Shown in pieces: positions 1 through 64,000 of a DNA stretch of 64,000 nt. The DNA lies in NCBI GenBank assembly GCA_002162815.1, contig MAAT01000042.1, positions 62,001 to 126,000 on the forward strand. Reading direction: 5' to 3'. A program made the translations under genes and the position numbers. The number at the start of each line of letters is the position of its first letter. The stretch's first letter is position 1. The stretch is from Gammaproteobacteria bacterium 53_120_T64 (GTDB lineage Bacteria; Pseudomonadota; Gammaproteobacteria; Pseudomonadales; Porticoccaceae). The notes below the pieces were generated by a model. That model saw only the letters and a program-made list of their open reading frames with translations, was not told the DNA's origin and did no database searches.

Positions 1-285
1 CTTATTGCGCACCTGGGTCATCGCCTGAAAGGAAATACTGGCCTCCTGCAGGGCGACCATCACCTGGGGTAACTCCACACCCTCGTCACCGCGCTGAAAC
101 GCATCGCGCATGTCGCCGGCTTGGGTCATGGTGTCACTGGCCTTGCCAATGGATTCCGCCAGCACCTTGCCAAATTCACTGCCACCGCCGGTGGCATCGC
201 CAACGCTGGAGACTTCACCGGACTTCGCCGCCGATTCGAGAACGCGCATCTGGGCGAGTACTTGATTGATCGCTACCTGGCTCAT
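1..285 (-). CDS. fliE: Flagellar hook-basal body protein FliE (3' end outside window)
   Basis: FliE joins the MS ring to the proximal rod and is an early type III export substrate. The 95 codons visible start at the ATG at 285-283 with an AGGA-type ribosome site about 8 bases upstream. The N terminus (MSQVAINQVLAQMR) and the C-terminal stretch with FQAMTQVRNK are typical of FliE, whose usual length is about 100-110 residues, so only a few codons lie beyond the window edge. It lies just downstream of fleR on the same strand, as in Pseudomonas. I found no clear sigma-54 promoter in the 67 bases between the two genes. Confidence 0.93.
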   Translation of the reverse strand, partial: MSQVAINQVLAQMRVLESAAKSGEVSSVGDATGGGSEFGKVLAESIGKASDTMTQAGDMRDAFQRGDEGVELPQVMVALQEASISFQAMTQVRNK

Positions 286-352
286 TGTTGATTCCTCAAG
301 CGTTGTTGCTGATATCTGTCTTTAAAAATGGCCCGCTAAAATGACTCAGCGC

Positions 353-1726
353 TTAGGTTCCGTACATATCGGGTAGGACGATGCCGTCGTCGCGCAACTT
401 CGCCAACTTATAGCGCAGGGTGCGCGGGCTAATGCCCAGCCGCTCGGCGGTTTCCTTGCGCCGGCCACGCTCGGCCTTGAGCGCATCGACGATAATCTGC
501 TGCTCGTGGCCGCGCAGGTCGTTTTCCAGTGCCGAGCCGTCGAGGGCCTCGGCTGGCGCGGCGACAGTACTAGGCACCGACAACAGTGACACCGGCGCAC
601 CCGGCTCCTCGAGATGAATGTCCGCCTCGCCGAGAATATCCCCGGCGAGTAAAATCATCGCGCGCTGCACGACATTGTGTAATTCACGAATATTGCCCGG
701 CCAGGCGTAGGCCTCGAGCATTTGCGCGGCCCTAGGGGACAAGTTCACCACTTGGCCCGCGCCACTCTGCTCGTCGACAAAGCGGCGCACCAGGGGCAGG
801 ATGTCGCCGCGACGCTCACGCAAGGGGGCCAGGGCGATGGGGAAAACATTGAGCCGGTAGAACAGATCTTCACGAAAGCGCCCGGCCGTCACCTCGCCGC
901 GCAAGTCCCGATTGGTGGTCGCCAGCACGCGGACATCGAGGGCAATAGTGCCCTTGCCGCCGAGGCGCTCGACCTCTTTCTCCTGCAGGACCCGCAGTAA
1001 TTTCGCCTGCAGGGCGACGTCCATTTCCGATATTTCATCGAGTAACAGCGTGCCGCCCTCGGCCTGTTCAAATTTACCGGCGCGGGCTTGGTGAGCGCCG
1101 GTAAAGGCGCCCTTTTCATAACCGAAGAGAATCGACTCGAGCATGGTCTCCGGCAGGGCCGCACAATTGATCGCCACAAAGGGGCCATCGCAGCGGCTGG
1201 AGTTATCGTGAATAAAGCGCGCCAGTACTTCCTTGCCGGTGCCCGACTCACCGCTGAGCATCACCGTGGCATCGGAGGCGGCGACCCGGCGCGCCAGTTC
1301 CACCACCTGCTGGGCTCTAGGATCCTCGGCGATCATCTCTGCGCCATCGCCCGCCGCTTTATGGGCAAAGCGGCTGACCATGGCAATCAACACCTCCGCC
1401 TCGAAGGGCTTGATCAAATAATCGGCGGCGCCATCGCGCATCGCCGCGACGGCCTTTTCAACACAGCCAAACGCCGTCATCAGCACCACCGGCAAGCGCG
1501 GCCAGGTGCGCTTAATATTCTGCAACAGGGCGTGGCCATCCATCGCCGCCATTTGTACGTCGCTGACGACCAGGTCGACCGACTGGCGGTGCAACAGTGC
1601 CAGCGCCTCAACGCCATCGCAGGCAAATTCGACGCCGTAGCCGGCAAACGCCAGGGTATCGCAGAGCGCCTCGCGCAGTAGGTCATCGTCCTCAACGACC
1701 AATATCTTTAAAGCCACATTACTCAT
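353..1726 (-). CDS. fleR: Sigma-54-dependent flagellar response regulator FleR/FlrC
   Basis: Cytoplasmic response regulator that, when phosphorylated by FleS, activates sigma-54 promoters of middle/late basal-body and hook genes. A receiver domain covers residues 1-120 with acidic pocket VEDDD, phosphoacceptor D56 (VVSDVQM) and K106. An AAA+ domain follows with Walker A GESGTGKE (159-166) and the sigma-54 contact loop GAFTGA (206-211). A Fis-type helix-turn-helix ([20 protein letters not shown]) lies near the C terminus. At 457 residues it has normal length. Its start overlaps the stop of fleS by 4 bases, so the two are translationally coupled. Confidence 0.95.
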
Positions 1727-3096
1727 CGTCGACCTCCAGCCATACTTTGCACAGTTTCTATTGTCTGCCCCAGCACACCCGCTTCAACAATGGGGCTATC
1801 AATGCTCGACACGACTAAACCGGCGCCATCGAAGGGGGCTATTTGAGTTTGTTTATAAGACTGTTGAGCCGGCACAACCCGCTCGTCACGGCTGCCGAGT
1901 AAAGGCAACTCAAGACAGAACACGGTGGCGCCATCGGCCCGCGTATCGAGACGCATTTTGCCGCCGTGGCTGCGCACGGTCATCGCCACCACCGCTAAAC
2001 CGAGACCCGTACCCTTCACCCGCGTGGTGAAAAACGGGTCGAATATCCGCTCGCGAATATCCGCTGCGACACCCGGGCCATTGTCGGCGACCAAAATCTG
2101 CAGTGACCCCGCCACCACGCTAATGTCAATATCGAGACACAGGGCCTTGTCCGCAACATCAATGGCATTGTCGACCAAGTTCAATACAGCACCGAGCAAC
2201 TCATCCCGGTCACCGTCGATGGTCTTAGTGCCGCTGCCCAGTGCCACACGGGCATTCAGCGCGCCACCGCATTGCTTCACGAGGGGATCGACCAAGGCCA
2301 GCAACTCCTCGGCAAAGCTCTGCAGTTCAATGCGCTCAAGTACCACCGGGGCGCCGCGCACGAAGGTCAGCATGCTATTCACCAGGCCCTCCATGTGGCG
2401 CAGACTATCGACCACCTTGGACGACACCCGCTCGCGCTCCTCGGCTGTCGCCGTGGGCCGAGCCAGATGTGAAACGTAGAGTAGGGCCGAGCTCAGGGGC
2501 GTGCGAATTTGGTGGGCCAAACGAGCCGCCATTTCACCCAGCGCCGACAAACGCTTATCGCGACTGACGGTTTCCTGCAGGTCGTGCAGGCGCGTCATAT
2601 CGGTAAGTAGAATCAGCTCTTCATTGGCGTCGGGCAGGGGCTGGCGGCTGAGGGATAAACGCCGACCATTACTGAGAAAAAACTCACTCTCGCTGACGGC
2701 ATTGCCGCCATCGCGGCAGGCCCCTGAAATGAGCTGGGGCCAAGCTTGGCCGAGTAGGGATTGTTGGCTATCGAGGTCGCGAACAGGCTGCGAATGGCCG
2801 CCGCTGTGGGCAAAAAAGTTTTCTGCGGCGGCGTTGGCCTGGGTAATCACGCCCTCGCTATCGAGCACTAGCACACCGCCGGGTAGCTCGCTCATCAGTA
2901 GGGCTAGGCGATTCGCCAGGCGCTCCTTCTCGGCCAACTCCTGCAGGCGCTGTATGCGAACCTCGGCCAGCTCTTCGGTGAGGGTACTGACCCTCACCTG
3001 CAATACGCGATAGCTGATATCCAGTTCTTCGGAAACCCGGTTAAAGGTTTCGAACACTTTTTCCAGTTGCTCTGTGGTCTGCGCTGCTTCTGTCAT
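1723..3096 (-). CDS. fleS: Flagellar sensor histidine kinase FleS/FlrB
   Basis: Soluble sensor kinase, partner of FleR. No membrane segment is visible. Residues 1-65 look like coiled coil, a PAS-like segment follows (GGVLVLDSEGVITQANAAAE), then the HisKA box with H195 in LAHQIRTP and a HATPase_c domain with N box (VDNAIDVA, about 308-315), G1 (ADNGPG) and G2 (KGTGLGL, 361-367). The length of 457 residues is slightly over that of P. aeruginosa FleS (about 400). The AHQIRTPL motif is characteristic of the FleS/FlrB branch. A good sigma-54 promoter lies 55-71 bases upstream of the start. Confidence 0.94.
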   Translation of the reverse strand: MTEAAQTTEQLEKVFETFNRVSEELDISYRVLQVRVSTLTEELAEVRIQRLQELAEKERLANRLALLMSELPGGVLVLDSEGVITQANAAAENFFAHSGGHSQPVRDLDSQQSLLGQAWPQLISGACRDGGNAVSESEFFLSNGRRLSLSRQPLPDANEELILLTDMTRLHDLQETVSRDKRLSALGEMAARLAHQIRTPLSSALLYVSHLARPTATAEERERVSSKVVDSLRHMEGLVNSMLTFVRGAPVVLERIELQSFAEELLALVDPLVKQCGGALNARVALGSGTKTIDGDRDELLGAVLNLVDNAIDVADKALCLDIDISVVAGSLQILVADNGPGVAADIRERIFDPFFTTRVKGTGLGLAVVAMTVRSHGGKMRLDTRADGATVFCLELPLLGSRDERVVPAQQSYKQTQIAPFDGAGLVVSSIDSPIVEAGVLGQTIETVQSMAGGRR

Positions 3097-3150
3097 AGCC
3101 GTCCTGCCCTGCGAATTTACGGTGCAAATAAAGATGCCGTAAAGTCACTA

Positions 3151-3167
3151 AGCAACAACTATGCCTA
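3151..3167 (-). promoter_or_regulatory. Sigma-54 promoter of fleSR
   Basis: On the minus strand this reads TAGGCATAGTTGTTGCT: GG and GC are separated by exactly 10 bases, with GGCA and TTGCT matching the consensus YTGGCACGNNNNTTGCW. A start about 12 bases downstream would leave a leader of roughly 43 bases before fleS. The FleQ-dependent sigma-54 control of fleSR known in Pseudomonas fits this placement. Confidence 0.75.
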
Positions 3168-3224
3168 TAATAAAACTACTTATTTTTTAAAGGGTTAGGC
3201 GACAAAGAAAACGAAACGTCAAAA

Positions 3225-4352
3225 TTACGACAGGGACTCAGCGCGACGAATGTCAAACTTACGGATCTTTTCAACCAGGGTGGTACGCTGTAAGCACAAC
3301 AGTTTTGCCGCCCGCGCCACCACCCAATCACTGTCGTCGAGGGCCTGGCGGATCAAGTCCTCCTCGACCTGGCGCAGGTAGTCTTTGAGGTCCAAACCCT
3401 CACCGCCCAGCAGTGCGCCGGGCGACGTCAGCGGCATACTGCGCTCTTCGACGCCGATATCGGCCAACATCGCCTCCTCCACCGCCTGACTCTGCTCTCC
3501 AGACCACTCTAGATTGCCGCAGTATTTATCGGGTAAATCCTTGGCTCGCACCTGCTGGCCCGGATGCAGAATACCCAAGCGCTCGACCAAATTGCCCAGC
3601 TCACGGACATTGCCCGGCCATGCGTAGCTCGCCAGTGCTGCCAGCGCACAGCTCTGCAGCTCGGCAATCCCCTGCCCACCGCGCTGCAGACGTTGATTGG
3701 TATGGTCGACCAATAGAGGAATGTCGGCGCTGCGCTCACGCAGCGGCGGCACGTCGATGGGGAAGACATTTAAGCGGTAAAACAGGTCGAGGCGAAAGGC
3801 CCCCGCCTCAACCCGCTGCTCAAGGTCGTGGTGGGTGGCGGCGACGACCCGCACATTCGAGTGAAGCGTCTTGCTACCACCGACCCGCTCAAAGCATTTT
3901 TCTTGCAGTACCCGCAGTAACTTGACCTGCATCTCCAGCGACATATCGCCAATTTCATCGAGAAACAGCGTGCCGCCCTCGGCCAACTCAAAGCGCCCCT
4001 GACGCGCCGTAATGGCCCCGGTAAAGGCGCCTTTTTCATGGCCAAATAACTCGGACTCTAAGAGATCGGGGGGAATGGCACCGCAATTGATCGGTACAAA
4101 GGGACGCTGACTGCGCAGCGACTGGCGATGCAAGGCCTGGGCAACCACCTCTTTACCGGTGCCCGACTCACCGAGAATCAACACCGTCGCCTCACTCTCG
4201 GCAACCTGCTCCAGCAGACGCCTAACGCGCTGCATACCGGCGCTATCGCCGACCAAACGGGGCTGGCCACTGGCAGGCTTGACCTCGGCCACGGCATTGA
4301 GATTAGTCTTCACATCAAGCGCCACTCTCGATCCTTTCATTGTGTCATGCAA
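3225..4352 (-). CDS. fleQ: FleQ/FlrA-like sigma-54 activator lacking the N-terminal FleQ domain
   Basis: Bacterial enhancer-binding protein, the likely flagellar master regulator. An AAA+ domain (about residues 30-270) carries Walker A GESGTGKE (61-68) and GAFTGA (108-113). The C terminus ([20 protein letters not shown] ... [11 protein letters not shown]) is clearly of FleQ type with a Fis helix-turn-helix. At 375 residues it is about 115 short of P. aeruginosa FleQ: the receiver-like FleQ domain is absent. The start is TTG at 4352 (ATG at 4340 is an alternative), and an in-frame TGA at 4358-4356 rules out a longer product. The known c-di-GMP contacts are also missing: the residues after Walker A are QA instead of R185-N186, and the LFRS motif before LVG is replaced by GQPR. 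FleQ-type activity is inferred from the C-terminal match and position. Confidence 0.85.
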
Positions 4353-4373
4353 CGATCACTACCCCGCCGGCCG

Positions 4374-4937
4374 CTAGGCCTGGCGCTGGGCAATACTGCG
4401 GCGGTGCCGCCTAAAAATGAATTTTTCCAAATCAGCCTGTAGGGTGGCGTTTAAGCCGACAAAGCGCACCTGAACCCGAGTACTGCCCGCACTTGAGCCC
4501 TGCACCTCGCCAACGGGCACGGCCACGCCGTGAAACCTCAAGGGCGAGGGCAACTCACTGCGCAGATAAAGCTCAATACAGACCTGGGCCCCTGCGGGGG
4601 GACAATCCTCGGCCAGCCATTCGATGCCCGCCGCGCCCAACCGCACCTGCGTTGGTGCCGGCAAGGGTCGCTGGCTGGCGAGTAGCTGGCCGACGATTTC
4701 GAGTAGGAGATTGAGTTTTAGATCGAGGCGCTGTAATTCGGCCGCCGTTTGCGGAATCTCTTCGGCCGCTTCGGGGGCACCCTCGTTGAGAGCCGCTAGC
4801 GCTTTAAGAAAACGACAATTGTCTTCATTGATTTTCACCAGGTCATTATCACTGGGCAGGGCATTCACCACCTGCCAGACCAGGGAAATATGCGTTTCGT
4901 AATACAAGCCCTGAAAGAAAGCGTCTGTATTTTCCAT
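4374..4937 (-). CDS. PilZ-like domain protein upstream of fleQ
   Basis: A 187-residue cytoplasmic protein. I chose the ATG at 4937 (MENTDAFFQG) because GGAGGC lies 10 bases upstream; the open frame runs to 5045 but the extra codons have no ribosome site. The N-terminal half is mostly helical with a leucine-rich stretch (LQRLDLKLNLLLEIVGQLL). The C-terminal half resembles a PilZ barrel: VRLGAAGIEWLAE in the place of the usual D/NxSxxG strand, and a closing helix LQADLEKFIFRRHRR. No RxxxR precedes it and the D/NxSxxG motif is degenerate, so canonical c-di-GMP binding is doubtful. It is 21 bases from fleQ and probably co-transcribed with it. Confidence 0.7.
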   Translation of the reverse strand: MENTDAFFQGLYYETHISLVWQVVNALPSDNDLVKINEDNCRFLKALAALNEGAPEAAEEIPQTAAELQRLDLKLNLLLEIVGQLLASQRPLPAPTQVRLGAAGIEWLAEDCPPAGAQVCIELYLRSELPSPLRFHGVAVPVGEVQGSSAGSTRVQVRFVGLNATLQADLEKFIFRRHRRSIAQRQA

Positions 4938-5240
4938 TGCGGTAAAAGCCTCCAGAACCCAAGCCCTAAAATGAGAGAATGCTCTCAAATACTTGCTGTA
5001 CAACCGTACAAAGCACTCATTTTGAGGATAAACAAAAAGCGTCAAAAAACCAACACTTGGCCATTAAAATGCGTCGCACTTGGCATTTAAGTCAATTGAA
5101 AGGCGATAAGACTGGACAATGGTAAATGCCGTTATTGTTCTTTTAGTGGACGACAGGCAGGCCGAACCGTAAAGAGCCGAGAGATCATCGCCCCCGCACT
5201 ACGCCTGCAGGCAAACAGCCAAGACAAGGCGGCTAGGCCA
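4938..5240. other. Intergenic leader of the PilZ-fleQ unit with two inverted repeats
   Basis: The 303 bases between the PilZ-like gene and fliT hold no convincing gene. Two short perfect inverted repeats lie 37-75 bases upstream of the PilZ-like start: GAGAG-AATG-CTCTC at 4973-4986 and TGTAC-AACC-GTACA at 4997-5010. They could be operators or RNA hairpins. On the minus strand TTGAC-type hexamers occur around 5034-5040 and 5090-5096, but no -10 box at good spacing follows, so I call no promoter. Confidence 0.5.
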
Positions 5241-5582
5241 TTAGCGCTGCTTGCTGACACTCTGATAGGCATTCGCGGCGTTGCGACCATTTTGTAATGC
5301 CGTGAACTGCTGCGCAGTCTCACTGCGCGCGCGCTGCACCATGCCCGTCAACTGATCATTGAGCTGCATCAGTGTTTTCAGGGAGTCCTCAACGCCCTCG
5401 GCCTCTTCAACGGCCACGGGCTCGGTCAGCCCCGCCATCATGCCCTCGCGGCGCTGTTTCTCGAGCTCAATAATGCCCTCCCAGTCACCGCGCTCGGCGG
5501 TTTCGAGCATATTGCGCGACAGACTGATGGCATCCTGCAGGTGCTGCTGGCGCTGGGCACCGATAATCGGCATATCGTTCAT
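5241..5582 (-). CDS. fliT: Flagellar chaperone FliT-like protein
   Basis: A 113-residue, highly helical and acidic small protein in the FliT position directly after fliS; the stop of fliS and the start of this gene overlap by one base (TAATG). FliT binds the filament cap FliD in the cytoplasm and hands it to the export gate. Sequence conservation in this family is weak. The call rests on size, helical pattern (HLQDAISLSRNMLETAERGDWEGIIELEKQR resembles the first FliT helices) and the order fliD-fliS-fliT. Confidence 0.75.
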   Translation of the reverse strand: MNDMPIIGAQRQQHLQDAISLSRNMLETAERGDWEGIIELEKQRREGMMAGLTEPVAVEEAEGVEDSLKTLMQLNDQLTGMVQRARSETAQQFTALQNGRNAANAYQSVSKQR

Positions 5583-6001
5583 TAGCTGTCCTCGGCGTGC
5601 CTAGACGGCGCTTTTTTAAATTCCTCGGGCATCGCATTCCAGCCCTCCTGAATCTCTCGCAACAGTCCCGCCACCTCTTCGATCATCGCGACGTTGTTTT
5701 CCACACTCGCCTTCAACAAACGCGCCGCCATATAGTCGTAGAGGTCGCGCAAATTGCGCGACACCTCGCCACCGGCCTCCATATCGAGGGCGGTGCGCAA
5801 GTTATCAATAATCTCCAAAGTACGGCCAATCTTCTCGCCCTTCACGCCCAGTTCGTTGCGCTCAATGGCGCCCCGCGCCACCGCAAGGTTATCGAGACTG
5901 CCCTGAAACAACATCGCCACCAATTGGTGGGGACTGGCCTCGGCAATCTTACTGTGAGACTGCATCTGACGGTACTGATTAAGCCCTGCATGTCTATTCA
6001 T
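5582..6001 (-). CDS. fliS: Flagellar secretion chaperone FliS
   Basis: FliS binds the C-terminal helix of flagellin in the cytoplasm and prevents premature polymerisation. The 139-residue product has the usual length and hallmark N-terminal half: YRQMQSHSKIAEASPHQLVAMLFQG, followed by the helix-rich segment with LEIIDNLRTALDMEAGGEVSRNL and LYDYMAARLL. It lies between fliD (54 bases upstream) and fliT, and is probably read from the fliD promoter. Confidence 0.95.
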   Translation of the reverse strand: MNRHAGLNQYRQMQSHSKIAEASPHQLVAMLFQGSLDNLAVARGAIERNELGVKGEKIGRTLEIIDNLRTALDMEAGGEVSRNLRDLYDYMAARLLKASVENNVAMIEEVAGLLREIQEGWNAMPEEFKKAPSRHAEDS

Positions 6002-6055
6002 GCCTTTCTCCTCAATTCACTCTCACTAAAGTGGCCGATACTTGCGGCCACTGAC

Positions 6056-8092
6056 TCATTTATTTTGATTTATCGAAATTTTTGAAATATTGGCTAACTG
6101 GGTGGTGAGAAAATCACTGGTTGAGGTCAGCTGAGCAACGAGAATATCGAGCCCGGTAAAGCGTTTGCGAATCCGCTCCTCAACGGTAGCCATGCGCAAC
6201 TCCAACTTTTCACGGTCTTCGCCTACCCCGGCAATACTGTCTTTCAAGCCCTCAAGGCGCAGCTCTATGGCATTGCCCTCACCGAGCACATTCTCTAGTA
6301 CGGTATTGAGGCCATCGGCCAGGCCCCGGGTAAAATTCACCGTGCCAAAAGACCCACTGCTGGTCGCGGTAATTTCCAGCACCAAACCCTGCATCGCGGC
6401 ACTGGCACTGCCGGTTAAACGCTGGCCCGACCCCGTACCCGCAACACCACCAATGGTGCCCTCCACATCGAGACCATCGGTGCCCGACGAGGCCGCAAAA
6501 CCGATAGTCGCCTCAGTAGTCGTGCCAACTTGCAGGATCTCAACTTTCGAGGCCGAACCGTAGCGCTCGGAGCTAATAGTGAACTTATCGGTGTCGGTGT
6601 CATAGCTAACCGAGACGCTGACATCGGCCGCTTTCAGTGCCGAGTCACCATTAATTTTACTCTGCAACTCGGCCGCCAGCGCCGCCCCCGAGGCATAGGC
6701 CGACTCACTCAAGGTCAGCTCTGCACTGTCAACGCCATCAATTTTTAAACGCAGTAGGGAGTTATTACTATCAATCGTAAAGTTCGTGGTCGCAGCCGAG
6801 GCATTGGTGGCAAAGGTAGACGCCTGGGTAATATTAACGGCGTAATCGCCCACCGCCGTGGCCGAGGTGGCACTAATGAATTTTACGCTGTTGTCGGTGG
6901 GCACCCCCTGGGCGGCAAACAACTCCGATACCGCCTCAAAGTCAGTGTCGAGCACCTCTTCTAACTCGCTACTATCGAGCTGCAGCTTGCCGTCTTTGTC
7001 GGTGGTAATACCAATGCTGGCCAGGGTTGAAAACTGCCCCGCGCCATCAAGGCTATTAAACAGGGAGGCCTGCAAACTACTGGTAATACCCCGCAGGGTG
7101 GCGTCACCCACCAACAAGCCGGCCTGCAGCGTTTCGGGGTCAAAGGCCGACAAGTTGTCGACCGTATCAATATAAGAATTATAGGCACCAATAAAGCCGT
7201 TAATCGCCGCCTTAATCGCGTCTCTATTTCGCGTCACCTCCACCGTTACCGGAGTACCCGTGGTGATGCTTTTCAGGCTCAAGTCGACCCCGTCAATCAC
7301 CGAGCTAACCTTATTGGTGGCGCTGGTGACCGCCAAGCCGTTGACCGTTAACGCGGCATCTTGCCCGGCAATGGTTTGGCTGAGGTTGTCGGTGGTGGCA
7401 TTAAAGTCGAGGGCCGACAAACCGGCGGGGCCGGACTCGGTGACAGTAATCTCGAGGCTATTGGCGGCACCACTGTCGGTAGCGGCCAAGAGCAGGCGAA
7501 AACCACTGCCGTCATTGACGATGGAGGCACTAACGCCGATGTCGGCCTCATTGATGGCATCGCGCACCCCGGCCAAGGTGTTATTGGTGCTATCAATAGT
7601 GATCGACGCCGCGCCCTTGTCGGCATTCACGGCAAAGCTATTGTAGGAGGCGGCGACCACCGGGTCGGTCGTGGCGGGGGTATAGTCGGTGGTGCCAAAG
7701 CGAATATTAATCTCGCCCTCACCCAGCACGTCGGTAATTGCCGTATAGGCGCTGCCGGTGGCCAGTGATTGAGTGCGCGCCAGGGCGCTGACCTCAATAT
7801 CGTAGGTGCCCGGCGCCGCCGTTTCACCGGCACTGATACTCAATATGTCACTGTCGCTCACCGAACTCTGGCGCTGGGTATAGGTCGAGACACTTTGCAG
7901 GCTGTCTAGGCCGCTTTGTACCGAGGACAAGGCGCCCTTCAAGGCACCAAAAGCCGAGAGGTCTGACTGAAAGCCAGCCTCTTGACGGGCGAGGCGGTTT
8001 TCAGCGGGTGCGCGCTCGGCGGCAACCAGCTGCTGCACCAAACCACCCAGGTCTAAGCCTGAACCGATGCCAAGGGATGAAATCGAAGCCAT
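6056..8092 (-). CDS. fliD: Flagellar filament cap protein FliD
   Basis: FliD (HAP2) forms the oligomeric cap at the filament tip under which flagellin folds. The N terminus MASISSLGIGSGLDLGGLVQQLVAAERAP is the typical FliD_N start, and the C terminus ends in the conserved coiled-coil region (RMATVEERIRKRFTGLDILVAQLTSTSDFLTTQLANI). With 678 residues it is about 200 longer than P. aeruginosa FliD; the extra length lies in the central, surface-exposed part rich in Ser, Thr, Ala and Asp (about residues 380-570). A sigma-54 promoter candidate lies 161-177 bases upstream. Confidence 0.95.
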   Translation of the reverse strand: MASISSLGIGSGLDLGGLVQQLVAAERAPAENRLARQEAGFQSDLSAFGALKGALSSVQSGLDSLQSVSTYTQRQSSVSDSDILSISAGETAAPGTYDIEVSALARTQSLATGSAYTAITDVLGEGEINIRFGTTDYTPATTDPVVAASYNSFAVNADKGAASITIDSTNNTLAGVRDAINEADIGVSASIVNDGSGFRLLLAATDSGAANSLEITVTESGPAGLSALDFNATTDNLSQTIAGQDAALTVNGLAVTSATNKVSSVIDGVDLSLKSITTGTPVTVEVTRNRDAIKAAINGFIGAYNSYIDTVDNLSAFDPETLQAGLLVGDATLRGITSSLQASLFNSLDGAGQFSTLASIGITTDKDGKLQLDSSELEEVLDTDFEAVSELFAAQGVPTDNSVKFISATSATAVGDYAVNITQASTFATNASAATTNFTIDSNNSLLRLKIDGVDSAELTLSESAYASGAALAAELQSKINGDSALKAADVSVSVSYDTDTDKFTISSERYGSASKVEILQVGTTTEATIGFAASSGTDGLDVEGTIGGVAGTGSGQRLTGSASAAMQGLVLEITATSSGSFGTVNFTRGLADGLNTVLENVLGEGNAIELRLEGLKDSIAGVGEDREKLELRMATVEERIRKRFTGLDILVAQLTSTSDFLTTQLANISKISINQNK

Positions 8093-8425
8093 AATCAGAA
8101 GCCTCCCAAAAATACTAAAGTCTAGCGGCAGTGCCAGGGGCTACAACCAACACCCGATTACCACCAATGTCTCCGGGTGCCGCTGGCTCAAACGCCTCGT
8201 CTTTGGTACTTGAGCCCCATCGCCCCATTACCACCCCTTCACTGCCATGTATTGCACAAAGCATACCAAGTGGCAGGTAGAGGCAAATATCGGCGAGCGT
8301 GCGGTACAGCGGCCTTGCGGCCCTAGAAAAAGCACGCACAACGGCAAACGCAGCCCTTACAGCGGCAAACCCTGGCTCACCTGCGGCAAGGCCCTGCCAC
8401 CCATCGGCCCACAATCACAGGTGAA
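8093..8425. other. flaG-fliD intergenic region
   Basis: These 333 bases contain the fliD promoter candidate at 8253-8269. A minus-strand open frame of 99 codons (8115-8414) crosses this promoter. Its product resembles nothing I recognise, and it has no convincing ribosome site, so I treat the region as non-coding. A 150-base fliD leader would result. Confidence 0.5.
8253..8269 (-). promoter_or_regulatory. Candidate sigma-54 promoter of fliD
   Basis: On the minus strand it reads TTGGTATGCTTTGTGCA: TTGG and TGCA match the -24 and -12 elements, with 10 bases between GG and GC. Two consensus bases in each half differ or are shifted to transitions. The fliD operon is a FleQ/sigma-54 class II unit in Pseudomonas, which supports the call. 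Confidence 0.55.
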
Positions 8426-8932
8426 CTACACCTCGTGATTGATCAACAAGCCCCGCAGCGCATCGACTTTATCCGACAATATTTCTTCGATGTGCTCGGC
8501 CACTCGCAGCAGTGTCTCGGGGGGAATGGTGCGTATTTCCTCACCGGTCTCTTTATCGCTGACGGTGATGATCGTGCGGCCGGTCTCCTCATGCACAGCA
8601 AACTGAATGCTGCGCTGGGCGATTGCCACGGCGGCGTTTAATTTCTCCGCGGTGGCAGCAAGCTCAAGGTTTTCACTGGCCGTCAAGGCCCTCTCGGCCT
8701 GGGGCGCCTCTTCAGGCGTAAGTTCACTGGGGGCCTGAAGCGCGGTTTTAAGCGCGGACTGCGCAACACTGGGCTGCACTTGAGCCACAGCACTGGGCTG
8801 GAGAGTGGTCGGCACAGTCAGTAAGGGGGTTGCGCTGGCCGGCCTTGGCGCGCTAGCTGGCGGCGCAACGACCTCGCCCCGCGACCTATTAACAGGTGGC
8901 GGGGGCGGGGTGGTGATAGCCATTTTTTCCAT
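8426..8932 (-). CDS. flaG: FlaG family flagellar protein
   Basis: FlaG proteins are small proteins encoded between flagellin and fliD that limit filament length in some polar flagellates; the mechanism is not settled. The 168-residue product has a low-complexity Pro/Ala/Thr-rich N-terminal half and a conserved C-terminal domain (LNAAVAIAQRSIQFAVHEET ... IITVSDKETGEEIRTIPPETLLRVAEHI) with the diagnostic V-x-D-x-x-T-G-E-x-I-R-x-I-P-P core. It lies between fliC and fliD, as in Pseudomonas and Vibrio. Confidence 0.92.
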   Translation of the reverse strand: MEKMAITTPPPPPVNRSRGEVVAPPASAPRPASATPLLTVPTTLQPSAVAQVQPSVAQSALKTALQAPSELTPEEAPQAERALTASENLELAATAEKLNAAVAIAQRSIQFAVHEETGRTIITVSDKETGEEIRTIPPETLLRVAEHIEEILSDKVDALRGLLINHEV

Positions 8933-8946
8933 AATTTAGACCTACT

Positions 8947-8998
8947 GGTAGAGCCAAACATTCGCGACGCGCTTTTTTACGCCACGAATGTTTCTACC
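8947..8998. other. Stem-loop between fliC and flaG
   Basis: Perfect 9-base arms AAACATTCG (8956-8964) and CGAATGTTT (8985-8993), extended by outer arms GGTAG (8947-8951) and CTACC (8994-8998) across a 4-base bulge. There is no T tract after the stem in either direction, so it is not a typical intrinsic terminator. It may be a processing or stability element that sets fliC mRNA above flaG mRNA, which is an inference. Confidence 0.6.
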
Positions 8999-9005
8999 GT
9001 TAAAC

Positions 9006-10880
9006 CTATTGTAGCAGTGACAACACACTCTGTGGCAGGGAGTTGGCCTGCGACAGAATGGAGACACCGGCCTGTTGAAGAATTTGCGACCGGGTCAAGG
9101 CTGCGGTTTCTGCGGCAAAGTCGGCGTCGAGAATCCGGCTACGTGCAGCGCTGAGGTTCTCAGAGGTAATCGCCAGGTTGGAAATGGTCGATTCAAAGCG
9201 ATTTTGCACCGCACCCAGGTCGGCTCGAATAGTCGATATCTGGCTCAACGAACCGTCAAGCACCGAGATGGCCGCATTGGCGCCCTCGACTGTGGAAATA
9301 TCTACAGTGCTGAGCTTGGTCAAGGCCGCAGAACTCGAGCCCAAACCACCAAAAGCCAGGTCGCTACCGCCGAGAGTAAAGCTCTCTGCCGCACTCAAGG
9401 TCAAGGTGCCACGATTCGTCACACCAGTACCATCGGCCGAGCTCTGACCGAGCACTGTTGTCGCGGCCGCGGTACCCGGATCCACACCGCCCGTTGAATA
9501 AGAAGCGGCGTTGACCGTGTAAACAATCGCACCCTCGGTACCATCACCAAATTTGTTTTGGGTGAGCGTCGTCGTATTGGTGGACGCTACTGCTGACAAT
9601 GTGGTATTACCCAAGCCGTTTTGTGTATTCACCGCAAGCGCTACAGCCGCAGCAGCGTCATTTTCCGTCTCTGAGTTACCAAGGAATACTGCGACGTTGG
9701 TACCGCTTGCAGTACCACCGTCGGTGACATATTCATAAGTCAGACCGTCGAGAGCAAAGTTATCACCTGCTACAATTTCTATCGCATTAGCACTCGTCAG
9801 ACCTGCAGTCTGGTACACGGTAGCCGCATTGAAGGTTATAACGCGGGTGTTATGCGTATCGGTAGGTTCAGTAGTGCTCGTCGATACATCGAGACCCACG
9901 GCGTTCAAAATCTTGGTGGCACCCGCTACCGATTCAGCCCCCGAGGTCAGCGCAATATTGCGGCCATCGGCCGCCGTTAAGGTCAAGGCACCAGTGGTGG
10001 CATCGGCCAGAGCGCTCACCCCCGTCTGATTGGTAATGGCGTTAATCGCCGTGGCCGCACTGCGGCCCTGAGTCACGGAGCTACCATCTTTGGCGATGGC
10101 TCCCACGGCAATGCCATTAATGAGCAAATCACCGTTGGCGAGGCCAACACCGGCGACCGGCGCGCCACCGGCCACTGTATTCGCCGCTGTGGCGGTGACG
10201 CCCGTGGTGCTGGTCTTAGAATTAATCGACACCGCTTTTGCGGCGGCGCTATCGGCCGTGAAGCCCGCCGAGGCTGTGGCTACCGAAACACCGACCTCTG
10301 TACCGTTGATGGTAAAGCTTGCACCATCAAAGGCGCTGCCGGTAACCGCCGAACCCGTGGTCTGATAGGCACCGAGAATATCGGTGGTGGCACCGGTAAT
10401 ACCAAAGGAAATGGTCTGATTGGCGTTGGCGCCGACCTGAAACTGAGCCGAAGAAAAGGTGCCATCGAGAATGTTCTGGCCGTTAAACTGAGTGGTTTGA
10501 CCCACCCGTCCAACCTCTGCCAGTAGCTGCTGTACTTCCGAGTTCAGGGCTTTTCGGTCAGAAGCGGAGTTGGTGGAGTTGGCCGACTGAATGGCCAGTT
10601 GACGAATACGTTGCAGGGAGTTACTGGACGCACCCAGGGCACCCTCAGCGGTCTGGGCCAATGAGATACCGTCGTTGGCGTTGCGCTGGGCCTGGTCGAG
10701 ACCCCGAATCTGGGTAGTAAAGCGCTCGGAAATGGCCAAACCCGCCGCATCGTCCTTGGCGCTGTTGATGCGCAAGCCCGAAGATAAGCGCTGCAGGGAG
10801 GTCGACAATTGGCTCTGCGAGGTGTTGAGGTTGCGCTGCGCTGTCAACGAGGCGATGTTACTGTTAATAATCTGTGGCAT
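9006..10880 (-). CDS. fliC: Flagellin FliC
   Basis: Filament subunit, exported and polymerised under the FliD cap. Conserved D0/D1 segments are intact: N-terminal residues 1-170 ([49 protein letters not shown]) and the C-terminal 90 residues ([20 protein letters not shown] ... VLSLLQ). The central 360 residues, about 175-530, are a variable Ala/Thr/Gly/Ser-rich outer domain. At 624 residues this flagellin is larger than P. aeruginosa FliC (about 390-490). Start ATG has GGGAG 7-8 bases upstream. A sigma-28 promoter lies 143-169 bases upstream. The many Ser/Thr residues of the outer domain are plausible targets for the modification genes next door. Confidence 0.97.
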
Positions 10881-11234
10881 TTCTATGCTCCCGGTAAGCC
10901 TAGCGCTTACATTTAGCTAGTCGTTAGTGACTATTATTTGCCGTCTGTCTATTGATCTCGACATTGATAAAACGGCTAGTTCGGCGGCTATTTTTTGTAA
11001 ATAGGCAGCGCCTCCGAGTATGTTATCGGCCATAACCTTGAAAGCTTGAGGCGAAAAGGGAAAAGTTTTTCAAAAGCAGACAAAATGTGACCCCGTTCAA
11101 ACTTCCAGGCCGATTGCCTATCGGCAAGCCTATTCATTAATAGAAAAACCGGCCAGCCAAGAACCCACCCAAACCTAAGCAGCGAGAAGATATACTACGA
11201 CCCCAAACAGCTCTTCAACCAACAGGCTTATCTC
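10881..11234. other. fliC / glycosyltransferase divergent intergenic region
   Basis: These 354 bases separate two divergent genes and hold the sigma-28 promoter for fliC (11023-11049). A hairpin GCCGAT-TGCCT-ATCGGC lies at 11109-11125. A possible -10 box TATACT for the plus-strand gene lies near 11191, without a recognisable -35. No gene is apparent. Confidence 0.5.
11023..11049 (-). promoter_or_regulatory. Sigma-28 (FliA) promoter of fliC
   Basis: On the minus strand the -10 is a perfect GCCGATAA (11030-11023), and 15 bases upstream lies TCAA in place of TAAA (11049-11046). The spacing equals that of the flgM promoter in this window. It predicts a leader of about 130 bases. fliC is a class IV FliA-dependent gene in the FleQ-type hierarchy. 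Confidence 0.75.
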
Positions 11235-12974
11235 GTGGCGCGCAAAATCAAAAAAAAGAAGAAGAAAAAACCACCGCAGCAGGCCCCGCAAAGGCCTGCA
11301 AATATTGCTGGTGTAGCGCAGGCCATTGCACTGCAGCAAAAAGGGCATCTCGCGGCAGCCGAGGCGGCCTATCAAGCAATACTGCAGCGCGAACCTAACA
11401 ATGCCGCTGCCAATCATTTTCTTGGCATCCTCAAACAAGGCCAGGGTGAGCACCAAACGGCGCTGAGCCTGGTGGTAAAGTCGATTCAACTCAGCCCCAA
11501 TAACGCGGTTTTTTATTGTAATTACGCCAACTTGCTCCAAGCAGCCCAGCGCTTTGATGAGGCGGCAAGTCACTACCAGCGCGCCATTAAGCTTGCCCCC
11601 GACAAACCACAAACACACTATATGCTGGGCAATACCTTCAAAGCTCTTGAACAAACGGATAAGGCGCTAAAGGCCTACCGGCAAGCCCTTGCCCTTGAGC
11701 CCCAACACCTTGAGGCGCTTTGTAATATGGGCACCATTTATAAGGACAGGGATCAACTTACTGACGCCCTCAGTGCCTACGACAAGGGCTTGGCCATCAA
11801 CCCAGCGCATACGGCGCTGCTCAGTAATATCAGCCTGGTCTACCTGGCACAGAATGATGCCCCTCGCGCCCTGATAAGCTGCCAGAAAGCCCGCACTATC
11901 GACCCGACATCCGCAACTGTCACCTTTAACCTTGGCCTGATATTACGGGATTTAGTACGTATTGATGAGGCTATCGCTTGCTATAAACAGGCTATTCGTA
12001 TTCGCCCAGATTATATCGATGCCCATGGCGGGCTCTCCTCCGCACTGTTCATCAAGGGCAACCTAGAAGCCGGCTGGCGTGAATACGAGTGGGGGCTGGG
12101 CAAAAAGGATTATCGCCCCTCCAGCCGCCACCCCTACCCCCTGTGGGAGGGGGAATCCCTCGCCGATAAAACCCTGTTGGTGTGTGCTGAGCAAGGTATT
12201 GGCGACGAGGTAATGTTTGCCTCCTGCCTACCGGATTTACTCGCACAGGGGCCAAAAAAGGTGGTAGTAGAGTGTGACGTTCGCCTACAAGCCGTCTTGC
12301 GACGCTCTTTTAGCAAGATCAGCGTTATTCCCAGAAATAGCAATACGACTCACACGGCAGAAAAGCCAGCGCAGGCTATCGACTGCCAAATTGCCATTGG
12401 CAGCCTGCCAAAATTTTACCGCCCCAACCTCAAGGCCTTCCCGCAACAGCGAGGATATCTATTACCTGAACCCGCACTGCTGGCAAAATGGCAACAACGC
12501 TATGCCAAACTGGGTAGGGGTTTAAAGATCGGCATTTCTTGGCGCGGCGGTGTCGACAAGCTCGCCAAAACCACCCGATCTGTAGCACTGACACAGTGGT
12601 TACCGCTTTTTCAAGCCAAGGCACATTTTGTCAACCTTCAATACGGAGACTGCCACGAAGACATCGCCGCACTGGGTGAAAAGGCCGTTATTCATGACTG
12701 GGAGGATGCGGATCCACTGAAAGATGTTGACGATTTTATCGCACAAATTGCCGCTCTCGACCTGGTTATTTCCATTGATAATTCCACTGTCCACTTTGCC
12801 GGTGCCGTGGGCACATCCACCTGGGCATTACTACCCTTCGCAAGCAGCTGGCGCTGGTTTGGCGAAGAGGTCAACTCCCCCTGGTACCCCTCGCTTCGCT
12901 TGTTTCGCCAGCAACAGCGGGGTGACTGGTCACAAGTATTAAAAGATATAGGAACGGCACTGGCAAATTATTAA
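11235..12974 (+). CDS. TPR-glycosyltransferase, probable flagellin glycosyltransferase (FlmG-like)
   Basis: A 579-residue cytoplasmic protein starting at GTG, with a lysine-rich N terminus (KIKKKKKKKPP). Residues about 30-290 form successive tetratricopeptide repeats (for example AIALQQKGHLAAAEAAYQAI and ALEPQHLEALCNMGTIYKDR). The C-terminal half resembles a GT-B glycosyltransferase of the GT9/GT41-like kind (LLVCAEQGIGDEVMFASCLP, LKIGISWRGG, LDLVISIDNSTVHFAGAVG, WRWFGEEVNSPWYPSLRLFR). This TPR plus transferase layout is that of Caulobacter FlmG, which recognises flagellin through the TPR part. The position between fliC and flgL is where flagellin glycosylation islands sit in Pseudomonas. Which sugar is transferred cannot be told; no nonulosonate biosynthesis gene is in this window. 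Confidence 0.8.
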   Translation: MARKIKKKKKKKPPQQAPQRPANIAGVAQAIALQQKGHLAAAEAAYQAILQREPNNAAANHFLGILKQGQGEHQTALSLVVKSIQLSPNNAVFYCNYANLLQAAQRFDEAASHYQRAIKLAPDKPQTHYMLGNTFKALEQTDKALKAYRQALALEPQHLEALCNMGTIYKDRDQLTDALSAYDKGLAINPAHTALLSNISLVYLAQNDAPRALISCQKARTIDPTSATVTFNLGLILRDLVRIDEAIACYKQAIRIRPDYIDAHGGLSSALFIKGNLEAGWREYEWGLGKKDYRPSSRHPYPLWEGESLADKTLLVCAEQGIGDEVMFASCLPDLLAQGPKKVVVECDVRLQAVLRRSFSKISVIPRNSNTTHTAEKPAQAIDCQIAIGSLPKFYRPNLKAFPQQRGYLLPEPALLAKWQQRYAKLGRGLKIGISWRGGVDKLAKTTRSVALTQWLPLFQAKAHFVNLQYGDCHEDIAALGEKAVIHDWEDADPLKDVDDFIAQIAALDLVISIDNSTVHFAGAVGTSTWALLPFASSWRWFGEEVNSPWYPSLRLFRQQQRGDWSQVLKDIGTALANY

Positions 12975-13106
12975 CCACCTAAGAACCGCACCTCGCCCCG
13001 CACATTTAATTAACACGCCCCGTCAAAAGACGTTAAACTATTTCAAGCCCGCTTGAGCTTATAGCGGCTCATTGTGAAAACCCAGATATTGATGGCAGGA
13101 TAAAAA

Positions 13107-13859
13107 GTGAATATCGAAGATTTAAAAAACTTTGCCAAGGCAAACACCCCGGCAGTGAACATCATTACTCACGATGATTACTTTCGCCATGATGTTTTGT
13201 CGTCTATCGAAAGCACCGATGCTATCGGTATTGAGCTTGGCGTAGCGGGCGGGCACTATTCAAAAAGGATGACTGATAGCTGCAAATTCAAAAAGTTTTA
13301 TGGTGTAGACCTCTACGAAGACCACCACAATGTTATTGAATATAAAAATGCACTGAAACTAATAGGGTTAGATAAGAACTACGTACTTCTTCGGATGTCT
13401 TTTGATGAGGCTTGCGATCTCTTTGACGATAATTTCTTTGATTTTATCTATTTCGATGGCTACGCACATACCGGTGAAGAAGGCGGAAAAACCTTTTCCG
13501 ACTGGTATAAAAAACTAAAAATTGGCGGTGTCTTTGCGGGTGACGATTACCACAATGATTGGCCCTTGGTAATATGGGGCGTGAATGACATGGTCTCACA
13601 ATTAAATTGCGATTTACACGTAACCGGAAAAACTGAAACAACGAACTTAAATCGTTATCCATCTTGGTTTTTCAAAAAAACAACTGACGATACTTTTTGC
13701 ACATCTTCGGAGCTACTTAAACTAGGTGGTGAAATTAGAAGACAAACAAGAAATGTATCAAAACACATTAATCTTTCACTTGATGATATCGCCAAACTAC
13801 TAAAACAAGTAAAAGAAGAGCACCCATTAGCTGCTAACGAGCTCAAGAAACTTCTTTAG
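13107..13859 (+). CDS. Class I SAM-dependent methyltransferase, possible flagellin or glycan modifier
   Basis: A 250-residue protein with a GTG start preceded by AGGA 7 bases away. It has a Methyltransf_24-like Rossmann core: IGIELGVAGGHYSKRM as the glycine-rich SAM loop (about residues 37-52), an acidic residue ending the second strand (FYGVDLYED), and FFDFIYFDGYAHTGEEGGKTF with a following GGVFAGDD. Substrate unknown. Position in the fliC-flgL gap suggests methylation of the flagellin glycan or of lysines. Base composition is clearly more AT-rich than its neighbours, suggesting separate acquisition. Confidence 0.75.
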   Translation: MNIEDLKNFAKANTPAVNIITHDDYFRHDVLSSIESTDAIGIELGVAGGHYSKRMTDSCKFKKFYGVDLYEDHHNVIEYKNALKLIGLDKNYVLLRMSFDEACDLFDDNFFDFIYFDGYAHTGEEGGKTFSDWYKKLKIGGVFAGDDYHNDWPLVIWGVNDMVSQLNCDLHVTGKTETTNLNRYPSWFFKKTTDDTFCTSSELLKLGGEIRRQTRNVSKHINLSLDDIAKLLKQVKEEHPLAANELKKLL

Positions 13860-13923
13860 CAAGGCCCACAAGAGTGCCCATTTTATGGGTGAAGCCTCTG
13901 TAAACTCAGGAAATAACAGGCAC

Positions 13924-14010
13924 CAAGATGGCGCTGGTTTGGCGAAGAAGTCAACTCGCTCTGACACCCATCGACACGCTTGTTCCGCCAATAACTACCT
14001 GGACGATCAG
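13924..14010 (+). pseudogene. Relic of a second TPR-glycosyltransferase gene (3' end)
   Basis: Bases from 13929 align with the end of the intact glycosyltransferase gene from 12849: 55 of the first 67 bases are identical by eye, including the first 20. In the homologous frame the relic reads WRWFGEEVNSL, stop, HPSTRLFRQ, stop, matching WRWFGEEVNSPWYPSLRLFRQ of the intact gene with two stop codons. Nothing upstream of 13924 aligns. An overlapping 60-codon frame (13885-14067) is in another phase and is not a gene. Confidence 0.8.
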
Positions 14011-14063
14011 AGGGCCTTCATAATTCACTGTCCGCAGCCTAAACCAAGCAATAAACAGCGGGC

Positions 14064-15269
14064 CTAGCGAATAAAATCAAACAGCGACAAACCCTGTACC
14101 TTAATAAAAACCTGCTGGGCCGCCTCTAAGGCAAAGGACTGAAAGTTGAGCTGACTGATGGCCTCGGCGAAATCGAGATCCTCGGTGTCCGAGAGCGCGC
14201 CCTGCATGCGCAGGCGAAAATTCTCGTTATTCTCAATCTGACTGTCGAGGTTATTGAGGCGCGAGCCAATATTGGAGTGCACACGTAAAAAGTTGCCCAG
14301 CGCACGATCAATATTCTCCAAGCCCTCCGCCATGTCATTGTGCAGCCGGGCATTGGCATCGGGGCTGGTTGATTGCGCCTGTAGTGCGGCGGCGATGGTA
14401 TCGAGGGTGGTAAAGACATCCTGGTTGACCGAGGGCTTGACCGTAAAACTGTCACCATTTTGCGGTGAGCCATCCACCGCCAGAGACACGCCGTTAAAGC
14501 TAATACCCTCGCGTGGCGCATAGGTGCCGGCGGCCACCACGCCACTGACCGCACCCACCACCTGATAGGTCACCGGATCGGTGGGCAGAGCCTGGGTAAA
14601 AGTCAGGGTGTAATCGTCCTTGACGAAGGTACCGCTCTGCGAGGCCGAACTAATCACCCCCGAACCGGTATTGGCCACGGTATTGTCCACGGTGAAGGTG
14701 CCATTGCCGGTTTTAATCAGCTGAAAGACATCGACCCCGGAGTCACTGACCGGAATCAGCGATGACGGCCCGACCTGAATACGGCGCTGGCCCTGGTCAC
14801 CGTTGTAAACCACACTGCCCCCGGAGCGGGTAAAGGGCTGGGTGGCGATTTGAAAGCCGGCGAACAGAAAGTCACCACTGGCATTGCGGGTATTGGCTAT
14901 CGCCTGCAGCTCGTCAATGCGCGCGCTGACCTCGTTGCCAAGACTTTGCCGGGTGCTGGTGGTCTGGCTGTCGTTATTGGCCTGTAGCATCAGCTCGCGT
15001 ACGCGCTGCAGGACGTTTTCAGCGGCCTTTAGCGAGCCCTCCTCCAGCGCCAGCTCGGTGCGGGCGAAGGCACCGTTTTCCAGGTATTGATCAGCGGTGG
15101 CAATTTGCTCCTTAATATCAATCACCCGCACCGCACCGGAGGGGTCGTCGGCCGGGGTGAGAATACTTTTACCACTGGCGATTTCCAGTTGGGTGCGCGC
15201 TAGCCCCTCCTGCTGGGCGAGCACCGCGCCAATGCCCTGGCGAAAAATCTGTGAGGTTGAAAGACTCAT
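14064..15269 (-). CDS. flgL: Flagellar hook-filament junction protein FlgL (HAP3)
   Basis: Junction protein between FlgK and the first flagellins. The N-terminal helix (MSLSTSQIFRQGIGAVLAQQ ... RTQLEIASGKSILTPADDPSGAVR) and C-terminal helix (EAISQLNFQSFALEAAQQVFIKVQGLSLFDFI) are the conserved flagellin-like ends of FlgL. Length 401 is within the family range. It lies last in the flgF...L series, 24 bases after flgK. Confidence 0.95.
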   Translation of the reverse strand: MSLSTSQIFRQGIGAVLAQQEGLARTQLEIASGKSILTPADDPSGAVRVIDIKEQIATADQYLENGAFARTELALEEGSLKAAENVLQRVRELMLQANNDSQTTSTRQSLGNEVSARIDELQAIANTRNASGDFLFAGFQIATQPFTRSGGSVVYNGDQGQRRIQVGPSSLIPVSDSGVDVFQLIKTGNGTFTVDNTVANTGSGVISSASQSGTFVKDDYTLTFTQALPTDPVTYQVVGAVSGVVAAGTYAPREGISFNGVSLAVDGSPQNGDSFTVKPSVNQDVFTTLDTIAAALQAQSTSPDANARLHNDMAEGLENIDRALGNFLRVHSNIGSRLNNLDSQIENNENFRLRMQGALSDTEDLDFAEAISQLNFQSFALEAAQQVFIKVQGLSLFDFIR

Positions 15270-15293
15270 AATATACTCGCTATAGCTGTCCGC

Positions 15294-17216
15294 TTAACGT
15301 CGCGTCGCGCCAAGCAAGGTCTGGAAAAGGGTATCGGTAATCGCCACCAGCTGGGCCGCCGCCTGGTAGGCCTGCTGTAAGCGCACTAACTCCGCGGCCT
15401 CCTGCTCAAGGTTGACGCCGGAGACTTTCTCGCGGGCAGCAATGGCGTTTTCCATCAAGCTGTCTTCAGCCTGTAAGTTGGCCTGGGCCTGGCGGGTGGC
15501 GACACCGACACCGCCGATCATGCCGCTGTAGGTTTCGCCAAAGGTCGCGGTACTGCCATCGAGCAAGCGCTGGGTTTGCATATCGCCCAGCAGTAAGGCG
15601 TTGCGGTTGTCGCCCGGGGCGCCGGTATTGGCCGACAGGGTAATGACATCTCCCGTATCGGGAATGCCACTGAGGGTAAAGCTGAGGCCACCAGAGGCGG
15701 CAAAGGTGAAGGTCTTGCCACCACTCTCCGTCGCCGGGTCAAAGGCGATGGTGCCACCTGGGCCGCCCACCACGTCGAAACCCGGCACCCCCGCGCCCAG
15801 GGCGTCGGGGTTGAAGGTAAGGGAAATGTTGCCCGCCAAGGGCAGACCGGTGGTGCTGCTAACGGCCACCTCAGCCACTTCGCCAGAGCCCGAGTTGCTA
15901 AATGCCAGCGAGGAAACCACCGGTGCACCGGCGGCAAAGCGTTCGGCGGCACCGAGTTCCAGGCCAAAGCTACCCGCCGTGCCATACACCGGGCGCAGCA
16001 GAAAAGTATCGCCAGCGGCGGGTGCACCACCGGCAATCGTCACGCTAATACCATCCTGTGAAAAAGGCCCGGCCCCGCCGCTAAAGGCGCCATCGCTGGT
16101 GCGGGTCAGGCCCCACTGAGCACCGTCGTAGACCAACAAGTAATCCGTGGCCTCGAGATCGGCGACATTGTCGACGGTGAGACTCACCGTCGCCGCGCCG
16201 GTATTCTGGCTGGAGGCAATGGAGGTCGGGCCCAGGGGGGTAAAGAAATTGCCCCCCAACTGGCCATTCAAATCAATACCGAGCTGGTGCTGGGCATTGA
16301 CCAGATCACTCATGCCCACCGCCAGACGCCCCAGCTCGGCCCGCGCCGGATCCAGTATGCGAGCACGGAAGTCGAGGGCACCCTGCAACTCGCCGCCACT
16401 GATTTGATCGGATATCACCGCCACCGCACCCCCGGCCTGAGCCACACCGACCTCAAGACGATTCGGGTAGACCGTGTTGTTGGTGACCACTAACTGCTGA
16501 GACGTGCCACCAATCACCAGGGGCTGACCCTTGCCAACAAAGACATTGATGGCGCCATCGGTCTGCTCAAGCGCGCTAATACCAATGATTTCCGATAGCT
16601 GCATCAACAGGGCATCGCGCTGGTCGAGCAGGTCATTAGGCTGCCCCCCCGTACCTAGGGCCAGGGTAATATCGCCATTGAGCTCGGCAATATTACTTAC
16701 CAAGCCGTTAACATCGCCAACCGACGCGGAAATGCGGTTGTTCACGTCGCGCTCAAAACCCGAGAGGCTGTCATCGAGCTGATTAAAACGGTCGGTGAGA
16801 ATTTGTGCGTCGGAAAGCAGGATTTGGCGCGCCGAAATACTGCTGGGGTCACTACCCACCGCCTGAATGGAAGAAAAGAAACCTTGAATCGCTGGCGATA
16901 GGCCGTTGTCGCTATCACCCAGTAGGTTGTCGAGGCTGGCCGACATCTCCTCCAGCGTGGTCGCCAGGCCCAGCTTGCTGGAGCGCGTCTGTAACTCCTG
17001 CACCACGAAGCTATCGTAGGCGCGCCGAACAGTACCCACCTCGACGCCGCTGCCAAGAAATTGCCCACCGGTACGCTGCGCGGGCAGGGTTTGAAAGTCG
17101 GCAACCTGGCGACTATAGCCCTCGGTATTGACGTTGGCGATATTGTGCCCGGTGGTGCTCAGGGCCTGTTGAATCGCGCCAAGGCCGGAAGTCGCGATAC
17201 CTAATAAGTCGGCCAT
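15294..17216 (-). CDS. flgK: Flagellar hook-associated protein FlgK (HAP1)
   Basis: First hook-filament junction protein. The N terminus has the FlgBB rod-type signature (MADLLGIATSGLGAIQQALSTTGHNIANVNTEGYSRQ) and the C terminus the matching conserved helix (SGVNLEQEAAELVRLQQAYQAAAQLVAITDTLFQTLL). With 640 residues it has usual length. It begins 4 bases after flgJ. Confidence 0.96.
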   Translation of the reverse strand: MADLLGIATSGLGAIQQALSTTGHNIANVNTEGYSRQVADFQTLPAQRTGGQFLGSGVEVGTVRRAYDSFVVQELQTRSSKLGLATTLEEMSASLDNLLGDSDNGLSPAIQGFFSSIQAVGSDPSSISARQILLSDAQILTDRFNQLDDSLSGFERDVNNRISASVGDVNGLVSNIAELNGDITLALGTGGQPNDLLDQRDALLMQLSEIIGISALEQTDGAINVFVGKGQPLVIGGTSQQLVVTNNTVYPNRLEVGVAQAGGAVAVISDQISGGELQGALDFRARILDPARAELGRLAVGMSDLVNAQHQLGIDLNGQLGGNFFTPLGPTSIASSQNTGAATVSLTVDNVADLEATDYLLVYDGAQWGLTRTSDGAFSGGAGPFSQDGISVTIAGGAPAAGDTFLLRPVYGTAGSFGLELGAAERFAAGAPVVSSLAFSNSGSGEVAEVAVSSTTGLPLAGNISLTFNPDALGAGVPGFDVVGGPGGTIAFDPATESGGKTFTFAASGGLSFTLSGIPDTGDVITLSANTGAPGDNRNALLLGDMQTQRLLDGSTATFGETYSGMIGGVGVATRQAQANLQAEDSLMENAIAAREKVSGVNLEQEAAELVRLQQAYQAAAQLVAITDTLFQTLLGATRR

Positions 17217-17220
17217 GGCT

Positions 17221-18240
17221 CTAGCTCCTGTCGTCCCTAGCGCTCAAACCCGCCGCCAGCTCTAGCGCTGAAGCGCCGTCGAGGCGGTCTTTAAGAGCGA
17301 GTATTTTTTGCGCGTAAGCTGGGTCGGTGGCATAGCCGGCACTTTGTAAGCCGCGGACAAAAGCCTTGTCGTCGCTGGCCTGTAGGGCCGCGCTATAGCG
17401 CGGCTGCTCCCTTAGGAAAGCCACATAGTCGTCAAAGGATTGCTCAATTGAGGTATAGGCGCGAAACTCGGCGCGCTCGCGCTGGGCGATACCGTCGCGG
17501 TACTCGAGGGTCGCGGTACTAGCTTTGTCGCCCTGCCACGCGGCATTGGCCTTAATGCCAAACAAATTGAAGCTACTACCGCCCTCATTGCGGGGCATGA
17601 CTTTTTGCCCCCAGCCGGTTTCCAGCGCGGCCTGGGCGATCAGTAGGTTTTCGCTGACGCCGAGTGTTGCCGCTGCGCGTCGGGCGTGGGGGCGCAGTGC
17701 ATCGGCAAAGGCCTCGGGGCTAGTGGGCTGCCACTGGGTTGGCGCTGGCGCTCGGTCGAGTTGGGCACTGGCGTCACGCATTCTCTGCGCGGCCTGCTGT
17801 TGATGGAGGGCCGCTAGGCCCGGGGCGGTAAAGGGCGAGCGCCGTGGCATTTTCAGTGCCGTTTCTGGCCCGGTACCCAGTACTGCGTCGACCCTGGCGC
17901 CGGGCTTTTCAGTGGGCTTGCCACCACCGAGCTGACGCTCGATCACCTCGGCCAAACCAATGCCTTTGCCGTTGGCAATATTCAGGGATAGCTGCTGGTC
18001 AAACATGCCCTCGTAAAAGTCCATTTGCTCACTTTCAAACAAACCGCCCTCGGGCACGGTATCGCGCATCGCCTTCAGCATCATCTGTACAAACACCGAC
18101 TCGAACTGCTTAGCCGCACCCGACAGGGCCTCACTGTCGCCATCGCGAGCCTGGGCGCGCATCTGCTCAAAGCCCGAAAAGCTGTGGTAGACCTGCTGGG
18201 CGGAAGCCTGGGAATTTACAAAAGCTTGCGTTGTCATCAT
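17221..18240 (-). CDS. flgJ: Flagellar rod cap and peptidoglycan hydrolase FlgJ
   Basis: Bifunctional periplasmic rod scaffold and muramidase. Residues about 35-110 form the rod-binding cap domain (AKQFESVFVQMMLKAMRDTV ... GMFDQQLSLNIANGKGIGLAEVI). Residues about 185-325 form a glucosaminidase-family domain (LGVSENLLIAQAALETGWGQ with the presumed catalytic Glu, and FRAYTSIEQSFDDYVAFLRE). The proline/alanine-rich linker separates them. The two-domain layout is typical of gammaproteobacteria. It starts 6 bases after flgI. Confidence 0.95.
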   Translation of the reverse strand: MMTTQAFVNSQASAQQVYHSFSGFEQMRAQARDGDSEALSGAAKQFESVFVQMMLKAMRDTVPEGGLFESEQMDFYEGMFDQQLSLNIANGKGIGLAEVIERQLGGGKPTEKPGARVDAVLGTGPETALKMPRRSPFTAPGLAALHQQQAAQRMRDASAQLDRAPAPTQWQPTSPEAFADALRPHARRAAATLGVSENLLIAQAALETGWGQKVMPRNEGGSSFNLFGIKANAAWQGDKASTATLEYRDGIAQRERAEFRAYTSIEQSFDDYVAFLREQPRYSAALQASDDKAFVRGLQSAGYATDPAYAQKILALKDRLDGASALELAAGLSARDDRS

Positions 18241-18246
18241 CGGCCC

Positions 18247-19404
18247 CTAGATCACGATCAATTCGGCGTGTAGCGCGCCGGCTTGTTTCAGGGCTTCAAG
18301 GATCGACACCATGTCGCCGGGGGCGGCACCAATATTGTTGACGGCCCGGACAATGTCTTCCAAGGCGACGCTGGATTTCCCACCCATCAGGAACATCGGG
18401 CTGGTCTCCTGGGTAATCGATACGTCAGATCGAGCCGTCACCACCGTATTGCCGCGACGGGCAAAGGCACCGGGCTGGCTGACATCCAAGGACTCAGACA
18501 CCGAAACGGTGAGACTGCCGTGGGCCACAGCCACCGGCATCACCCGGACAAAACCGTTCATCACGATGGTGCCGGTGCGCGCATTGACAATCACCCGCGC
18601 GGGCGCCTCACCCGGCATCACCTCAATGGCCTGTAGCATTGATAAAAAAGAAACTTTCTGCGCTTGATTGACCGGCGAGCGAATCTGCACCGACGAGCTA
18701 TCAATCGGCAGTGCGGTGTCAGCGCCAACCACTTCGTTAATGCGCTCGGCAATGCGCATCGCGGTGGTGAAATCCGGGCTTTTTAGATTCAGTACCAGCG
18801 GGCCATCCTGGGAAAAGGGCGTCGCCACCTCGCGCTCAACGGTCGCGCCATTGGGAATACGACCAACGCTGGGGATGTTCACCGTGACGCTGGAACCATC
18901 GCCGCCCTCGGCACCAAAGCCACCGACCACCAAGTTACCCTGAGCGATGGCGTAGGTTTGACCATCGGCACCCTTCAAGGGCGCCATCAGTAAGCTACCA
19001 CCGCGCAGGCTTTTCGCATTGGCGATGGACGAGACGGTGATATCAATGGTTTGCCCGGGCTTGGCAAAGGGCGGTAGCTCGGCGTGAATCATCACCGCCG
19101 CGACATTCTTTAAGGAGGGGTTGACGCCGGGCGGTACCACCACACCAAACTTAGAGAGCATGCTTTTCAGGCTTTGCACGGTAAAGGGCGCCGAATTGGT
19201 CGAGTCACCACTGCCGTTCAAGCCGATAATCAGGCCATAGCCCACCAGATGGTTGGAGCGCACACCGGCAATCGAGGTGATATCTTTCAAGCGCTCGGCC
19301 TGTGCCGACAGCGCGGTACACAGCGTGAGGGCCGCAAGTAGGCTCGGCAAACGCAAGAACGTGGCGGCTAAGCGGGCAATGGCTAGGGGTAAAAGACTCA
19401 TCAT
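18247..19404 (-). CDS. flgI: Flagellar P-ring protein FlgI
   Basis: Periplasmic P-ring subunit of the basal body bushing. A signal peptide covers roughly residues 1-36, ending LSAQA. The mature start [20 protein letters not shown] is diagnostic, as are the C-terminal [20 protein letters not shown] and [18 protein letters not shown]. The length of 385 residues is slightly over the typical 365-370 because of a longer signal region. Confidence 0.97.
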
Positions 19405-19429
19405 TATCGACTCCTGCTCAGTCGCACTA

Positions 19430-20107
19430 TCAAAAGGGCCAAAGGGGGCTCATAAAGAAGCGCACCACCCAGCCGGTGACGTTGGCCTCGTCGAGGGAGC
19501 CCTTGCCGCCGTAGGAAATTTTGGCATTGGCGATAAGGGTGGAGCGCACGGTATTGTTGGAGCTGACATCGGAGGGGCGAACAATGCCCTTGATGCGCAC
19601 GAACTCACCGCCCTGGTTGATCTGTATCCACTTTTCACCCTGTACCACGAGGTTGCCATTGGGCAGAACCTCGGCCACGGTGACGGCAATACTGCCGCTC
19701 AGGTGGTTGCTTTGATTGCTTTTGCCCTCACCCTCAAACTCGGAGCTGGAATCGAGACTGAGACCGAGATCGTCGAGCAACTCGCCAAATATTGTCGGAG
19801 CCGACACCGAGCTTTTACTGTCCTTGTCGATTTCGGTTTTCGTGGTTTTCGCGGCATCCATTTGCTCCACCAATAAGACCTGAATAATGTCGCCGACGCG
19901 GCTGGCGCGCTGATCCTCAAACAACACCATGTCGTAACCGGTCTGGTAGAGACTGCCGGTATTGTGCACCGGCTTAACCATGGCAACGGGGGCCACCGTC
20001 TCGTAACCCGGTGCGCTTTGCTCGGGGATCACCGTGCAGGCACTCAAAATACTGACGGCGACGAGGGCAGAAACGGCTTGGAGGCGCTTTAGCACTGCTG
20101 TTTTCAT
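19430..20107 (-). CDS. flgH: Flagellar L-ring lipoprotein FlgH
   Basis: Outer-membrane L-ring subunit. A lipoprotein signal with lipobox LSAC places the acylated cysteine at residue 24. The conserved stretch [28 protein letters not shown] and the C-terminal [26 protein letters not shown] ... [20 protein letters not shown] are typical. 225 residues is the usual length. It lies between flgI and flgG. Confidence 0.97.
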
Positions 20108-20137
20108 AACGCGGTCCCGTTGCTAATGACGTGTGAC

Positions 20138-20923
20138 TTAAAGGTTGTTGCTGATGTACGACAGCATTTGGTCGGTGGTGGAAATGGCCTTGGAGTTCAT
20201 TTCATAGGCGCGCTGGGTTTCGATCATCGACACCAGCTCCTCCACGACATTGACATTCGAGCTTTCAATGTAGCCCTGCATAATCGAACCCAAGCCATTG
20301 AGGCCGGGGTTGCCGGTTTGCGGATTGCCACTGGCGCCGGACTCGAGATAGAGATTCTTGCCAATCGCCTGTAAGCCGGCGGGGTTGACGAAGTCGGCCA
20401 GTTGCAGGGTGCCGACCTGGGTCGGCGCGGTATCGCCCGGTGCCAACACCGAAATGGTGCCGTCGGTGCCAATGGTGATCGACTGAGAATCCTGGGGAAT
20501 GGTGATAGAGGGCTCGATGGGGTAACCGTTGGAGGTCACCAGCTGCCCCTCGGAGTCGAGCGCCATGGAGCCATCGCGGGTATAGGAAATGGAACCGTCG
20601 GGCAACAGCACCTGAATAAAGCCCTTGCCTTCAATCGCCACGTCGAGAGCATTTTCCGTGGTCTCTAGATTGCCCTGGGTAAAGAGCTTCTCGGTGGCCA
20701 CCACGCGCACCCCCGTGCCCTGCAGTAAGCCCGAGGGCAGCTCGGTGTCCTGGGAAGACTGCGCGCCCACCTGGCGGAGGTTTTGATAGAGTAGATCTTC
20801 AAACACCGCGCGGCCACGCTTGTAACCGGCGGTGCTGACGTTGGCGAGGTTGTTGGAGATGGTCGCCATACGAGTCTGCTGGGCGTCCAGTCCGGTCTTT
20901 GCTATCCACAGAGATTCTTGCAT
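20138..20923 (-). CDS. flgG: Flagellar distal rod protein FlgG
   Basis: Distal rod subunit. N terminus [45 protein letters not shown] carries the rod/hook ANVxTxGYK signature. The C terminus ([28 protein letters not shown]) is the conserved FlgG helix. 261 residues matches the family almost exactly. Confidence 0.98.
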
Positions 20924-20974
20924 TTTAGGTTCCCATTACTGTCGGTATTTGATGTGCTATTGCGAGCCGAACCA

Positions 20975-21712
20975 TCAATTCATTTTCATCAGTGCCGCCG
21001 AGGAGCGATCATTATCGGCGGCGGTTTTCATCATCTTGATTTGGCTTTCGTAACTGCGCTGCAGCTCGATCATCTTCACCATGGTGGCCACCGTATTGAC
21101 ATTACTGGACTCCAGCGTGCCCGAGACCAGGGACACAGCGGCGTCCTCTTTGGCGTTGGCGCCGTCTTTCAGACGCAGCAGCCCGGCCTTGTCTTTATAG
21201 AGCTCGTCGCCATCCAGGCTGACTAATTTGATACGCCCGACCAGTGCGACGGTGTCCGGACCCTGCCCGAGGGGCTGAATAGAGATGCTGCCATCGGCGG
21301 CAATTTCCATTTTGCTATGGGGCGGTATGGCCAGGGGGCCACCATCGCCGATAATCACCTGGCCAGCACCATTGGTGAGCTGGCCAACGGCGTCGAGGCG
21401 CAAATCGCCACGGCGGGTATAGGCCTCTCCGCCATCGGCAGCCTGTACGGCTATCCAGCCTGCACCGTTGACCGCAACATCGAGATCGGCACCGGTGTGC
21501 TGCAGGGCGCCAGCGCTGATATCGACACCGGTGCGCACAAACTTTGGCGCACCGCCACCGTTGACCGCGCCGGGAATGGCCATCGACTTGAACATCGACA
21601 GGTCGGCGCGAAAGCCCGGGGTGCTGGCATTGGCCAAGTTGTGCGTGACATCGGCCATGCCGCGCATCACTTCGCTGGCACTGGCCATTGATGTATAGAG
21701 GAAATTACCCAT
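20975..21712 (-). CDS. flgF: Flagellar proximal rod protein FlgF
   Basis: Proximal rod protein of the FlgF type: 245 residues with the signature DVTHNLANASTPGFRADLSMFKSM near the N terminus and the SGTLESSNVNTVATMVKMIELQRSYESQIKMM helix at the C terminus. It starts 33 bases after the stop of flgE. In Pseudomonas flgF begins a FleR-dependent transcript; I could not identify a promoter in this short gap. Confidence 0.96.
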   Translation of the reverse strand: MGNFLYTSMASASEVMRGMADVTHNLANASTPGFRADLSMFKSMAIPGAVNGGGAPKFVRTGVDISAGALQHTGADLDVAVNGAGWIAVQAADGGEAYTRRGDLRLDAVGQLTNGAGQVIIGDGGPLAIPPHSKMEIAADGSISIQPLGQGPDTVALVGRIKLVSLDGDELYKDKAGLLRLKDGANAKEDAAVSLVSGTLESSNVNTVATMVKMIELQRSYESQIKMMKTAADNDRSSAALMKMN

Positions 21713-21745
21713 AGCGATTCAAGCCTTTCTCATCTGCAGTGCGGT

Positions 21746-23023
21746 TTAACGCAAGTTAATAACGGTTTGGGTGACGGTATCTTCCGTTTGAATGACCTGG
21801 GCATTGGCCTGGAAGTTACGCTGGGCGGTAATCATGTTCACCAGCTGCTGGGTGATATCGACGTTGGAATCCTCCAGAGCACCCGACTGAATCAAACCCA
21901 GACCCGCCGTACCCGGCTCACTGACCGTGGCCACACCCGAGGCAAAGGTCTCTGCCCAGGCCGTGCTACCTAGTGGTTGCAATCCCTGCTGGTTGGCAAA
22001 GTTGGCGAGAGCCACTTGGCCCAGAGCAAAGGATTGACCATTGGTATAGCGCGCAAAGATGACCCCGGTGTCGGAGATTTCAACCCCGCGCAATTGGCCT
22101 GAAGAGAAGCCATTTTGCGAAATAAAGCTGACACCGAAATCACTACCAAACTGAGTAGTGGTTGAAAGGTCAACCTTGAAAGACTGGGGTGTAACAGCAC
22201 CCGTGGCATTGCCGCTAGCATCGACCGGATCATAGTTAGCCACTGTCACCTCTACTGGCAAAGAAGCCGAGGGGAATTGCCCGGTGCTATCGAAGGTTAG
22301 GGTTTGCGGTGCCGCAACACCGCCGGGGGTCACACCGTCAACCGTGACATGAGCATCCCAAACATTAGGTACTGCGGTTTTTACAAAATAGGTGGTTAAG
22401 GCGTGGGGATTACCGAGACTGTCGTAAATCGTCAACGAGGTAGAGCCATTGAACATATCGGCACTGGGCGCTGTCGGTGGTGCGGCAAAGGCGTCAAAGG
22501 GCGCGGCAAAGGCCAGCAGGGGCACGGGCTCACGGGAGTCGAGATTAGCAGTGATATCAATCTCGGCGGTGGGAATCGGCTCAATTTGCGAGGTCGTCAA
22601 ACGCACATCGTCAACTAACCCGGTAATTTGACCCGCAGCATCGGCCTCAAAAGCTTGTAGGCGCAGGCCCTCGTTATTGGTAACAAAACCTTCCGAATCA
22701 ACGGTAAAGGCACCGGAGCGGGTAAAGCGCGTGGAGCCGCCATCGTCGAGCATAAAAAAGCCACTGCCGCTGATCGCGAGATCCAGGGAGCTATCGGTAA
22801 AACTAATATTACCCTGGGTAAACTGCTGTGAAATGGAGGTCAGCTCGACACCGCGACCAATCGAGTTAGAGGCCACACCCAGAGCACTGGAGGCAAACAC
22901 ATCGGAAAACTCGCCCCGCGCCTGTTTAAAGCCCGAGGTGGAACTGTTGGCGATGTTATTGCCAATGATGCCCAGCTGCGATGACGCTGCCCGAATACCT
23001 GATACTGCCGTTTCAAAACCCAT
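21746..23023 (-). CDS. flgE: Flagellar hook protein FlgE
   Basis: Hook subunit. N terminus [44 protein letters not shown] has the rod/hook signature. The middle (about residues 160-320) is the variable D1/D2 surface part. The C terminus [39 protein letters not shown] is the conserved hook helix. 425 residues is typical. Confidence 0.97.
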
Positions 23024-23041
23024 GACTCATTCCTCTTACCG

Positions 23042-23713
23042 TTATAAGTACTGGAGAACATCGGCGTAGGACACCGAATCTCCACCATCCAGATTTAAAC
23101 TAATTTCCGCCCCACCAGCGCCAATCGAGACACTGGCGACACGGGCCGAAGCAAAAGCCGGAAGCGCCTCGACCACACCGTCGATCATGCCGCTGGCCGT
23201 CACTTGATAACTTCCCTGGGAGATGGAAGCCCCATCGTCGAGCAATCCGTCCCAGGAAAACTTATGAATACCCGCGCCTACATTTCCGATATCAAGAACC
23301 TTGACCAGCTGTCCACTGCTATCCGACACCTGTATCTGAACAGCCGACGCACCGGTAGGCATGGCCACGACACCGGCGATTTCATCACCCGGAGCAAAGG
23401 CCGTCTGATTGGAGGCACTAATCACATCGCGACCCACCAGGGACGAGGCTTGAATGGCTCGCGTGGAGACCATCGACTCGCCCAAACCCGAGAGCGAGGA
23501 CTGCATATCCTGAATACCCGACACCGTGCTGAACTGGGCGATTTGCGAGAGAAACTCGAAGTTGTCCATCGGCTTGGTGGGGTCTTGATTGTTGAGCTGG
23601 GCCACCAGCAGACGCATAAACTCCTCTTGGCCCAGTTCTTCTTTTTTCTTTATCGTCGAGCCCAAGCCACCGCTTTGCTCGACACCTAAAATATTTGCTA
23701 TGTCCGTTGCCAT
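23042..23713 (-). CDS. flgD: Flagellar hook cap/scaffold protein FlgD
   Basis: Hook-capping protein needed for FlgE assembly. The conserved N-terminal block LGQEEFMRLLVAQLNNQDPTKPMDNFEFLSQIAQFSTVSGI is diagnostic. The rest contains the Ig-like FlgD domain (ASAVQIQVSDSSGQLVKVLDIGNVGAGIHKFSWDG). 223 residues, usual size. It starts 11 bases after flgC. Confidence 0.97.
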   Translation of the reverse strand: MATDIANILGVEQSGGLGSTIKKKEELGQEEFMRLLVAQLNNQDPTKPMDNFEFLSQIAQFSTVSGIQDMQSSLSGLGESMVSTRAIQASSLVGRDVISASNQTAFAPGDEIAGVVAMPTGASAVQIQVSDSSGQLVKVLDIGNVGAGIHKFSWDGLLDDGASISQGSYQVTASGMIDGVVEALPAFASARVASVSIGAGGAEISLNLDGGDSVSYADVLQYL

Positions 23714-23724
23714 CGCCCTTCTCC

Positions 23725-24138
23725 CTAACGCCCTATACTCAAGGTCTGCACCAGCAATTGCTTCGCCGTGTTCATTACTTCAACACTGTTTTGATAGGCC
23801 CGGGAGGCGGCAATCATATTCGCCATTTCCTCAACGGGATTAACATTGCTGTGGTAAATATAGCCTTCATCGTCGGCCATGCCGTGATGGGGCGAGTACT
23901 CTTTGCGCCCCGGCGGCCCCGCTTCCACGATGCCTTCGACCTGAACACCGACGGCACCCTTACGACTGCCAAAGGGCTCGACCATGGTGGCAAAGACCGG
24001 CTGGCGCGAACGGTAGACATCGCCGGCACTGCCGCCAACCACCTCCGAATTCGCCAAATTGCTGGCGACGGTATCGAGCCACACGGTATGGGCGGCCAGC
24101 GCCGAACCCGACACTCTCATTACACCTTCTAAGCTCAT
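23725..24138 (-). CDS. flgC: Flagellar proximal rod protein FlgC
   Basis: Rod subunit of 137 residues. N-terminal signature SGSALAAHTVWLDTVASNLANSEV, the conserved VEGIVEAGPPGRKEYSPHHGMADDEGYIYHSNVNPVEEMANMI segment, and the C-terminal helix with SRAYQNSVEVMNTAKQLLVQ. It begins 3 bases after flgB. Confidence 0.97.
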   Translation of the reverse strand: MSLEGVMRVSGSALAAHTVWLDTVASNLANSEVVGGSAGDVYRSRQPVFATMVEPFGSRKGAVGVQVEGIVEAGPPGRKEYSPHHGMADDEGYIYHSNVNPVEEMANMIAASRAYQNSVEVMNTAKQLLVQTLSIGR

Positions 24139-24141
24139 CGC

Positions 24142-24525
24142 TTAATCTCCTCTCAGGGCCAGCATCAGGCCTTTAATTTTGCCATCGAGAAAGCGCAGGT
24201 TGACCTGGTAGCGCACCGCGTTTTCGGCATAGGCCGACTGCTCCATCGGCATATCCACGCCATTGCCATTGATCGAGCCCTGTGCCGGTTTACGATAAAA
24301 AACCTGGGTATCAAAGCCACTGTTCGCCTGCATGTGCCCGGCGTGGCTTTGCTCGAGACGCTCGGCACTCGCCGTGCGCAGCGCAGAGCGGAAATCGACA
24401 TCTCTTGCCCTGTAGCCTGGAGTTTCGGCATTGGCGATATTGGCCGCCAATAATTCCGCCCTTTGGGCATGGAAATAGAGGCCTTGAGCCTGTTTACCGA
24501 GTATCGAACCAACTTGAGCGGACAT
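24142..24525 (-). CDS. flgB: Flagellar proximal rod protein FlgB
   Basis: Rod subunit of 127 residues, first gene of the flgBCDE unit. LLAANIANAETPGYRARDVDF is the rod signature; the C terminus VDMPMEQSAYAENAVRYQVNLRFLDGKIKGLMLALRG is the family-specific helix. A strong sigma-54 promoter lies 46-62 bases upstream. Confidence 0.97.
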   Translation of the reverse strand: MSAQVGSILGKQAQGLYFHAQRAELLAANIANAETPGYRARDVDFRSALRTASAERLEQSHAGHMQANSGFDTQVFYRKPAQGSINGNGVDMPMEQSAYAENAVRYQVNLRFLDGKIKGLMLALRGD

Positions 24526-24570
24526 ATGATCTTTCCCAATTGTCGTTTAAAACGCTTCAGGCAAAGACAT

Positions 24571-24587
24571 TGCAACCGCTGTGCCAC
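24571..24587 (-). promoter_or_regulatory. Sigma-54 promoter of flgBCDE
   Basis: On the minus strand it reads GTGGCACAGCGGTTGCA: TGGCAC and TTGCA match the consensus fully, with 10 bases between GG and GC. Transcription would start near 24559, 34 bases before flgB. In P. aeruginosa flgBCDE is a FleR-dependent sigma-54 operon. Confidence 0.9.
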
Positions 24588-24622
24588 AATATTTAATCGT
24601 TACTTTTCAATAGATTAGAAAA

Positions 24623-24716
24623 CACAGCGCCTAAAAAACACCTCGCACCGGCAAGGCTCTGCCGGATAACGGCAAGGCCGGTGCCGCGCTGCAGGTGTTT
24701 CAAAAAAGTCGCTGTG
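24623..24716. repeat. Long imperfect inverted repeat between the flgB and flgA promoters
   Basis: Nested matching arms: CACAGCG (24623-24629) with CGCTGTG (24710-24716), AAACACCT (24636-24643) with AGGTGTTT (24693-24700), and GCACCGGC (24645-24652) with GCCGGTGC (24677-24684). The 24-base centre can form an alternative hairpin CCGGCA/TGCCGG (24648-24665). The heptamer CGCTGTG occurs a further time inside the flgB promoter (24577-24583). There is no T tract that would make this a simple terminator. It could be an activator/operator array or a decayed mobile repeat. Confidence 0.75.
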
Positions 24717-24733
24717 CAGGCCACAAACTACAA

Positions 24734-24750
24734 GCGGCCCAAATATTGCT
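24734..24750 (+). promoter_or_regulatory. Candidate sigma-54 promoter of flgA
   Basis: GCGGCCCAAATATTGCT: GGC and TTGCT match the -24 and -12 elements with 10 bases between GG and GC; the outer bases of the -24 box deviate. A start near 24761 precedes the chosen flgA ATG at 24774 by 13 bases. Confidence 0.5.
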
Positions 24751-24773
24751 TAGCTATTAACAAGCTCTGCAAA

Positions 24774-25568
24774 ATGATGATAAATGGACCACGAGACGCC
24801 AAAAAATTGACTACTCTCAACAAAAGAACCCACGGCCAGTGCGCGACAGCCCGGTGGCTGACAATCGCCATAGCGGCCCTTGCCCTCTGCGCCACACTAG
24901 CGCTCGGCACCGCCCCCGCCGTGGCTGAAGAGGCGCAATTCCACGCCATTAGTGCCATCAAGGCTAGCGCCGCCACATTTCTCAATGACCACAAAGATAT
25001 TCAGGGACAGGCCAATACCACCGTCAAAATTGGCCATATTGATACGCGTTTAACACTACCCCGCTGCAGCGCACCGCTCGAGGCCTTCCTACCCCCCGGC
25101 GGCAATATCAGCGGCAAAACCACTGTTGGCGTGCGCTGTCAGGGCTCGCGCCCCTGGACGCTCTATGTCCCCGCCAGCGTCACCTCGGTCACTCGCGTAC
25201 TTATCACCAATGCACCGCTGCGGCGTGGACACGTGGTCCGCGCCGAGGATATTGGCCAGCAAACCCGCGACACCCGCTCGCTGAGTCGCGCCTATTTGAG
25301 CAATCCACAGCAGGTCATCGGCAAGGTGTTAAAAAGAAACCTGGCTAACAAAGCCCTGTTTACCAGCGCCGTGCTCACCGAGCCCCATATCATCCAGAAA
25401 GGTCAGCAAGTCACCCTGCAGGCCGGCAGCCATGGCCTGAACGTTAGCGTCACCGCTATGGCTTTAAATGACGGCGCTGTGGGAGAAAAAATTCGCGTCA
25501 AAAACCTCTCCTCCAGCAAAATTGTCGAGGGCACCATTCTCGCCTCTGGGGTGGTTCAGGCGGACTGA
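24774..25568 (+). CDS. flgA: Flagellar P-ring assembly chaperone FlgA
   Basis: Periplasmic chaperone for FlgI. From the ATG at 24774 the product has 264 residues; the frame is open to an ATG at 24681, but that lies inside the long inverted repeat and upstream of the candidate promoter. A signal peptide (ATARWLTIAIAALALCATLALGTAPAVAEE) is followed by the FlgA SAF-type domains: VKIGHIDTRLTLPRCSAPLEAFLP, RPWTLYVPASVTSVTRVLIT, GHVVRAEDIGQQTRDTRSL, and the C-terminal QVTLQAGSHGLNVSVTAMAL ... GEKIRVKNLSSSKIVEGTI. The signal sequence is preceded by an unusually long charged N region, so the start remains uncertain. Confidence 0.92.
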   Translation: MMINGPRDAKKLTTLNKRTHGQCATARWLTIAIAALALCATLALGTAPAVAEEAQFHAISAIKASAATFLNDHKDIQGQANTTVKIGHIDTRLTLPRCSAPLEAFLPPGGNISGKTTVGVRCQGSRPWTLYVPASVTSVTRVLITNAPLRRGHVVRAEDIGQQTRDTRSLSRAYLSNPQQVIGKVLKRNLANKALFTSAVLTEPHIIQKGQQVTLQAGSHGLNVSVTAMALNDGAVGEKIRVKNLSSSKIVEGTILASGVVQAD

Positions 25569-25605
25569 AAGAGCGGACAATGTTCAACAATTTGATCGCC
25601 AGCAC

Positions 25606-25632
25606 TAAAGTTATTCACCAAGATGCCGATAA
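25606..25632 (+). promoter_or_regulatory. Sigma-28 (FliA) promoter of flgMN
   Basis: TAAAGTTA at 25606-25613 and a perfect GCCGATAA at 25625-25632, with 15 bases between TAAA and the -10: a textbook FliA promoter. It gives a leader of about 40 bases before flgM and explains feedback expression of the anti-sigma factor. Confidence 0.92.
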
Positions 25633-25679
25633 GCTAATTGCCAGTGTTTCGACACTGTAAAACGGGAAGGACAAGCACC

Positions 25680-25988
25680 ATGGATATCAGACCAACGCAG
25701 GGCTCTACCAACGGCCTCAACACCAACGGCGGAAAAAAAGCCGATGCTAGCCAAGGCCCCAGCCCCGAGAAAGCCGGCACGCCACAGGCGGGCGGTGAAT
25801 CGAGCACGGTTACCGTTACCGACTCGGCCTTGAAGATGTTAAAAATCGAGCAGACCCTCGCCGAAATGCCGAGCTTTGACGCCGAAAAGGTCGCGCGCAT
25901 TAAGCAGGCCCTGAGCGATGGCTCCTACACCATCAATACCGAGCAAATCGCCGATAAGCTCATAAAGTTTGAGCAGGATCTGGCCTAG
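25680..25988 (+). CDS. flgM: Anti-sigma-28 factor FlgM
   Basis: FlgM binds FliA and blocks late gene expression until it is exported through the finished hook. The start at ATG 25680 follows GGGAAGGA by 6-13 bases; the frame is open further upstream, to 25638, but that would overlap the promoter region. The 102-residue product has a disordered, Gly/Ser/Pro-rich N-terminal half and a conserved C-terminal FliA-binding part (DSALKMLKIEQTLAEMPSFD ... VARIKQALSDGSYTINTEQIADKLIKFEQDL). Confidence 0.95.
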   Translation: MDIRPTQGSTNGLNTNGGKKADASQGPSPEKAGTPQAGGESSTVTVTDSALKMLKIEQTLAEMPSFDAEKVARIKQALSDGSYTINTEQIADKLIKFEQDLA

Positions 25989-26037
25989 CCCATCGCCTGC
26001 CCCTGTAAACTTTAATTCATCAAGCCGGTACCGACCC

Positions 26038-26502
26038 GTGAAAGATCTTATTGCTCTGTTCGACAAAACCACCGCTCTCACTCTCGATCTCATCGGCGTG
26101 CTCAATGAGGAGAGAGCCGCTCTGGGCCAGCAAGACATTGCCGTTTTTGAAGCGGTTATCGAAAAAAAACTCGCCGTTGCCCAGGCCATACAAGCCCTCG
26201 ACCGCGAACGCGATAGCGCACTGATGAAACGCGGTATAAGCCCCAGCGCAGAGGGCCTGGAAACACTCCTCGCCACCCACTCCGAACCACGCCTACACGA
26301 CAGCTGGCAGAGCCTTTGCACCGCGAGCCAGCGCTGCCGGGAAGAAAACCTATTGGTTGGCACTATGATCAAGAAAAACCAGTTGGTTACCGATCATGCC
26401 CTGCAAATTCTTCGCAAGGGCAGCATTGATACCGTACAAACCTACGGCGCAAGCGGCACCAGCTTGCGCCATTCGCAGTCCTCATCCCTGGGCAAAGCAT
26501 AA
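26038..26502 (+). CDS. flgN: Flagellar export chaperone FlgN
   Basis: Chaperone for the hook-associated proteins FlgK and FlgL. I chose the GTG at 26038 (154 residues, VKDLIALFDKTTALTLDLIG); the longer open frame begins at 25969 inside flgM and its extra residues are proline-rich and unlike FlgN. The protein is all-helical with LIGVLNEERAALGQQDIAVFEAVIEKKLAVAQAIQALDRERD typical of FlgN. It follows flgM by 49 bases. Confidence 0.9.
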   Translation: MKDLIALFDKTTALTLDLIGVLNEERAALGQQDIAVFEAVIEKKLAVAQAIQALDRERDSALMKRGISPSAEGLETLLATHSEPRLHDSWQSLCTASQRCREENLLVGTMIKKNQLVTDHALQILRKGSIDTVQTYGASGTSLRHSQSSSLGKA

Positions 26503-26609
26503 GACCGGCCTCTTGCAGGCAAGCCCTAGCGGAGTAAATTCATTGTCACCGCAGCCTCTGTGCCCAAGCCCCGCTGAAAACCCAACGCCAACACGCTACT
26601 ATTAAGCCC

Positions 26610-27353
26610 ATGTCATCTGAAGAATCGAATAGCGAAAGTACCAGCGCGAGCCGCTCACAACAAAACCAAGACCGCATCAAAATAAAAGCTCACAAGCTAC
26701 TTATCCTCAAGGCACTGCAAGAAAACCGCAGCCCACTGAGCTTAAGTATTGAAGGCAGTGACGGGGGGTTTGTGAGTATTATTCTCGCGATCGATGGGGA
26801 GAACGACATCATAGAGCTGGACGAGCTCGCCGATAGCGCGGCCCATCAAACCTTGCTTGCCGCGAAAAACTATCGTGCCACAGGCTGGCTACAGGGCGTC
26901 AACATTGAATTCAGCGCTCACATCACCGATCACCAGCAGAGCCAGGGCCTAACGCGCTATCACTCGACACTGCCCGACACCATTTATCAATACCAGCGCC
27001 GCACCGGCTACCGCACCCATGTCAGTATGATGTCCTCGCCCGAGGTGCACTTAATTCTTGCCGACAACCAGGTGGTCAAGGGTCGCATTAGTGACATCTC
27101 GATCTCCGGCGCGCTATTAACGGTACCTCTGGGTAGCCCCATCGCCCCGGGAGACCGGATAAGCCAATGTATTTTCAAGGCCATTGATAAAAAGATGATT
27201 ATTGTCGAGGCCGAAGTACGCCGCCTGATGGACACCGAGCAGAGCTCAAGAACGCGACTGGGCTGTCGCTTTACCCATGTTGACCAAACGACAAGCCAAG
27301 ACCTACAGCGCTACGCTGCCGCCGTCGAAAGACAGAATGCCCGACGCCGCTAA
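26610..27353 (+). CDS. flgZ: Flagellar brake / c-di-GMP receptor of the YcgR/FlgZ family
   Basis: A 247-residue protein with an N-terminal YcgR-like domain (about residues 25-120) and a PilZ domain (about 128-240). Both c-di-GMP motifs are intact: R131xxxR135 in RRTGYR and D162xSxxG167 in DISISG. In Pseudomonas FlgZ, encoded after flgMN, binds c-di-GMP and slows the motor. The same gene order here supports this role. The ribosome site is weak, so coupling to the flgMN transcript is likely but not shown. Confidence 0.92.
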   Translation: MSSEESNSESTSASRSQQNQDRIKIKAHKLLILKALQENRSPLSLSIEGSDGGFVSIILAIDGENDIIELDELADSAAHQTLLAAKNYRATGWLQGVNIEFSAHITDHQQSQGLTRYHSTLPDTIYQYQRRTGYRTHVSMMSSPEVHLILADNQVVKGRISDISISGALLTVPLGSPIAPGDRISQCIFKAIDKKMIIVEAEVRRLMDTEQSSRTRLGCRFTHVDQTTSQDLQRYAAAVERQNARRR

Positions 27354-27414
27354 CTCACACGACGAGACGACAAAGCCCCTCTACGAGAAGACAAGGCCTT
27401 ACACTCCTGCGCCG

Positions 27415-28962
27415 CTATTGAGCGATGACACAACCGTCGCGACCCTTATTTTTCACCTCATACATTGCCACATCGGCCCTTTCAAACAGCGCCTCGCTGC
27501 TCTCGCCCTCTTTGAGCTGCGCGACACCAACAGACAACGAAACCTCGACCGACTGCCCTCGACTGTGAAAGCCACAGCGTTTCACAGCATCACAAAAACC
27601 CTGAGCCACGACCAAGGCATCATCGGCCGAGGTGCCGGGTAGCAACAGCACAAACTCATCACCCCCGTAGCGCGCAATATAGTCGGTATCGCGCACCCGC
27701 CCCGCCATTAGCTTGGCAATGGTTTGCAGTACTTTGTCTCCCGCTTTATGGCCAAAGGTATCGTTAACAAACTTAAACTTGTCGATATCCACTAACAATA
27801 TCGAGAGCGGGAAGCCAATGCGATGACTGCGCGCCAGCTCCTCCTCGATACGCTTATCAAAGCCGCCGCGATTGGCGACACCGGTCAGCGAATCCATCAC
27901 CAACACCTGCTGTTTCTCCATCAGCTGGTGGCGCAAGCCCTCCACCTCGTCGTTCATGGCCTGCGCCTGGTGCGTCAGCTCATTGATCTTGGCCTTTGCC
28001 GCCTGAAGCTGTTTCTTTTCGGACTCGACATAATCCGCCACTTTAGTGGTCAAACGCTCGGTCCGTGTGCGAATAATCTGTTTCAGTACGTCGAGGTCAT
28101 TGTTGTCACTAACCGCGGACTCCATGCCCGAAACCTCACTGCCCACATCAAGCTGGATTTTACTGACACTCTGCAAAGAGGCATCAATATCGATGGAATC
28201 GCTTAAACCCTCCTCCAGCGCTTTCAACTGCAGGCGCAATTGCGCTAAAAACTGCTCGGTGTACTGCCTTTCCTGATCAATGTGTCGCGCCACATCAATC
28301 ACCAAGCTCAGCGCCTCACCGAGAACGGACTCGAGCTCATCCATGCTGACGATGCGCGCGAGATCATTTCTGACACTGACCACTCGACCGTCATCGGGCT
28401 CTAAAAGATTGAGCTGGTCAAGTAATTTACCGACAACCGGGGCGATAACATCCAGCACCTGAGCCAAGGAAAACTCACCGCGTATCAAAACCGACGACAC
28501 CGGATCGACACCCGGGGCCAGCCCAGGCTCGGCAACACTGATGCCCATATCAACCAGTAGTGGAATGATTTTCTCAACCTGCTCGACGGTTTCCTGCAGC
28601 GAGGCAGCGAGTAGCAGCTCTTCCTTAAGGCCGGTTATCTGTGTCACGTTGGGAAAGCAGCTCTCTATCGCCGTAAATAACTCCACCGCCGTTGTTTTGA
28701 TCGAAAACTCAAAACCACTGGCAAACTCGACGCGCCCAGAGACAATATATTTTAAAAACCGAGCGGCACTCTCTTTGAATTCGGCAGAAGGGGCACTATC
28801 GTTGAGAGAGACCCGGAGCTGTTCGAGTAAATAATCCAGCTTCGGGTCCCTACCCTGAGCCAGTCGGGTCAACTCAACCGCCAAACGCGTCAACAATACG
28901 GACCTACCGTTGCCGCTGCCGTTGCGACTCAGCCCATCAGAAGTCGTAGCTTTAGTTCGCAT
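27415..28962 (-). CDS. Diguanylate cyclase (GGDEF protein)
   Basis: A 515-residue soluble protein that should make c-di-GMP from two GTP. The GGDEF domain covers about residues 350-515: MDSLTGVANRGGFDKRIEEEL, DIDKFKFVNDTFGHKAGDKVL, catalytic motif GGDEF at 433-437 and an inhibitory I-site RDTD at 424-427. Residues 1-310 are helical without a recognised sensor, followed by a coiled coil (about 310-355) that would dimerise the catalytic part. No membrane segment is seen. It converges on flgZ with 61 bases between them, which suggests it supplies the ligand for the flagellar brake; this is an inference. Confidence 0.92.
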   Translation of the reverse strand: MRTKATTSDGLSRNGSGNGRSVLLTRLAVELTRLAQGRDPKLDYLLEQLRVSLNDSAPSAEFKESAARFLKYIVSGRVEFASGFEFSIKTTAVELFTAIESCFPNVTQITGLKEELLLAASLQETVEQVEKIIPLLVDMGISVAEPGLAPGVDPVSSVLIRGEFSLAQVLDVIAPVVGKLLDQLNLLEPDDGRVVSVRNDLARIVSMDELESVLGEALSLVIDVARHIDQERQYTEQFLAQLRLQLKALEEGLSDSIDIDASLQSVSKIQLDVGSEVSGMESAVSDNNDLDVLKQIIRTRTERLTTKVADYVESEKKQLQAAKAKINELTHQAQAMNDEVEGLRHQLMEKQQVLVMDSLTGVANRGGFDKRIEEELARSHRIGFPLSILLVDIDKFKFVNDTFGHKAGDKVLQTIAKLMAGRVRDTDYIARYGGDEFVLLLPGTSADDALVVAQGFCDAVKRCGFHSRGQSVEVSLSVGVAQLKEGESSEALFERADVAMYEVKNKGRDGCVIAQ

Positions 28963-29184
28963 CCCACCCTCTATGTTTCAACCACACACGCCTAATGATC
29001 ACCAGCGCCAGCCGAGCCCGGCATACAACAGTCATCACGTTAAAAACCACGAACCTTGCGCCAGCCTTCTTATTTTTATGGCCAAAGCGTCAAAACAATG
29101 ACGCCTCCGAAGAGAGAAGACCCTCGTAGCAGCTAGTTTAGCAAAAATTCCGTGACAGAATAGGCAATTACGATGAAATTCTGG

Positions 29185-29201
29185 ACGGCATAGTTAGTGC
29201 A
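29185..29201 (+). promoter_or_regulatory. Candidate sigma-54 promoter of the SPOR-domain gene
   Basis: ACGGCATAGTTAGTGCA: GGCA and TGCA with 10 bases between GG and GC. The -24 box lacks TT and the C of CAC. A start near 29213 would leave about 30 bases before the ATG at 29243. The other deviations from consensus keep this tentative. Confidence 0.4.
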
Positions 29202-29242
29202 TTCAAATACCTATATTCACTGACATACTGCCGACCAACGCC

Positions 29243-30232
29243 ATGAACAAAGCGACGCACCTGCAAGCAAACTCCGCAAGTCGGGCCTCCCGGGACAACA
29301 AGGTCAACCAAAACCTCAGCCCCTCTCTCGCCAGAATTCGCAATCGAGCCGCGCCAACGCCAACCAATAACGCGCCTAACGTTGAAAAAACAGCACCCAG
29401 CGCCCCCGCCAATCAGCCCAGCCCGGCAAGGCCCGCGCCAGTAAAACCTCAACACCCGATAAGCGATCCCGCCAGAGCCCCTCAAATCCTCAGCTCTGGC
29501 GCCAACGACAACCGTCAAACGGGGTCAAGCTCGGCGCGAATTGCGCCCTGGTTATTTGCCAGCATCACCCTAACCCTGGCTCTTTTCAGCGGCAATTACG
29601 CTTGGCAGACCCAGCAGGGCGTTGAAAAGATGAATGCGCGCCTGGTACAACTTGAAGCCGCGCCGCTAACAAACACCCCCGACCTGCCAGAGACCGGCGA
29701 CCGGCTGGCCAATGCCGAACGTGAACTGCGGAGTCTCAAACAGACTCAGCAGCAACTTACCGGCACCATCACCGCCTTACAGGCACAACTCAACAGCACT
29801 AGCGGGCTGACTGACTCTCGCCTTAAATCAATAGAAGGCGAGCAAGTAGCGCTGTCGACCCAGGTGCAAAGTGCCTTAACGCAAAAAATCATTGCAACAC
29901 CAGCAGAGAAGAAGCCACTACTAGGCGCGAGCGCAGCCAGTAAAACGACTGCAGAAGCAGACGCAACGAGGGGCAACCCGGAAGCCAATGCGGCAAGAGA
30001 ATACTGGTTTATTAATATCGCCAGCTTTTCTGACTCCCGCTCCGCCAACGCCAGCTACGAAAGGGTCGCAAAAATAGCCGATAAGGCCTCGATCAAATCG
30101 CTCACGATTAACGGCAAGACCCTGTACCGAATCAGGGCGGAGGGCTACAGCTCCCAGCAAGCAGCAGAAGAAGCTGCGCAAGTCTTACAGACACGGCTTG
30201 GCGTATCGGGTTTGTGGGTAAGTCGCGGCTAG
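29243..30232 (+). CDS. Membrane-anchored SPOR-domain protein
   Basis: A 329-residue inner-membrane protein with one membrane segment at about 101-120 (APWLFASITLTLALFSGNYA). The first 100 residues are cytoplasmic, basic and Pro/Ala/Asn-rich. Outside lies a coiled coil (about 150-195), a low-complexity linker and a C-terminal SPOR domain (about 250-329: YWFINIASFSDSRSANASYE ... YRIRAEGYSSQQAAEEAAQV). SPOR domains bind glycan strands lacking stem peptides, usually at division sites. Its place at the end of the flagellar cluster and the possible sigma-54 promoter hint at a flagellar or polar role, which is not established. The ribosome site is weak. Confidence 0.75.
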   Translation: MNKATHLQANSASRASRDNKVNQNLSPSLARIRNRAAPTPTNNAPNVEKTAPSAPANQPSPARPAPVKPQHPISDPARAPQILSSGANDNRQTGSSSARIAPWLFASITLTLALFSGNYAWQTQQGVEKMNARLVQLEAAPLTNTPDLPETGDRLANAERELRSLKQTQQQLTGTITALQAQLNSTSGLTDSRLKSIEGEQVALSTQVQSALTQKIIATPAEKKPLLGASAASKTTAEADATRGNPEANAAREYWFINIASFSDSRSANASYERVAKIADKASIKSLTINGKTLYRIRAEGYSSQQAAEEAAQVLQTRLGVSGLWVSRG

Positions 30233-30252
30233 AACAGCCTATAGCGAAATCG

Positions 30253-30588
30253 TTAATCGGTCTTTTTCGGACTGGGAACCATCGACGGAAAAGGCAATGA
30301 CGTCACATTACCGCCTTTCACATCCGTCACTTTGCAGGCACCCTCCTTCTCCACCTCGTCGATGCGCACCACCGAATGCAGGGGGATATAGCTGCGCTTG
30401 ACGCTGGAGAATTCATTTTTCAGCTTTTCTTCACCCGGATCGACAATCATCTTCGAGCGTTCATCAAAGACAAATTCCTCAACCTCTAGGAAGCCCATTA
30501 ACTCACTTTGGTAAATGGAGCGCACATACAGCTCATAGACCTGGCCCTGATTAAAGAAAATGACTTTGTAGATGGGATCTTTGGACAT
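30253..30588 (-). CDS. DUF1820 family protein
   Basis: A 111-residue soluble protein of the DUF1820 family, recognised by YKVIFFNQGQVYELYVRSIYQSELMGFLEVEEFVFDE and the central VDPGEEKLKNEFSSVKRSYIPLHSVVRIDEVEKEG. The family is widespread in gammaproteobacteria and its function is unknown. It is convergent with the SPOR gene and divergent from miaB. Confidence 0.88.
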   Translation of the reverse strand: MSKDPIYKVIFFNQGQVYELYVRSIYQSELMGFLEVEEFVFDERSKMIVDPGEEKLKNEFSSVKRSYIPLHSVVRIDEVEKEGACKVTDVKGGNVTSLPFPSMVPSPKKTD

Positions 30589-30704
30589 AATGTTAGCGAC
30601 TTACTGACTGAAGGAGAGATAAAGGCGCGGCATTTTAGCATACTGGCGGTCCGTTTTCTGTCAATTTCCAGCTAGCCTCGCTAGGCTAAGTGCCCGAGAA
30701 GGCC

Positions 30705-30710
30705 TATAAT
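30705..30710 (+). promoter_or_regulatory. Possible -10 box of miaB
   Basis: A perfect TATAAT 31 bases before the miaB start. No good -35 hexamer lies at 16-18 bases upstream, where TAGGCT stands. It is an isolated -10 match and is given low confidence. Confidence 0.35.
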
Positions 30711-30741
30711 CGCCCGCCTTGCCAATCACGCCCGAGCCCTC

Positions 30742-32085
30742 ATGGCAGACACCCCCGTCAAAAAACTCCACATCGTCACTCACGGCTGCCAAATGAATGA
30801 GTACGACTCCGCCCGCATGGGCGACCTGCTCGGCGATAGCCACCAAATGGTGCGCACCGACGATCCCAGCGAGGCCGATGTACTGCTGCTCAACACCTGC
30901 TCCATTCGTGAAAAGGCCGAGGACAAGGTCTTCCATCAACTGGGCCGCTGGAAAAAACTCAAAGCGCTTAACCCCAAACTGATTATTGGTGTCGGCGGCT
31001 GCGTGGCCAGCCAAGAGGGCGAAACCATTGCCCGCCGCGCCCCCCATGTCGATCTAATCTTTGGCCCCCAGACCCTGCACCGTCTGCCCGATATGATGCA
31101 ACAGCGCCAAGCGGGCAACAGCGCGGTGATCGACGTCAGCTTCCCAGAAATTGAAAAATTCGACCAGCTACCCCTGCCCGAGGCCGACGGCGTGTCGGCC
31201 TTTGTCTCTATTATGGAGGGCTGCTCGAAGTATTGTAGTTTCTGCGTGGTGCCCTATACCCGCGGCGAAGAGGTCAGTCGCGGTAGTGCCGATATTCTCG
31301 CCGAGGTTGCCCACCTGGCCAGCCAGGGTGTCAGAGAGGTCAACCTGCTCGGCCAAAACGTCAATGCCTTTCGCGGCGAGATGCCCGGTCGCGACAGCCT
31401 CTGCGATCTCGCCGAGCTGATCACCTATGTTGCACAAATCGACGGCATCGATCGCATTCGCTTTACCACCTCCCACCCAATGGAATTTTCACAATCCTTG
31501 ATCGATGTCTACGCCGAAGTGCCGGAGCTGGTCAGCCACCTACATCTACCCGTGCAAAGCGGCTCCGACCGCATTCTCAGCGCCATGAAGCGCGGCCACA
31601 CATGGCTCGAATATAAGTCGATCATCCGCAAAATTCGCGCCATTCGCCCCGACATCAGCCTGTCGTCCGATTTCATTATTGGCTTCCCCGGTGAGAGCGA
31701 AGCCGATTTTGCCGACACCATGAAGCTGATTGAAAGTATCGGCTTCGACCACTCGTACAGTTTCGTCTACAGCGCTCGCCCCGGCACCCCCGCCGCCGAC
31801 TTCGCCGACACCACCAGCGCCGAGACCAAAAAGCAACGCCTAAAGATTCTGCAAGACCGCATCATTCAGCAGACCATGGCCATTAGCCGACGCATGGTCG
31901 GCAGCACTCAACGGGTACTCGTCTCGGGTATTTCTCGCAAAGACCCGGGCCAATTACAGGGTCGCACCGAGAATAATCGTGTCGTCAATTTCACCTGCAG
32001 CGACCACCAGGTGATCGGTGATTTTATCGATGTGGAGATTGTCGAGGCCCTACCCAACTCACTGCGCGGCAAGATGATGGGCTAA
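30742..32085 (+). CDS. miaB: tRNA-2-methylthio-N6-dimethylallyladenosine synthase MiaB
   Basis: Radical-SAM methylthiotransferase that converts i6A37 to ms2i6A37 in tRNAs reading UNN codons. The N-terminal UPF0004 domain has cluster cysteines C16 (HGCQMNE), C53 (NTCSIRE) and C87 (GGCVAS). The radical-SAM triad is C161/C165/C168 (CSKYCSFC). A TRAM domain closes the protein (about 380-445). At 447 residues it is of normal length. It directly precedes the ybeZ operon, as in many gammaproteobacteria. Confidence 0.98.
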
Positions 32086-32156
32086 GCACCCCGACAACCA
32101 TAACGACTGCTACTAAGCGAGCCAATACTCACGACACTAATAGTCTATACATTCTC

Positions 32157-32185
32157 CCGACAGGCGGTTTTCATAGCGCTATAAA
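32157..32185 (+). promoter_or_regulatory. Sigma-70 promoter candidate of the ybeZ-ybeY-corC-lnt operon
   Basis: CCGACA (32157-32162), a 17-base spacer, and TATAAA (32180-32185). A perfect inverted repeat CATAGCG/CGCTATG (32172-32178 and 32188-32194) brackets the -10 box, as an operator would. Transcription would start near 32192, about 46 bases before ybeZ. Confidence 0.5.
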
Positions 32186-32237
32186 ATCGCTATGCTTAAC
32201 GCCAATCCCAGCTAAGACAGGCGCTCAATAGCACACT

Positions 32238-33242
32238 TTGAATACCCTACCCGCCGTTGACACCATCACCCTCGAACCCAACGACCACCGCCGCCTGGCC
32301 AACCTTTGCGGCCAGCTCGATGAGCACCTGCACCAAATAGAAAGTCGCCTCGAGATTGAGATTCGCAATCGCGGCAATGTCTTTGCCATCTACGGCAATC
32401 CCCAGAGGGCCCACATTGCCGCCTACTTGCTGCACGCGCTCTACGCAGAGACCCGCGACCAACTCAACCTGTCACCGCAAGCGGTGCATCTTTATCTGCA
32501 ACAAGCCAACCTGGAAACCACCATGGCAGAAAGCACCGCGCATCCGGCCGCGAGTAATATCAAAAATTTCAGCGTGATTCTCACCAAAAAAGGCAAAGTC
32601 ATCCCCCGCGGTATCAACCAGCAGAACTATGTACGGGCCATACAAAGCCACGATATTAGCTTTGGTGTTGGCCCGGCGGGCACCGGTAAAACCTATCTCG
32701 CCGTCGCCTGCGCGGTGGACGCCTATTTACGCAACGAAGTAGAGCGGATTTTACTGGTGCGACCCGCTGTCGAAGCCGGGGAAAAACTCGGCTTCCTACC
32801 CGGTGATTTATCTCAGAAGGTCGACCCCTATCTGCGCCCCCTCTACGACGCGCTGTACGAAATGCTCGGCGTTGAAAAGGTCGACAAGCTGATCGAAAAA
32901 AACGTGATTGAAGTGGCTCCTCTGGCTTATATGCGTGGCCGCACCCTGAACAGTGCCTTTATTATTCTCGACGAAAGCCAGAACACCACTCGCGAACAAA
33001 TGAAAATGTTCCTCACCCGCATCGGCTTTGGCGCCACCGCCGTGATTACCGGTGACACCACACAAATTGACCTACCTCGCGGCACCCGCTCCGGTCTGGT
33101 TCACGCCTGCCAAGTCCTCGATGGGGTTGAAGGTATTGCCTTCACCCACTTCCAATCCAAGGACGTCGTGCGCCACCCCCTCGTACAAAAAATCGTCGAT
33201 GCCTATGACCGCTACGAAAACAAGACAAGAGACGACGATTAA
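32238..33242 (+). CDS. ybeZ: PhoH-like ATPase YbeZ
   Basis: RNA-associated P-loop ATPase that works with YbeY in 16S rRNA maturation and RNA quality control. The 334-residue protein has Walker A GPAGTGKT (145-152), Walker B AFIILDESQN, and the typical start LEPNDHRRLANLCGQLDEHL. The start codon is TTG at 32238: a stop at 32229-32231 blocks any upstream start, and the next ATG would remove about 95 conserved residues. The ribosome site is poor (GACAGG about 18 bases upstream), so translation may be weak or use another signal. Its stop overlaps the ybeY start by one base. Confidence 0.95.
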   Translation: MNTLPAVDTITLEPNDHRRLANLCGQLDEHLHQIESRLEIEIRNRGNVFAIYGNPQRAHIAAYLLHALYAETRDQLNLSPQAVHLYLQQANLETTMAESTAHPAASNIKNFSVILTKKGKVIPRGINQQNYVRAIQSHDISFGVGPAGTGKTYLAVACAVDAYLRNEVERILLVRPAVEAGEKLGFLPGDLSQKVDPYLRPLYDALYEMLGVEKVDKLIEKNVIEVAPLAYMRGRTLNSAFIILDESQNTTREQMKMFLTRIGFGATAVITGDTTQIDLPRGTRSGLVHACQVLDGVEGIAFTHFQSKDVVRHPLVQKIVDAYDRYENKTRDDD

Positions 33243-33721
33243 TGCAGAACTCTTGCAATATCGTCGTCGACAATGCCAGTGGTGAAGAGGCACCAGAACC
33301 TCCGTCGATACGCCTCTGGATCGGCTCCGCTCTCGGAGCACAACAGCCCGATGCAGAAATTAGCGTGCGTATTGTTAGCGCCGCTGAAAGCGCGGAGTTA
33401 AACCAACGCTATCGCGGCAAGGAGGGGCCAACCAACGTGCTGTCCTTCCCGACAGATATTCCCGACTTTGTCGAGTCAGCCCTACTCGGCGACATTGTCA
33501 TCTGTGCCGCCATCGTGCACAAAGAGGCCGCTGAGCAGCACAAGGCCCCCGCCGCCCACTGGGCCCATATGCTGGTGCACGGCACCTTGCATTTACTCGG
33601 CTACGACCATATAAAAGACAGCGACGCGGCGGCAATGGAAGCCCTCGAAACTACAATTTTGGGCGAACTCAACTTCCCACCCCCTTATTCAGTACTCCAA
33701 GAAGAGACACCAGCACCATGA
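33242..33721 (+). CDS. ybeY: Endoribonuclease YbeY
   Basis: Metal-dependent single-strand endoribonuclease acting in 16S rRNA 3' end processing and ribosome quality control. The UPF0054 zinc motif is intact: H113, H117 and H123 in HGTLHLLGYDH. The LSFPTD and LLGDIVIC segments are also conserved. 159 residues is typical. It overlaps corC by 4 bases. Confidence 0.97.
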   Translation: MQNSCNIVVDNASGEEAPEPPSIRLWIGSALGAQQPDAEISVRIVSAAESAELNQRYRGKEGPTNVLSFPTDIPDFVESALLGDIVICAAIVHKEAAEQHKAPAAHWAHMLVHGTLHLLGYDHIKDSDAAAMEALETTILGELNFPPPYSVLQEETPAP

Positions 33722-34575
33722 CCGAAGACAGTACCAACGGGCAAGCCAACTCCTGGCTAGGACGACTTGCCCGCGTTTTCTCATCGACGCCCGCCACCCG
33801 GGACGACATCACCGAAATTCTCCGCAGCGCCTATGACGACAAGGTCATCGACAGCGAGGCACTGGAAATTATGGAGGGCGCACTGAGTGTCGCCGACCAA
33901 CAGGTGAGAGAAATCATGGTCGCCCGCTCGCGTATGACGGTGATTCCCGAGTCCGCCAATATCGAAGAAATACTGGCTCTGGTCACCGAGTCTAAGCACT
34001 CGCGCTTCCCGGTGATTGGCGAATCCATCGACGACATCAAGGGCGTGTTACTCGCCAAAGAGTTACTGCCTCTGCTACTCACCGGCAAGGACAACTTCGC
34101 TATCGCCGATGTTATCCGCCCCGCCAATATCATTCCCGAAAGCAAGCGCCTGAATGTCTTGCTCAAGGAATTCCGCGAACAACGCTACCATATGGCCATC
34201 GTCATGGATGAGTACGCCAGCGTTGCCGGGCTGGTCACCATTGAAGACATTCTTGAGGAAATCGTCGGTGAAATTGAAGACGAAACCGACCTCGAAGAAC
34301 AAAGCCCTATCCAACAGCTAGACGACGGCAACTACCAACTGCCCGCTCTCACCACGATCGAAGACTTCAACGAGTTTTTTAACACCGGCTTTAATGAGGA
34401 CGAGTTCGACACCATTGGCGGGCTTGTCACTCAGGCTTTCGGCCACCTGCCCGAGGTGGGCGAAGAGGTCGTATTGGGCGAGTATTACTTCACGGTGACG
34501 GCCGCTGATGAGCGACAAATCCACCGACTGGCCTTAAGATACGAGGGCACAGAAGCCCGACAAAACCAACAATAA
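33718..34575 (+). CDS. corC: CorC (YbeX) CBS-domain protein
   Basis: Cytoplasmic CNNM-like family member without its membrane part, historically linked to cobalt/magnesium efflux and, in E. coli, to ribosome metabolism as YbeX. The 285-residue protein has two CBS domains (about residues 65-185: VREIMVARSRMTVIPESANI and HMAIVMDEYASVAGLVTIED) and a C-terminal CorC_HlyC domain (TTIEDFNEFFNTGF ... TIGGLVTQAFGHLP). It is translationally coupled to ybeY. Confidence 0.96.
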   Translation: MTEDSTNGQANSWLGRLARVFSSTPATRDDITEILRSAYDDKVIDSEALEIMEGALSVADQQVREIMVARSRMTVIPESANIEEILALVTESKHSRFPVIGESIDDIKGVLLAKELLPLLLTGKDNFAIADVIRPANIIPESKRLNVLLKEFREQRYHMAIVMDEYASVAGLVTIEDILEEIVGEIEDETDLEEQSPIQQLDDGNYQLPALTTIEDFNEFFNTGFNEDEFDTIGGLVTQAFGHLPEVGEEVVLGEYYFTVTAADERQIHRLALRYEGTEARQNQQ

Positions 34576-34601
34576 AACCGGATACAGCAAAAAGTCCAGC
34601 T

Positions 34602-36092
34602 ATGCCGACCTACAAAATTAGTTTTTCCTCGCTATTACTGGCGCTCTTCAGCGGCGCCTTACTACCGCTGGCGCTGGCGCCCTTTACACTCTGGCCAACG
34701 GCTATTTTCAGTACCTGCACGCTATGCTTTCTGTGTCGCGGCCAGGGTATTAGAGGGGTTTTTGCTCTATCACTTATTTTTGGCCTCGGCCTGTACGGGG
34801 TCGGCGCCAGCTGGGTGTATGTCAGCATCCACGACTATGGCCACGCCCCACCCGCTCTCGCCGGACTGCTGACGGGACTCTTTGCCCTCGGCATGGCTCT
34901 GGTCTTCGCGCTGCCACTCGCGCTTTTCGGCCTGTTTCGCCACGCCCCGCCCGCGACCCTTCTTTTCGCCTTTCCCGCGCTCTGGGTATTGGGAGAGTGG
35001 TTCAGAGGCTGGTTTCTCACCGGCTTCCCCTGGCTCAATATCGGCTACGGTTTTATCGACACTTGGCTCGCCGGTTGGGCACCGCTGTTCGGCGTGCTGG
35101 CGCTCAGCGGCATCGCCGCCTTTGGTGGTGCATTGCTGAGCTTGATCGGAGAGCGCAAACAGCACAAAAGCTTGATCGACTACAGCCTGTTAATTTTACT
35201 CATGATCTTCGCCGGTGGCGCCTACCTCAAAATTAAGCCCTGGACCTACCCCACGGGCAAGCGTCTTGACGTGGCCTTAGTACAACCCGATCTACCCCTG
35301 CTGGAAAAGTGGAATGACGCGGAGCTGAAACAGATTCTCGTCAATTTCCAGCAAACCAACGAGACCCTGCTCGACCACGACCTGATTATTTGGCCGGAGT
35401 CGGCGCTACCCACCCTGCAAGGCAATATCAGTGGTTTCCTCGCTGATATCGACAGCCAACTCAAAGAGCATCGCGTCGGCCTGCTAACCGGTATCCCCAG
35501 CAATACGGCCTCTGGTAACTACTACAATTCGGTGATTGCCCTGGGCAGAGCCAGCGGCGCGTATCAGAAGCGGCGCTTGGTGCCCTTTGGCGAATATGTG
35601 CCCCTCGAGCACTGGCTGCGCGGCGCTATCGCTTTTTTTGATTTACCGATGTCGGCCTTCAGTGCCGGCGCGCCCCAGCAACGCCCCATTCACCTCGGCA
35701 CGGTACGAATTGCCACCGCCATTTGCTATGAAATAGCCTACCCCGACCTGCTCGCCCGCGATGCGCGGGATGCCAACATATTGTTAACGGTCAGCAATGA
35801 CACCTGGTTCGGCGACTCCATCGGCCCCCACCAACATTTGCAAATCGCCCGTATGCGCGCGCTAGAAAATGCCAAACCCCTACTGCGCGCCACCAATGAC
35901 GGCATCACCGCCATTATTAGCCCCCGTGGCAAGGTGCTCGAAAAACTACCTCGATTCCAAGCGGGCATTTTGAAAACCGAGGTCGCGCCCTATAGCGGCT
36001 CCAGTCCCTTCAGCCGCTATGGATCACTGCCCATTATCGGCCTCTGCCTCACCATCCTCACCGTGTTGCGTCTTTTCCGCCGCTTTCGCTAA
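34602..36092 (+). CDS. lnt: Apolipoprotein N-acyltransferase Lnt
   Basis: Inner-membrane enzyme that adds the third acyl chain to lipoproteins. The N-terminal 220 residues are membrane segments. The nitrilase-type catalytic domain follows with the expected triad E266 (IIWPESALPT), K323 (KRRLVPFGEYVP) and C375 (ATAICYEIAY). 496 residues, usual length. Its place after corC is the standard order. Confidence 0.97.
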   Translation: MPTYKISFSSLLLALFSGALLPLALAPFTLWPTAIFSTCTLCFLCRGQGIRGVFALSLIFGLGLYGVGASWVYVSIHDYGHAPPALAGLLTGLFALGMALVFALPLALFGLFRHAPPATLLFAFPALWVLGEWFRGWFLTGFPWLNIGYGFIDTWLAGWAPLFGVLALSGIAAFGGALLSLIGERKQHKSLIDYSLLILLMIFAGGAYLKIKPWTYPTGKRLDVALVQPDLPLLEKWNDAELKQILVNFQQTNETLLDHDLIIWPESALPTLQGNISGFLADIDSQLKEHRVGLLTGIPSNTASGNYYNSVIALGRASGAYQKRRLVPFGEYVPLEHWLRGAIAFFDLPMSAFSAGAPQQRPIHLGTVRIATAICYEIAYPDLLARDARDANILLTVSNDTWFGDSIGPHQHLQIARMRALENAKPLLRATNDGITAIISPRGKVLEKLPRFQAGILKTEVAPYSGSSPFSRYGSLPIIGLCLTILTVLRLFRRFR

Positions 36093-36112
36093 ACGCCTAC
36101 TCGCCGCGCCCT

Positions 36113-37108
36113 TTAGTCGACGCGAATACTAAACTCGCCCTGCAGGCGGGTCTCTTCGCCCGGCACATCAAAACGCAGCGTGCCATCGACGCGACCCTCT
36201 ATGGCCGCGCCAAATTGCAGCTGTAAATTATAGCCCCCGGTCAACACCGTGGTTTGCAGCTCACCGGCACTATCCCACCAGCGATAGTGCACGTGCGGAT
36301 GGCCGAAAGAGGGGTCACCGTCAGCCACTGTAATCGTGCGATCGATCGGCAGTTCAGCCTCGGGTAAAAACAAAAACAGCAGAATACTCGGATTAAAGCC
36401 CCAGCCATCGCCCTGATAAATGGCCAGGGTATTGCCCCACTCAGAGGCGACCAACGCTACCGGCGAACCCTTAATTTCACCGCTAACCCGCGCGACTAGT
36501 GTCACCGGGGCGGAACTCTCTTGGCTCCGGCGCAGCGCATCGGACGCCGAGTCCAGACCTTGCGAAAGACCGGAGGCGCCCTGCTGAAACCCCTCTCTGA
36601 GGCTATCGGCCAGCACATCGGCACTCTCCGACAGAGCGCTGCCGATCTCGGTCATAGCTTGACCCACACCCTCGGCCATGACCTCACTAAAGGTACTCAT
36701 CGCCTGCTTTAACATCGCCCCCATCATGCCGGTGCTGGTGGTGTTGAAGTCCACCTTCCAGACGCCTTCAATCGGCACCAAGCGGGTATCAAAGCTAAAT
36801 TCTACCGGCCGCTCGTTGAACACCCCAACCATGGTGGTCGGTACCGCCGCCATATCCGATGACACCATCGCCTCCCCAAAGCGAATGCTCTCGATGCGAT
36901 TGCCCTCCGCCTCAAAATTCATGGTGCTGCCATCCAGACTGCCGGGCACCACCAATTGCTCGGCCCGGGCGCGATCACCCAATTCCATCGCGGCCCAGAA
37001 GTCGGCGGCGACCGCCCCCGATGTTGCGCGCTCCTCACTCTCGGAACACGCCGTTAGCAACAGCAGCAAGATCATCTGCAACAGTGCAATTTTTGTTAAT
37101 TTCATCAC
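36113..37108 (-). CDS. Predicted lipoprotein of unknown function
   Basis: I do not recognise the family. A lipoprotein signal ends in LLTAC with the acylated cysteine at residue 21. Residues about 22-125 resemble a small secreted alpha/beta domain. The middle (about 130-205) is a long amphipathic, Ala/Ser/Gly/Met-rich helical stretch (AMSTFSEVMAEGVGQAMTEI and so on), recalling apolipoprotein-like helices. The last 125 residues look like a beta-rich domain (VTLVARVSGEIKGSPVALVA). It faces lnt tail to tail with 20 bases between. Confidence 0.7.
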   Translation of the reverse strand: MMKLTKIALLQMILLLLLTACSESEERATSGAVAADFWAAMELGDRARAEQLVVPGSLDGSTMNFEAEGNRIESIRFGEAMVSSDMAAVPTTMVGVFNERPVEFSFDTRLVPIEGVWKVDFNTTSTGMMGAMLKQAMSTFSEVMAEGVGQAMTEIGSALSESADVLADSLREGFQQGASGLSQGLDSASDALRRSQESSAPVTLVARVSGEIKGSPVALVASEWGNTLAIYQGDGWGFNPSILLFLFLPEAELPIDRTITVADGDPSFGHPHVHYRWWDSAGELQTTVLTGGYNLQLQFGAAIEGRVDGTLRFDVPGEETRLQGEFSIRVD

Positions 37109-37156
37109 TTAATCCCCAGCCCTTCGTTTCTAGTCAACGCGCCAGCGGCCACCTGA

Positions 37157-39820
<2,664 letters not shown>

Positions 39821-39849
39821 ACATTATCCACCACGGAAACCCCGACTTT

Positions 39850-40377
39850 ATGAATAAGCCATTGAAACTAGGCGCCATCCTCCTGCTGCTAAGCCTCTCG
39901 GCCTGCGGCTGGCAACTGCGCGGTGCCGGTGGTGAAGCCACCATTGAGCGCCTCCATATCGACGCCAACAAGCCCAATAGCGCCTTTAATCGAGTCCTTG
40001 AGCGCTACCTGCGGGGCAGCGGCATAGCGCTGGTCGACAGCGCCAACGATGCCGAATACAGTCTCAAAATCGTTAAGCAAAAATCCCGACGCCGCACTGC
40101 GACGGTCAGCGCCAGCGCGCGTATCTCCGAGCGCTTACTGGAGGAGCGCGTCGAATACCTGATCGTCCGCGCCGATGGCACGGTGGCTATCGAGCGCAGC
40201 AGCGCATCCGTCGAGCGCATTTATGAGTACAACGAAGACAATGTGCTGGCGACAGAGGATGAGGCACTGCTACTGACTAACGAGATGTACAACGACCTCG
40301 CCCGACAAATCGCCAACCGTCTGCGACATTTAAAAAAGCCCGCGACGGACAATACGATACCGCCAGGCAGCCCCTAA
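39850..40377 (+). CDS. lptE: LPS-assembly lipoprotein LptE
   Basis: Outer-membrane lipoprotein that plugs LptD and helps insert LPS. A lipobox LSAC places the acylated cysteine at residue 19 (ACGWQLRG is the usual LptE N terminus). 175 residues, typical. Conserved YSLKIVKQKSRRRTATVSAS and YNEDNVLATEDEALLLTNEMYNDLARQIANRL. It is 29 bases after leuS and 6 bases before holA. Confidence 0.96.
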   Translation: MNKPLKLGAILLLLSLSACGWQLRGAGGEATIERLHIDANKPNSAFNRVLERYLRGSGIALVDSANDAEYSLKIVKQKSRRRTATVSASARISERLLEERVEYLIVRADGTVAIERSSASVERIYEYNEDNVLATEDEALLLTNEMYNDLARQIANRLRHLKKPATDNTIPPGSP

Positions 40378-40383
40378 AACACC

Positions 40384-41430
40384 ATGCGTCTGCATCCGGA
40401 CAAACTCTCGAGGCAACTGAAACAAGGGCTCGAGCCCATCTATGTGATCAGCGGCGATGAACCCCTGCTGGTTCAGGAAGCCGCCGATGCGATACGCGGG
40501 CGGGCGCGGGCAGCGGGCTTTACCGAGCGCGAGTTGTTTAACGCCGAAGCGCGCTTCGACTGGCAACAGGTACTGAGCGAAGCCAACAGCCTGTCGCTGT
40601 TCTCCGATAAAAAAATACTCGAACTGCGCATTCCCGCCGGTAAGCCGGGACGCGAGGGCGGTCAGTTTTTTCAAGATTACTGCGCCAATATCAACGCCGA
40701 CAATTTACTGCTGGTCATCTTGCCGAAGATCGACAAAAGCGCGCAAAACAGCAAGTGGTTTAAAGCCCTCGACCAACACGGCGCCATCGTGCAAGTGTGG
40801 CCGGTCAGCGCCGCACAAATGCCCCAGTGGATCAAACAGCGTCTCGAGCACGCCGGTATTAGCGCCAATCCTCAAGCCATTGAAATACTCGCCGAGCGCG
40901 TCGAGGGCAATCTACTCGCCGCGATTCAGGAAATAGAAAAACTAAAATTGCTGGCCCCCGAGGGCGAAATCAACAGCGAAACCATGTCGTCCGTCGTTAC
41001 CGACAGCGCCCGCTTCAATGTCTTCACGATGGTGGATCGCCTTCTCGACGGCGACAGTATCGGCGCAATACGCACCTTGCGCGGCCTGCGCGACGAGGGC
41101 ACAGAGCCCACCGCCATTCTCTGGGCGCTGACCCGAGAGCTACGCATTCTGATTAAAGCCAGCGAGCAAACAGCCCGTGGCGAATCCGTCGACAGCGCCC
41201 TGCGCCAACTACGCGTCTGGGATAAACACCAGCCCCTGGTACGCAAGGCCCTGCGCCGCACCCGGCCCGCCCAACTCACTATGCTGCTACGCCAGGCCGG
41301 CGGTGTCGATCGCGCGGTGAAAGGCATGCGCGATGCCTCGCCCTGGGACGATTTGACCAGCATGGTGCTAAGTATGAGCGGGGCCAATCCGATACACCCG
41401 AGTAATCTACGTCTGGCTCTGCGCGAGTAA
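40384..41430 (+). CDS. holA: DNA polymerase III delta subunit HolA
   Basis: Clamp-loader subunit that opens the beta clamp. The 348-residue product begins MRLHPDKLSRQLKQGLEPIYVISGDEPLLVQEAADAIR, a typical HolA start; LILVILPK-type and NLLAAIQEIEKLKLLAPEGEI segments and the C-terminal collar helices (SALRQLRVWDKHQPLVRKAL) are conserved. It is the last gene of the leuS-lptE-holA unit. Confidence 0.96.
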   Translation: MRLHPDKLSRQLKQGLEPIYVISGDEPLLVQEAADAIRGRARAAGFTERELFNAEARFDWQQVLSEANSLSLFSDKKILELRIPAGKPGREGGQFFQDYCANINADNLLLVILPKIDKSAQNSKWFKALDQHGAIVQVWPVSAAQMPQWIKQRLEHAGISANPQAIEILAERVEGNLLAAIQEIEKLKLLAPEGEINSETMSSVVTDSARFNVFTMVDRLLDGDSIGAIRTLRGLRDEGTEPTAILWALTRELRILIKASEQTARGESVDSALRQLRVWDKHQPLVRKALRRTRPAQLTMLLRQAGGVDRAVKGMRDASPWDDLTSMVLSMSGANPIHPSNLRLALRE

Positions 41431-41532
41431 TCGCCGCTTGTAGTCACGACTATAGCGACGACGAATAAGCATCGAATACAGTATTGACGGCTCAAGCACC
41501 GTCAATTCAAACCACTAAAAAGAGACTCTGCC

Positions 41533-42549
41533 ATGATCAACCGAGAAATCCATTTCGCCCAACGGCCCTCACCCCAACCCAATCTCGATTGCTTCAAGCT
41601 GGTCGAAAGCCACTTGAGTGAAGAGCTGGAAGAGGGGCAGGTGCTGGTTAAAAACCTGTGGATGTCGGTCGATCCCTATATGCGCCCACGCATGAATGAT
41701 GTGAAAAGCTATATTCCGCCCTTCCAGCTCGAGCAAGTGCTCGAGGGCGGCGCTATTGGCGTTGTCATGCAATCAAAAAACCCCAAGCTGCCGGTCGGCA
41801 CGCATGTCGAAAGTATGAACGGCTGGCGCGAGTACTTTGTCTCCAATGGCAAGGGCCTGGGTATACGCGACACAGCAAGTATTGCCCCCCAGGACTACAT
41901 CGGCATTCTCGGCATGCCGGGCATTACCGCCTATGTTGGCACCAAAGTGCTCGGCGCAGCCAAAGCGGGCGACACGGTTTTTGTCTCCGGTGCCGGTGGC
42001 GCGGTGGGTTCACTGGCCTGTCAAATGGCCAAGGCGCTGGGTTGCACGGTCGTCGGCAGTACCGGCTCCGACGCGAAAGTTGACTGGCTGTTAAACACCG
42101 CAAAAATTGATGCCGCCTTTAATTACAAAAAGACCGATGATTTTGCGGGCAAACTCGCCGAACTCTGCCCCAAGGGCATCCACCTGTTTTTTGATAATGT
42201 CGGCGGTTCACAACTCGACGGCGCGCTGTTGAGTATGCGTAAAAATAGTCGAGCGATTCTCTGCGGCACCATCGAAGATTACAACGAGGCGCCGGAAAAA
42301 CGCCAGGGCGTCACCAATATGTTTAAGGTCGTTACTCTCGGCATGACCGTTAAAGGCTTTGTAGTGCTCGATTATATGGCCGAGTACCACCAGGCCTTTA
42401 TTGAGGACATGGCCACCTGGCGCGCAGAGGGCAAGATCGTTTGGCAGGAAACCGTGTTCGAGGGCATCGCCAAGGCACCGGAGGCCTTTTTAGGGCTCTT
42501 TAGTGGTGCCAATCTGGGCAAGATGCTGGTTAAACTGGCCGACAGCTAA
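41533..42549 (+). CDS. NADP-dependent oxidoreductase, MDR / CurA-type
   Basis: A 338-residue medium-chain reductase of the zinc-independent leukotriene B4 12-hydroxydehydrogenase / curcumin reductase branch. Recognisable features are the N-terminal LVKNLWMSVDPYMRPRM, the GMPGITAYVG motif, the Rossmann signature SGAGGAVGSLACQMAKALGC and FFDNVGGSQLDGALLSM. The family reduces the double bond of alpha,beta-unsaturated carbonyls with NADPH; the physiological substrate is unknown. It stands alone between holA and the acyltransferase gene. Confidence 0.9.
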   Translation: MINREIHFAQRPSPQPNLDCFKLVESHLSEELEEGQVLVKNLWMSVDPYMRPRMNDVKSYIPPFQLEQVLEGGAIGVVMQSKNPKLPVGTHVESMNGWREYFVSNGKGLGIRDTASIAPQDYIGILGMPGITAYVGTKVLGAAKAGDTVFVSGAGGAVGSLACQMAKALGCTVVGSTGSDAKVDWLLNTAKIDAAFNYKKTDDFAGKLAELCPKGIHLFFDNVGGSQLDGALLSMRKNSRAILCGTIEDYNEAPEKRQGVTNMFKVVTLGMTVKGFVVLDYMAEYHQAFIEDMATWRAEGKIVWQETVFEGIAKAPEAFLGLFSGANLGKMLVKLADS

Positions 42550-42608
42550 AAGTCCCCTTCAATCGCCCTGCCAATTAACCGCAGACAAAGTACAGGAACT
42601 GAGTTTTC

Positions 42609-43535
42609 ATGGGTAAACGCAACCTCAGCAGTCGAGTGGATGACTCTCACTACGCCCCGCGCTATTGGCTTTCCTGGCTCGTTGTCGGGCTTTCCTGGCT
42701 CTTGGCAAAAATACCCGGAGCCCTACAGCGCAGCTTATCGAGGGGACTGGCGCGCCTGCTAATCAAGCTTCGCTCCTCGCGCACCAAAACCATTCGCCGC
42801 AATATTGAATTGTGCTTTCCCGACTTATCGGCCCAGCAACAGCTTGAACTGGCTGAAAAAAACCTCGCCTCTACCCTTTTATTACTGTTCGATTTACTCG
42901 ATCTTATCTGGGGTACGCCAGCCAACATAAAACAACGCGGCGAACTCCTCGGCGAAGAGCATTTAAAAAAAGCTATCGACAGCGACAAGCCCTTAATTAT
43001 CCTTGCCGGGCACTTCAATGGTTTTGTTCTGGGCTTTGCCCGACTGGCCCAGCTACTGCCCTACCACGTAGTTTACCGGCGCATGGATAACCCGGTGCTC
43101 GAAGCCCAGCTGTATCAGCGCGGAACCCGCAAGCACCGCATCACCACCATTCACCGCAAAGAAATCACCCATATGCTGGCTCAGCTGAAAAATAATGGCG
43201 TGGTAGTGATTGTTCCGGATCAGGATTTCGGTAAAAAACGCAGTATTTTTATTCCCTTCTTTGGTATCCAAACGGCCACTATCACCGCCATCCCCCAATA
43301 TGCCCAAATAGCGGGTGCCAATGTACTGACCATGAACACCTATCGCAAAGAGGGCGGCCGCTACCGTGTCGAAATCGACCCCGTATTGGAGAATTTCCCA
43401 TCGGGTGATGACGCGGCCGACACCGTGCGCTGGAGTGCCTGGCTGGAAGAAAGTACTCGCCAACAGCCGGAAGATTATTTCTGGCTACACAAACGCTTTA
43501 AAACTCGACCCGAGGGCGAAGCAAAAATCTATTAA
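42609..43535 (+). CDS. Lipid A acyltransferase-like protein (LpxL/HtrB family) with altered catalytic motif
   Basis: A 308-residue protein of the LpxL/LpxM/LpxP family: RRNIELCFPDLS in the N-terminal third, a single hydrophobic segment (about 20-36), YRRMDNPVLEAQLYQRGTRK, VPDQDFGKKRSIFIPFFG and the C-terminal YFWLHKRFKTRPEG. These enzymes add secondary acyl chains to lipid A at the inner membrane. The catalytic HX4(D/E) motif reads H135-FNGF-V140 here, so the histidine is present but the acidic residue is valine. It may be inactive, altered, or use another residue. Family assignment is firm, activity is not. Confidence 0.85.
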   Translation: MGKRNLSSRVDDSHYAPRYWLSWLVVGLSWLLAKIPGALQRSLSRGLARLLIKLRSSRTKTIRRNIELCFPDLSAQQQLELAEKNLASTLLLLFDLLDLIWGTPANIKQRGELLGEEHLKKAIDSDKPLIILAGHFNGFVLGFARLAQLLPYHVVYRRMDNPVLEAQLYQRGTRKHRITTIHRKEITHMLAQLKNNGVVVIVPDQDFGKKRSIFIPFFGIQTATITAIPQYAQIAGANVLTMNTYRKEGGRYRVEIDPVLENFPSGDDAADTVRWSAWLEESTRQQPEDYFWLHKRFKTRPEGEAKIY

Positions 43536-43562
43536 ATTCTCCAGAGCGGAATACCGCGCACC

Positions 43563-44321
43563 CTACTCTCGCCACTGCAGGTAAAATTGTCGCGCCGTGC
43601 GACCACTTTTTGAGGCCCGGGTCATAGCAAACTGTTTCGCCGACAAGTGCAAGACATCCCTGTCACCACTAAACCCCGTAAACAAACGATCGACAATGGC
43701 CAGATATTGCCGCGTATTATTCGGGTAAAACGACAACCACAGGCCAAAGCGATCGGCCAACGACAGCTTCTCCTCCACCGTGTCGCCGTAGTGCAACTCG
43801 CCATTGATTAAATCGACAGCGCTGTTATCACTCTTCTGCTCGGTAATAATGTGACGGCGATTGGAGGTGGCGCAGACCAAGACATTTTCGGGCGGCAGCT
43901 CAATCGAACCCTCCAGCACGCTTTTAAGATGCTTGTAGGCCGTTTCGCCCGCATCGAAAGACAGGTCGTCGCAGAAAATAATAAAGCGCTGGGGTAGTTC
44001 GTGGAGTTCGTCAACCACTTCACAGAGATTGGCCAGATCGTCTTTATCAATTTCAATCACTCGCAAACCCTGCGGGCCGTAGTGATTAAGCGCCGCTTTA
44101 ATCAACGATGATTTACCGGTGCCGCGACTGCCCCACAGCAACATATTATTGGCCTGCTCGCCGCGTAAAAAGCCTTCGATATTGTCTTTAAAGGCCGCGC
44201 ATTGGCGCTCAATGCCAAGTAGGTCATCAAAGCCCACACTGTCGAGCCGCTTCACCGCTCGCAACCGAGCACTGGCATGGCGCCAAATGGCAGCCCTGGT
44301 TGAATCCCAATCGATACTCAT
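43563..44321 (-). CDS. AAA+ ATPase of the DUF815 family
   Basis: A 252-residue cytoplasmic ATPase with Walker A GSRGTGKS (64-71), Walker B FIIFCDDLSFD and a sensor-1-like VCATSNRRH. These features and the spacing are those of DUF815 proteins, which are common in bacteria and lack a settled function. Its start overlaps the stop of the upstream VanZ-like gene by 4 bases. Confidence 0.88.
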   Translation of the reverse strand: MSIDWDSTRAAIWRHASARLRAVKRLDSVGFDDLLGIERQCAAFKDNIEGFLRGEQANNMLLWGSRGTGKSSLIKAALNHYGPQGLRVIEIDKDDLANLCEVVDELHELPQRFIIFCDDLSFDAGETAYKHLKSVLEGSIELPPENVLVCATSNRRHIITEQKSDNSAVDLINGELHYGDTVEEKLSLADRFGLWLSFYPNNTRQYLAIVDRLFTGFSGDRDVLHLSAKQFAMTRASKSGRTARQFYLQWRE

Positions 44322-44728
44322 GCTGTCTGCCTGTCGTAAGCTGCCCGATATTGATGAATAAAAACCAAACGCCCTGCCAGTAATGATAACAACAGGCAGC
44401 CAAGCCCGAGGCCCGTGGCATTAGCCAGCATATCGGCCAGCTCTGCAGAGCGATAACCGGTGAGTGACTGCAGGCCCTCGATCAACAAGCCATAGGCCAG
44501 TAGGCTGCCGTGTAGCGTCCAGTTCAATAGGGCACCGGGAAAAGCCAGCCAGGCACAGATATATAGCAGGGCATAGGTACTGAGATGGATGATTTTATCG
44601 GCACCCCAAAACCACGGCGTAGCATCGGGGCCCGGTGCCTGCAAACAACCCCAGGCGACCAATAGTAATAAAAGTACCAGCCCTGCGCGCGCTATTTTAT
44701 AAAGCGGCTGTTCAAGTATGTGCTCCAC
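44318..44728 (-). CDS. VanZ-like family membrane protein
   Basis: A 136-residue inner-membrane protein with about four hydrophobic segments. The motif ADKIIHLSTYALLYICAWLAF (helix 2) followed by GLLIEGLQSLTGYRSAELADMLANATG is characteristic of VanZ-like proteins. The family's role outside teicoplanin resistance is unknown. It is translationally coupled to the DUF815 ATPase gene. Confidence 0.87.
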   Translation of the reverse strand: MEHILEQPLYKIARAGLVLLLLLVAWGCLQAPGPDATPWFWGADKIIHLSTYALLYICAWLAFPGALLNWTLHGSLLAYGLLIEGLQSLTGYRSAELADMLANATGLGLGCLLLSLLAGRLVFIHQYRAAYDRQTA

Positions 44729-44976
44729 TTGCTATTCTCTGCCTCAAGAAGGGTGTAGCGGAAAGTATACAACGGCTTACTACGTACCGAACAGATTGAG
44801 TCAGACTCAGCCTGCTCACCGACAACTGTCAAGACCTTGTCATAACTTGCTAAAGCGCTCGACACTTGTTAGCCTTGGCGCCTTTTAGCTGTCCGATCAG
44901 TCATCTAAAAGCGCAATGCACCCATAATTTTTTATTTAAATCATTACATTAAAACTAAAGAAATAGAGAGGTTGTT

Positions 44977-46515
44977 ATGGATCAAGGTTTGGGATATTGG
45001 CTCACGAAGCGCGAAATGATTTCGGGCCAACGCCTGGCTGTAGTGGATCGCCACAAGCGCTTTACCTACAAAGAACTTAACCGCCGCTGCAACCGATTAG
45101 CCAACGCTCTGCGCGATAGCGGTGTTCGCCCCGGCGACCGTGTTTGCTCACTGCTGCAAAATGGCCACGAGCAGCTGGAGCTGATTTTCGCCGTTGCCAA
45201 GCTCGGCGCCATCTACCTGCCGATCAACTTCCGCCTGACAGTGCCCGAGATTGAGTACATCGTTACAGATTCCGGCGCCAGCACCTTCCTCTATCACGAT
45301 GAATTTGCCAACCTGGCTGAGGGCCTGGCCAAGGTCGTCAACTTTAATAAGACGGTCTATTGCGGTCGCAGCACCACCTGCGATGACGACGCCGAATACG
45401 AAGCCTTTCTCGATGCCGCTTCGGACGAAGAGATCAATGCCACCGTCAATGCCGACGATGTCGCCCTACTGATGTACACCTCCGGCACCACGGGCCGACC
45501 CAAAGGCGCAATGCTGACCCACGCCAACCACATGGCCAACGTTCATCACACGACTCAGCGCCTGCCCATCCACGCCGACACTGTCGCTCTTGGTGTGACC
45601 CCCATGTTCCACATCGGCGGCACCAGCGTCACCGTATTGCCAACCCTTTATCAGGGCGGCTGCGTTGTCACTCTCCCCGCCTTTGACCCCGTCGAAGTGC
45701 TGGAGCTGACCGAGAAAGAAAAGCTCACCGGCCTCTTCTGTGTGCCCTCGATGTGGCAAATGATTGTCGAAGAGCTCGAGAAAAAAGATTACGACCTCAG
45801 CTCTGTTGAGTTCTTGATGACCGGCGCTGCACCAACGCCGATGAATATCCTCAAGTACTTCCAGGCCCGCAACCTGTCCATTTACGAAGGTTTCGGCATG
45901 ACCGAAATGGCACCCCTGGTAGCCATTCTCGACAAGTGGGATTGCGAGCGCAAAAATGGCTCCGTTGGCTACCCCGCCTTCCACGTCGACATCCGTATTA
46001 TCGACGACAATGGCAACAACTTGCCCGCCACTCAAGTCGGTGAAATCCTCTGCCGTGGCCCCAACATGCTGAAGGGCTACTGGAACAAGCCCGAAGCAAC
46101 ATCAGAGGCACTGGCTGGCGGCTGGTATCACAGTGGTGACCTGGGTTATCTCGATGACGAGGGCTACCTCTACGTTGTCGACCGCAAGAAAGACATGATT
46201 ATCAGTGGTGGCGAGAACGTCTACCCCGCCGAGCTCGAGCAGGCCATCTACCTCCACGAAGCCGTTGCCGAAGTGGCTGTTATCGGTATTCCCCACGAGA
46301 AATGGCAGGAAGTGCCCGCCGCCTGCATCGTATTGAAAGAGGGCGCGAGCATGACAGAAGACGAACTGATCGGCTTCTGTAGCGAACGACTCGCCCGCTT
46401 TAAAGTGCCTAAAACAGCTCATTTTATTGACGAGCTGCCAAAATCGGGCGCTGGCAAGATCCTCAAAACCGAACTGCGAAAGATGTTTGGCGGTATTACC
46501 GTCGCTGCCAAATGA
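44977..46515 (+). CDS. Acyl-CoA synthetase (AMP-forming, class I adenylate-forming)
   Basis: A 512-residue adenylate-forming enzyme. Motif LMYTSGTTGRPKGAMLTH (P-loop, about 165-182), YEGFGMTEMAPL (A4), GWYHSGDLGYLDDEGYLYVVDRKKDMIISGGENVYPAELE (A7-A8) and the catalytic lysine near the C terminus in LPKSGAGKILKTELRK are all intact. It activates a carboxylic acid to an acyl-CoA, likely medium- or long-chain fatty or aromatic acid; the substrate cannot be read from sequence. It ends 19 bases before a strong terminator and is probably monocistronic. Confidence 0.9.
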   Translation: MDQGLGYWLTKREMISGQRLAVVDRHKRFTYKELNRRCNRLANALRDSGVRPGDRVCSLLQNGHEQLELIFAVAKLGAIYLPINFRLTVPEIEYIVTDSGASTFLYHDEFANLAEGLAKVVNFNKTVYCGRSTTCDDDAEYEAFLDAASDEEINATVNADDVALLMYTSGTTGRPKGAMLTHANHMANVHHTTQRLPIHADTVALGVTPMFHIGGTSVTVLPTLYQGGCVVTLPAFDPVEVLELTEKEKLTGLFCVPSMWQMIVEELEKKDYDLSSVEFLMTGAAPTPMNILKYFQARNLSIYEGFGMTEMAPLVAILDKWDCERKNGSVGYPAFHVDIRIIDDNGNNLPATQVGEILCRGPNMLKGYWNKPEATSEALAGGWYHSGDLGYLDDEGYLYVVDRKKDMIISGGENVYPAELEQAIYLHEAVAEVAVIGIPHEKWQEVPAACIVLKEGASMTEDELIGFCSERLARFKVPKTAHFIDELPKSGAGKILKTELRKMFGGITVAAK

Positions 46516-46534
46516 TCCTTTAAGCGCATTACTC

Positions 46535-46581
46535 GGCTATAAAAAAACCCGCAATATGCGGGTTTTTTTATAGCCTTTTTT
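46535..46581 (+). terminator. Intrinsic terminator after the acyl-CoA synthetase gene
   Basis: A perfect 19-base stem (46535-46553 with 46557-46575; left arm GGCTATAAAAAAACCCGCA), a 3-base loop ATA and six T residues. The A7 tract in the left arm means it could also act from the other side. Confidence 0.95.
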
Positions 46582-46765
46582 CACACAAGCCCCACTGAAA
46601 ACACGCTACAAACTTTCGTAAAGACCGGCTTTAGACGTGACCAAATTCACGATAAGTAAGGCAGAGCTTGGAAAAAACCAAGAAACAATACTAGTTTGTA
46701 CTCTAGCAATAACGCTAAGGCGTGACAAAAAGGAGTCGCGCCCAACCGATCAAGGAGAGTAAACG

Positions 46766-46999
46766 ATGCCTTTAATTACATTAATTCAATCTTGGAAAAC
46801 ATTCGCGCTGGTAAGCGCCACCCTATACCTCCCCTGCCTCGCGCTGACTATTTACTTGTCCGTACAGCAAAATGCCGCACTCTTGGCAGTGATGGCCGTT
46901 CTGGCATGGTTCAGCTACACCGTCCACATCATGCTCGTGTCATCGCCGGCAATTTCACACCTGCACCGCGATGATGATGAAGCGCGAGTGCTTTTTTAA
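46766..46999 (+). CDS. Small hydrophobic protein with two membrane segments
   Basis: A 77-residue protein that I do not recognise. Two hydrophobic helices at about 11-32 (KTFALVSATLYLPCLALTIY) and 38-61 (ALLAVMAVLAWFSYTVHIML) are followed by a short polar tail with HLHRDDDEA. It has a strong ribosome site (AAGGAGAG ending 8 bases before ATG) and its own terminator 22 bases downstream, so it is likely a real gene. In the 184 bases before it lie two inverted repeats, CGTGA/TCACG (46636-46651) and GGCGTGAC/GTCGCGCC (46719-46742, one mismatch). Confidence 0.65.
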   Translation: MPLITLIQSWKTFALVSATLYLPCLALTIYLSVQQNAALLAVMAVLAWFSYTVHIMLVSSPAISHLHRDDDEARVLF

Positions 47000-47008
47000 G
47001 CAGCGCGC

Positions 47009-47599
47009 CTAAGTAACACCGCTCAATCGGGGCTCAAGTCGAGCCCCGATTGAGCTTTTAGCGTTAGCACAAGTAGCACGACGCCTTATAGCAATTGAAT
47101 GATTAATTCCTCGATCCAAGTAGTACCAAAAAAAGTCAGCCGATTGAAAACCGAGAATACGCGGGGCGAGCTCTCGCCCTATTGAATCGACAAACACCAA
47201 GGTCGGCGTCACCTTCACATCGTAACGCTGTGCCAGACCCTGTAAAGAAACACCCCGACCAGAGAAGTCACTCACTAACGCTTGGCTGCGCCAAGCTATT
47301 TTTCGCAACAACACCTGCTGATCATAGTCGCCACTGCGCAACATCGGCTTTAATACCGCCTCTTCAAGCTTCATGCAATAGCGGCAGTCGGCGGCTGAAA
47401 AATACAGCAACAAAATCCCCTCGATATCGCAGACTATCTCACCATCTGCGGCAAAATCCTTCGCTAGAGGAATGGTCACTGCAGTCCATGCGAGTGCCCG
47501 GTTACCGGTAAAAAACAGTAACCAGCAGGTAATCAAATACAGTCGTTTAAAATAAGCGAGAGATGAAGACAACAGCGTATCTGAGCAGCGCTTACTCAA
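47009..47599 (-). CDS. Periplasmic thioredoxin-like protein of the Sox cluster (SoxW/SoxS-like)
   Basis: A 196-residue exported protein: signal peptide (about 1-38, LYLITCWLLFFTGNRALAW) and a thioredoxin fold with CxxC motif CRYC in LLLYFSAADCRYCMKLE, plus the cis-proline region KVTPTLVFVDSIGRELAPRILGF. Such proteins keep the SoxY cysteine reduced or repair cytochromes. The last ~25 residues (RRRATCANAKSSIGARLEPRLSG) are coded across a perfect hairpin at 47021-47055, so the natural end was probably before it. It is the last gene of the sox run, 128 bases after soxB. SoxW and SoxS cannot be separated from sequence alone. Confidence 0.8.
   Translation of the reverse strand: MSKRCSDTLLSSSLAYFKRLYLITCWLLFFTGNRALAWTAVTIPLAKDFAADGEIVCDIEGILLLYFSAADCRYCMKLEEAVLKPMLRSGDYDQQVLLRKIAWRSQALVSDFSGRGVSLQGLAQRYDVKVTPTLVFVDSIGRELAPRILGFQSADFFWYYLDRGINHSIAIRRRATCANAKSSIGARLEPRLSGVT
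47021..47059 (+). terminator. Intrinsic terminator after the small membrane protein
   Basis: Perfect 15-base stem GCTCAATCGGGGCTC (47021-47035) with its complement at 47041-47055, loop AAGTC, then TTTT. It faces both convergent genes and lies inside the 3' end of the thioredoxin-like reading frame. Confidence 0.92.
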
Positions 47600-47727
47600 T
47601 GGCCGTTCCGACCCTGCATAGATGCCCGCCGCCGCAACAGCCTCTATAGCTAGCCATGTAGCTACGTGCTTTCCTGGCCCGGTAGCGTAATAACGACCAC
47701 CCCACGACTACAAACCGACACACCAAT

Positions 47728-49476
47728 CTAGCCATTGGAGATACCTGGATTATTCACGGCATTAAGCAACACCGGGGTATTCATTTTTTTAATGTTCACT
47801 GTTTTAACATCACGCAGATAGGTCGCCACGGTATCCCAGATTGGCTCACCCGCTGACTGGCTACCCACCGTCGCCCAACCCGCCACTTTGTAGTTTTTCC
47901 CAGCCTGAATTTTCTCGCCATTATCCAGCGTCATTTCGCTAACGCGCTTACCCATCGCTTGCAATGGATCAAAACGATAATCCAGCCCACCGAGACGCAC
48001 CATGTCACCGCCCTGCTGGTAATAGGGGTCGGGGTTGAATAAATTGTCACCGACATCTTCAAGAATCGCCTTTAAATCCTTGCCCGACATTTCTCGCACA
48101 TAGGTTTCGGGATAGGTAATACAGGTTTGGTCGAGCACATGCTCCATGGTGATTGTCTGACCCGGCAATACAGACGTACCCCAACGAAAGCCGGGGGAGA
48201 GAGAAATTTGCACATCATTCACCATTCGCAAAGCGTCGCAAATCACCTGGTCAAAGGTGCCATTAAAATTACCTCGGCGATAGAGTAATTCACCCGCCAC
48301 AGCCAGTGGCGCCTCAAGCTTACTCTGCCAGGGTTTACGCATTGTCTCGATATAGCTCGCCATCGCTGGATCGGCTTTCAGTAAATTAGAAAATACCGGC
48401 AACAATTTATAGTAATAGCCACTCACCCCCTGAGCACCCAATTTAAGATCAAGCACCCCAACAAATTTACCGTTGCAGCCGGCATTGGTAACCAGCGTAA
48501 TACCGTTAGCATTCTTCACCTCAATGGGCGCCGGAATGCCATCGTGAGTATGGCCGCCAAGAATGGCATCAATACCGGTAACCCGAGAGGCCATTTTTAA
48601 ATCGACATCCATACCGTTGTGAGACAGTACAATCACTGCACTGGGTTTTTCCGAGCTGCGTATCTCATCGACCAATTCCTGAAGGTCCCCATCATTAATA
48701 CCGAAGGTCCAGTCGGGAATAAAACGTGATGGATTGGCCACCGGTGTATAGGGGAAGGCCTGCCCGATCACCGCGATGCGATGGCCACCAAGATTTTTCA
48801 TGACATAGGGTTTCAGCGCGTGGCCGCTATCTTCATCGTAGGCCGGTGAGCCATCAAATAAGGCGTCCTCTTTGACTTTGACATTTTGCGCGACGAAATC
48901 GCCCTTGAAGGCAGCAATATTTTCCAACACCTCGCCATCGCGATAGGTGAACTCCCAGTGCCCCGTCATCACGTCAACACCCAGTAAATTACAAGCCGCA
49001 ACCATATCCTTACCGCGCGTCCACAGCGCGGTACCTGAGCCCTGCCAGGTGTCACCGCCATCCAAGAGCAAGGTTTTATCACTACCAAAACCATCGCGCA
49101 AATCATCGATCAAGGTTTTCAAATAGGCAAATCCACCGACCTTGCCGTATTGATTCGCGGCCTCGGTGAAGTTAAGGGAGGTAAAGGCATGGGCCAAATG
49201 ACTCCCCGCGACTATTTTAAAACGCTCGAGTAAACGCGCACCGGTAAGGTGAGGTGCCTTGCCCAGGGCATCGTGAAAGCCCAAATTGACACTGGGCTCA
49301 CGAAAATAAACCGGCTTAAGCTGTGCGTGGGTATCGGTAATATGCAATAAGCGCACATCACCCCTGGCCGGAATATTGTAAAGGCCCTCGTTCGCGGCTC
49401 GACTGTTCAACGGCAATAGGCCCGCAGCACTGGCAAAAGTGAGCAAGCGCAAAAACTCTCGGCGATCAATATTCAT
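47728..49476 (-). CDS. soxB: Sulfur-oxidation protein SoxB (sulfate thiohydrolase)
   Basis: Periplasmic dinuclear manganese enzyme that hydrolyses the terminal sulfone of SoxY-bound thiosulfate to sulfate. The 582-residue product has a Tat-type start (DRREFLRLLTFASAAGLL). The metallophosphoesterase-like domain carries VRLLHITDTHAQLKPVYFRE, LLLDGGDTWQGSGTALWTRG, MTGHWEFTYRD and LGGHTHDGIP, and the 5'-nucleotidase-type C-terminal domain carries CDALRMVNDVQISLSPGFRWGTSVLPGQ and TYPETYVREMSG. The family usually has about 560-580 residues. Confidence 0.97.
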   Translation of the reverse strand: MNIDRREFLRLLTFASAAGLLPLNSRAANEGLYNIPARGDVRLLHITDTHAQLKPVYFREPSVNLGFHDALGKAPHLTGARLLERFKIVAGSHLAHAFTSLNFTEAANQYGKVGGFAYLKTLIDDLRDGFGSDKTLLLDGGDTWQGSGTALWTRGKDMVAACNLLGVDVMTGHWEFTYRDGEVLENIAAFKGDFVAQNVKVKEDALFDGSPAYDEDSGHALKPYVMKNLGGHRIAVIGQAFPYTPVANPSRFIPDWTFGINDGDLQELVDEIRSSEKPSAVIVLSHNGMDVDLKMASRVTGIDAILGGHTHDGIPAPIEVKNANGITLVTNAGCNGKFVGVLDLKLGAQGVSGYYYKLLPVFSNLLKADPAMASYIETMRKPWQSKLEAPLAVAGELLYRRGNFNGTFDQVICDALRMVNDVQISLSPGFRWGTSVLPGQTITMEHVLDQTCITYPETYVREMSGKDLKAILEDVGDNLFNPDPYYQQGGDMVRLGGLDYRFDPLQAMGKRVSEMTLDNGEKIQAGKNYKVAGWATVGSQSAGEPIWDTVATYLRDVKTVNIKKMNTPVLLNAVNNPGISNG

Positions 49477-49539
49477 AGGGGGCTCCGCCGTATTAATCGA
49501 CTATGTTCAGTTTGGTACTTGTGGCTTCGAATTTTCAAC

Positions 49540-49848
49540 TTAGAACGGCATGCCATCTTGCCAATGGGCCTCGGCGTAGTTTGCCTGAAGCAGTGATTTT
49601 TCAGCCTCATTGAGAGCGGCCTTGGCCAGATTTAGACTATGCGCTTTATCACCGGCGGCTAGGGCTACTTCGGCGGCGGCAATCAGCTGGCGTGTCGTGG
49701 TCCATTCAAAACCCTTCGCAGCCACCGTAGTGAGCGTCGCTCGAGCATCCGCCAATATTGGCTTAATATCAGCATCGGCATGTAGCCTACCTGTAGAAAA
49801 CAACGCCATACCCAATACAACAAAAAATAGTATTCGTAATTGAGTCAT
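49540..49848 (-). CDS. soxK: SoxXA-binding protein SoxK
   Basis: Small periplasmic partner that stimulates SoxXA. I chose the ATG at 49848 (102 residues) because it gives a clean signal peptide (LRILFFVVLGMALFSTGRLHA) and has GAGAAAG just upstream; the open frame continues to 49914, overlapping soxA. The mature part, AKGFEWTTTRQLIAAAEVALAAGDKAHSLNLAKAALNEAE, matches the helical hairpin of SoxK/SAXB proteins. It lies between soxA and soxB. Confidence 0.85.
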   Translation of the reverse strand: MTQLRILFFVVLGMALFSTGRLHADADIKPILADARATLTTVAAKGFEWTTTRQLIAAAEVALAAGDKAHSLNLAKAALNEAEKSLLQANYAEAHWQDGMPF

Positions 49849-49891
49849 AGCTTTCTCGCGATTCACAGTAGCCATTATTGCCAAACCGATT

Positions 49892-50770
49892 TTATTTACG
49901 TGAAGAAGGGCCATTAATTTCCAGGCCCTGGCTCATCACCGATTGAAAGTACTCAAGGTTGCGATAAGCCCGGCCCTGCAACGGCAAGGGCATGGCGCGA
50001 ATGTTTTTATTGCAGCCAGCATAGCGACGATGCAAGGTGCCCATCTCCTGCCACTTTCCACGGTAAACGGGAAAGCCGGTGGGATGCCCCAAGGCTGGAC
50101 CGGTGATATCGGCTCGTAGCTTCTGGCCGGACACCAGCATGTGGCAATCGGCACAGGAAAAGTTCAGCTGACCGCGCTTTGCATAAAAGAATTTTTTGCC
50201 TTCAAGGTATGCCTGGTATGCCTCTTTATTGGCTACCGCAACAGCAAATACATTACCCGCCGAGGTGCTCGCCATATAGGCCGATAAGGCCGCCATCGGG
50301 CCCTTTTTATAGGCCAGCGGCTGTTCTCCATTCGTCTCCCGACAATCATTAATTGCCAGCTCCAAGCTTATGACCTGGCCTTTTTTATTATCAAAGTAGG
50401 GGTAGTTTTGACGAATACCCTCACCACCATTGGCAAAACAATCGGCGTACGTTTTACCATTGGCAAAGCGCACTGCAAACAAGGCTTCACCTTCATCCAC
50501 TGCGAACTCGTAGGGCGGGAAGTCTTCCATTTCTAGCCACTGCTCACGAGAGTCAGCATCGATAGCATAGACACCATTTTTGTATTCTGAAAATTCAATC
50601 TTAGGGAAACGTGTTTTGTAATAGGCCTTGAAGTCATTAATGTCCCGCTGCACCATCGACTGATAATCGAGACCTTGTTCAGCATCAGCGCCAGCAAACC
50701 CACTAAAGGCCAGCAGACAGTACAGCGCGAAGCCAAGGTTTGTTTTTTTATTGACGATTAACGACCTCAT
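49892..50770 (-). CDS. soxA: Cytochrome c SoxA, mono-heme type
   Basis: Catalytic subunit of SoxXA, which couples thiosulfate to the SoxY cysteine in the periplasm. A signal peptide covers about residues 1-28. There is a single CXXCH heme site at 206-210 (CADCH) and the active-site cysteine C253 in RRYAGCNKN. Where di-heme SoxA carries its first heme, this protein has C111 (CFANGGEGIRQNYPY) and C143 (NDCRETNGE), which form a disulfide in the mono-heme proteins known from Starkeya. The ribosome site is AAGGAAG. 292 residues. Confidence 0.96.
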   Translation of the reverse strand: MRSLIVNKKTNLGFALYCLLAFSGFAGADAEQGLDYQSMVQRDINDFKAYYKTRFPKIEFSEYKNGVYAIDADSREQWLEMEDFPPYEFAVDEGEALFAVRFANGKTYADCFANGGEGIRQNYPYFDNKKGQVISLELAINDCRETNGEQPLAYKKGPMAALSAYMASTSAGNVFAVAVANKEAYQAYLEGKKFFYAKRGQLNFSCADCHMLVSGQKLRADITGPALGHPTGFPVYRGKWQEMGTLHRRYAGCNKNIRAMPLPLQGRAYRNLEYFQSVMSQGLEINGPSSRK

Positions 50771-50799
50771 TACACTCTTCCTTTTCGAAGCCTAGGAAA

Positions 50800-51099
50800 T
50801 TACTTAATGGCAGCCTCACCTGTTGCCGTAGCACCCGAAATATCCAGCCAGGTAATGGTAATCTTTTCGCCAGGCAGCCCTCCTTTAAAACTAAAGGCGA
50901 TATAGGGGTCTTTCGACACCGCCTGACCCACTTCCGCATGAAACACCCGCTGACCCCTGTAACTGGCCGACACTTGCGTAATGTAGAGTGCGGGAATCAC
51001 ATTCCCCCCCTCATCTTTACGCCGCCCTGTTTCCATCGGGTGCTTAATCAACATTTTAACTTTGGTGATGTCTTTTTTAACTTTTGCTTTAATTTTCAT
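50800..51099 (-). CDS. soxZ: Sulfur-carrier complex protein SoxZ
   Basis: Non-catalytic partner of SoxY in the SoxYZ carrier. The 99-residue protein lacks a signal peptide, as usual, because it is co-exported with SoxY. Conserved stretches are IKHPMETGRRKDEGGNVIPALYI and the Ig-like strand LPGEKITITWLDISG. It lies 58 bases after soxY. Confidence 0.96.
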   Translation of the reverse strand: MKIKAKVKKDITKVKMLIKHPMETGRRKDEGGNVIPALYITQVSASYRGQRVFHAEVGQAVSKDPYIAFSFKGGLPGEKITITWLDISGATATGEAAIK

Positions 51100-51157
51100 T
51101 GTTCAACACCTGCCTGTTTAGGCCGTAACAAAAATAGTTATTTAAGCGCACGGCCCA

Positions 51158-51619
51158 CTACCCGCCACAGCCGCCAATAGTGACCTTAACTTCTTGTTGC
51201 ACACGGTGTAGCTTGCCACCCGACTCCACCACCGCAACCAGATTCGACGTTTCGCCCATGCGAATACGAATCGAGACATCCGCGACATTGAGGGGGCCGA
51301 GGTTAAACGTCGCCGCCAGTGGCGAGGGATTTTTCTCGACGAATAAACTAATACTTTTAACATCGGGCAAGTCCGTTTTAACAGTGACCGGAACCACGGA
51401 TCCATTTTCAGCAATCGCCGGCGCCTTTAATTTAATCGCCTGACTGTCGACAATATCTAAACCGGGGTATTTATTCTTAAATGCCCCATCGAGTGTCTCC
51501 GCTTGAAAGGCCCTTTCATTCCAGCCGGAAAAAGCCAGGCGCGGAAAACTGGTGGCGGCCACAATACAGGCCGCCGCTTTACATAAACTCGCTAAAAAAT
51601 ATCTTCGCTTCATCTGCAT
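51158..51619 (-). CDS. soxY: Sulfur-carrier protein SoxY
   Basis: Covalent carrier of sulfur intermediates. The 153-residue precursor has a Tat-type signal (KRRYFLASLCKAAACIVAATS) and ends in GGCGG with the substrate-binding cysteine C151, the hallmark of SoxY. Central segments IVDSQAIKLKAPAIAENGSVVPVTV and NPSPLAATFNLGPLNVADVSIRIRMGETSNLVAV are typical of the Ig-like fold. Confidence 0.97.
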   Translation of the reverse strand: MQMKRRYFLASLCKAAACIVAATSFPRLAFSGWNERAFQAETLDGAFKNKYPGLDIVDSQAIKLKAPAIAENGSVVPVTVKTDLPDVKSISLFVEKNPSPLAATFNLGPLNVADVSIRIRMGETSNLVAVVESGGKLHRVQQEVKVTIGGCGG

Positions 51620-51681
51620 ATTTTTCCATCCACTGTCATACCATCACTATCAGTTTTTAAAGCATCTCTAAAGCACTGCTT

Positions 51682-52047
51682 TCACAAGGTATATAAATAC
51701 TCCACCACCGCGCCAACTTCTTCCTTTGAGAGTATTGCGTGGCTACCAAAGGGCGGCATTATGGTTTTCTGGTTGCGTTTTCTGGCATCAAAAACCTGCT
51801 TATACAGTTTTTCTTTATCGGGAAATCGCAGCTTCATCATCATTAAGGGCGGGCCAGTGGTACCCATCAAGGTGCCACCAGCGATCACATGACAGGACAG
51901 GCAATTGCCTTTTTTTCGATCGAAGGTGAGCACCTTTCCCGCTTCAACGGCCCTTGACTCTGCCCAAAGCACAGGTATCCCAGTGCCAATAAATAAACCC
52001 ATCAAACATGCCGTTATTTTTATCATCTTCTTGTTGAAATACAGCAT
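51682..52047 (-). CDS. soxX: Cytochrome c SoxX
   Basis: Electron-accepting partner of SoxA. I chose the ATG at 52047 (121 residues) because GAGGAGG lies 4-10 bases upstream; the open frame extends further to 52137 within soxD. Signal peptide about 1-29, one heme site CLSCH (49-53), and a likely methionine ligand M97 (TIMPPFG). Typical SoxX ending VGAVVEYLYTL. Forty-three bases separate it from soxD. Confidence 0.94.
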   Translation of the reverse strand: MLYFNKKMIKITACLMGLFIGTGIPVLWAESRAVEAGKVLTFDRKKGNCLSCHVIAGGTLMGTTGPPLMMMKLRFPDKEKLYKQVFDARKRNQKTIMPPFGSHAILSKEEVGAVVEYLYTL

Positions 52048-52090
52048 TGCCCCTCCTCTTTCTGCGGAATAAATACTCCGAACATTCTGT

Positions 52091-53140
52091 TTAACGACTT
52101 TTCTCAAGCATATAGTCCACGGCAGCTTTAACGGCACTATCGTCTAGCTGGGCCCGCCCCCCTTTTGCCGGCATCGCGCCACTTTCGCCCTGAAAGCCCT
52201 CTAGGGCATGCTGATAAATAAGCGCTTTATCCTGTTGACTACGTTCCCGCCAGTCATCGCGATCACCGGTAATCGGTGCGCCGGCAACACCATTGCCGTG
52301 GCAAATTTTGCAGGCGCTGTCGTGTATGCTTTTACCCACCGCGTCAACCTCACTACCGCCTGCTTCAGCCTCTTCTCTGTAAGCGCGGGCATCGGTTCCG
52401 CCCTCTTTAATATGGACAGACGGCGTTATGCCGGCGATCACTTCAAGCCATTTTATCGTTGCTAAATCGATGCAGTTATTCCAACAGCGAGGGTTGCTAA
52501 CATCGGGGCGATCATCCACAAAAAAGCCGTCTTTATTGGGCATTTCTATTGCTTTGAAACTCTCGCGGTTGAGTATGAAATCAGCGTTGACCAAATCATT
52601 GAGATTGAGAACGTAGGCGGTAATGGCGTACACCTCGTCAACGGCCAGTGACTGCGGTGCCGGGAAGGGCATAGCACGACGAATGTAATCCCACAGTGTT
52701 GAGGCGTAAGGCCAGTAGCTGCCCACGGTTTTATCCGGTCGTTGCTGGTTTAACGTACCCATACCGCCAGCCAGTTTTGGCCAGCGGCCCTCACCCTCGC
52801 CAAAGGTACCGTGGCAACTGGCACATTTGGCGTCGTAAAGTAATTCCCCATCTTCTACCGAGCCCTCGCCTTCGGGTAGGCCCAGGCCATCGGGACGAAC
52901 ATCGATATCCCAGCCGGCAATTTGCGCCGGCGTGGCAGTCTCACCGAGGTCAAAGCGTTGCGGGTTTTCATCTCTCGTATTTGCAGTGGCTACGGCCGCA
53001 AATAGCTGTTGTTGCCCCGTGCTCGAGCCGCTATCAGCGCTGGCAGTATCGCTCGAACAGCCTTCCGCGATTAGCAATACGAGTAATGTCACGAGGCCGG
53101 CAACACGACTCACGGCGATTGAATTAAAGCATCTGCACAT
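52091..53140 (-). CDS. soxD: SoxD, di-heme cytochrome c of sulfane dehydrogenase
   Basis: Electron-transfer subunit of SoxCD, which oxidises the sulfane sulfur on SoxY. Start at ATG 53140 (349 residues) with GGAAG about 7 bases upstream, overlapping the soxC stop by 17 bases. Two heme sites: CASCH (106-110) and CKICH (277-281). The hydrophobic start VAGLVTLLVLLIAEGCSSD ends in a lipobox-like cysteine at residue 28, with an unusual Glu at -2, so the protein may be a lipoprotein rather than freely periplasmic. N-terminal cytochrome domain plus C-terminal cytochrome domain is the SoxD plan. Confidence 0.92.
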   Translation of the reverse strand: MCRCFNSIAVSRVAGLVTLLVLLIAEGCSSDTASADSGSSTGQQQLFAAVATANTRDENPQRFDLGETATPAQIAGWDIDVRPDGLGLPEGEGSVEDGELLYDAKCASCHGTFGEGEGRWPKLAGGMGTLNQQRPDKTVGSYWPYASTLWDYIRRAMPFPAPQSLAVDEVYAITAYVLNLNDLVNADFILNRESFKAIEMPNKDGFFVDDRPDVSNPRCWNNCIDLATIKWLEVIAGITPSVHIKEGGTDARAYREEAEAGGSEVDAVGKSIHDSACKICHGNGVAGAPITGDRDDWRERSQQDKALIYQHALEGFQGESGAMPAKGGRAQLDDSAVKAAVDYMLEKSR

Positions 53141-54476
53141 TGCGTACACTTCCATCGGCTTCGACGCGCCAGGTGTGAATGGCATTCTTGTGGTAGATGG
53201 AGTTGACGCCGCGCTGCTCTCGCAACTGGCGCAAGGTCGGTTGCACATAACCTGTTTCATCGAGCGCTCGGCTTTGCAGTAGCAGGGGCCCACCCGGCCA
53301 CTTAAAACGATAGCCAAAACGGGTCAGCGATTTTGACATCACCATGCCCTTGAGCGCTGCATTCAGCCAACTCACACCGCCATCAAAAGAAATATCGACC
53401 GCTTTAACCCTGCCCCGGCCCGACCACGCCAAACCTTCAATTTCATACCACCCCGCTTCTTGCCAGGGCCTCTCTGGGCATGGCGAGGTGATCACCGAAT
53501 TACATTCCTGCACAAAAGTGAATTTACGCGCCCGTCCATCGGCCATTAGGTCGGTGTACTTCGAAGTTTCCTCGCGCATCTGCCAGGGCTGGTTACCCAC
53601 TTCGATCCGGCGCAGCCACTTAACACTGGTATTGCCTTCCCAACCGGGGTTCAGTAAGCGTACGGGGTAGCCCTGCTCGGGCCGCAACGCTTCACCATTT
53701 TGAGCGTAGACCACCAAGGTATCGTCCAGGGCTTTTTCGATGGGGATACTGCGCGCCATAGCCGCACCATCGGCACCCTCTGCCAGTAGCCATTTGCCCT
53801 CGGGCTTAACGCCCACCTCGGCCAATAGGGTCGACAGGCGCACCCCCGTCCATTCACAACACGACAACATACCGTGGGTAAATTGTAGGCCCGCCATTTG
53901 CGGCCCCTTCCACTCCATACCCCCATTGGCAGGGCATTCGATAAATTTGATGTCTGAAACACTGGGAAAGCGCTGTAACGCCTGCATGGTGAAAATCAGT
54001 GGCCGCTCAACCAAGCCGTGAATCATCAGCCGATGCTGCTCCGGGTCAATCTCAGGCACACCGGCGTGATAGCGCTCAAACACCAGTCCGTTGGGAGTGA
54101 TCAAGCCCTTCAGGTTCTGCAGTGGAGTCATGCTAATGGAGGAGATTGATTCCGCGGTCAGCCAAGGCACAGTGCGTCTCAGCACATCTTTTTCATAGGC
54201 TGAGGGCTCGCCATAGGGCTTGCTCACGACACCTCTACCGAGAGACCTTGTCCAAGGGGGAACCAAGGGCGGTAAAGACCCGGCAGCTGTCACCGCGACA
54301 GCCTGGCCTGTCGCCGCAGCACCACCGATGGCGAGCAGGCCCTTTAAAAAGCCGCGTCGATCGCTAGCCTTTAGCGATTCAGCCTCAGCAGCCAGCGCTT
54401 GCAAACTGGGCGGCGCCTTATCTCTGGCCCCAGCGACTCTTACTTGACGCCTACTCGCCTGATCAGAACCCGACAT
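53124..54476 (-). CDS. soxC: SoxC, molybdenum subunit of sulfane dehydrogenase
   Basis: Molybdopterin enzyme of the sulfite oxidase family; SoxC with SoxD withdraws electrons from the sulfane sulfur of SoxY-cysteine persulfide. The 450-residue precursor has a Tat signal (DRRGFLKGLLAIGGAAATG, RR at 40-41). The molybdenum-binding cysteine is C181 in IKFIECPANGG. The Mo-co dimerisation domain follows (ITSPCPERPWQEAGWYEIEG, VKAVDISFDGGVSWLNAAL). A stretch of 40 residues before the twin arginines is longer than usual. It is the first gene of the sox run. Confidence 0.95.
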   Translation of the reverse strand: MSGSDQASRRQVRVAGARDKAPPSLQALAAEAESLKASDRRGFLKGLLAIGGAAATGQAVAVTAAGSLPPLVPPWTRSLGRGVVSKPYGEPSAYEKDVLRRTVPWLTAESISSISMTPLQNLKGLITPNGLVFERYHAGVPEIDPEQHRLMIHGLVERPLIFTMQALQRFPSVSDIKFIECPANGGMEWKGPQMAGLQFTHGMLSCCEWTGVRLSTLLAEVGVKPEGKWLLAEGADGAAMARSIPIEKALDDTLVVYAQNGEALRPEQGYPVRLLNPGWEGNTSVKWLRRIEVGNQPWQMREETSKYTDLMADGRARKFTFVQECNSVITSPCPERPWQEAGWYEIEGLAWSGRGRVKAVDISFDGGVSWLNAALKGMVMSKSLTRFGYRFKWPGGPLLLQSRALDETGYVQPTLRQLREQRGVNSIYHKNAIHTWRVEADGSVRNVQML

Positions 54477-54667
54477 TTACAGTCCTCGCCTTGCTTTCAC
54501 ATACTGCGCCTTGTCGCTCTAGGAGCAGGGCCGAAACAAAACCTCAATTGCATAAACAACCCTGGCAGGCGATACGACGACAAATATATATTATTTTATT
54601 CTAATATAGCCTCTTTTAAGAATTTCACCCAAATGCACAGCCAGTAGCGAGCGCCGTGAAAAGCTCG

Positions 54668-55249
54668 TCACTGCTCCGCCAGCGCCTCGACAATTACCGC
54701 CACCAACAACTGATGCACGGCCTTGTATTCGTCAAGGTCAGCGAGCGGCGCACGAATGCCCACATAAATTTTCGCGGGCTCAGCCGCCAAGCCATAAACA
54801 GACATCGCATAGGGGCACAACACGAGGTGGTGTGGATTTTCCTCCACCAGACGATGGGCCAGATTGGCCTTACAAAACAGTAAGACCTTGGCATCGCTGT
54901 AGACCACTCGCCCGCCAATGGTTGCGGCGGTGCGCGCCAACATCGAGTCTGCCTGTGAAACATAGCTAATCACCATGCCACGCGCCTCAATCGCCTCGAC
55001 CAAGCTTTCTGCGACATCATCAAATTCGGCATTTACCGAATACACCCATGCCGCCGCTGTGATAACAGGCTTGAACTCGCCGAGACTATTTTCGGCCAAA
55101 ATAACGCGCGGTAGCAGGGCCAAAAACAGCAGTGCCAGCAGTGGATAAACGATCAGATATTGCGTCTGCGAGCATGACTGCTCAACGCTATTGTTATTGT
55201 TATTGTTATTGTTGAACGGAATTACGCCTCTCCTGTTCACCGTGCTCAC
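54668..55249 (-). CDS. DUF302 domain protein with membrane anchor
   Basis: A 193-residue protein. After a short head with eight consecutive asparagines lies a hydrophobic segment (about 31-51, YLIVYPLLALLFLALLPRVI) and then a DUF302-like domain (about 70-190: VYSVNAEFDDVAESLVEAIE, PYAMSVYGLAAEPAKIYVGI). DUF302 proteins often accompany sox genes; a role in sulfur transfer or periplasmic sensing is not established. It stands 191 bases upstream of soxC on the same strand, so co-transcription is possible. Confidence 0.8.
   Translation of the reverse strand: MSTVNRRGVIPFNNNNNNNNSVEQSCSQTQYLIVYPLLALLFLALLPRVILAENSLGEFKPVITAAAWVYSVNAEFDDVAESLVEAIEARGMVISYVSQADSMLARTAATIGGRVVYSDAKVLLFCKANLAHRLVEENPHHLVLCPYAMSVYGLAAEPAKIYVGIRAPLADLDEYKAVHQLLVAVIVEALAEQ
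55190..55213 (-). repeat. Hexanucleotide tandem repeat (4 x AACAAT) in the DUF302 gene
   Basis: Four perfect copies of AACAAT on the minus strand encode eight asparagines at about residues 13-20 of the DUF302 protein. Unit length is a multiple of three, so changes in copy number would alter the asparagine run without a frameshift. Confidence 0.9.
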
Positions 55250-55366
55250 GCGGGCCCAGCCGCTGTTAGACGCCGGCTCAGCCAGCGTAACTAATAGCTT
55301 AGTTCAGAATTGGCAGAGCGCGCCCGCAATAGCAGGCGAGAGAATAGCCGTTATTGCAGGCGAACT

Positions 55367-56563
55367 TTAGCTCGCTAAAACCGCCGTAATCGATTGCGCC
55401 AAGTAATCAATATTCGACTGCGCAATACCGGCAATGTTGACGCGACTGGAGCCAACCATATAAATACTAAATTGCTCTCGCAACTGATCCACTTGGGCGA
55501 CGCTTAAACCGAGGAAGGAAAACATACCGTGCTGCTTGGCAATAAAAGAGAAATCTCGATCGGCGCCCTGACCATGAAGCTTATCAACCAACAATACGCG
55601 CAGCTGATTAATGCGGTCGCGCATTGCGGACAGCTCGCTTTCCCAGTCTTGACGCAGGGCCGCATCAGCGAGGATTTCGCCGACAATGGCACCGCCGTGG
55701 GAGGGCGGCATCGAGTAATTACCCCGCACCACATTATTAATGTGGGTCAGCGCGGCATCGGCCTGAGTCGGGTTGTTGCCCAGTACGGACAGACTGCCCA
55801 CTCGCTCACGGTAAAGTCCGAAGTTTTTCGAACAGGAGCTAGCCACCAGCAATTCAGGCAAATGCTGCGCCATGTAGCGCACGCCATAGGCATCTTCATC
55901 GAGACCACGACCAAAGCCCTGATAAGCCAGGTCAATAAAGGGCAAAAAACCGTTCTTGTCGGCCAACTCGGTCAGCGCCCGCCACTGCTCTTCGCTGAGG
56001 TCGGCACCACAGGGGTTGTGACAACAGCCATGCAATAAAACAATGTCGCCGCGCCCGACATTCGCCAGCGCCGACATCATTTCATCAAATTTAATGCCCT
56101 CACTACCCGCCTCGTAATAGGGGTACTCGGCCAGTTTTAAACCCGCATTGCCCAAAAGGGGCAGGTGGTTCGCCCAAGTCGGGTCACTGACCCAAACCGT
56201 GGCATTTTCAGAACAGCGCTTGAGAAACTCGGCGCCGACACGCAGGGCACCACAACCGCCGGGGGTCAGTACCGTGCGTACGCGATCGGCCTGTAATACC
56301 GCGTGCTGGGCGCCAAAAATCAGTTCGCGAATACCGCTATTAAATTCTACGGGGCCTGCGGGGCCAATATAGGCCTTGCTGATCTCGCTCTGAAAACAGC
56401 GCTGCTCCGCCGCCTTAACTGCAGCCATAATGGGCGTCAGACCGGACTCATCTTTGTACACACCCACGCCAAGGTCGACCTTGCGGGGATTACTGTCTTG
56501 ATTCGCCAGGGCAATCAGGCCAAGAATGGGATCGGGAGCAAGCGCATTGAGCGACGAGAACAT
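55367..56563 (-). CDS. Aromatic/aspartate aminotransferase (TyrB/AspC family)
   Basis: PLP enzyme of fold type I that transfers amino groups between glutamate/2-oxoglutarate and aspartate or aromatic amino acids. The 398-residue protein starts MFSSLNALAPDPILGLIALANQDSNPRKVDLGVGVYKDE, and has HGCCHNPCGADLSEEQWRAL, the PLP-lysine motif SSCSKNFGLYRERVGSLS and the C-terminal SFIAKQHGMFSFLGLS. Sequence alone does not decide between tyrB and aspC specificity. Confidence 0.93.
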   Translation of the reverse strand: MFSSLNALAPDPILGLIALANQDSNPRKVDLGVGVYKDESGLTPIMAAVKAAEQRCFQSEISKAYIGPAGPVEFNSGIRELIFGAQHAVLQADRVRTVLTPGGCGALRVGAEFLKRCSENATVWVSDPTWANHLPLLGNAGLKLAEYPYYEAGSEGIKFDEMMSALANVGRGDIVLLHGCCHNPCGADLSEEQWRALTELADKNGFLPFIDLAYQGFGRGLDEDAYGVRYMAQHLPELLVASSCSKNFGLYRERVGSLSVLGNNPTQADAALTHINNVVRGNYSMPPSHGGAIVGEILADAALRQDWESELSAMRDRINQLRVLLVDKLHGQGADRDFSFIAKQHGMFSFLGLSVAQVDQLREQFSIYMVGSSRVNIAGIAQSNIDYLAQSITAVLAS

Positions 56564-56702
56564 AACAGCCTCAGGAAATTTTCATTAACAAACGAGCGGC
56601 CAGCGGTAGCTGGCTCGAAGGCGGCTATTGTAGCGACAAAGGGTATTGGCTGAGAAGGCTTAAGTCATCGGCATGCCACATAAGTCGGCATTAACAAGGT
56701 TA

Positions 56703-57413
56703 TCAGTGATTCAGCGCCTGCAACCGCGCCAGTGTGCCGACATCGCACCAGTCCCCTCGATACAACTCAGCGCTAATGCGGCCCGCGCCAAAAGCCGGGG
56801 CGAAGACATCGCGCAAAGGGAAGGCCTGCCCGCGAACCGCACCGGCAAACAACTGCGGGTCCAGTAAGCTTATGCCGCTAAAGGTGTAACTTTGCCGACC
56901 CGCTGCACTCCCCTCGACCATTGGCCCCGCTAGAGTGCCCCTGACGATCTCTTGCGTGCCATCGGCGCTCTCGGAAAAACAATAATCGCCGGCCAAATGA
57001 TGCTCGGGATTCGGCACCAGCACCAAATGCGCGAGGCTATTGTTGACCAGCCGCTGCGACGCCAATTCACCCAAAGGGTAGTCCGTCCAGACATCGCCAT
57101 TAATCAGCACGAAGGGCTCAGTGCCCAGTAATGGCAAAGCCTGACAAATGCCGCCGCCGGTTTCTAGGGGCTCGGCCTCCCGCGACCAGGCGATACGCAC
57201 ACCGTACTGACTGCCATCCGCCAAGTGGGCCTCTAACTTTTCACCAAGCCAGGCACTGTTGATCACCACGTCACGAATACCCAGTGCCGCTAGAGCCTCA
57301 AGGTGATAGACAATTAAAGGCTTGCCGCGCACTTCCAGCAGCGGCTTTGGCGTGTGCTCGGTCAGCGGTCGCAGACGCTTACCAAAGCCCGCCGCCAATA
57401 TCATCGCCTTCAC
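56703..57413 (-). CDS. murU: N-acetylmuramate alpha-1-phosphate uridylyltransferase MurU
   Basis: Nucleotidyltransferase of the peptidoglycan recycling route that bypasses fosfomycin-sensitive MurA. A signature AAGFGKRLRPLTEHTPKPLLEV is at the N terminus (residues 7-28), then INGDVWTDYPL with the metal aspartate. 236 residues, typical of MurU. It overlaps amgK by 4 bases, which supports the assignment over a generic sugar nucleotidyltransferase. Confidence 0.95.
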   Translation of the reverse strand: MKAMILAAGFGKRLRPLTEHTPKPLLEVRGKPLIVYHLEALAALGIRDVVINSAWLGEKLEAHLADGSQYGVRIAWSREAEPLETGGGICQALPLLGTEPFVLINGDVWTDYPLGELASQRLVNNSLAHLVLVPNPEHHLAGDYCFSESADGTQEIVRGTLAGPMVEGSAAGRQSYTFSGISLLDPQLFAGAVRGQAFPLRDVFAPAFGAGRISAELYRGDWCDVGTLARLQALNH

Positions 57414-58459
57414 GACGCCTCACCGGCCGCTTGCCAAGGCAGGTACCACGAGTGCCGATCTAACGTCGGCTCGAGACAGGTGATAAACCAGCGATAAAAA
57501 TCTTCGGTCTCGGGATATTTTTGCGCGACTTCCAGCACGTAGCGCAACACCAAAGGGAGGTCGTCCAGATAGCGCGCCTTGCCATCGCGCAGCGACAAGC
57601 GGGCAAAGATACCCAGTACTTTTAAATGCCGCTGCAGGCCCATCAAGTCAAACCAACGCAAAAAAGTCGCGGCATCAGACAAGCCCGGTGCCGCCCCCTC
57701 ACCCGCCTGAGCCAGCAACTTGCGGCGAAAGCCCTCGACGCGCGTTTCGACCAAGGCCCGGGGCCAGCGGATATAACAATCGCGCAGCAGGGACACCAGG
57801 TCATAACTCAGGGGGCCAAGTACCGCATCCTGAAAATCAATAACACCGACGCCGCCCTCCTCGAGCGCCAGTAAATTGCGTGAGTGAAAATCCCGGTGCA
57901 CCACCACTTGGGGCTGTTCGGCGGCGCTGCTCATTAAAGTGGTAAATAAGTCATTGAGCAGTAGCCGTGCCGACTTATCGAGTTCGACCCCGAGCAACCC
58001 TGCTGCGAACCACTCGGGAAAGAGTTCAAGCTCTCGCTGTAACAAGCTGGCGTCATAGGCGGGAAATAACGCGCTATCGGCGGGCAGGCGTTGTATTTGC
58101 AGCAGCGCGGCCTCCGCCCGATCGTACAGCTGGCTCTGGGTTTCATCATTTAAGACATCGAGGTATAAGCGATCGCCGAGGTCTTCCTGCAACAGGAAGC
58201 CGCGCTCGTAATCGACCGCGTAAATTTTCGGCACATCCACACCACCCTGGGTCATGGCGATGGCAATATTCACAAAGGCGCAATTGTCTTCGTGCTCGGG
58301 GGGTGCCAGCGCGACAATAAATGAGGGCTCGGTATTGCTTCTAAAATAGCGGCGAAAACCGGCATCACCGGTTACCGCCACCAGCTGCAAACCGGCACGC
58401 GGTAATGGCACCGGCAGGAATTGCCCAGCCCACGCGGAGAGGGCGTCTAAATCACTCAT
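57410..58459 (-). CDS. amgK: N-acetylmuramate/N-acetylglucosamine kinase AmgK
   Basis: Sugar kinase of the aminoglycoside phosphotransferase fold that phosphorylates the anomeric position of MurNAc or GlcNAc. The catalytic loop is VVHRDFHSRNLL and the metal site IDFQDAVLGP. The 349-residue protein begins MSDLDALSAWAGQFLPVPLP. It is the first gene of the amgK-murU pair, divergent from lptD by 144 bases, as in Pseudomonas. Confidence 0.95.
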   Translation of the reverse strand: MSDLDALSAWAGQFLPVPLPRAGLQLVAVTGDAGFRRYFRSNTEPSFIVALAPPEHEDNCAFVNIAIAMTQGGVDVPKIYAVDYERGFLLQEDLGDRLYLDVLNDETQSQLYDRAEAALLQIQRLPADSALFPAYDASLLQRELELFPEWFAAGLLGVELDKSARLLLNDLFTTLMSSAAEQPQVVVHRDFHSRNLLALEEGGVGVIDFQDAVLGPLSYDLVSLLRDCYIRWPRALVETRVEGFRRKLLAQAGEGAAPGLSDAATFLRWFDLMGLQRHLKVLGIFARLSLRDGKARYLDDLPLVLRYVLEVAQKYPETEDFYRWFITCLEPTLDRHSWYLPWQAAGEAS

Positions 58460-58603
58460 AAATATCCAAGCTAAAGCGCAAGAAAGCAGTTATTTTAGCC
58501 TAAAGCCCTCCGTGGTACTCGCACCCTCGTTTACTTTAGGTAAAATGCCCGGCTACAGTTTTAAGTACTGACGAGCCCCCAAGGCCGCAACCGGATAACA
58601 AGA

Positions 58604-61204
58604 ATGCCACCGACCTTTTTCGCCAGCTTCTACCATCGCTCTAGCGCCTATCTCCGTTTACTGGGCCTTGGCTGCGCTCTATTAAGTGGGGCTCCCGCAT
58701 TCAGCGCTGAGGCCGAGCCGGAGCCACAAGCCCAGCCCGCCAACAGCCATCTCGAGTGGCGCTGCGACAGCGATGCCGTCGGCAGCTGGGTCTGCACCGA
58801 GTACGCCGTACCCGGCCCCGCCTATGCCAAGCCACTGCACAGAAAGCTGACGCGTCGCGCCGACACTGCCGCCACTAAGCCCGATGAACTGCGGGTCAGT
58901 ACGCCGCGCAATCTCGACTGGGTCGACGAAAAGGCTCTCACCGCCGAGCAACAACAGGCGCTGACCGATAGCTGCTGCGGACGCTATGTTGAACCGAGTC
59001 GAGACTATCCCGATGCCGAGTTAAACCCCGACGACGCCCCCCTACGGGCCAGCTCAACCACTACCGAAGCCCAGGACAACATCGCCACTATGAAGGGCGA
59101 TGTGCAAATTTCCCAGGGCTATCGTCAGGTGCGCAGTGACACCGCCGTGCTCGACCAAGACGCCCGCACCGCCACCCTCGAGGGCAAGGTACAACTGCGC
59201 GAACCCGGCCTGTTGTTGCTCGGCAGCAAAGCCCATTTCGACCTCGACTCCGGTGAGCTGGCCGTCAATGATGCCACCTGGGTTTTTCATGAGGCGGCCA
59301 TACGCGGTACAGCGGCCACCGTGGCACGCCAACAAGACGGCTTAATTTTTATCGACAACGCCACCTACACCACCTGCGAGCCGGGCAACAACACCTGGCA
59401 ACTGGCCGCCAGCAAAATCACTATCGATCCACAAACCGGCATCGCAACCGCCAAGCATGTGCGCATTAAAGTCAAAGACGTGCCGATCTTCTACCTGCCC
59501 TGGATTCGCTACCCCGTCGATGGTCGCCGCGCCAGCGGTTTACTGTTCCCAGAAATTAGCATCAGTGACAAGAACGGCCTCGACTACGCGCAACCGATTT
59601 ATCTCAACTTAGCACCCCACTACGACGCCACCATCACACCACGCTACATACAAGAGCGCGGTGAAATGGTCGAGCTCGAGCTGCGCCACCTCTCGCCACA
59701 GACCGAAACACTGCTCGGTGGCGGCTGGCTCGGCGATGACGATGGTGGCGACAACAAGGTCGACCCACTGACCCAGCTCAAGCCCCTGCAGGGCGAAGAC
59801 CGCTGGCTCGTCAATCTCGATCACCGCGGCGGTTTGGGCGCGCGCTGGGGCACCACCGTCGACTACACCAAGGTCAGCGATGAAGACTACTTTCGCGACA
59901 TCGGCAACGCCACACTGGAGGCCCGCAGCCAGAGCCACCTAAAACAATTTGCCGGCCTCAACTACAGCACCGACCACTGGCGCTTCGGTGTCAGTGGCAC
60001 CGAGTACCAAACGCTGATTAGCAATACCGACAAGCAGTACCAGCAACTCCCCCGTGTCCACGCCAACGGTGAATACCGCATTCAGGCTGCCGGCCAAGAC
60101 CTGCTCTTTACGCTCAACAACCAATTCACCGTCTTCGACCACGATGACAAGAACAAGGTCACCGGTGATCGCCTGCGCTCCGACTACGCCGTCACGCTCG
60201 ACAAGCAATGGTTGTGGGGCTACTTTCGCCCCACCTTCAAGCTCAAGCACCTGAGCTACGAGCTCGATGAACCCTTGCAAGCAGGCGCAGATGACGCCCC
60301 CTCGACCACTGTACCGGTGGCTATTATCGACACCGGCTTGTTCTTTGAACGCTTCTCCAGTTTATTCGGCGGCCACACCCAAACCCTTGAGCCGCGCCTG
60401 TACTACCTCAACGCCAAAAGCGAAGATCAGCGCGACAATCCCGACTTTGACACGGACGATCTGACCTTCAGCTACCAGCAGTTGTTTCGCGATGAGCGCT
60501 TTTCCGGTGGCGACCGTATTAGCGACGCCGAACAGCTCACTGTCGCCCTGACCACTCGACTGATCGATGCCAATAGCGGCATCGAGCGCATGCACGCCAG
60601 TATCGGACAGATCTTTTATCTGGACGACAGAGAGGTCGCACTCAACTACGCGGCGAACAATGAGGCGCTGCTGCGCAATGACTCTGAGTTGGCCGCCGAG
60701 TTTGGCGCCCAACTCAATAAACACTGGCGCCTGCAATCCGACATTCTCTACGATGACAGCAGCGACCGCGTTAACAAGGGCAGCTTTAGCCTGCGTTTCC
60801 GCGGCGCCGACAAGGCGCGGTTTAATGCCAGCTATCGCTACACCCGCGAAGACCCACGCACCATTGGCGGCCAAACCTTCGACACCGATATTGAGCAGGC
60901 CGATCTCTCCGCCTACTTGCCGATCAATCGTCGCTGGAGCCTGATGGGCCGTTGGAACCAAGATTTAACCAATAGCCGGGAACTCGAAGTTTTTGCCGGC
61001 ATCGAATACAACAGCTGCTGCTGGCGCGCCGCCCTTATCGCGCGCCACTGGCTGGATAGAGACGACGACTTACTGATCCCCGAAGAAGAGCTCGAGTACG
61101 ACGATGGTATCTTCTTACAAATTCAATTAAAGGGCCTCGCCGGTACCGGTGGCGCCATCGACAGTATTCTCAGTGACGGCATTTATGGCTATGAAGCAAG
61201 ATAA
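58604..61204 (+). CDS. lptD: LPS-assembly outer-membrane protein LptD
   Basis: Beta-barrel translocon that inserts LPS into the outer membrane together with LptE. A signal peptide ends about residue 35 (LLSGAPAFSAEA). The N-terminal jellyroll domain (about 150-290) contains NIATMKGDVQISQGYRQVRS and the 26-strand barrel follows. The expected cysteine pairs are seen: two in the N-terminal part (WRCDSDAVGSWVCTEY, near 54-64), CC near 123-124, and CC near 805-806 (EYNSCCWRAAL). 866 residues. Confidence 0.97.
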   Translation: MPPTFFASFYHRSSAYLRLLGLGCALLSGAPAFSAEAEPEPQAQPANSHLEWRCDSDAVGSWVCTEYAVPGPAYAKPLHRKLTRRADTAATKPDELRVSTPRNLDWVDEKALTAEQQQALTDSCCGRYVEPSRDYPDAELNPDDAPLRASSTTTEAQDNIATMKGDVQISQGYRQVRSDTAVLDQDARTATLEGKVQLREPGLLLLGSKAHFDLDSGELAVNDATWVFHEAAIRGTAATVARQQDGLIFIDNATYTTCEPGNNTWQLAASKITIDPQTGIATAKHVRIKVKDVPIFYLPWIRYPVDGRRASGLLFPEISISDKNGLDYAQPIYLNLAPHYDATITPRYIQERGEMVELELRHLSPQTETLLGGGWLGDDDGGDNKVDPLTQLKPLQGEDRWLVNLDHRGGLGARWGTTVDYTKVSDEDYFRDIGNATLEARSQSHLKQFAGLNYSTDHWRFGVSGTEYQTLISNTDKQYQQLPRVHANGEYRIQAAGQDLLFTLNNQFTVFDHDDKNKVTGDRLRSDYAVTLDKQWLWGYFRPTFKLKHLSYELDEPLQAGADDAPSTTVPVAIIDTGLFFERFSSLFGGHTQTLEPRLYYLNAKSEDQRDNPDFDTDDLTFSYQQLFRDERFSGGDRISDAEQLTVALTTRLIDANSGIERMHASIGQIFYLDDREVALNYAANNEALLRNDSELAAEFGAQLNKHWRLQSDILYDDSSDRVNKGSFSLRFRGADKARFNASYRYTREDPRTIGGQTFDTDIEQADLSAYLPINRRWSLMGRWNQDLTNSRELEVFAGIEYNSCCWRAALIARHWLDRDDDLLIPEEELEYDDGIFLQIQLKGLAGTGGAIDSILSDGIYGYEAR

Positions 61205-62537
61205 CAACACACTCCGCCCAGTACCTAAAAAAGCCAGCTCAGGGCTAAGCCTCGGCGCATTAGCCCTGAGCCTGTGGCTCGGCACCACGAGCGTCTCGGC
61301 CCAGCTGATACCCCTCGATGGTATCGCCGCCATCGTCAACGAAGACGTGGTGATGAAAAGTGAACTGCGCGATCACACTGAGCAGTATTACCAACAAATA
61401 CAGCGCCAGGCCGCCACGCAACAGCAGCGCCAGCAAGTCCCTCCCAAAGAGGCTCTCGTCTCGCAGGTGCTCGACAAGCTAATCCTCGATCGCATTATGC
61501 TGACCATGGCGGAACGGGCAGGCATTAAAATCGGCGACAAGGAACTCAACGACGCGCTGACCAGCACCGCCAAACAGCAAAATATGAGCTTTGATCAGTT
61601 TGTCGCCATGGCTCACAACGATGGCTTGAGCCTGGCCCAGCTACGCACACAATTTCGCCAGGACATGATCATTGGCCGCGTACAACAGGGTATGGTCAAG
61701 CGGCGCATCGAAATTAGTGATCAGGAGGTCGAAAACTTTCTGAATTCCGAAGAGGGTCAATTAATGAGCTCTCCCGACCTCAATGTTGGCCACATTTTAC
61801 TGACACGGCCCTCCTCTGCCAGCCCCGCAGAGCTCGACGCCAGTCTTCGTAAAGCCACCGAGCTGCGCCAGCAGGCCGTCGACAGCAGCGATTTTCGCAA
61901 CATTGCCCTGCTCAATTCCCGAGGCCCCAATGCACTCAAGGGCGGAGATCTCGGCTGGCGCAAAGCCATGCAGCTACCGCCGCTGTTCAGCCAGGCACTG
62001 GCCGCACTAGCGCCCGGTGAAATATCCCCGCCGCTGCAAAGTGACGCCGGCATCCACCTCCTAAAGCTGTATGAGCGACGCGGTGGCGGCGAACAACTGA
62101 TTCAGCAAACCGAAATTCGCCACATTCTGCTCAAGCCCAATGAGATCCTCACCAAGCAAGCCGCACGTCTAGAAATTAGCGCTCTGCGCGAACGCATTAT
62201 CGCCGGGGAAGCCTTCGCCGATCTGGCACGAGAGTTTTCTGAAGACCCCGGCACCGCGCTGAAGGGTGGCGAGCTTGGCTGGTCGTCCTCCGGCCAATTC
62301 GTACCGATTTTCGAAAGCACCGCCGCCGAGCTGGAGGTCGATGAAATCAGCGAGCCAGTGTTCAGTCAATTTGGCTGGCACATTATTCAGGTCACCGGGC
62401 GGCGCAGCGAAGACTTCAGCGAGACACTGATGATCAACCAAGCCCGCAACGCCCTTGGCCAACGCAAGTACGCAGAGGAACTACCCATCTGGCTGCAGGA
62501 GATTCGTAGCGAAGCCTTCGTTGATATAAGGCCGTGA
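61185..62537 (+). CDS. surA: Periplasmic chaperone/peptidyl-prolyl isomerase SurA
   Basis: Chaperone for outer-membrane proteins including LptD. I use the ATG at 61185 (MAMKQDNN, 450 residues); an ATG at 61191 is equally plausible, and the open frame extends to 61149. Either start lies inside the last codons of lptD, so the two genes overlap. Signal peptide about 20-40 ([20 protein letters not shown]), N-terminal SurA domain ([20 protein letters not shown]), two parvulin domains (about 190-285 and 300-395; [23 protein letters not shown]). A normal length. Confidence 0.95.
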
Positions 62538-63541
62538 CGCTACGCCTCGCCATCACTCCCGGGGAGCCCGCTGGGATTGGCCCCGATCTGCTGATTCAGT
62601 TAGTGCAACAGGGCTGCGCCCATGAACTGGTCGCCATCGCCGACCCGCAAATGCTAGCGGCAAGGGCGCAGCTACTGGGACTGCCTCTCACCCTCCGCAG
62701 CCCCTCCGCACAGCCTCGGCCCCTCGGCCCCGGGGAGCTAGCTATAGAGCCCGTGGCACTCGCCGTTACCCCACAGCCGGGGCGGCTAGAGCCCAAAAAT
62801 TCAGCCGCTATTATTGCCACCCTCGACAGGGCTATTAGCGGCTGTAGCGACAAGACGTATAGCGCCCTCATCACCGGCCCCATCAATAAGGCGGCGATTA
62901 ACGATGCCGGCATCCCCTTCAGTGGGCACACCGAGTATTTAGCGGCGCAAACCGCAACCCCAAACGTGGTGATGATGTTGGCCAGCGATAATTTGCGCGT
63001 TGCACTGGCGACCACCCACCTGCCCTTGAGTGCCGTGGCGCCCGCCATCACCACCGAGCTGCTAGAAACCTGCCTGCGCATACTGCACAGCGAGCTTGTC
63101 AGCAAGTTTGCGATCGCCAAACCCCGCATTCTGGTCTGCGGCCTCAACCCCCATGCCGGTGAAAACGGCCACCTCGGGCATGAGGAAACCACGATCATCA
63201 GCCCCTTGCTAAGCAAACTGAACACCGAGGGCTTTACACTAAGCGGCCCGCTACCAGCCGACACGCTGTTTACTCAGAAATACCTGCTGCAGGCCGATGC
63301 CGTACTCGCGATGTACCATGACCAAGGGCTACCGGTGCTGAAATACCAGGGCTTTGGCAAAGCCGTGAACATTACTCTTGGGCTACCGTTTATTCGCACC
63401 TCTGTCGACCATGGCACGGCTCTGGAATTAGCCGGTACCGGCACAGCCAGCACCGGCAGCCTCGCCTATGCAATAGACTGCGCCGCGCAATTGGCCGGGG
63501 CCGCTGAATCCACAATTAGAGAACATAACGTCAATGGCTAA
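62534..63541 (+). CDS. pdxA: 4-hydroxythreonine-4-phosphate dehydrogenase PdxA
   Basis: Enzyme of pyridoxal phosphate synthesis, oxidising 4-phosphohydroxythreonine with NAD. The start is GTG at 62534 overlapping the surA stop by 4 bases. Conserved [15 protein letters not shown] at the N terminus, [24 protein letters not shown] with the metal histidine, and [20 protein letters not shown]. The 335-residue protein is of normal length. Confidence 0.97.
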
Positions 63542-64000
63542 AACTGAAGTGCCCGACCAGAGCCATCAGGCCAAGAAACGCTTCGGCCAAAATTTTTTGG
63601 TGGATGGCAATATTATTAACCGCATTATTCGCGCCGTGGCGCCGCAGTCGGGCCAGCACCTGGTTGAAATAGGCCCGGGGCTTGGCGCCCTAACCAGCCA
63701 CCTGATCGACAAAAAATGCCAACTCGACGTGGTCGAAATTGACCGGGACTTAGCTGAGAAGTTGCGCGCTCAATACGGGCAGGCAAATGGTTTCCAGCTT
63801 CATCTTATCGATGCCCTCAAGGCAGACTTTGGTAGCCTGACTAAACCCGGCGCTAAGCTACGCATTATCGGTAACCTACCCTACAATATTTCCACGCCAC
63901 TACTCTTCCATCTACTGACCTTTAAAGAAAAAATTGCAGATATGCATTTTATGCTGCAGAGGGAGGTGGTCGACAGGATGGGCTCGCCGGAGGGGAAAAA
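63534..64000 (+). CDS. rsmA: 16S rRNA dimethyladenosine transferase RsmA (KsgA), cut by window end
   Basis: SAM-dependent enzyme that dimethylates A1518 and A1519 of 16S rRNA. The first 155 codons are present from the ATG at 63534, which overlaps the pdxA stop by 8 bases. Visible are [11 protein letters not shown], the SAM loop [23 protein letters not shown] and the catalytic motif [11 protein letters not shown]. The reading frame is open to the window edge; the family is about 265-270 residues long. Confidence 0.97.

Follow-up and report, generated by a model that had tools for sequence, protein, structure and literature searches.

The window, a 64,000-nt stretch of contig MAAT01000042.1 from Gammaproteobacteria bacterium 53_120_T64, carries two forward-strand genes between the reverse-strand flagellar genes fliC and flgL. 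The first (11235-12974; 579 aa, GTG start) encodes a TPR-glycosyltransferase, here called GT. The second (13107-13859; 250 aa, GTG start), which begins 132 nt past the end of GT, encodes a class I SAM methyltransferase of the Methyltransf_24 family, here called MT. Both open reading frames are intact. The 624-aa product of fliC (9006-10880), the probable acceptor, was identified as flagellin by Pfam Flagellin_N/C (Flagellin_N, 7.9e-44), and flgL (14064-15269; TIGR02550, 281 bits against a cut-off of 127) forms the right-hand border of the cassette. GT, MT and a 70-nt remnant were all that was found in the gap, confirming the gene content and flanks given by the first-pass annotation of this DNA. 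The remnant (13926-13995, forward strand) adjoins flgL and matches the 3' end of GT (12846-12915) with 81% identity over its 70 nt. Its local alignment score was 44; among 500 first-order shuffles of the 204-nt gap the highest was 23. Stops are present in its frame. It had been described as a dead copy of the transferase. The remnant is real but falls far short of a full copy: nothing else of the 1,740-nt GT gene was recognised around it, so it is a 3'-terminal scrap left by a second TPR-GT and not a whole pseudogene. Since its identity is 81% to the window's own GT and 66% to the best copy in the sister genome, G046, these identities make it more likely a lineage-specific duplicate than a descendant of the flgL-proximal GT of G046.

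A script scan found a sigma-28-like promoter of fliC, TCAA-N15-GCCGATAA, at 11023-11049 on the reverse strand, matching 11 of the 12 positions of the consensus used, TAAA/GCCGATAA. Matches of 10 or more out of 12 numbered 34 in the window, compared to an average of 8.9 in mononucleotide shuffles. None lay upstream of GT or MT (11 for fliC), and sigma-28 control of either gene was rejected, all upstream matches being below 10/12. Scans for sigma-70-like promoters and terminators gave results near chance. The variable part of FliC (residues 146-535) has 25% Ser/Thr and 6 Lys in 390 residues. The flagellins of five congeners without the cassette have similar Ser/Thr contents (25-29%), so the composition gives no support to FliC as acceptor, and an acceptor signature of this kind was rejected.

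The fusion of a TPR domain to a transferase domain, read from the translation by the first-pass annotation, was borne out by Pfam TPR matches, fold comparisons and an AlphaFold2 model (pLDDT 91.6) of eight TPRs and a GT-B domain resembling GT9. The TPR domain, presumably the flagellin-docking part, spans residues 24-288 (11304-12098, forward strand); its 16 helices form the eight repeats, and it also matched the TPRs of O-GlcNAc transferase (OGT). The C-terminal domain (about residues 300-579; 12132-12971, forward strand) carries the EQGxGD and D..S...H positions conserved in the family, and GT holds every position that is invariant across a 30-sequence alignment. Superposition of the model on the GT9 structure 3tov gave a Z of 19.2 and an rmsd of 2.9 over 255 aligned residues, and 3tov was the sole match in the fold list that was confined to the catalytic half. 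SPINDLY (ranks 1-8) and OGT (from rank 10) were the best-ranked glycosyltransferase analogues in Foldseek; because whole-chain TM-scores were poor (0.25-0.44 for SPINDLY and full-length OGT), we took the domain plan alone from these superpositions. The Glyco_transf_9 profile matched two of seven aligned C-terminal domains (best 8.8e-6) and did not match that of the window GT, and GT41/OGT models were absent among the 19 Pfam families of GT and the best 25 of its 39 NCBIfam families.

GT had been likened to FlmG, and it was compared with nine genes presumed by context to be FlmG, not with the named Caulobacter protein. These loci were chosen non-randomly as likely Caulobacter-type families from the same phylum, and their class was inferred from the FlbT/FlaF context and from their position in another class of the phylum. 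All nine stretches gave a flagellin match, the weakest (27.9 bits) being cut by a contig end, and Pfam confirmed FlbT and/or FlaF at five loci and NeuB at one. The C-terminal domain of GT was 33.1-36.5% identical to the nine genes (ORFs of 557-743 aa), and with L264 and L267 left out, whole-protein comparison to the other seven aligned 465-552 columns at 26-30% identity. Neither the His (SIDNSTVH) nor the RS motif of the window GT domain has a counterpart in any of the nine (alignment read by eye). In a tree with the FlmG-like rows, from which 2 of 113 possible rows were dropped for having no long stop-free match, the window GT grouped with GT1 and GT2 of G046 (SH-aLRT 81), outside a seven-member FlmG-like clade (SH-aLRT 99); the two further FlmG-like rows branched apart from that clade in this quick tree with weak deep branches. 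The NeuB profile PF03102 was unmatched in the window's own genome, which is 93.6% complete, and matched in 9 of 14 control genomes. Because GT lies outside the FlmG-like clade in a genome without a NeuB match, it is by sequence FlmG-like and not FlmG in the strict sense; the earlier comparison stands for the domain plan and the homology to presumed FlmG, and does not extend to the clade or to NeuB.

Pseudaminic acid was rejected as the donor and is unlikely on these sequence data, since NeuB was not found. No sugar-biosynthesis gene was found within the cassette. A genome search, proposed earlier as a check, located rmlBDAC and a wecE-type transaminase gene on other contigs, above NCBIfam cut-offs. 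The two genes are therefore not the self-sufficient set envisaged by the first-pass annotation, as the sugar-nucleotide genes sit elsewhere in the genome. Candidate donors are dTDP-rhamnose (rmlBDAC), a dTDP-4-amino-4,6-dideoxyhexose (wecE-type gene) and ADP-heptose.

MT matched PF13578 (33 bits, cut-off 26.3; 1.2e-7) and PF08241 (23.5 bits, cut-off 21.2), and these Methyltransf_24/11 profiles identify it as a class I SAM methyltransferase; it had no NCBIfam match at 0.01, and its AlphaFold model (pLDDT 39) was uninformative about the fold. In searches for relatives of MT, a threshold of 1e-12 gave no hit among the other 368 class genomes and one of 1e-5 gave none among phages or plasmids; phmmer likewise found none in the 100 TPR-GT spots of the order and class described below. 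Weak matches (1e-5 or better) occurred in 14 other order genomes, and the best relative in the viral collection (48% over 155 aa) lies amid glycosyltransferase-like ORFs, named by eye. Comparison of GC and GC3 marked the gene as AT-rich (38.8% GC), and because it is both AT-rich and rare, MT was probably acquired horizontally. We consider it reasonably likely that flagellin is O-glycosylated by GT in the cytoplasm and that MT then methylates the sugar. In the cytoplasm, the TPR half of GT would dock newly synthesised FliC, and the GT9-like GT-B half would transfer a sugar from a nucleotide-activated donor, supplied by general metabolism, to surface Ser/Thr of FliC before export. The probably imported MT would then O-methylate the transferred sugar or its donor. 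It is unlikely that GT glycosylates flagellin while MT methylates the flagellin polypeptide on Lys or another side chain, as does FliB of Salmonella, an Fe-S enzyme of a different kind. Islands for flagellin methylation that contain a methyltransferase but no glycosyltransferase do exist (PMC4875605), and at one related locus (L171) a PKMT_2nd and MethyTransf_Reg protein lies across fliC from a TPR-GT, but MT itself falls in Methyltransf_24 with no NCBIfam match, the variable part of FliC offers just its 6 Lys, and the nearest relative found of MT has glycosyltransferase-like neighbours.

In 5/5 other congeners flgL is followed by fliC and the cassette is absent. At the same flgL-fliC gap the sister G046, whose FlgL is 94% identical, carries another cassette, with five candidate genes compared to two in the window genome. 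Like a flagellin glycosylation island, the locus has a glycosyltransferase inserted in the fliC-flgL interval, absent in relatives, and variable content. Collectively, these results suggest that the locus is, with fair probability, a small and rapidly exchanged flagellin-modification cassette. Phages and host immunity both target flagellin, and what they recognise can change with its sugars.

To place the locus among homologues of GT, we used 100 spots, comprising all 48 order spots (from 53 listed places outside the window) and 52 spots from the class list, mostly higher-scoring; three handles among these, L163, L164 and L215, denote contigs also listed as L064, L063 and L058, respectively. 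Flagellin lay within about 10 kb at 23 of the order spots and 11 of the class spots, and was unseen in the stretch taken, some of these cut by contig ends, at 25/48 and 41/52. A simple calculation shows that chance would place one locus within a random 20-kb stretch of a 2-4 Mb genome in about 1% of cases or fewer. A hand count gave flagellin linkage in 11 of 22 other order genera with a match. Linkage of the family to flagellin is therefore recurrent, as expected of the flagellin-modification locus first proposed. It is not confined to one clade in the first tree, where six changes of flagellar label were required (two rows were omitted: L053, whose translated match contains a stop, and L050, which duplicates GT1 of G046). 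Fusion to a pyruvyltransferase-like domain occurs in some flagellin-linked relatives, two of which also carry a fused methyltransferase-like domain, and methyltransferase-like genes adjoin some relatives at flagellin loci. The proposed pairing of transferase and methyltransferase thus has counterparts elsewhere, which are examples and not a census because the proteins scanned were hand-picked, several for a visible methyltransferase motif; the methyltransferase-like domains of the two fusions, like the putative methyltransferase of G046, fell below Pfam cut-offs.

The TPR-GT family is large and lies mostly away from flagellin: at 70/77 TPR-GT loci, flanks of at most 7 kb showed no flagellin and no flgL, and flagellar gene annotation was absent around two Azospirillum plasmid copies. 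This distribution, together with GT9, the nearest fold of the C-terminal half, being a heptosyltransferase family (PF01075 description), would fit a transferase that acts mainly on LPS, capsule or another protein and whose place beside fliC is incidental. Such a role is improbable for GT, given that linkage to flagellin exceeds chance in many genera and also holds for presumed FlmG genes, that the eight-TPR half argues for a protein acceptor, and that two species whose cassettes differ have their inserts precisely between flgL and fliC. That the locus is decaying, with GT and MT as leftovers of a larger island and flagellin modification lost, is very unlikely: the remnant of a second transferase and the larger gene set of the sister are consistent with it, but both ORFs are intact, GT keeps the invariant positions, and the AT-rich MT looks like a gain, not loss alone.

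A wider proposal has, in our judgement, an even chance of being right. In it, FlmG would be a single branch of a large, modular group of flagellin O-glycosyltransferases, each with a TPR docking half and a GT9-like catalytic half. The members in Gammaproteobacteria would sit beside fliC, use non-nonulosonic donors and form exchangeable cassettes together with pyruvyltransferase, GT8-like and methyltransferase modules, fused or adjacent. Sister species would then differ in the chemistry of their flagella despite 94% identity in FlgL. The cassette points to a common, under-described transferase class, probably using other donors. With one transferase and one methyltransferase, it is small enough to rebuild in E. 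coli and could serve to study the selection of flagellin by a TPR docking domain and the way in which new sugar decorations are swapped in.

Flagellin-glycosylation cassettes beside fliC and the TPR-transferase plan, in FlmG, are already known; a description of this cassette was not found in open-licence literature. Maf and FlmG, both nonulosonic-acid enzymes, are the most closely studied dedicated flagellin transferases in the literature cited here. The Maf enzymes O-glycosylate flagellin in the cytoplasm, as proposed for GT, and Maf-1 carries a C-terminal TPR part (PMC13317340). Identity of GT as a Maf was rejected, as the MptE-like profile PF01973 had no match in GT or the genome (control genomes matched 4/14, all archaea). 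FlmG of Caulobacter crescentus resembles GT in its N-terminal TPR part, C-terminal GT-B domain, linkage to flagellin genes and size (596 aa compared to 579 aa for GT), and its TPR part binds flagellin; it differs in its donor, pseudaminic acid, which NeuB makes (PMC7591256). In Pseudomonas syringae, a methyl group on a flagellin sugar requires VioM (PMC3927599); MT is likened to it by described role, not sequence, and the viosamine island that holds vioM also contains donor-synthesis genes. The flagellin glycosylation islands described in Enterobacteriaceae (fliC to fliA/flgL) are, like the cassette, variable inserts beside fliC with glycosyltransferases and methyltransferases, but they hold GT2, GT25 or GT41 enzymes and sugar-synthesis genes (PMC4875605), in contrast to the GT9-like TPR transferase of the cassette. 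In SPINDLY and OGT (GT41), as in GT, a TPR superhelix is coupled to a catalytic part of GT-B type, whereas the catalytic half of GT fits the GT9 structure 3tov (Z 19.2, 255 residues).

The flagellin locus of this genome (76 contigs, 2.95 Mb, completeness 93.6%; stretch G000:C24:62001-126000) contains a small cassette bordered on the left by fliC (9006-10880, minus strand) and on the right by flgL (14064-15269, minus strand). The interval holds two plus-strand genes: GT, encoding a TPR protein of 579 residues (11235-12974), followed by MT, encoding a 250-residue protein (13107-13859) that matches Methyltransf_24 at 1.2e-7, exceeding the curated cut-off. The region at 13926-13995 repeats the 3' end of GT (81% over 70 nt), with an alignment score of 44 compared to at most 23 for shuffles (n=500), and stops are present in its reading frame. 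The three elements named by the first-pass annotation are real, since the GT and MT ORFs and the 3'-end repeat were found there, although its "dead copy" is a mere 70-nt scrap. Elsewhere in the window, a perfect sigma-28 site (TAAA-N15-GCCGATAA, 25606-25632, plus strand) lies directly upstream of a FlgM-like ORF (25638-25988, 116 aa), which is adjoined by a FlgA-like ORF (24681-25568); both were named by eye.

Pfam matched the TPRs of GT and no family in its C-terminal half. An AlphaFold2 model built on a 30-sequence alignment (pLDDT 91.6, pTM 0.87) placed sixteen helices, forming eight TPRs, at residues 24-288, followed by an alternating strand-helix domain. In a Foldseek search, SPINDLY took ranks 1-8 and O-GlcNAc transferase first appeared at rank 10; the TM-scores over whole chains were weak, at 0.25-0.44. 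By VIA-align, the GT9 enzyme 3tov fitted residues 306-579 (Z 19.2, rmsd 2.9, 255 aligned). The GT9 profile matched two of seven aligned C-terminal domains, that of the window GT not among them, and an EQGxGD motif was among the invariant positions of the alignment. The model, the 3tov and GT9 matches and the invariant motif positions suggest that GT is an apparently intact TPR-GT-B protein glycosyltransferase. The cassette most likely encodes a predicted cytoplasmic flagellin O-glycosyltransferase and a sugar methyltransferase.

A search with the C-terminal half of GT found matches in 58/369 class genomes and 42/390 order genomes (own genome counted). In neighbourhoods of up to 20 kb around each of 100 spots, flagellin (match >40 bits) was present at 23 of the 48 order spots and 11 of the 52 class spots. 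Congeneric genomes are not independent observations here, and three of the spots fall on contigs already found. These counts are lowered because contig ends cut some stretches. The flagellin-bearing order spots span 11 of the 22 matching genera besides the window's (hand count). Among the stretches around homologues in other genomes, the TPR-transferase is the sole gene between flgL and fliC at L173, L216 and L217, is accompanied there by additional genes at L165, L176, L177, L187 and L188, and adjoins flgL at L175 and L184. At L219, two flagellin genes, both of 480 aa, enclose two TPR-transferase genes. The family extends beyond flagella: a first collection scan of 77 family loci found flagellin at six and flgL at one more (<=7 kb), and no annotated flagellar gene surrounded two Azospirillum plasmid copies.

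flgL is present in all seven genomes of the genus that were examined, and in five of them fliC follows it with no cassette gene between. The sister species G046 is 94% (FlgL), 91% (FliS) and 91% (FlrA-like regulator) identical to the window. Between its flgL and fliC lie three TPR-transferases (656, 940 and 611 aa; 29-49% identity to GT), together with a GT8-like protein (Pfam 0.003, under the cut-off). A putative methyltransferase is also present there (Pfam 0.09; its motif was spotted by eye), and BLAST showed no meaningful similarity between it and MT. Since the flanks are 91-94% identical but the gap content differs, two closely related species carry different cassettes in one slot. GT and MT most likely travel as an exchangeable cassette. 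In G046 (L026), a TPR-transferase (1446-3416) and flgL (244-1449) are convergent and their 3' ends share 4 nt; cassette exchange therefore extends to the flgL stop codon. A GT8-like protein with a VFIGxD-like start adjoins TPR-transferases at L026 (6418-7143), L027 (5627-6310) and L187 (7021-7698), with Pfam scores around the cut-off, and was also seen by eye at L171 and L185; it lies near flagellin in four of these five loci.

The cassette itself yielded no sugar-nucleotide gene. Other contigs of the genome carry the full rmlBDAC set as well as a wecE-type transaminase and an acetyltransferase of the NeuD/PglB/VioB type, all exceeding NCBIfam cut-offs. dTDP-rhamnose and dTDP-4-amino sugars are probably available in the cell, because the genome holds rmlBDAC and wecE-type genes; the GT9-like fold suggests ADP-heptose as a candidate donor. 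The transaminase and acetyltransferase types lie in a glycan cluster on contig C64 (L048, 2774-11252) with methyltransferase-like ORFs (by eye), and this cluster might be the source of the flagellin sugar. At L059 (4332-11802), fliC and a 1510-aa TPR-transferase are divergent as in the window and a wecE-type transaminase adjoins, hinting that this flagellin bears a 4-amino-4,6-dideoxyhexose.

GT has a GC content of 53.0% and the window as a whole 55.7%, whereas MT has 38.8% (GC3 38.2). At 1e-12 the other 368 genomes of the class yielded no relatives of MT, and in the order 14 other genomes gave weak matches only. In the viral collection, its best relative matches at 48% over 155 residues and lies amid glycosyltransferase-like ORFs named by eye. 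From the low GC, the scarcity of relatives and the viral-collection match, we infer that MT was probably gained recently. Proteins hand-picked for domain scanning, rather than counted across all loci, included separate methyltransferases exceeding the cut-off at L171, L176, L185, L187 and L190, the last being Methyltransf_24, as is MT. Flagellin-linked transferases carry a fused polysaccharide pyruvyltransferase domain at L058, L063, L064, L173, L216 and L217, with additional fused methyltransferase-like domains, below Pfam cut-offs, at L058 and L064; the scanned parts of L165, L255, L239 and L247 matched no Pfam family. MT may instead methylate the flagellin protein rather than its sugar, a less likely alternative kept in view by the resemblance of the L171 methyltransferase to protein lysine methyltransferases. 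The variable part of the window FliC (390 residues) contains 99 Ser/Thr and 6 Lys, a content that is not distinctive, cassette-free congeners being alike. As for methylation of the sugar, the flagellin sugar of P. syringae lacks its methyl when vioM is lost (PMC3927599), and the flagellin islands of enterobacteria commonly contain methyltransferases (PMC4875605).

Flagellin glycosylation and FlmG are already known; we found no description in the open-licence literature of a GT9-like class across Gammaproteobacteria, of the cassette turnover or of the fusions. As described in passages of PMC7591256, Caulobacter FlmG is a TPR and GT-B protein of 596 residues that binds flagellin by its TPR half and requires pseudaminic acid. 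GT was compared with nine homologous FlmG-like loci from another class of the same phylum, chosen as likely Caulobacter relatives (ORFs of 557-743 aa). Flagellin matched in 9/9 stretches (27.9-59.0 bits), and FlbT and/or FlaF were Pfam-confirmed at five (L265, L266, L268, L270 and L271), seen by eye only at L269 (FlbT) and not noted at L263, L264 and L267; at L270, NeuB adjoins the FlmG-like gene (Pfam). The C-terminal domain of GT is 33.1-36.5% identical to the nine proteins and whole GT 26-30% identical to seven of them over 465-552 columns, and these identities indicate that GT is a relative of FlmG-type genes. GT was not filed as FlmG proper, because it clusters in the tree with the G046 copies outside the main FlmG-like clade (deep branches are weak), differs from FlmG-like proteins at conserved alignment positions, and comes from a genome with no NeuB match. 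Overall, GT is FlmG-like in plan and probably uses a donor different from that of FlmG.
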